From NCBI RefSeq assembly GCF_000003605.2, contig NW_003150273.1:36163-66346 (forward strand): a stretch of 30,184 nucleotides of DNA. Direction: 5' to 3'. This document shows, piece after piece, positions 1 to 30,184 of this stretch (positions within the stretch are counted from its first letter, which is position 1; each line of letters begins with the position of its first letter). The notes beneath the pieces were generated by a model. It was not told where the DNA came from and ran no database searches. It was given only the letters and a program-made list of their open reading frames with translations. Position numbers and translations under genes: made by a program. The stretch is from Saccoglossus kowalevskii. Its lineage: Eukaryota; Hemichordata; Enteropneusta; Harrimaniidae.

Positions 1-2376
1 AATTTTCTGATTTGCATAATTAGTTTTCAGCTAAGTAATTTCGAATTATATTTAATGTGTCTCCAATACTCTCAGCACATGGGAGTTCTTTCTAAGCTTT
101 CTTTGATTATGTTATGTCAACTATCTACTTCGGGCTTGCTCGAAAAACGTCGGAAAAAAAGAAACAACAACAACAGACACGTTGGTGAATGTTACTTTCT
201 ACTGATATACGATATCGTCTGTATAATTCCTTTGCGGGATTGAACTTGCAGACACTCGCGATCGGGCGCGACAGGTGAAAATATCTACTAGAGTAAAACA
301 GAAAATCTGAGGGCAAGACGAAATGAGAGAACAGAACGAAGATAGCGACTTCAAAGACAAATAGACTCACTCGCTGTACAGAACAATGTCGGCGACCGGG
401 ATTATTCTTGCCCGCTTGTATGGAGTACTTAGGCGCCGATGGGAGATAAATGACATTTTGACGAATATTTGTCAGGACAGTTTATTCATGAGTTCTTCAG
501 CGTGAAATTGCCAGAGTGTTGATTCCGTGTTGTTGTCTGCATCAGCGTTGAATTTAGCATGTCGGATGTTTAACTAATGAATATTTCACTGGACGTTTTG
601 GAAAGTACCCTATTCACTGTATGTATGCGCGATGAATCGATGATATGTGAAACTCCACCAATAAACTGACTGGCAACGCGGGTGTTTCCAACGTGTGTCT
701 CGAGTTTACTTTTGCAATAACGTTTTAATCTTATAAGCAACCGGGGAGATAAGAAAATGTCCCGAAGCTTAAGTCGCGTGATAACGCATGACTTCGCGAG
801 AAACTATGGTGCTAAACAAATTTGTTATTTTTGGCCCAACCTTTTGAAGCAAATTTGGTATCATATCGAAGGCCAGTCAGTATAAAATAGAAAGTATAAA
901 ATTCAGTTGCAGGAAAAAACTAAATAGCAGTGGAAATAAATCAGGTGGAAGTAGTTGTTAAGCGTTCCCTTCACGCGACGTTGCTACACAGGTGTACACA
1001 ATCAAAACATCGCGTCAGTAAAGTTTCGAGACCGTTATATTAATTTTGCCTCGATTTAGTTGACTTGTACAGTTTTTGTTCTGATGTATCATATTTTCAT
1101 AGTATACACGATCGGCAAAATATAATAACATAATACCAGCTTTGTAGTAAACTATCCTAGAAAAATCGAGTAACTATCGGGAAAGTGTCGTGTTACGGTA
1201 AAAGTCGTTCGTTTTCCTTCACTATACATTCAATAGCATAACTATAAAGATAGTCTATAAATTCAAATAATCGTTACTTTCCTAAAATTTGGTAAATTTT
1301 GACTATAAAATATATTATTCAGCAAGTCTGAAGAGAATGACTGAAATGCACGCGAGAAGGAAGTTTACACCAAAATGAAAGAATGTTTCAGCTATGACAT
1401 GAGATTATCAGAATCACCAGGAAATAAAAGACAAATATATATATTAACTAGTTTTTAATACTATCTATATTCTTTAAGCTCCCTTAAAAATCTTATGTAA
1501 AATAGATTCATATCATCATTAACTGCAATATATATATTTAGTAGATCATGTTGTAAATCATGTTCAACTGGTTTGGCTACAGTCTTTCGCATTTAGATAG
1601 TATAACCTTCATATCACATCACGCCGACTTACGACCATCGATCAAACAAACATATCGACGCTATCAATGACTTCATTTGCATTCACGTGAGCACTTCATC
1701 ACTTAGAGAAACAATGTATAAACCAGCCAAAGCAATATGATTGACATATAAAATATCGAAGCAAGCGATGTCGCAATTAGTGTGTTATAATAATTGCACT
1801 GCAGTAGTCCATTGAAGAATTGTGTACAGCATTATATACCTTTCCAACTAATTAAATAAAACAATTACTTTAAATTTACTAATTAAAATGAGAACCACAA
1901 AAATGTGTATTTGATTTGAGAAGATTAAAAATAATATGAAGCAGCTAATGAAGTAGAATATTGAAAACCTGTTGAGTATAATCCATTTTAACCAAAAATA
2001 ACTGAAATATTTAAAAATGAAATACATTGATTTGTTCTTAATGAGATCAATTCTGAGCGACAATACATAATTAACCAATCTTGTTTATAATCAGTAAAAT
2101 TGCAAAAATAAAAATCAAACAATAAAAATAATTAGAAAACAGATAAGTTCGGCGGCAGAATTATCTAATTTCATGCTTTTTAGAAAAATGGCGGTGCATG
2201 GCGTCAACTGTGTGATATCAAATACAGCTGGTGGATACGCAAGAATGCTGATTCCTTGTCGTGGGTTTTTCTGTACACGACACGTACACAAAATATTTAC
2301 GTTATTTTTTCCTCGAGTGTAGTTCTTTACAACCGTAAATTTACTCATTCCTATAATGGTTAGTTATGGCAAATTG
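1..2376. other. Region downstream of gene A; nothing recognised
   Basis: AT-rich and without a supported gene on either strand. Short open frames (55-243, 125-370, 1848-2078) have no domain or splice context. It should include the gene A 3'UTR: an AGTAAA hexamer (minus strand, 2339-2344) lies 33 bases after the stop, but no canonical AATAAA is seen close by. Confidence 0.5.
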
Positions 2377-2916
2377 TCACACAGCTACATCATCAACCAC
2401 TGGAATGTTGTTATTACTATTTGTAACACATCTCTCTGTCAACACAGGACGTTTTGTGACGTTCGATGGGAGATCATTTTCCTTCTCAGAATCACCTTGA
2501 ATGCAATCCTGAGTATGTAAAGTCTTTTCTGCGGCATTGGCCACCATTTCCTCGATAACATCATTCCGTGCATCATCGTTTTCCATTTTCTCGAAAATAT
2601 GCGCGAGCTCTTTCAGTGACTGCATCCGTGATTTCCCTCTGATTTGAGCCACCGCGAAGTAAAACGCAAGTAATCTATTAGCCGGGCTCTTGCTTTTTTC
2701 CAAAATATTAACCTGTGCGGCTGAAAGATCTAGCCTAGCAGCGAAACCGATCCAATCTTTTCTTCCGTCACGACGGACGTCAAGATTTTCACATATTTTT
2801 CGCCACCCAGACGCGCTGATCTGATGATCCAAAGGATTCCAGTCTTCGTTAGTTTCTCTAAATAATTCAGCATTTGTCAAATCAGCTAAGTTGCGATTAT
2901 GACTATTAGAAGGCAA
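2377..2916 (-). CDS. Gene A exon 15: Death domain and C-terminal tail
   Basis: Residues 1514-1692 and stop. Six-helix Death-domain pattern: WRKICENLDVRRD, KDWIGFAARLDLSAAQV, a K-SP turn (KSKSPANRLLAFYFA), then LKELAHIFEKMENDDARNDV. The DW..(L/F)A.(R/K)L core and the final DDAR are typical of UNC5-class Death domains, which recruit partners through homotypic contacts. The tail contains DSEKEN, also present in gene B, and is Asn/Val-rich at the end. It is 13 codons longer than the gene B exon. Acceptor TATATTACAG, entry phase 0. Confidence 0.93.
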   Translation of the reverse strand: MPSNSHNRNLADLTNAELFRETNEDWNPLDHQISASGWRKICENLDVRRDGRKDWIGFAARLDLSAAQVNILEKSKSPANRLLAFYFAVAQIRGKSRMQSLKELAHIFEKMENDDARNDVIEEMVANAAEKTLHTQDCIQGDSEKENDLPSNVTKRPVLTERCVTNSNNNIPVVDDVAV

Positions 2917-5900
2917 CTGTAATATAAACAGAACGCTATATGTTATGTAAACTATTAATTACGTTATACTAATGATACATAATGATTGGTTCTAAATTTT
3001 GATTCAAAGTGTCCAATGGTATATGGCAAATATGACGAAGTGGTTAACTAGTTGGATTGTCAAGATCAAAATTGTATAACTTAAAATTAAGGGCCATCAT
3101 ACGTAGTTTTAATGCCAATTTAACTCCTATATATGCACAGAACTGCTTAGGTCTCATACAATTTTATGGACAACACAAATCGGCCGTATCTGACAGCGTT
3201 TTAAAAAAGGATACTGCACGCAAGTACAACAATAACAATAAATTGAGAATTGCATGTGTAATAATGGTTAGAAACAGACGTATGCATAGAACAGTGACAG
3301 TCTCAATTACCATAGCATCGTCCCGTGGAACAACGATGTCCATCTCATAAGGTGTCTCCTTATGAGATGGGCATCGTACGCACACTGTACAGAAGAAATC
3401 ATCGGGTTTTTTCTCGGATCCACCAGGCTTGAATGTATATGTACAGTAAACATCTTGGTCATATCCCAGATTTGCTAGACGTATAAACTGAATAACAAAA
3501 AGAATTAGTCCACCATTATAAACTTAAATAACACATATGGTGACAATAACTACCTAATGCTACCAAAAATTTGAAATAGTTTATACCGAAAATAATAATA
3601 CCATGGGCTGTCCATTGCGTGGGCATTCCGATACGTTAAATCGTCGATCAACACGAGCTCCCTAGTGTCGACAATAGATTGGTTGTTTGTTAGATACATG
3701 AGAAAAGATTACGTTCAAATAAGAAATATCGAATGCTTCTCAACATCGGTAAGGATTTCTTTTAAAAACTGTTCCCGATTCTTTCAGATTAATGAATCCA
3801 GTTAATTTTCATCTGAAAATTAATCTATAATTTGTTTTCTTCCATATATTATTGACCACCTGTAACATGCCCTATTACATGCCGTTTGCTCGAGAACATT
3901 ATTTACGCAACTAAATTGCACGCGCCCACAATGAACTAAAAACACGTAGTATGTTTTCTATTCAAGCATACAACTGCATTATTTTGTTTGATATGTCGGG
4001 GTATTATACTTAAAGGAATCTCCACTCTCCAGTATTGCTTTATGATGGGTCTTCGACTAGAATTCTGACTCGACTGCCTCTCAACCAATAATTAGCACGT
4101 CTACGTTCTTGTTTATACTACAATAATAAGCAATCTCTTATTTCCAAAATAAAACGGTAATCTAAAAATACCTTAACAGCAGAACTTCCTCTCTGCTTCC
4201 ACTCATCATCGATATCTTTAACTTCTACACTTAAGTACGTATCCTCGGTACTGACAACAATAGGTCGATATTCTGCCCATAGTGACGACGAATTGTTCTA
4301 TATAATAGACAGACAATTACACAATTAGTTATGATGAAATCACTTGAATCATGTGAATATTTTAATGCTAGTGTGCGAAAGCCCCACCCATACGCACATA
4401 CACAGCGCTAGTATTTAAAAGTCAGCACTGAATTTGTGAATTAAAAGGGAATTCCGTATTTTACTCTTTCAAATATTTGAACTAATTACCTGTACACTGT
4501 CAGTCGTTTCTCCATCAGATATGGATTCTATATCACACCATGCTCCCACATTGACCTGGAAACTCGAGTCAGTAATATATTTACCTCTAGCGCCGACCTT
4601 TAATCGTCGCTGAGCAGTATCCCCAGCTTTGGCATCTCCCTCAACGGCGAACCCAGTGAAATGATCCAAGAAAAAGAACACGTGACCACCATTAACTAGT
4701 AAAACGTCGTCTGTTACGCTATTCCAAGAACCATTCGTTGTTTTTGTCACTGCTGTGAAATTCCACGAATCCTCGTCCATCGCCGAATGGGGGAAGGACA
4801 GCACGACATCTCGTAGAAAGGATGTTCCATCGGGGCCACAGTGAATAACTGGAGTAAGGACAACCTTTCCAGGATGTATCTCCCCGTATTTATGTTCTTT
4901 CATGTAACAATATACGCGTTGTGTTGTACCAGACTGAATAGCACCAGGAGGGAGGTAAAGAACCACGTCCTGAGATGGTATTTTAAGATAACCACCACGT
5001 TCATCAAAAAGGCTGCCCACAAAACCATCTTTGTGGAAAATCTCACCAACTGTCAAGTCATATGCTTCAAACTCAGTCACCAGACGTTTGAGTGATTGCT
5101 CCTTGTCGCCAGACTGTAATATCAATATTGTTACATGTTTAATAATTAAATAATTTAATATAAGTTGTTTACAAAACGGTTACCAGGCATAAAACATATT
5201 CAATATTCAAATGACATTAACTCCCTATGACATTATTCCTATTATACACAATCAAACAATACTTTACGCCATTTGTTGCTACGTTTACTACACATTATTT
5301 CTGCAGTTAATATTTACCTTAAAACGAACTCGTATAAATATGGGAATAACACTTCATAGCATATTCAATTAATAAAACTGTTCCCGCCTATGTTTTAAAG
5401 TTACCACACACTATTTTGGACATTGATAATTTGCTGATTTTATTCCATTGTTCTCTTCCATCAAATCAGCTCTGTACAACTGCGAGTTACATTTTGTTTT
5501 GTGTGACTTGAAATATTTTACCCCCTTGTATGTGTGCTACAGCAGTAGGAAAAAGGTCAAGATGGAATAGTTAAAAGCTAGAAAAAGTATTAAAAGACAA
5601 CTTACCAAATATAGGAATTCCTTTGATAACTTGTTCTCAAGTAAACGGCAAACTGAGTTGATATCTGGTGCATCTGGTCCATTAAGCTTTATTATACTTC
5701 TGTTCAATATATTTGAGGTTATCCAGCTATCGTCTGAATTGTCAGATGTTATTAACACAAGCGACGATTTCTTCAAATTGTGGGACAAGTTCAATGCTGA
5801 ATTGAAAAAAATATATATAACATCGTCATACATATCGAACTCATGGTTATTGGGAAATATTGTAATAATAATTATGCTCAATTGAATACACATCTACCTG

Positions 5901-8900
5901 ATTTGACAGGAGTCGACGTAACGTCTCCAATTATAAAAAGGACGCACTGTGAAGCACGGATGATATTAGTCAAGTCTGTGAAAGATGATGTCCCATGCAC
6001 TGTGCCAACACTTTGTCCATTTTCTATCAACTTAACCTTTAGTTTGGCTGCCATATCACCGTCTTTATTGGCATCTACAATCAGGACGTCGTAAGCAGCT
6101 GTTGATTGTAATAACACACATAATACTATACATTTTCTATCAAACCAAATTTGGGTTACCATAGAATTATATCACTGTATGCTCAACAATGTTACAATAA
6201 TAAAAAAAACAGATGTTTACCTGAATCTGTGTAATCCGGTATGATACTATAAAGCTCGTAACACGCAGCCATCCACTCATCTACTTTACACTTTTCTGGC
6301 ACATTTAATAACATTTGCTTCAAGTCTTGGCAATCGAGCATGATGTCTTTCACACATGCATTTTGAGAAAGTTCCCATACAAGGGAAAAAGCTGATTTGC
6401 TGTGCTTTGCATTCAAGGGGTTTACATGTTCGACACTGTCTAGTATACGAGATAGACCAAGCTTCCAAAATATAACTGATCGCTTGTGATCATCAAACAT
6501 CATCCCCTTGAGACACTGTAGAGTGTTAGCAGGACTGAATACATCACTCGATACCGATGCCTGCTCATAAAGATTGTAGCAGTCGAGTCGTCGTATAGCA
6601 ACATCGATGCCTTCTCTCTGGTCTAATACCGCGAGCGGTGTTCTTAGGTGATTTGACAATGGAACCTTCCCAATAATACAGAGTGAAAGGTACTGTATAT
6701 ATTCATCAGAACAATTTGTCCACATTGCAACTTTTTCCAAAATTTCTGCATGGTCTTGAACATTCAGGTATTCAGCGTTGTTGAAAATGAATTCCAACAA
6801 TTTAGTTGCAATGATGTAGATCACCTGTAAATATATACATATGAATGAATATAAATGAAATAATAGGGATAATTAACAAATAGTTCATATATAGCTCTGT
6901 TATATTCACACATGAATATTGCGGAGTGAAAACAATACTTTTTCCTTACCCCATTTGTTTGTGATAATTGCAGATTAGGTTTTTGTCCAAGTACTTCAAT
7001 CACAAGATCCATGAAGTCGCTTTCATCAAGTAGATGCCAAAGATTGATCCTGTCATGTTCCAATTCTTTGAAATGAGAGTTTGCAATGACATTGAGAATG
7101 GACATCATACCAGGATCAATTTTGTTCATGCTAGAAATACTTCCTTTTTGATTGAAGTGCCTCATTTCTTGCAAGATACGATTCGAAAGTATCTGTGCAC
7201 TCACAGGGGTTAGAGGAATATTGATATATATATAGCGAATTTGTTGTGTAGAATATAAGAACATATCAATCAGTACTTTGTCATCAATCCCACAACCGTC
7301 CGGCCATTGTTTGCCATTGGAGATAAATACTGTACACATCAGTAGAAATACATGCGCTGTGCACACTGACTTCAAATGCATTACGGTGGTAATGACATAT
7401 TTGAGGAATTGGGATGAAAACTTCGCACGTCGAACAATTTCACTTAGTATATTCAATAAAAGTATCGCCAAGTCTTGTTTCTACAAATTAATAAAAAATT
7501 CAAAGCTATATAATACTTGATTTTGCTTGATTTGACAAACAGTTGTACAATAATCATTTAGAGGATTAGTTAAATTTTAGCTAAATTTACAACAAATCGT
7601 CGAAATGCATCGTGACTTTTTCTTTCGTTATGTAATCTAAAAATGATGCAATCACACCTTTGTATATCATGAAAGTATACAAACACATTTACAAATGAAC
7701 ACGACTTTTTGTTTTAATACCTACCACTGTATTATTCTTTTGAATAAATTTCAGAATAATGTTCGCAATGCTGACTAATGAATCATCCCAGAGATCCAAC
7801 ACTAATAGAAGTAGAACCACGTTCAGAACACTTGCTTCTGACATGTCGACAATAGCATTGCTCCGGAGAAGATCATCAATTGCCTGTATGAGTGTTGACA
7901 TTGAATCAGTTTTGTTTAAATACTGTAAGAGAGTTTCATTAATCCATTTTACACTTCCATTTAGAACGACAAAATTCTGTTTCCAATCTGCAGTAAGTAT
8001 GGGTGGCAATTTTGTATTTTCCAGCACGGGATGAAGAATAACAAAAAGAAGCTTTGCCCATACACTAATCGGTAAATGATCCTCTGAGGGTAGTCGCACT
8101 GCATAAGCGTAGAATATTTCCAGTAGCTGTGTATCAATGAATTCTTTTCCATATCCACATAGTGCAAAATTTACACATAGAAAGAGAAGACCATAGGTCT
8201 GAAAAACATGATATAAAAATTCATAAAAGTTTGCATATGAAAATTCACTATCAGATAATTCAAGGCGTCAAGTAACCAATGTAAGCCTAGTTTGTATAAA
8301 TTGGTATTCATTTGTGGTAAAATTATAAAGAAACAACTAGTATATTAAATATACTATTTGCATATGTGTAACAAATAGAAGTCCGTGTTTATGATTAAAT
8401 TTCTTCAATATCGTTATAAAAACATTGGGAACAGATTTTTACACTCTTGGTTTTTATTCCGGGTGTAATGTTCTAACTAACTTACTTTTTTAATTCGCAG
8501 TATAGAATAATTTGTTTAGAATGTTTACATAAATTCATTGATTTGAAACTCTTACTTTGATCTGAATTTTGATAGTGTATTAGATGATGTTAAATACTAA
8601 ATTGAATATGAAACGTCGGATGATAGTTTTATTGTAGGGCATTTAAATGTTGGCACCGTACTCGTATAGTGCAAGAAATGCACAGAAAACCCTTTGTCAT
8701 GTATTTGAAGAGATTACTGTAATTATATACTTACATTATCTAATGAGATATTTCCAGGATATTTGTATGTTTTCAGAACTGATTTTATCATACCAACCAT
8801 ACCACTGTTGTACGCCACTTTAGTCAATTCAGTATTATCTTGAATGAATTGTACCAATATGGCTATCAGCATCGACCACTCATCTGAACGGCCTGTTGTA

Positions 8901-11900
8901 ACCATTAACGCATATTCAGTACTCAATTGTGTGAACAATTGTGTGCCTATAACTGATCTTGCTATGAGATTTCCAATTACAAGTCGATCCGTAAAAACAA
9001 AGCTACTGTTACTTATAAATATCTTGAAATCCAAATTTATATCTAATTGGCCGTTTGTATCAAAGGTAAACGTATGAGCAAGAATAGCCAACGCTTTAAT
9101 TGCCACATTTGCAATGGTGAGGTTTGCTAGTTGACATAATATACCAGTCAGGTCCACGTTGGATAGATATCTATCTTTCCGGTGGGATCGAGCAATGTTT
9201 AGAAGGACATGGAGGGCATTGTCAACAATCTTCTCAATCCGCTGAATGAAAAAAAAACAACATACAAATATTCTTTTATTGTCATTTTTCGAATTCCGAA
9301 TGACCTTGTCTTGCAACCATGTCAAGAATACATGGTATGGTTGTATAATTTGGCATTACTTCGATTATAGTGTATTGATTCTCAATATTAATGACTGATT
9401 GATTAAACTTATAACTGATTTTGTGCAAAAAACGTCTCAATCTGCATAATTTCAAAGGATAAATTAAATTCGTCGATTAGCGCCGCACGGAGGATAGCAT
9501 TTTGTTTTACGAATATTTTGTGGATGCCTTTGTGTGAACATACAAAATACCGATCAATGACCTTTACAACATTGGATATTCATATATCAGTACAGTTGTT
9601 TGCAATATGTGGACGTATGAAATGGTTATAGAGATATTAATGGTCTTTCGCATGCAGAAGAAACTGTGGATCGTCTGCGAATATCATATGAATCGTATAG
9701 TTTTAATTTATTCGAATAGTGTTTTATTTCACAGTAGTTTGTGGAAATTATGGGGGATTTCATTACGTGTTTAAGACAAAAACTGACATCTTTATTTATA
9801 AATTTCCAAACATCAATCGTACGTTAAGTAACAGTCAGCATGATGGGGATATTTGTACTTACACAGATATTAGAATCGTATTTATCATGCCAAGATAATT
9901 AGTAAAATAGCGAATCAACGAATAATTTATGCAAAGGAGAACGTTAAATTGAATTTGAACAATGGAAAACAGTGAATTATGATTCCTAATTAGCTTCACG
10001 ATTCGTATCACATTTTTATTTAGTATTTCTGCTTTGTTTTATCCATCTGAGGAAAACCCCTGAACGGGTTGATGTGTTGAAGAGATCCTTGTATATCATT
10101 GTTTGTACAGCCTCCTAAACGGAAAGCTAATTATTGCTGCTCACTTATAATTTGGTATATCGTGACATATTAGAGCAAATTAAACTAATAAGAATTTGTT
10201 GAACTAAAACACCCACTCTGATTTTTTTAATTTGCAGACTCATACATATATAGACTGATTCCAAGCGATGGTGCAGTGGATAATGTGTTCGCCTCGACCA
10301 CGGATGTTCAGGGATCAAGTCCCGGAGCCGACGGTTCAATCAGCAGTGTGGAAAATTGGTTTACACACAAACACTTGGATCGGGTAGATGGGGCTCGTGA
10401 GCCTTGGCAGGAAATTCATCTAAGAGAAGGACAACTCTGAACTCAAACCCCGAGTGCTTTCGAGAAGAGGTTCCTGAGCCACACTATAGGACAAGGACAA
10501 TCTGATTTAAAAACCTAAGATACGTTGCCCTCGCTGTCAGCTTTCCAGTTCGAAGGTCATGGCAGATGACCCCCGAGTGTAAAGAGTGGAAACGCACCTC
10601 GCACGCCGTCTCTCAGATTAAATAAAATGTGCGTAGGGTCAAGTACACTTCCACCTGACAGACGTAGAAAACGCCCTTGAATCTTCGTCCGAAACCAAGC
10701 CAGAAATTCCAAGCTGGAATATGTAGAATCAACTTAGATACAAAAGCATAGAGACACATATTGGGTATCAAAACAAGCAGTTAACCCAAGGTAAGTAAAA
10801 TCACTATACCTTATATTTTCCTTGCTTTATTTTGTCTTGTATATAATCGAAAGATAACAGGCTATAGATGGTTTGAACCACGTTTGCAGCGCAGATAGCA
10901 TCAATAAAGCGTATTTTGCCGTCACTATATAAAGCCAAACCTTCAATTGATGATCGCAGCAGATCCCATCTGTCTTGGTACTTATTTCCAATTAAAATAT
11001 CACACAGATATATATCAGCCACGCTGTCGTAGAAAGGAAGAAAACACACGTATATGAGATGTGAAAACAAGATAAGTGTGTATATGAAACCATTGATCTG
11101 CAACTGAACTACGTACCTTGCATAAAACCTGTTAGCAAGCGCTGTTCCAAGTTCTTCATGTTCTGGCGGTAACCCACTTACTGTTCTTTTAGCCACACTA
11201 GTAACATTTACTTGTACATTAACCGTCGGCTGTGATTGTTGTAACTCGAAAAAGAGGCTGATTCTTTTTGCCAAGTCACAAACGTAAGGGTTGGGTGACG
11301 TAATATATTTATCAGCTGTTTTCTTTATCGTAATTATCACCTTTGGTGCATGTACATGGGGTAGGCAGTTGAACATCACTTTCAGAACATATACGACACT
11401 CTGTCCGTTGATCTGCAAATTGTAAATGACAGTCCCCGTTATAGTATTATTGACTGTATCAACTATAAACAGTGACGATATAGACAGTCAGTCTATGTTC
11501 AGTCAAAGTATTACCTTCTAGAAATCCATAAAAAATTACCACCAGTCGACCAGTTTGTTTTTGCTATCTTTTCGGACGTAAATGGTCAGTAGTGGACCAA
11601 TGTCAGTCAAATCGAAAACAAACTGGAGTGTATCAGTAACCTGAGTGATGTCACGTTTTAATGAGAAACGGTTAATGACAATGTACAAATTCAATTATGT
11701 TTTTGACGAAAAATTTTCGCTAGTCGGCAAAAATTTCATCGAAATCCAAAACATGCTACCCATTAATTTGTTTTACAAGATTTAGACCTATTCAGTAAAA
11801 AAATATCTTATATAAACAGACAAAAAATGGCCTGAACACGCTTGATGATATGTTCAAATGATATTTTTGTTTCAAGAAAAAAATGTCTGTTAGTCGAAGG

Positions 11901-14900
11901 TCAACCAAATAAAGAAAATGAGGACCAACTTTGAAAATTGGTCTAGTCTTGACGGTCTCTAATGAGATGGTTGCGATCTTCCTGACGATTTGCATCAAAA
12001 TATCTTAACACCTAGTCCCGCCTTTACATTCATAGAGTTGTTCCATCGCATTGCTCGAAAACATATGGCCACAGAATACGCTGTGTAACTTGTGTAATAT
12101 ATAATTAACCATACTCCACAAACGTCATGGCGGGGCCTTGCCGATCTGTCATAAATTATACTCACCATGTTGTCTTTATGTGAAGTTATGACACAACGTT
12201 TGTCAAGTAAGATGTTTGAGAATTGGAGGAATCCACCTGAGATAATCCGGGAAGTCAGTAGTTGCTGCTGCTCCTCGTGATTTGTTAACTCGCCAAGGAG
12301 GAAATAGATTGATGATATCATTTCCCAATCATTAAAATCAAGTTCTTCTTTTTTAAGAATTTGACTTTTCAAGGCTTTCATAAACAAGTCTACAGCGTTT
12401 AGCTCCACTAAGTAGTTGGCAATATATCCAGTCAATTCAGGTGATCTGTTTGACACTAACATCGAAAGATTCCGTAATGGTCTTATCTGATCTTTTGAAC
12501 AGCTTTGTTTCTTGAATTCGTCCAAGTAAGAAGAAATGGATTTTCGGATTTGCTCGCAGTCATCTTCAGGTGTTACCTTACTTGATCGAGCATTCCAAAA
12601 TTGATCTTTAGGAAACCCTGGGAATGCTGTGTTGAATATAGTATCTAAATGTAAAAGGCATTAATCGTTTATTGTGTATTTCCTTGTAGCCCATCATTGT
12701 AACATATTTTGTGAAAGTACATATATCTTCAAAATCGTTGGAGTTATATTTATTATTGACCGAGTCCTGAATTGGCGTATGATAGAATGATGTACCATGA
12801 GCTTGGCGGTACCGAGTTGTAAAGTGTTCAAATATGTATATAGCCTTACCTTTATCATATGTGGGCATATCAAATGAGTTCATACCCGGCATCCCTCCTA
12901 TCAATATTGGAGGAGAATCTATCATCCTCTTGCCTGGCCATGGCATACCTGTATAAATACCGGTTTAAATATACATGTTAATGTTGACATCATTAGTAAC
13001 AAAAACATATCATGAAATTTGTAACACTCAACACTTACATCAAATAACATAATTTAAACTGTGTCATGACAATTGCAACCCTTAACGAATTTGAATGCAT
13101 TAATCAATCTCTTTATTTAACCTCCTAAAAATTGAAGTAGTACATATCCGAGCAACAATTACTGATCAAAGTATACACAGAAGTTGATTTCATTACAAAC
13201 CATGAAATAAACAAGACAGAAAAGAAATAGAAGCACATGCACACTGAACACAATTTACAATTGTAATTGTAACATATTTTGTTTAATTTTTTAATTTTTT
13301 CATTTGAATATATTCAGTTTGTCAGCTGAGTTGATGCCAGCCTCAAATTGATTTCAAAATCTAGATACGTAAATGAATGCAGGTCATAATTAATTAATAG
13401 TGAATTTAAATTGTTATAACCTTTTAAAAAATAATTTTGATTTGTCTTCTAGGTATCATTGGAGTATGTTGGGTGATAGTGGTATCACAGGCATCCTCAT
13501 CAGCTACCATACTTACTCTATTAGAAACTTGTTCGCTTCAAAAATACCATGTTAAGTACGCCATTATTTCCCGATCAATTTGAAATTTGGGCTAACATGC
13601 GTTTTAATGATGCACTACAAAATGATCAAATTCGAGTATTTTAAATTCGGTGATACAATGCAGCCAGGTTGTGGGTTGGTTTTACACTTCAGTGCCAAGT
13701 ATTGGTAACTGACACACATAACAGTTTTAGCTATTGTGGCAGTTTCTTTCTTCCCCGCAATAAACAGTCTTTATTGTGTTCTCTATGGCAATTTTGATGT
13801 GGTACTTATGTAAAAATGTCTGCCTATGACGTGGAGAATTTACATTTTCACACATTCTTTGATTACACTATGGGACCTATATTTCCCTCAAAACTAATAA
13901 AAATGAACTTGATAATGTGTTTTAATTGAACATGTATGGACAGAAATACCATGAAGAAAAATTTGAATTATAGGGAAATGTTTCCTATCTATATACTTGG
14001 ATGCAATGTGACTTTTGCTAGTGGTACTGCTGGAAATCTCAAAATACACGTGCAATCGGTTCATGTACACCCGGTTACAGATTGACCCACAACGTTTACA
14101 TTAACCCTCTAAAGTTAACGTGTTGTGGATGGTCTTCCAAACATGGACTTACTACCAGGCATGTAACTTGGTTAGTCCAACCTGAAGCCATTTTATAGTT
14201 CTGCACAGGACCATGTTTATTCGATTCAATTCAAAAACATCTTCATGCATATCCAGCATATTAAAGTGAACATCAAAACGTCTAGACGGTCCCTGTTCAT
14301 TTGAATATTTATCATTCATATACTGTCACCCGAAAGGAAAATACACCATGCGATTTGTAAATGCACAACACAACAAAAGTAGAGTAACAAACATATATTT
14401 TATTGCAAACAGAAAACTGAATAAAACTTGCACTAACTACAAAATACAAGACTGTAAAAAAGGCTGGGCAGGGGGCCCCTTCGATCGGTGGGTACCAAGC
14501 TCACGCAGGACCAGGGTCACACAAGGTCAAGAATTTCCTGCAAGAGCCGAAATGTGGGGTTGGCCATGAAAATGGCCGCCGTGCCCTTTAATAGGGGGGG
14601 GGGCAGGATGAAATCCCAGCCACTCGACAAAAGGAGCCACACAGGTAGAATGAAGGGGTAGGTGGTGGGATAGCGAAATAGAGCCAGCGAAGCGTAGCAA
14701 ACTATGAATGAATGAGATCCTGTTGCCCGTTGAAGCCACCTGCTAAGCGTTTCCAAAACAGATTCAGATGGCACTCAGATTACAGTGTATGGCAACCGGT
14801 GATCCATTACATGACCCTTAGCACGTGTGACTCCGGTATCTATACAACTGAATTATAAAAGTACTCGTGTAGTTGTGTCTTTTATGACTGAATTTGCTGA

Positions 14901-16258
14901 CGTACTCATTGGCTGATTTGATGAATCACAGTCGGGTACGAAATATATTACTGTACCAGCGTCGAATCTTCGTCAACAATGATTACGTTCACTGTGTATA
15001 AATTGTGTGGTAATTTTGCCTATAGTAAACAGTATTTGCCAATGTAGGTCTGTATGTAGGGCGATGATTCACATCATCAATGAATTTAAATAAACAAAAC
15101 AAAACATTAACATAGCTCATAAAAAGGCCTTGATCATTTTTAACACGCGATATGTTTTTATCACTTTCATTTGCATTCAAATGACTATGGACTGTTTTTG
15201 CCTTGTACTAGAGAATGCCTTAGCTTGTGTACATTATTTATAACACACACAAGTGTTGATAATTATTTAAAATATTTGAATGTGCATCTTATGATGTCAT
15301 TCCAGCACCTCGTTCTGACAAATTGAGAATTAGGATGAATTGTTGGTGCATATTTCATATTTTTCAAAAAACGTAATTGTAACACACAAAATAATGCTAT
15401 TTCATTGTACCATATTCCACTATTCACAATTCTACAAAATTTTAACAGTCTTTAGCCAAGACTGTTTGGATAATAAAAAGCAAAAAAAAAAAAATATTCA
15501 CTCCCAAGTGCCCACAAACCTGCATCTCTACCTTAATGAACATTGTCATGCGATTTATGACCAATTTTGTCAAAAATTATGACTGGGCTTTAACAAACAA
15601 TGACCTTAACAAACAATTTATTGACCTTCTGAAAAATACGCTTCCGAGTTAGAGATTAAACAATCAGTCATGTGCAATGGCGCTTCACATTATTACATAT
15701 ACTGAGTTAGACCAATTAACCATTTGAACTACCGGGAAGATTGGTGCGTGAGTGTTAAAGTGTTAAACTGCACATTCCCAATACCTAAGTACTGCTGGGT
15801 TGAGAGAAACAGTGAAGAATAACTGTTACATACCATGGTATAGATAAGACATGAATTTACAACATATTTAATTTTAACTGTTTTAATATCAGTTGACTGG
15901 TTTAGCTGAATTAATAATCATATAATTACATAGCCAGATTTCCCCCATTGTAATACAATACGATACGGTACATTGATATAGCATTGGTTCGAATTTATTG
16001 AAGTGACGTATTGTCAAATTATTCAGTCTAAATGGTCGCAAATCATTAATGTTTAGTACGGTAATTAATTAATTAATTAGTACGACAGTTAAATGTTCTT
16101 AAACTAAAATGTAGAAAGCGTTTGAGGTTTAGTCTGTTTGAAATTAATTAACGGCAATGGTGATTTTCGCGCCGATGGCTAACGACAGACTAGGAACAAA
16201 AAATAACATACACAACAACATATGACATAAAACATGACTTACCTAATGATTCAACCAT
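2377..16258 (-). CDS. Gene A: ARM-like / TIR-like / ZU5-UPA / Death protein, complete, 15 exons
   Basis: I do not recognise this as a named gene. The gene model comes from reading the minus strand: every junction is GT-AG, phases agree across all 14 introns, and the sum is 1692 residues plus stop. Order of parts: short Pro/Gly/Met-rich N-terminus (1-60), helical ARM/HEAT-like region (about 60-870), conserved helical block (873-1073), TIR-like domain (1074-1204), ZU5 (about 1234-1330), UPA (about 1330-1513), Death (about 1547-1637), acidic tail. ZU5-UPA-Death is the signalling module of UNC5 and PIDD; UNC5 has a transmembrane ectodomain and PIDD has leucine-rich repeats in front, neither of which is present. 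No signal peptide or clear membrane span is seen, so a cytosolic scaffold or sensor is inferred. Gene B is a paralogue with matching exon structure. The least certain parts are exon 1 and whether further small in-phase exons lie in the longer introns. Confidence 0.83.
3311..3487 (-). CDS. Gene A exon 14: end of UPA region with conserved cysteines
   Basis: Residues 1455-1513, 59 codons, phase 0. It shares IRLA.L..DQD, YTFK, PDDF.C..CV and (E/D)MDI..PR with gene B. The C-x-x-C pair (DFFCTVCV) is kept in both copies, and gene A has a third cysteine (CVRC). It is most likely the last strands of UPA plus a linker to Death. Acceptor GTTATTCAG, donor GTAATT. Confidence 0.8.
4172..4297 (-). CDS. Gene A exon 13: UPA domain, middle part
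   Basis: Residues 1413-1454, 42 codons, phase 0. It encodes RPIVVSTEDTYLSVEVKDID followed by DEWKQRG, which fits the UPA element 'F.DS..NL.LSI.D....W'. The gene B counterpart (37 codons) keeps RP.V.ST.D..L.V.VK..DD.WKQRGS. Acceptor TATATAG, donor GTATTT. Confidence 0.82.
4490..5113 (-). CDS. Gene A exon 12: ZU5 domain and start of UPA domain
   Basis: Residues 1205-1412, 208 codons, phase 0. The ZU5 core is plain: GGYLKIPSQDVVLYLPPGAI, then HPGKVVLTPVIHCGPDGTSF and RDVVLSFPHSA, matching the ZU5 pattern of a Gly-x-Leu strand, 'PPGA' turn, 'L(S/T)PV..CGP.G..F' and 'V.L..PH'. ZU5 folds back on UPA and Death in UNC5 and mediates assembly in PIDD and ankyrin. The UPA part begins near WNFTAV and contains DHFTGFAVEGD followed by AQRRLKV, comparable to the 'YALVG...A.KRL' signature. 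The PIDD autocleavage site (HFS in a ZU5-like repeat) is not evident. This exon is about 80% identical in protein to gene B. Confidence 0.92.
5606..5796 (-). CDS. Gene A exon 11: C-terminal half of TIR-like domain
   Basis: Residues 1141-1204. Helix C ALNLSHNLKKS, strand D SLVLITSDN, then DDSWITSNIL, strand E RSIIKLNG, helix E DINSVCRLLENKL. With exon 10 this makes five beta/alpha units in about 131 residues, the size of a TIR domain. SDNSDDSW resembles the S-x-W turn in TIR helix C but sits one strand later than expected. Acceptor CAATTCAG, donor GTAAGT; 191 nt, the same length as in gene B. Confidence 0.72.
5898..6098 (-). CDS. Gene A exon 10: N-terminal half of TIR-like domain
   Basis: Residues 1074-1140. 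Predicted order: strand A YDVLIVDAN (compare TIR box 1, YDVFISY), helix A KDGDMAAKLKVKLIENG, strand B QSVGTVH, helix B SSFTDLTNIIRASQ, strand C CVLFIIG. This is the beta-alpha-beta-alpha-beta half of a flavodoxin-like fold and fits TIR domains best. The exon is 201 nt and phase 1 at both ends, exactly as in gene B. The classic RDxxPG of box 2 and the W..E of NAD-cleaving TIRs are not visible, so an enzymatic role is not supported. Another Rossmann-like domain cannot be excluded. Confidence 0.72.
6221..6824 (-). CDS. Gene A exon 9: conserved helical block before the TIR-like domain
   Basis: Residues 873-1073 plus one base. Conserved with gene B: WTNCSDEYIQYLSLC, IRRLDCYNLYE, DDHKRSVIFWKLGLSRI, QDLK and DEW.....ELY..IP. 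Roughly 45% of residues in the second half are identical, far more than in exon 7, so this is probably a defined domain or solenoid cap rather than generic repeats. I know no named family for it. Acceptor TTTACAG, donor TCAG/GTAAAC, exit phase 1. Confidence 0.82.
6950..7480 (-). CDS. Gene A exon 8: helical region
   Basis: Residues 696-872, 177 codons, phase 0 at both ends; acceptor AATTTGTAG, donor GTAAGG. Shared with gene B exon 28059-28625 are NGKQWP / NGDKWP, VLIDMF / VIVDIF and, close to the donor, DLVIEVLGQKPNLQL / DLVYSVLGQDSNIQL. That terminal motif is the best-conserved part of this exon and directly precedes the conserved block of exon 9. Confidence 0.82.
7725..8198 (-). CDS. Gene A exon 7: helical region
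   Basis: Residues 538-695, 158 codons, phase 0 at both ends. It begins with a hydrophobic helix (TYGLLFLCVNFALCGYG) and continues with EFIDTQLLEIFYAYAV and AKLLFVILHPVLENTKLPP. The equivalent exon in gene B (29611-30132) shares the pattern EF.D.QL..., V..HP.L.N..LP and a hydrophobic helix before the donor, at low identity. I infer an alpha-solenoid segment. Confidence 0.8.
8735..9241 (-). CDS. Gene A exon 6: ARM-like repeats
   Basis: Residues 369-537. This has the clearest armadillo-like texture in the gene: NALHVLLNIARSH, ILCQLANLTIANVAIKALAI and MLIAILVQFIQDNTELTKVA, the last followed by a Gly-Met hinge before the next helix. Such repeats are protein-binding scaffolds. A 507-nt exon in phase 0 at both ends; acceptor TTCATTCAG after a T-rich tract, donor GTAAGT. 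The equivalent exon of gene B lies outside the window. Confidence 0.8.
10262..10335 (+). repeat. tRNA-derived head of a SINE, antisense in gene A intron 5
   Basis: Pol III internal promoter boxes are visible: A box TGGTGCAGTGG at 10269-10279 (consensus TRGCNNAGNGG, one mismatch) and B box GGATCAAGTCC at 10312-10322 (consensus GGTTCGANTCC, two mismatches). Their 43-base spacing is as in a tRNA. The arms do not form a clean cloverleaf, so it is not a functional tRNA gene. It sits in the intron between exons 5 and 6, in the opposite orientation to gene A. Confidence 0.65.
10336..10700 (+). repeat. Probable tRNA-unrelated body of the SINE
   Basis: This stretch is clearly richer in GC than the rest of the intron and follows the tRNA-like head directly. 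It has no coding potential. I see no poly(A) or short tandem tail that would fix the 3' end, so the right boundary is a guess based on return to AT-rich composition. Confidence 0.35.
10810..11023 (-). CDS. Gene A exon 5: helical repeat segment
   Basis: Residues 297-368. It continues the solenoid, with helices DIYLCDILIG, WDLLRSSIEGLALY and ANVVQTIYSLLSF resembling ARM helix 2/3 pairs. It starts after CTACGACAG in phase 2 and ends at AAG/GTATAG in phase 0. The following intron (1.57 kb) carries the SINE. Confidence 0.72.
11117..11412 (-). CDS. Gene A exon 4: helical region with polar linker
   Basis: Residues 199-297 (the last codon is shared). Helices around VVYVLKVMFNCLPHVH and CDLAKRISLFFELQQ are followed by a polar, Val/Thr-rich loop and then a helix containing EELGTALANRFYAR. 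Acceptor TTTGCAG, donor GTACGT, exit phase 2. The following intron is only 93 bp (11024-11116), the shortest in the gene, and reads open in this frame, so occasional intron retention would insert 31 residues without a stop. Confidence 0.75.
12166..12644 (-). CDS. Gene A exon 3: start of the helical ARM-like region
   Basis: Residues 39-198. After a linker (FPGFPKDQFWNARSSK) the exon becomes amphipathic helical, with segments such as LRNLSMLVSNRSPELTGYIA and MISSIYFLLGELTNHEEQQQ that look like armadillo-type repeat helices. Acceptor ATTTAG, donor GTGAGT, exit phase 0. Calling it ARM-like rests on helix periodicity and hydrophobic spacing, not on a clear consensus, so HEAT or another alpha-solenoid is possible. 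Confidence 0.75.
12850..12948 (-). CDS. Gene A exon 2: Pro/Gly/Met-rich N-terminus
   Basis: Residues 6-38. The segment is low in complexity and probably unstructured, with repeated GMP and PG pairs (GMPWPG, GGMPGM). Acceptor TTTATACAG precedes it and donor GTAAGG follows. It enters in phase 1 from exon 1 and leaves in phase 1 into exon 3. No domain is recognisable. Confidence 0.65.
12949..16242 (-). other. Gene A intron 1 (3.3 kb)
   Basis: The longest intron of the gene, mostly AT-rich unique sequence. It holds the GC-rich island at 14455-14830 and an A-run near 15482. First introns of this length often hold enhancers, but no specific site is recognisable. Confidence 0.5.
14455..14830. other. 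GC-rich island in gene A intron 1
   Basis: The sequence is much richer in GC than the surrounding intron, with a run of ten or more G (about 14595-14606) and palindromic GGGGCCCC (14472-14479). It contains open frames on the minus strand (14517-14774) with no recognisable protein and no splice logic. Probably a transposable-element fragment; the family is not identified. A CAGGAAATTC word also occurs in the SINE body near 10400, which is a weak hint of kinship. Confidence 0.35.
16243..16258 (-). CDS. Gene A exon 1: start codon and five codons
   Basis: This tiny coding exon encodes MVESL plus one base of a glycine codon. The ATG has A at -3 and G at +4, a good initiation context, and the exon ends at a strong GTAAGT donor (16237-16242). 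The leftover base joins exon 2 in the correct phase. It lies 3.3 kb upstream of exon 2. If this exon is wrong, translation could begin at the first ATG of exon 2 (MPWPGKR), losing only six residues. Confidence 0.6.
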
Positions 16259-16440
16259 CGTAGACCACCTCAGATCTAACAAAAATACGTTCCCAGTCGA
16301 CTTTCGACTCCTCAGTTTGAACGATCCACAAAGTGCCCTATGTTTCCCACTCAGCCGACGACGGGCGGTTCCACGTTGCTACTAGTGATACTGGTCGGTT
16401 AACAAAGTTAGTCATATATTTGGCAAAAACATAAAAACGT
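16259..16440 (-). promoter_or_regulatory. Probable 5'UTR and promoter region of gene A
   Basis: Sequence directly upstream of the gene A start codon. It is richer in GC and CpG than its surroundings (about 16340-16385), as expected of an invertebrate core promoter or first exon. A weak AAATATATG TATA-like match lies near 16413-16424 on the minus strand. The transcription start cannot be fixed from sequence. Confidence 0.3.
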
Positions 16441-18108
16441 CTGTTGGATAATGACCAATGACGGTTAAGCAATATAAAATTATTGTCTTTACTACAGTCA
16501 TATCAACCAATATAAATGATTAGACATTACGATTTTGTTCATTTTATACGTTGATGGAACAACAGGAGATTTAATTATTAAGCCGATAGGTTCTAATAGT
16601 TCAACGAAAATATGAGTCACAGTAACGTCATGGCTGAAGTATACGTAAATTCCTTTACTATAAACATTATTTGTCTATTCTATTTGTCTATGATAGCATT
16701 GAGAAAATTGTTCAACTATATTAAGCAGTACTTGAAACACAGCATGTGATTTTAAGTTAAGTGATTGTCAGCCATGTTTCATTCAAATAGTTTTGCGCAT
16801 GTGCAAGTCATGTCGATTCCTTATCAGTATATAAAACAGTCGTGTGATATCGCATGACTATTCTATTTTCGTACCGCTGGGCTCTTTGATACCCAGGATA
16901 AGTGGTCAGCTACTTCACAGATTGTGTGAACAAAGGTTAAAATATGATGTCATTAGTCGAAATAACGAATCGCTGAGCTAAACCATTTGCTGGGGTGGTA
17001 GCTTAGAAATATGCACTCTAACACCCATCGCCATAAGCCATTTTGGCAAGCCAAAAAGAAAACAGACTCGCTCGAAAAATATATTCATGTTCTCCACCTT
17101 CTGATGAAATAACCATGTTTTGCATCTTTCTTAATTATTACCCCAACGTGGGTTTCACCCCACGGATGTATAATGGTTTAGTCCGCCTTTCATTGTGGTG
17201 GTTTAGGGAGTGTTAAGTCTGATAGTACGTTTAAGCTATAGCACAGTGTTGTTCTTCCATAGAACGACAGTCTAAATTATCGAGCTATTTAGACGATAAA
17301 AGTTCATATTTTTCTAAACTGGAAGAACAATTGTCAACAATTTCAAAACTCGCAACATTCTGCCACTTTATCAAATGAGTTAGACATTAATGTTTTTGAC
17401 TATTGATTACCAATAATATGGCTAGTATATTTCATACTTTCAATGTTAAATTGAAGTGCAGACAGGTGAACTGCAGAGCTTGAGAGGGCAACCATTTTGA
17501 AGACAAAATAAATAAGATAAAATAATCTTAGCGTACTGGCAACTATTTGTTTGTCGCCTAGTCCTCGAGGCAATGTCCCGTGAAGTTCTGGAATTGTATT
17601 TTGTAATATAGATGGCCATTTGAAACCTCATTGATAATAGCATTAATACATGACAAACTGAAACTCATGAAATCATTTGATCCCGATAGTTCTACACTTA
17701 CAGCCATATTAGCACCCATTCTAACTAGAATCTAAAACCACCGTATCTCCAGCCACCGTAACGTCACCGAGCATGACTTGTTTAGTTGTAAATTACAGCA
17801 AAGTACGAGAGTAACCAATTAACTGCTGACAGACGTTCACATGGTAACCCACCCATGTTCCGTAGCAACCAGTCGACTCATGTGACCTTTAGCCTCTAGT
17901 TTCATTTAAATGCGGCGCAACGTACGGAATTAATGTGAAGGTCGGCTGAGTATGTAAGTAGTTTACATATACATCTACAGCTGTATAGGCGTGACCTGGA
18001 AAACTTAGGTTATAGTTTTTTGTTGAATTTCTCTTTCAGTGATACTGAAATGTTACTACTATTTCAACTTTCAATGCCGCTATTCAACTTCATTAAATCC
18101 AACCATAC

Positions 18109-18112
<4 letters not shown>
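16441..18112. other. Intergenic, upstream of gene A
   Basis: AT-rich. A good TATATAAAA occurs on the plus strand at 16828-16836 without a supported gene behind it. TTTTGGC/GCCAAAA forms a 7-bp hairpin at about 17040-17055. The nested inverted repeat lies at 17249-17330. No coding sequence supported. Confidence 0.45.
17249..17330. repeat. Nested inverted repeats (82-base stem-loop)
   Basis: Outer arms TTGTTCTTCCA (17249-17259) and TGGAAGAACAA (17320-17330) match perfectly over 11 pairs. Inside them GTCTAAAT (17270-17277) and ATTTAGAC (17287-17294) match over 8 pairs with a 9-base loop. The unpaired segments are unequal (10 and 25 bases). Confidence 0.75.

Positions 18113-18181
<69 letters not shown>
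18113..18181. repeat. (AT)n microsatellite, about 34 units
   Basis: An uninterrupted AT dinucleotide run flanked by GTG on the left and CAC on the right, so the whole locus is a perfect palindrome able to form a cruciform. It is likely length-polymorphic. Confidence 0.97.
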
Positions 18182-18183
<2 letters not shown>

Positions 18184-19479
18184 CACATAATATATGCAAT
18201 AATGGTGCTAACACAGGGTCATATTAATAACAACACCAAGATGTGAGCCCCTCAACATTGAGTAGCTCATTTACCGTATTGTTCCAAACAAATCAAGTAC
18301 ATTGACCACGACTGACATTTACAATGTCTCTATTGGGCATACATAATTTGAAATTTTGGTTTAAAACTATAATTAACATGTATTGTTTTTTCCCTCGAAT
18401 TTCATTTAAATATTATCAACCCTAGTTATTATCTCGACGTCGAAAGCGTATAAGACTCGTTATCCGATCTACAGTGATCAAGTTTGTGCTTCATATAGTC
18501 ATGTGTGTTGTCGTCGTCTGCATGTAATTAATAGTGGTGTTTGCATTTAATAAGCAAGTTGTTTATGTTCCAGCGTATAGATTTATATCGTGTGATTATA
18601 TGTGCTGGTGTTGACAAATATTTGAATTCCTGTTGAGATATGCAATTCAGTTAGCTTGCTGACCACAAGCTTTTTCTAATAAATTACGCAAAAAAACTAC
18701 TGCATCTACTCTTTCATTACGTTAGCAGATATAGGTTCCATTAAATGATTTGGAAATGGTCACATTGATATTACAATGGCATCAATGTACAAATTAAGAC
18801 TGGGAGCTAGTGAGAATACAAGCGACGTAAGAGCCATGCAACTACGAGTCGAAGATGACTACTGATATAGGCTCTTACGCCACGGATATTTTCCTCAGCT
18901 GATCGAATACGAGTGTAACGATTTTATCCCATGAACCAGCCGAGTTTAGGTCTCCTAAATGAATTCTGCTTTTTTTTTCAAAATGTATGTCACCATTACT
19001 GTCATCAAAAGGTCAATGACCTAAAGGCTTGCCACAAGATTGGAACATGAATTAATTTTACCACAATCACAGTAGTAACTTTACTTTGATAGTTATTCGT
19101 ACTACATTGATATAAATATCAATGATTATGGAAATGATAGTCAATTTGTAGTTACTTCTCTGACGCTCAACCCCCCCATTACATGCACAACCCATACTCT
19201 GACAGTTATATTGTCACGTGTTAGTGTTTGCTATCTAATTATACACCAGTATACAGGTAGTTACAAATTAATTTAAATTTTCATTTCAATGAATGTATTA
19301 TTAACTACAAGGTCAATTATGTAATAATACAGTTCAATAACCCCAGGTAATAATAACATCCGTTTAAACTAGCAGCCTGTCGGCTGAGATAGCTCCGATG
19401 TTATCAATGCACATTGCAATTAAAGATTAGAAGATATCATTAGAAAATGAACAATATGTATAGTATTACAACAATCAGA
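18182..19479. other. Intergenic; one hairpin only
   Basis: AT-rich sequence between the (AT)n microsatellite and the tandem array. Apart from the inverted repeat at 18826-18879 I see no gene or repeat family. If the tandem array is part of a transposable element, its 5' end may lie in the right half of this stretch. Confidence 0.4.
18826..18879. repeat. Inverted repeat, 10-bp perfect stem
   Basis: CGTAAGAGCC (18826-18835) and GGCTCTTACG (18870-18879) are exact reverse complements separated by 34 bases. No further annotation is possible. Confidence 0.6.
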
Positions 19480-20416
19480 CTTTTTATAACTTTTTATCAA
19501 AAATATTCATTGAAATTAGATAACTGAAGAACAAAATCATCACGAAATGAACAAATCTGAGAGAGGTCTACATGTAGTACATATGTAGTATATATAATAT
19601 CAAAGCAATTAGACTTAACAAGAAGTCGAAAATATCACTTTTTATCAAAAAATCACAAACATATTCATAAAATTAGAGAATTAAAGATATCATCACGAAA
19701 TGAACAAACCCGAGAGAGAACAGAATGTAATACCTATAAATGTCGTATCAAAGCAATTGCACCTGCGGTTTTTAACAATGAAGTCAAAAATATCACTTTT
19801 TACCAAAAATGACAAAAATATTCATCAAAATTAGAGAATTAAAGATATAATCACGAAATGAACAAATCTGAGAGAGGTCCACATGTAGTACCTAGATATG
19901 TAATATCAAAGCAACTGAACTTTCGGTTTTTAACAAGAAGTCGAAAATATCACTTTTTAGCAAAAATGACAAAAATATTCATCAAAATTAGAGAATTAAA
20001 GATATGATCACGAAATGAACAAAACTGAGAGAGGTCCACATGTAGTACTTACATATGTAATATCAAAGCAATTGGACTTTCGGTTTTTAACAAGAAGTCG
20101 AAAATGTCACTTTTTAGCAAAAATATTCATCAAAATTAGAAAATTAAAGATATCATCACAAAATTAACAAATCTGAGAGAGGTCCACCGAAGTTACTTAC
20201 ATACCAAGTATCAAGCATTCGGGCTAGCGGTTTTCAAGAAGAAAAAAAATGCTATTTTCGACCAAAAATGACAAAATTATTCGCTATAAATAAGACAATT
20301 GAACATATCCACACGAAATAAACAAATCTGAGAGAGAAGCACCCAAGGTACCTTCCTAGAAAGTTTCACAGCTATACAGTTTGTGGCTTTTAAGAAGAAG
20401 TCGAAAATGTAAAGTT
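19480..20416 (+). repeat. Tandem array, six diverged units of about 157 bp
   Basis: Anchor word TTCAT at 19506, 19664, 19821, 19978 and 20126, with a degenerate match at 20280: periods 158, 157, 157, 148, 154. Each unit includes AATTAGAGAATTAAAGATAT, CACGAAATGAACAAATCTGA, GAGAGGTCCACATGTAGTA and AAGAAGTCGAAAATATCAC. The fifth unit has lost nine bases (GACAAAAAT). The outer units, especially the last, are the most diverged. No open frame persists. The array is followed directly by a GAC-rich microsatellite and a hairpin, so it is best read as the core of one transposable element. Confidence 0.9.
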
Positions 20417-20466
20417 GACGACGGCGACGGCGACGACGGCGACGACGGACGACGGACGCCGACGGA
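20417..20466 (+). repeat. GAC/GACGG-rich microsatellite
   Basis: Alternating GACGACGGCGACGG-type units, very GC-rich against an AT-rich background, abutting the last 157-bp unit. Such a microsatellite after core repeats is a feature of Helentron-associated and bivalve pearl-type elements (family knowledge). Confidence 0.9.
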
Positions 20467-20483
20467 CAATCAGTAATACTATA

Positions 20484-20520
20484 AGCTCCGCTCGACCTCG
20501 TCTACAGCGGATCTAAAAAG
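20484..20520 (+). mobile_element. Probable 3' end of a Helitron-like element: hairpin plus CTAA
   Basis: AGCTCCGCT (20484-20492) pairs with AGCGGATCT (20506-20514) with one mismatch over nine pairs and a 13-base loop, followed within the stem end by CTAAAAAG. Helitrons end in a hairpin and CTRR, and Helentron-derived elements also carry a subterminal hairpin. No Rep/helicase coding is present, so this would be a non-autonomous copy. The 5' end was not located. Confidence 0.4.
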
Positions 20521-23500
20521 TCGTACAACTTGGACAAAATGGTGAATGAAACGGGTCGGGATATTATATTGGGATATATTGGGATGTTAACGGCGAAGAA
20601 CCTGATACAAAATGTTTCTATATTATTCAAGAGTAGACTCTATGCTTGTAAAACTCATAGCTAATAGCTGTTGCTTATTTTGACATATTTTGTCAATGTT
20701 GTACTGAAACGTTAAAATATGGACCAGAGGGACATGCAAATCCCAATTCAATTCAAAATCAAACCCCCAATTTTGCGGAATATGAATGTGAGACATATAA
20801 ATTATTACAGAAAATAATTACTGTATTCATAATCTTCCACAGACCTAGTATGGAGACAACTAATGGCTAAGATTTAATCACCAATGGAAAAGACAATATT
20901 CTCGTGTATATTCTATATAATGTCAATATGATTCTACTATGCTAGCCGTGTAATGTCATTGGTCATGTCATATGACTTATGTAAATAAACACGCTGTACT
21001 GTTTGTACATTGCATTTAATCACAGCATTATATGTAGTGTGTTATATTATATTTGTATTTGTCTACCCAGGTTTATTGGATGTATTGCTGAACGTGTTGT
21101 ATCCGAAATGTGGTAACCATAACTAAAACTTCAATATGACATTCAATCTAAACTTATTCAATCTATCTTATTCATTGTAGTACAAAGAAGACCTATAAAC
21201 ATTTGTATAGTTGGTTTGCAGTTTGTGCATACATTATTCATTTCATAAATAATCTTTCATTAATCTCAAACCTGGACTGTCATATACTGGTATTGTTCAT
21301 GTTAATGTTAATTGTCTTTTTGATAAACGATTGTCAAGTCTGTTTTATTTTATTGTTGTTAAAGTTTATTCATTCAAATACCAGGAAATATATCCGGGTT
21401 TATTATGGGTGATAATCAAATATATTTGTGTGTGTTATCAAATATCACAATCTATCAGTGAAATGGAGGAATCAATTATTTTGAGCAAATAAGCAAGCAT
21501 GTGCAATTAAAATACAAGGTGTGGGGTGAAATATCGTGTTGCTTTGAATCTGGTAAATAACGTTCTGCTGACAAAATGTGTATCAGTATTCTATTAATTG
21601 TGAAAACGAGTTGTTCTAACCAATGGTCCTGCTTTAAAGAAAATTGTGTGTTATAATAATATCAAATAAAGCATCGGCAACTTGCATATCAAAGAAAATG
21701 CATTGTATCTATTGATGTAATCGAAAAGGCTCTTGGCTTGAGGTAGTGACATGGTGAAATACCTTAATAATTAGTTTGTTAATAAAACGTCCTCTTTGAT
21801 GAAACTTTGTAACAATTCCACTAAATATAGTCAGGACACAGAGCGTGTACATCAGTTATTCATTAATTTATTTATTTGTTCAAGGCATTAATTATGATTA
21901 ATAAAGACACCTTAGTCTCAGGTGATCGGGTGAGTTGCGGTTAGTCATACTACATTGCGGAATCATTCACATATGTTTTGAAAGATAATGAGCTACAAAA
22001 CGACTTGTAGATTTCGCACTCGGTATTCATATTTCTGTTATCTCGAAAATATCAAAATCATGTGCTAGGGCACGGAATGCGCACATTCATATTTGTCTAT
22101 ACCACGTTTTATAATATCATACTGAGTACACTTACCATCTGATACATACACAATATATATCCCTAATAATCTGCCGAGTAAGTATAACTTGCTAATGAAC
22201 ATTTAATCTATTCATGCAATTATCCATTATCCATTATTTCATGCAAATAATCTATTATGAGTGAGTAATTGTATAATATTGAGATTCGATGCGAAATATG
22301 GTAACACATTATGTGTGTTTGTATTCGAAATTAAAAACATGGCAACTATTATATAACAAAATATCATTATTGTTTGTCTTGTCGTGGCAGTGGATTTATC
22401 TCCACAATATTTATTGATTCACAGCTCCCTCACTACATTCATTTCATGAATGCAGAGCTGACACATTATTAATTCCACTGCCGATAGTATGGTAATGATA
22501 TTGCAAGTATATGCTAAAACGTATACATATTGCACCAATTATGTAACTATTAACTCAAAAGTAAAAATTCTATTTGATCATTACCAGCTAAAAAATGAAA
22601 ACTCAAAACTATTGTATATGCTTCTCGAATCGTGTAATTTGATCTTTTCTTAAGACGGGATCTTTTGAATAATGCATTGCACATGTAGTCACGTGGCGTT
22701 CAAACACACTGTTTTCATTCAGTAACTAATCTACGGCACCAACTGAGTGTGCGCGTAATTAATTTAGTACAAAACTTTGAGGTATCCGCTATGTGTGTGT
22801 GTCATGCTTTGAATATTTGCCATGAGAACAAAATTGCTCACATCAACGCATAGATTTAAAAATACACTTTTAACACTCAAATTTAAATCAAATTTGATTA
22901 GTAGTTTTTAGACACATTTACTGAACTAAAAATAAAACAAATATTATTTTATTGTAGTTGACGGACATCCGATTTATAACTGTCACGCTGGACGCTGTGT
23001 TTCAACTACAGCAAAAGAATTACAAACATGAGTATGAAAGTGTGTGACAGTGCTTCAATTCATACTTTCGTTTCATTTTCCTTTTGTATAGGATAATGCC
23101 CAATATGCGTTCAAGTGAATGAAAAAAAAACGTTCGCAAGACTGGGCCGTTGGTGTGCTCTTCGCATATCGTAATGAAATTAGTACTGTTTAGTTCGAAC
23201 CGCTAAGCCAACAAAAATAGCACACAATTGAACTACGTTATTTTCGATTTTATTGCATTCAATTTTCAAAAGCTAAACAGTTATTCTACTATAGCTAATA
23301 GTCGCAAATTCATAAAACAAAACCAGAATTTCAACAATTCAACAAGCAAGCACAAAATATTTTTTTGATAATATGGTGGACAGCATGAGTAAGTACATCA
23401 TCTAAAAATACAAAATCTCTCAGGCAACAATTTACTGTGTTTCAGACCACTACAAAAATACTTGCATTATGTCGTTGAGTATACCGTAAATCTTTCCATT

Positions 23501-24519
23501 AAACAGTCTCCACCATCACTCCCATAGTTAGCATAATACAATGCTAGTATTTATGAAGTCAATGTAAAAGTATCAAAACCAATCCAGCCGATAGATGCAA
23601 AATCAAATGTTCAAGTTAAAATGATAAAGTAATTAAATTCCTACGCTTGTTCAAATACTTGTATTACGATTAATGATATCAAACTTTCACAGATAAAAAA
23701 ATTAAGTTTTACATCTATGTTTCTTTATAACAATAATCTTATTAGTAAATGCAAATGAAAATCCTGTTTTTAATTGTTATCATCACGCAATAAACATTGA
23801 TTCCACTATTAAGAAAATGAAAATGTATTTTGATGAAAGTAATTCATCAAAAAATATACTGTATTTCAAATCACAATCTTTGGAGATTATCAGCCAGTCA
23901 AAGTGCTATTGACGACTGAGGTATAAGTATTGTAACAACGGTATCTACATATATAAAGTAATCAGTAGTAAATTGATGTTTTATGATTGCTGTAAAATTT
24001 AATAGAAATGTGAAAATAAAAAAACGCATACTTTAATATTGTAATATTATTAGGATAACATATCTGAATATGTAATAACCAATTCCAGATAATAATATCC
24101 TACAGGCAACGTTAATATCAAGTTCATCGAAATAAATCATTACAATTATATCCTGCAAGTTTTGATTATCAATTATCACCTTTAGTCACAATAATTTGGT
24201 TCAAAATCCAAAATCTGCTTTCAAATATGTTTTTTTAGTTTCTTTCACGCAGCACAACAATACAATTTCTACAAATCAGGAGAGCATGGTATGTAGTTAT
24301 ATCAACAAAGGTAAACAGACATTGTAATTGTAACTTGTCTTCTGCAATATATTTGAATGAAAGGAATCCAAGTGTGTGAAATGTTTCATCAATATATTGT
24401 TGTTTGATACTAAACATACTGCTTGCATATATAATATACATAATAATAAACCTTGCAAATCTCAAAAACGTCAAATGGTATTACTACTGGTGGCGCATCT
24501 CTCTGTTATTGCTAGTATA
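20521..24519. other. Intergenic between element and gene B 3' end
   Basis: Four kilobases of AT-rich DNA with no supported gene. The open frame at 21203-21412 is hydrophobic low-complexity translation of AT-rich DNA. The palindrome at 22386-22482 is the only clear structure. The gene B 3'UTR should occupy the last few hundred bases; no AATAAA on the minus strand was found close to the stop. Confidence 0.4.
22386..22482. repeat. Imperfect palindrome, three matched arm pairs
   Basis: GGCAGTGGA (22386-22394) with TCCACTGCC (22474-22482), CAGCTC with GAGCTG further in, and CATTCAT with ATGAATG at the centre. The ordered nesting makes chance unlikely. It may be a small MITE or a folded RNA; no terminal duplication was confirmed. 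Confidence 0.6.
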
Positions 24520-25017
24520 TTAGATGAGAGTGTTTTCCTTTTCCGAATCATCTTGCCGTGGGATCCCAGAGACAATATCAGGCTTCCGTTGATTGTCACC
24601 TCCCACAGTGACGCCCTCTATAGTTTCATTCAAACGCGTTATACATTTCAGAGTGGCATCTCTTGCATCGTCGTTTTTCATCTCATCGAAAATCTTCACG
24701 AGGTTTTCTAATGACGTGACGATTGATTTTTGTCTTCTGCGTTCCATGGCAAAGAAAAACCCGAGTAGGCGACTTGTCGGACTCTTTTTTGTCTCCAAAA
24801 TACGAACCTGGCCGGCACGTAGATGTAACTTAGCAGCCAAACCTCTCCAATCTTTTCTATAGTCGCTTTCCACATCAAGGTTTTCGCACAGTTTTCGCCA
24901 GAGATTCTCGCTGATCAGACTATCCAATGGTTTCCAGTCATCATCGAGTTCCCTGAAGAGATCAGCATTGGACATTCCTTCTTCACTATGCTCACCATCT
25001 GGTGAACTCGGGTCAAT
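24520..25017 (-). CDS. Gene B exon: Death domain and tail
   Basis: 165 codons and a TAA stop. NADLFRELDDDWKPLDSLIS, WRKLCENLDVESD, KDWRGLAAKLHLRAGQV, KKSPTSRLLGFFFA, LENLVKIFDEMKNDDARDA. All core Death-domain positions seen in gene A are kept. The tail ends DDSEKENTLI. Sequence beyond the stop still resembles gene A coding sequence (24479-24519), so the shorter tail arose from a new stop. Acceptor TTTTCCAG. Confidence 0.9.
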   Translation of the reverse strand: MDPSSPDGEHSEEGMSNADLFRELDDDWKPLDSLISENLWRKLCENLDVESDYRKDWRGLAAKLHLRAGQVRILETKKSPTSRLLGFFFAMERRRQKSIVTSLENLVKIFDEMKNDDARDATLKCITRLNETIEGVTVGGDNQRKPDIVSGIPRQDDSEKENTLI

Positions 25018-28000
25018 CTGGAAAATACCATAGCGTTGTAAAAATAAATAAATAAATTTGCCTTCTACAGCATTCGAAAATATACTCAAATATAATATCG
25101 CTTATTTGTTACATATATGATATATACTATACCTGGGCAGTCTTTCGAGGTATAAATATGTCCATGTCAATCTCGTGGCCTGCGTCTTCTAAGCATACAC
25201 ATATAGCGCAATAGAAGTCATCGGGCTTCTCTTTTTCATTAATACATTTAAATGTGTATCTTCCATGGATATCCTGATCAGATGCTAAATCCGCCAATCG
25301 TATCAACTGAAAACCAAATATATATATATATATATAACCTTATACATTGAACGAAATTCCAGAAAGCCCAACAGAATTCTCGCTTGCTTGCACAGCTATT
25401 TTCTATGCCACTAGTTTAACCAAGTTTAACCCTTCAAACGTGTATTTCAATTTACCAAAAATACTGCTTTCTGCATTGTTTGTGATATTCCTACAATAAC
25501 TCATTACCTTGACTGGGGAACCTCTTTGCTTCCATTGATCATCGAGATGCTTTACTTGTACTTTTAACTGACAGTCATGCGTACTGATCACTAGAGGGCG
25601 GCAATCTGTCCATGAACTCTGTTCGATAAAACAATGTTTAATGTTAATGTAAATGTTAATGACTTCTAAAATTACATAAATAAGAGTTAAAGATTTTTGG
25701 TAGAGATAATCCTACCTTTAGTGATCCCGACTGTGGTTGTCTTTGTGATGATTCTGTATCACACCATGCTCCTACTTCAACTTGAAGACACGTGTCGGTG
25801 ATAAAATTTCCTCTGGTGGCAACCTTTATTCTTCGTTGAGCATTTGTACCTTCTTTGGCATCGCCTTCAACAGCATATCCAGTGAAGTGATCCACGAAAA
25901 GAAAGACGTAACCATCATTGACCAATAAAACTTCATCCAGTACGATATTCCAATTAAGATTAGTTGTTTTCGTCACTGCTGTAAAATTCCATGAATCTTC
26001 GTTTATGGCCGAATGGGGGAAGGACAACACAACATCTCGTAAGAAGGATGTTCCATCAGGACCACAGTGAATAACTGGAGTAAGGACACCTTTCCAGGAT
26101 GTATCTCACCATATTTGTATTCTTTCATATAACAATACACACGTTGTGTATTACCAGACTGAACTGCACCTGGTGGAATATAGAGAACCACATCCTGAGA
26201 TGGTAGTTTTAGATATCCACCACGATCATCAAAAACACTTCCAACAAAACCATCTTTGCTGAAAACCTTTCCAACTTCTAACGAACATAACTCAAATTCT
26301 TCTATCAGTGGTTTTAGCTCGTCCTCTTTGTCAACAACCTAGAAAAAAATCAAAGATTGGAATATGTATCAATTACATTCACTCTTTTCGCATAAAAATA
26401 CGTCAAAATACTGCAATAGTGTTATAAACAAACTTACGAAGTTCAGATTTTCTCTTGGCAGTTTATTTTTGATCAAGCGGACAAGGTGACTTATATCTTC
26501 CTTCATAGAGTCGCACAATATAATGATATTTGTATCTGAGGTAATGGAACTTAGCCAACTGTCTTCTTCATGTTGACACATCATTAATACAATAATAGTC
26601 TGTTTCAATCTTCTCGATAAATTCATTGCTGGTAATGTAAAAATAACAACGTTAATTGAAAGTCATGTATGTCCATATTAGTATGCATTATATAATGTTA
26701 GTACGTGATGTCCATGACCGCAAACAATATTTCCATTTTCCGCACCTGATCTCAGCACTGTATCATCCAAGTTATCAATGATGTACAAAGCACTCTGTGA
26801 AGATTGTAAACCATTGGAAATTTCCGTAAAGGAGGATCCTGCAGTCGTCAGCGCAACAGTACACCCCTCTGTTTCCATGCGAGTTTTGAGATTTCCTGCC
26901 AGGACATGTTCCCGTGTAGTATTGACAATCACGATGTTGTGTTTATCTGTTGAAATAGAAGAAATAATTTTAGCACAAGAATCGTTTTACATATTTATAA
27001 TATTATTTAAATAATTTAGACGTAATCAATAATGGAGCAATAAGTTTAAATCTATCTTATCTCTGTTGGATAATATTAAGATATCAAGAATAATTCGATT
27101 TAGTATGTTAATATAAATTTATGTGACAAATCACTGAATCAAATCAGTCTCAATGTTTTCATTGTGTTGTCTTGCCTAAAATTAGCAAGCATGCTCATTA
27201 TGAAACGATTAACGGATTGAAATGTCAAAAGTGAGACCCCCCTACTTTAAATATTTCTATTTTTTAAGTGGTTTTGTATAGTTTTAAAGTAAAATACATT
27301 TTCGTATGTCAAGTGATAGTAGAATAAATTACTTAGTGGTATAATACTGGACTTGGCATACGTAATTTTTACCTGTATCTTTACACGTTGGTATGGTGTC
27401 ATATAACTCAAACATTACACCATTCCATTCATCTTCTCTACACTGCGTGTGTATAGTCAACATCGCTTCCTTGAGATCTTGACTCGTGGCCATGACATTT
27501 CTGTTACACCTGTTTTGAGCCAATCTCCACAGCAATAACAATGCACAGCCGACATGTCTGACGTTCTCTGTATCAATGTTCTCGACAATATCTGCGATAC
27601 GAGATAGACCCAGTTCCCAAAACAGAACTGATCGACTGTGATCATCAACCATCAATACATTGAGGCATTGCAAGAGGTCATTGATGCTTAACTGTTGTAG
27701 ATTTGTTATTGTATTTTCTCCATACAGGTTGTAGCAGTCCAAACGTCGAATGACAACACTCATAACTTGTTTAGAATCTAATACTTGGAGAGCTTTATTG
27801 CGGATGGACAGCGAACATCTGGTCAATACACACACCGACAATAACTGGAGATACTCATCAGAACAGCGCGTCCATTTACAAATCGATTCCTGCTCACTTT
27901 CATCCAATTGATCGTCGTAGTTGTAAAAAAACGCAAGCAATTTTTCAGCAAGGAAAGATATTACCTACAAAACACGTAGAAAAAATGTTGGCAAAAAGTA

Positions 28001-30132
28001 ACATCAACAGAATGGATAATCACATTAAAGCCACTAGCAAAATAAAATAAAATCATACCTTGTTCGTTTTTACTAATTGGATATTGGAATCTTGACCAAG
28101 TACACTGTAGACGAGATCTTGAAATTTCATTCCTGAATGAATGCCATGGCCGAAAATAGAACTTTGAAAATTGCCAGTACCCTTCATAGAAAAGCGATGA
28201 ATACATTCTATAATAATGCTGAAACTGGGCTCTAGTCCATCCATGGTAGAAGGTTCTGTGATCTGAAATTGGCCCAGCATTTGCAACATCCGCATTGACA
28301 GGGTGCGAGCGTCTACCATGTCCATCGGCACGCACGACTCACTCATCAACTCAGCAGATTGTTTGAGAACTTCATAATCAGAAAATATGTCTACGATCAC
28401 CTTGTCATTTACAGTACAACATAAGGGCCATTTATCGCCATTCCTTTTCCAAATTGCATGTAACCATAGCAATGCAAAGTTTTTCATTGTGTGACCCTTC
28501 CCCAACTGCAACAAAGTGTTGATGACGCCTGTGAAGTAATCATCAGATACCGGCACGTATTGGAGTAAAAGTAAAAAATATAGCAATTTTCCGCATGATA
28601 CTGTATCAATACTGAAGTCATACTCCTGTAAGAACAATTAAAGATAAAATACATGTTCAATATGAGTGTTTTATCATGTTAGTCTCCTTAGTTAAAGTAG
28701 CTATTAAAAAAGTCGTGGTAACTGATTGGCATGTTCAAATGAAGTCTATTGACAGCTGTCTGTTATATTTCTATGGCTTATTTTTAAAAGCTGCTTACTG
28801 TGTGGCTTACACTATATGGGAAAGCCACATGTGGTGTTGTGTACTGATTTGAAACAATTGTTGTTTCATTGTTTGTCAATATGCGAATTGTCACTGTTGT
28901 ATGGTCAAAATGGTTCCATGTCGTGCCTGAGGAGAAGAAAAATAATAAGAGTATTTCGGAGATTTTGGTAAGATATTTTACATATAAGAATGTATTACTT
29001 CACTCCAGCTTTATCAAATAATGTTGCAATTGATTTTAAGCAACTTCGTCTGATTATTATGTATATAGTACACCGAAAAGCCACTGCCATAATGACCGAG
29101 GGTTAATTAGAATGATCCTGACTTCAGTCTCGATGGAAAGATTATTATTTTGAAATATAATATGTCTTTATATACAGTGTGAACTGTATTGAGCTGTATT
29201 TTTTAAAGTGATGTGCTCACATTATAGCTTGGATGCTCGTAATTATGTATAATTAATATATGTATAATCCGAAAATATAGTATAATACGATGTGTATTAC
29301 TATTTCCCGTATACCTTGACAGTTTCCCGCTGTTTGTTCTTTCTAAGGTTTTTATTTTGTCAACAAAAAATAATAAAGCGTTTCTGTGCTTTATGTCCTT
29401 CTTTCCTTTGCCGCAAAATAAATTTCGATTGACGACAATTAAACAAATGCAATATGATGTTACAAAGTCAGATTTGTTTGTATTTAATGTTGTTGTTTTT
29501 CTTCTCGATACCTTAATTATCAAATGACAGTACGTCCTATAATTACAGAATAATTTTAAATGTTTGGTGAGAGATGTACGAAGATAAATAACGTATGATT
29601 TCATACTTACAGATGTACTCCCCCTGTCTATGTCGCGAAAGAATTCAAGCAATGTGCTTACGAGAGTAGGAGCTGATTCTTCAAACATTGACCCTCCAGC
29701 GTCATCCAACAGCAAGTAGTAAAGTAATTCTGTCAAATCTGTTGTTGCATCTTGACGACTAGTGCGGAAACCAGTCTTAAAGTCAGCTTCTAATTTTTCT
29801 ATTTCACGTGTTTTTCTCAAATAATTGTGTAGAAGAGAATGAGTTATTTGTATGCCAAAGGCAGATCGAAACCAAATATATCTTTTCAATCCATAATCAG
29901 TAGTAAAAAAATTGGGAAGCTGTATATTGTCCAGCATAGGATGAAATACAACAAGGCAACACATTGCAGTTGCATTCACTGAGACTACATCATCACCTGT
30001 AGTTAGCGATGTCGTTGTTGCATATTCATACACGTTGTTCACGAGTTGCATATCCTTGAATTCATCATGAAATCCATTCACTATTAAAGAAGTCGTTCCT
30101 ATCAGAAGAGCAATGAGAAGCCAATGGACCAT
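24520..30132 (-). CDS. Gene B: paralogue of gene A, 5' end outside window, one-base frameshift
   Basis: Nine exons correspond one to one with exons 7-15 of gene A in the same order and phases: helical region, conserved block, TIR-like domain (201 + 191 nt), ZU5-UPA, Death. Exons for the N-terminus should lie beyond base 30184. All splice sites are GT-AG; the weakest is the GTGCGG donor after the first TIR-like exon. A single missing base in the ZU5 exon breaks the frame (about 26087), yet the downstream UPA and Death exons remain open and conserved. So the gene is either recently inactivated, expressed as a truncated ARM/TIR-like product, or affected by an assembly error. The head-to-tail position next to gene A shows tandem duplication. 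Confidence 0.78.
25133..25306 (-). CDS. Gene B exon: end of UPA with CxxC pair
   Basis: 58 codons, phase 0. LIRLADLASDQDIHGRYTFK, then KPDDFYCAICVCLEDAG and IDMDIFIPRK. The C-x-x-C pair of gene A is kept (DFYCAICVC). Acceptor TGGTTTTCAG, donor GTATAG. Confidence 0.8.
25319..25336. repeat. Short (AT)n microsatellite in gene B intron
   Basis: About nine TA units just upstream (in gene sense) of the acceptor for the CxxC exon of gene B, 13 bases from the AG. Length change here could affect the branch-point region. Confidence 0.85.
25508..25618 (-). CDS. Gene B exon: UPA middle part
   Basis: 37 codons, phase 0. SSWTDCRPLVISTHDCQLKV, then QVKHLDDQWKQRGSPVK. It is five codons shorter than gene A, all at the variable N-terminal edge. 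Acceptor CGAACAG, donor GTAATG. Open and conserved despite lying downstream of the frameshift. Confidence 0.8.
25716..26338 (-). CDS. Gene B exon: ZU5 and start of UPA, one base short
   Basis: 623 nt against 624 in gene A, with both splice sites conserved in position. ZU5 motifs GGYLKLPSQDVVLYIPPGAV and HCGPDGTSFLRDVVLSFPHS are present, but in two different frames because one T is missing after HPGKV. After the shift the frame reads about 27 unrelated residues to a stop at 26003-26005. Protein identity to gene A is about 80% once the break is ignored, the highest in the pair. Confidence 0.88.
26084..26090 (-). other. One-base deletion frameshift in gene B ZU5 exon
   Basis: Gene A reads GGAAAGGTTGTCCTTACTCC (minus strand) and gene B reads GGAAAGGTGTCCTTACTCC: one T of the TT pair is absent. 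Flanks are otherwise nearly identical for more than 100 bases. The exon is 623 rather than 624 nt, and no compensating indel follows. Confidence 0.85.
26438..26628 (-). CDS. Gene B exon: C-terminal half of TIR-like domain
   Basis: 191 nt, entering in phase 1 and leaving in phase 0. Helix C AMNLSRRLKQ, strand D TIIVLMMC, EEDSWLSSI, strand E TNIIILC, helix E EDISHLVRLIKNKL. DSW and NKL are shared with gene A. Acceptor CATTACCAG, donor GTAAGT. No catalytic Glu in a W..E setting is seen. Confidence 0.72.
26746..26946 (-). CDS. Gene B exon: N-terminal half of TIR-like domain
   Basis: 201 nt, phase 1 at both ends, identical in length to gene A. Strand A HNIVIVNTT (box 1 tyrosine replaced by His), helix A REHVLAGNLKTRMETEG, strand B CTVALTT, helix B SSFTEISNGLQSSQ, strand C SALYIID. 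About 20 of 68 residues match gene A, mostly hydrophobic core plus SSFT and SQ. The donor GTGCGG is weak, but its position matches gene A exactly. Confidence 0.72.
27373..27964 (-). CDS. Gene B exon equivalent to exon 9 (conserved helical block)
   Basis: 197 codons plus one base, exit phase 1 as in gene A. Conserved: WTRCSDEYLQLLSVC, IRRLDCYNLYG, DDHSRSVLFWELGLSRI, QDLK, DEWNGVMFELYDTIP. Acceptor TTTTGTAG, donor ACAG/GTAAAA. The strong conservation next to the TIR-like domain suggests that the two act as a unit. Confidence 0.82.
28059..28625 (-). CDS. Gene B exon equivalent to exon 8 (helical)
   Basis: 189 codons, phase 0; acceptor TTCTTACAG, donor GTATGA. It carries the shared NGDKWP, DKVIVDIF and DLVYSVLGQDSNIQL motifs. 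It is 12 codons longer than in gene A. An alternating helical pattern is retained (YFLLLLQYVPVSDDYF, NTLLQLGKGHTMKNFALLWL). No stops or frameshifts. Confidence 0.8.
28626..29610 (-). other. Gene B intron (985 bp)
   Basis: Lies between the equivalents of exons 7 and 8. The upstream exon's frame runs open into the intron for more than 400 bases, but the GTAAGT donor at 29605-29610 and comparison with gene A place the boundary. Nothing else recognised. Confidence 0.55.
29611..30132 (-). CDS. Gene B exon equivalent to exon 7 of gene A (helical)
   Basis: 174 codons, phase 0, acceptor TTTCTTAG, donor GTAAGT. It opens with ATG directly after the acceptor and a hydrophobic stretch (WLLIALLIGTTSLIVNG) that imitates a signal peptide. 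It aligns with an internal exon of gene A (EF.D.QL..., VVFHPMLDNIQLP), so I read it as an internal exon. It is 16 codons longer than its counterpart, mainly in the middle. Further 5' exons would be beyond the window. Confidence 0.75.
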
Positions 30133-30184
30133 CTAAGAAATAACGATATTCAAATCTGACATTAACTAACTGTCAATAAATTGA

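Follow-up and report, generated by a model that had tools for sequence, protein, structure and literature searches.

Netrin receptors of the UNC5 family consist of an ectodomain, a membrane span, and a cytoplasmic part, which in UNC5B carries a ZU5, a UPA, and a Death domain. In PIDD (LRR-ZU5-ZU5-UPA-Death), a long front half precedes these domains, while in NLRP1 and CARD8 a FIIND, equivalent to ZU5-UPA, is followed by a CARD. According to the available part of PMC3210808, processing of PIDD takes place at HF/S, following each of its ZU5 domains; Ser, Thr, or Cys are listed as nucleophiles; and the Phe of the cleavage site serves as the structural anchor of cleavage. The ZU5 and GPS domains are reported to be homologous (accessible text of PMC3482391), and the GPS site of polycystin-1 is cut at HL/T, with Thr as the nucleophile (accessible text of PMC4810088). 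Fusions of NACHT to ZU5 in early animals and of a TRADD-N clade to a UPA-ZU5 module are described in the available portions of PMC12909245 and PMC8195603, respectively, and new partners of ZU5-UPA are therefore an expected kind of novelty.

Here, we analyzed a 30,184-nt stretch of the Saccoglossus kowalevskii genome (the window). Judged from its sequence, it contains a real, tandemly duplicated ZU5-UPA-Death gene, referred to below as gene A. The tail of the gene A protein matches UNC5B in its three domains and in their order; however, the N-terminal half differs in kind from that of UNC5B, and H-F-T stands where UNC5B has Q-L-G. Neither the extracellular Ig or TSP domains nor the membrane span of UNC5 receptors were detected by Pfam at E values up to 1 in the 1692-residue gene A model, whose exons 1 and 2 are uncertain. 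With PIDD, gene A shares the long front half before ZU5-UPA-Death and the HF at the self-cutting position, but it has a single ZU5 stretch by Pfam, Thr instead of Ser, and an extra alpha/beta domain; PIDD-type leucine-rich repeats were not found in gene A by Pfam (E up to 1). With NLRP1 and CARD8, it shares ZU5-UPA with a self-cutting position that precedes the last ZU5 strand (as given in the available part of PMC3210808) and a terminal death-fold domain, but this domain is Death rather than CARD, no NACHT was detected by Pfam, and HFT replaces SFS. Given the His-Phe-Thr that occupies the self-cutting position, gene A is better compared to PIDD, NLRP1, and CARD8 than to SARM1 and MyD88.

Gene A was modeled by hand as 15 exons on the minus strand, running from 16258 to 2377 and joined into a single open frame. 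Exons 1 to 5 are located at 16258-16243, 12948-12850, 12644-12166, 11412-11117, and 11023-10810; exons 6 to 10 at 9241-8735, 8198-7725, 7480-6950, 6824-6221, and 6098-5898; and exons 11 to 15 at 5796-5606, 5113-4490, 4297-4172, 3487-3311, and 2916-2377. All 14 introns have GT-AG ends, the phases are consistent throughout, and the rebuilt model reproduced the coordinates, intron count, and residue ranges of the original prediction. The GT at 7725 was used as the exon 7 donor because a GT located 4 bases further on breaks the frame. In the whole window, 12 stop-to-stop frames of at least 190 residues are present compared to 0.01 per window expected from a first-order model (100 simulations), so the long open frames are beyond chance. 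In-frame coding scores were ranked against those of similarly long intron stretches; exons 3 and 6 exceeded the 99th percentile, and exons 4 and 5 fell between the 95th and 99th percentiles. The scores of exons 1 and 2 were unremarkable, with exon 2 scoring slightly higher in another frame. Exon 1 is 16 nt long, lies 3.3 kb from exon 2, and begins at the first ATG past an in-frame stop; the assignment of exons 1 and 2 is uncertain. Intron 4 (11024-11116, minus strand; 93 nt) is in frame and free of stops and therefore could be retained, which would add 31 residues. Elsewhere, an intron contains, at 10267-10322 on the plus strand, the sequences TGGTGCAGTGG and GGATCAAGTCC, 45 bases apart, which we take to be A and B boxes resembling those of tRNA promoters, an arrangement seen in tRNA-derived SINEs. 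Neither a tRNA nor any Rfam family at the gathering threshold was found in the window.

When the remainder of the window was searched by tblastn with gene A, a second copy that the original prediction does not mention, gene B (30132-24520), was found on the same minus strand; no third copy was detected there (best E value of 0.95). Gene B comprises nine exons matching exons 7 to 15 of gene A, and its 5′ part extends beyond the window; exons 1 to 6 of gene A have no paralogue within the window. The equivalents of exons 7 to 11 lie at 30132-29611, 28625-28059, 27964-27373, 26946-26746, and 26628-26438, and those of exons 12 to 15 at 26338-25716, 25618-25508, 25306-25133, and 25017-24520. All eight donors are GT, and all nine acceptors are AG. 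The gene B equivalent of exon 12, the ZU5 exon (25716..26338, minus strand), is 623 nt long compared to 624 nt in gene A and contains a single frameshift near position 26,090; since this exon is one base short, the phase after it was read from the frame of exon 13 itself. The parts flanking the frameshift are both conserved (73 and 70% amino acid identity to gene A), and the other eight exons within the window contain no internal stops, so that the frameshift reflects a recent loss or else an error in the assembly. The region between the two genes contains a minisatellite with units of ~157 bases (19485-20410), and a perfect AT microsatellite of 34.5 units is located at 18113-18181.

The assignment of the tail is based on the collinearity of gene A residues 1237-1607 with the crystal structure of UNC5B ZU5-UPA-Death (PDB 3g5b), which extends over 371 residues (E = 1.2e-12). 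A profile built from both copies without the Death domain matched the same structure with an E value of 4.2e-12. At the sequence level, this match is one of homology and not of mere resemblance. The ZU5 domain (residues 1238-1325; 4751..5014, minus strand) was recognized by Pfam PF00791 (E = 4.8e-18; 65.6 bits at a cut-off of 21), as was the gene B piece (E = 3.1e-07). The UPA region, which spans the last part of exon 12 as well as exons 13 and 14 (3311..4654, minus strand), is defined by collinearity with UNC5B in 3g5b; the Pfam UPA model was not reported for gene A at E values up to 1 or for the gene B piece at E values up to 10. For the Death domain (residues 1554-1634; 2554..2796, minus strand), which is also indicated by the collinear UNC5B match, the Pfam score of gene A (20.2 bits) fell short of the cut-off of 22.6 bits, whereas that of gene B (25.8 bits) exceeded it. 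The profile of both copies matched UNC5 and MyD88 death domains with E values of 0.0058 to 0.014 (0.0058 for UNC5 and 0.0071 for MyD88). The succession that defines the UNC5/PIDD type, a ZU5, a subsequent UPA, and a C-terminal Death, is thus complete, in agreement with the ZU5-UPA-Death output module predicted earlier.

The candidate autoproteolysis site of gene A is His1355-Phe1356-Thr1357 (4655..4663, minus strand), the single HFT among the 1692 residues. L-D-H-F-T-G of gene A aligns on L-D-Q-L-G-T of UNC5B in both UNC5B alignments, placing HFT on Q-L-G at Leu677; gene B reads D-H-F-T-G, and alignment with gene A places its HFT at the equivalent position (25881..25889, minus strand). The Leu of the UNC5B D-Q-L was identified as residue 677 by counting from Cys663, Glu666, Cys670, and His624, residues named in the available part of PMC3210808, all of which coincide with the expected letters in the aligned sequence. 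The same part of this source equates Leu677 with Phe296 of the SF/S cleavage site of CARD8. In both genes, therefore, a Phe and one of the listed nucleophiles are found before the last ZU5 strand. The equivalent of UNC5B His624 is kept (FPHS vs VPHC), and the position of Glu666 is occupied in the gene A protein by Asn, beside an alignment gap. Since Glu666 pairs with the UNC5B death domain (available part of PMC3210808), the closed state of the gene A protein may differ. Among the literature matches listed, there was no precedent for Thr in place of Ser at the HF site of a ZU5. Since both copies carry HFT where PIDD has its HF/S, a point absent from the original prediction, PIDD- or NLRP1-like autocleavage at F1356/T1357 is plausible.

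We favor, at roughly even chances, a reading in which gene A encodes a PIDD/NLRP1-like signaling adaptor, with an apparently helical, fast-diverging sensor or binding part and a small alpha/beta domain placed before a self-cutting ZU5-UPA-Death whose Death output could be released. The protein is probably cytosolic. By analogy with PIDD, NLRP1, and CARD8, the ZU5 domain probably cuts itself after translation, between Phe1356 and Thr1357, and the two pieces would remain associated, with the Death domain held shut. Engagement or removal of the front half would then free the C-terminal UPA-Death piece of 336 residues. The freed piece would oligomerize and recruit a Death-domain partner (our guess is a caspase adaptor or an IRAK/RIP-type kinase), leading to cell death or to NF-kappaB-type signaling.

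Alternatively, the tail could be an uncleaved module similar to that of UNC5 or UNC5CL, i.e., a closed scaffold that does not cut itself and is opened by ligand binding, with HFT being a neutral change. UNC5B, the closest solved relative, indeed has Q-L-G and no HF/S site, and the Thr of gene A differs from the Ser of PIDD and CARD8. However, a neutral change agrees poorly with the presence of His and Phe at the site in both copies. This Phe is the residue named as the structural anchor of cleavage (PMC3210808, in the part available), and we consider the uncleaved scaffold rather unlikely.

For the sequences upstream of the tail, the original prediction had used the names ARM-like and TIR-like. 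The candidate sensor is the long region encoded by exons 3 to 9 (residues 39-1073; 6221..12644, minus strand). Exon 9, the sole front-half exon modeled, was predicted to be helical with low confidence (pLDDT 43), and a description of the front half as helical, perhaps a solenoid, fits this model for exon 9 only. No ARM or HEAT repeats were detected by Pfam in the whole of gene A or in exon 9 of both copies, no ARM chain from the PDB matched the same sequences, and hhalign self-comparison revealed no internal repeats, although divergent ARM repeats can escape the Pfam and self-comparison searches. The weak Pfam matches, DNA_pol_B_exo2 (residues 327-380; E = 0.047) and Acetyltransf_18 (exon 9; E = 0.18), were below the cut-off. 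Residues 653-671, encoded by exon 7, are very hydrophobic (mean Kyte-Doolittle value of 2.1), and their gene B counterpart is less so by eye. Judging by its composition, this stretch may allow membrane attachment of the gene A protein.

The alpha/beta domain is encoded by exons 10 and 11 (residues 1074-1204; 5606..6098, minus strand). A low-confidence AF2 model of the gene B copy (pLDDT 41) has a beta-alpha-beta-alpha-beta arrangement in its first half and is about equally similar to TIR and to CheY-like receiver domains, which suggests that the domain is perhaps a flavodoxin-like alpha/beta domain in general and possibly a TIR. Pfam did not report a TIR in either copy at E values up to 10, with all matches below the cut-off; the best one was Zw10_N in gene B (E = 0.012; 16.6 bits vs a cut-off of 26.3). 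There was no TIR chain in the PDB profile search, whose single match, 3l7y, was at chance level (E = 0.019). Comparison by hhalign with one made-up TIR consensus yielded an E value of 0.27, profiles of one or two sequences having little power. In global/local alignments evaluated with 1000 shuffles, the TIR consensus gave Z scores of 1.9/1.7 for gene A and 2.4/2.3 for gene B, compared to 2.7/2.0 and 0.5/2.0 for the reversed consensus and 0.3/0.2 and 1.4/0.4 for the CheY control; these scores neither establish nor exclude a TIR. In TIR NADases of the SARM1 type, the helix that follows strand C carries a catalytic Glu. By eye, neither copy has such a Glu within 10 residues past the Ser of TPVKS/TVLRS, the TIR alignment being uncertain here.

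According to the original prediction, an ARM solenoid, a TIR relay, and ZU5-UPA-Death are united in one adaptor that joins the logic of SARM1 and MyD88. Compared to SARM1 (ARM-SAM-TIR), gene A lacks a SAM, has no recognizable ARM or TIR and no catalytic Glu that we could see, and possesses an additional ZU5-UPA-Death tail. MyD88 (Death-TIR) has a weakly similar Death domain (E = 0.0071), but the order in gene A is reversed, and its TIR is only a candidate. Neither family name is established by these results, and the SARM1-MyD88 combination goes beyond the evidence because ARM and TIR sequence matches were absent and the low-confidence models are only generic. We regard this full reading as doubtful; at present, the names ARM and TIR should not be used for the gene A protein.

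Whether the upstream regions and the tail are parts of a single gene was assessed by comparing genes A and B, two copies that share ancestry. All eight introns of gene B occupy places and phases equivalent to those of gene A; intron lengths differ widely (122, 101, and 492 nt for introns 9, 10, and 11 of gene A vs 426, 117, and 99 nt in gene B). Third codon positions were the most different ones in all 10 exon pieces compared, and the overall dN and dS were 0.49 and 1.54, with dS near saturation and gene B exon ends provisional by a few bases. Together, the intron match, the third-position pattern, and the dN/dS values indicate at the sequence level that exons 7 to 15 form a genuine coding unit, constrained in both genes, and that the tail belongs with the alpha/beta domain and the helical exons. 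Because gene B repeats the exon order with its introns at equivalent places, we retain the predicted single gene and consider the break between exons 9 and 12 that would have contradicted it unlikely. The idea that our model, which was built from genomic sequence alone and whose exons 1 to 6 have no counterpart in the window, fused a helical and alpha/beta gene to a separate ZU5-UPA-Death gene is highly improbable given the identical order and intron places of exons 7 to 15 in gene B and a spliced gene A frame that runs from exon 9 to exon 12 without stop codons.

The two copies diverged unevenly. Amino acid identity was 26, 31, 44, 29, and 37% in exons 7 to 11, 73 and 70% in the two pieces of exon 12, and 57, 47, and 51% in exons 13 to 15. 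The ZU5 exon (4490-5113 and 25716-26338) is thus far more alike (dN of 0.19 to 0.22; 70 to 73% identity). Its dS values (0.80 and 1.03) are only slightly below those of the remaining exons (1.09 to saturated), which argues that strong constraint explains the likeness, with gene conversion being possible. The front-half exons 7 to 9 (26 to 44% identity) diverged faster than the ZU5 exon, a contrast that would fit a changing sensor joined to a constrained output but may also be explained by weaker constraint on the front half. A more specific proposal, in which gene A represents an animal family that combines a divergent ARM-type solenoid as sensor, an enzymatically dead TIR serving as an assembly surface, and a self-cutting ZU5(HF/T)-UPA-Death with a PIDD/NLRP1-like releasable output and that undergoes tandem expansion with a fast-changing sensor half, appears improbable to us.

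No description of the gene A domain order was found in the open literature, most subscription papers being outside its scope. ZU5, TIR, and Death were not seen described in one protein in the open literature, including the available parts of PMC8195603, PMC12909245, and PMC8260672, and nothing there combined ZU5 with TIR, armadillo, and invertebrate. No relatives from beyond the window were confirmed in viral, prokaryotic, and plasmid collections, which has no bearing on animals, and a search of phages with the TIR consensus yielded nothing. In PIDD, NLRP1, and CARD8, ZU5-UPA turns N-terminal damage or binding into a released death-fold fragment. If our favored reading is true, gene A would show this release mechanism reused with other sensors, with a new N-terminal half, a Thr self-cutting site, and a tandem copy.
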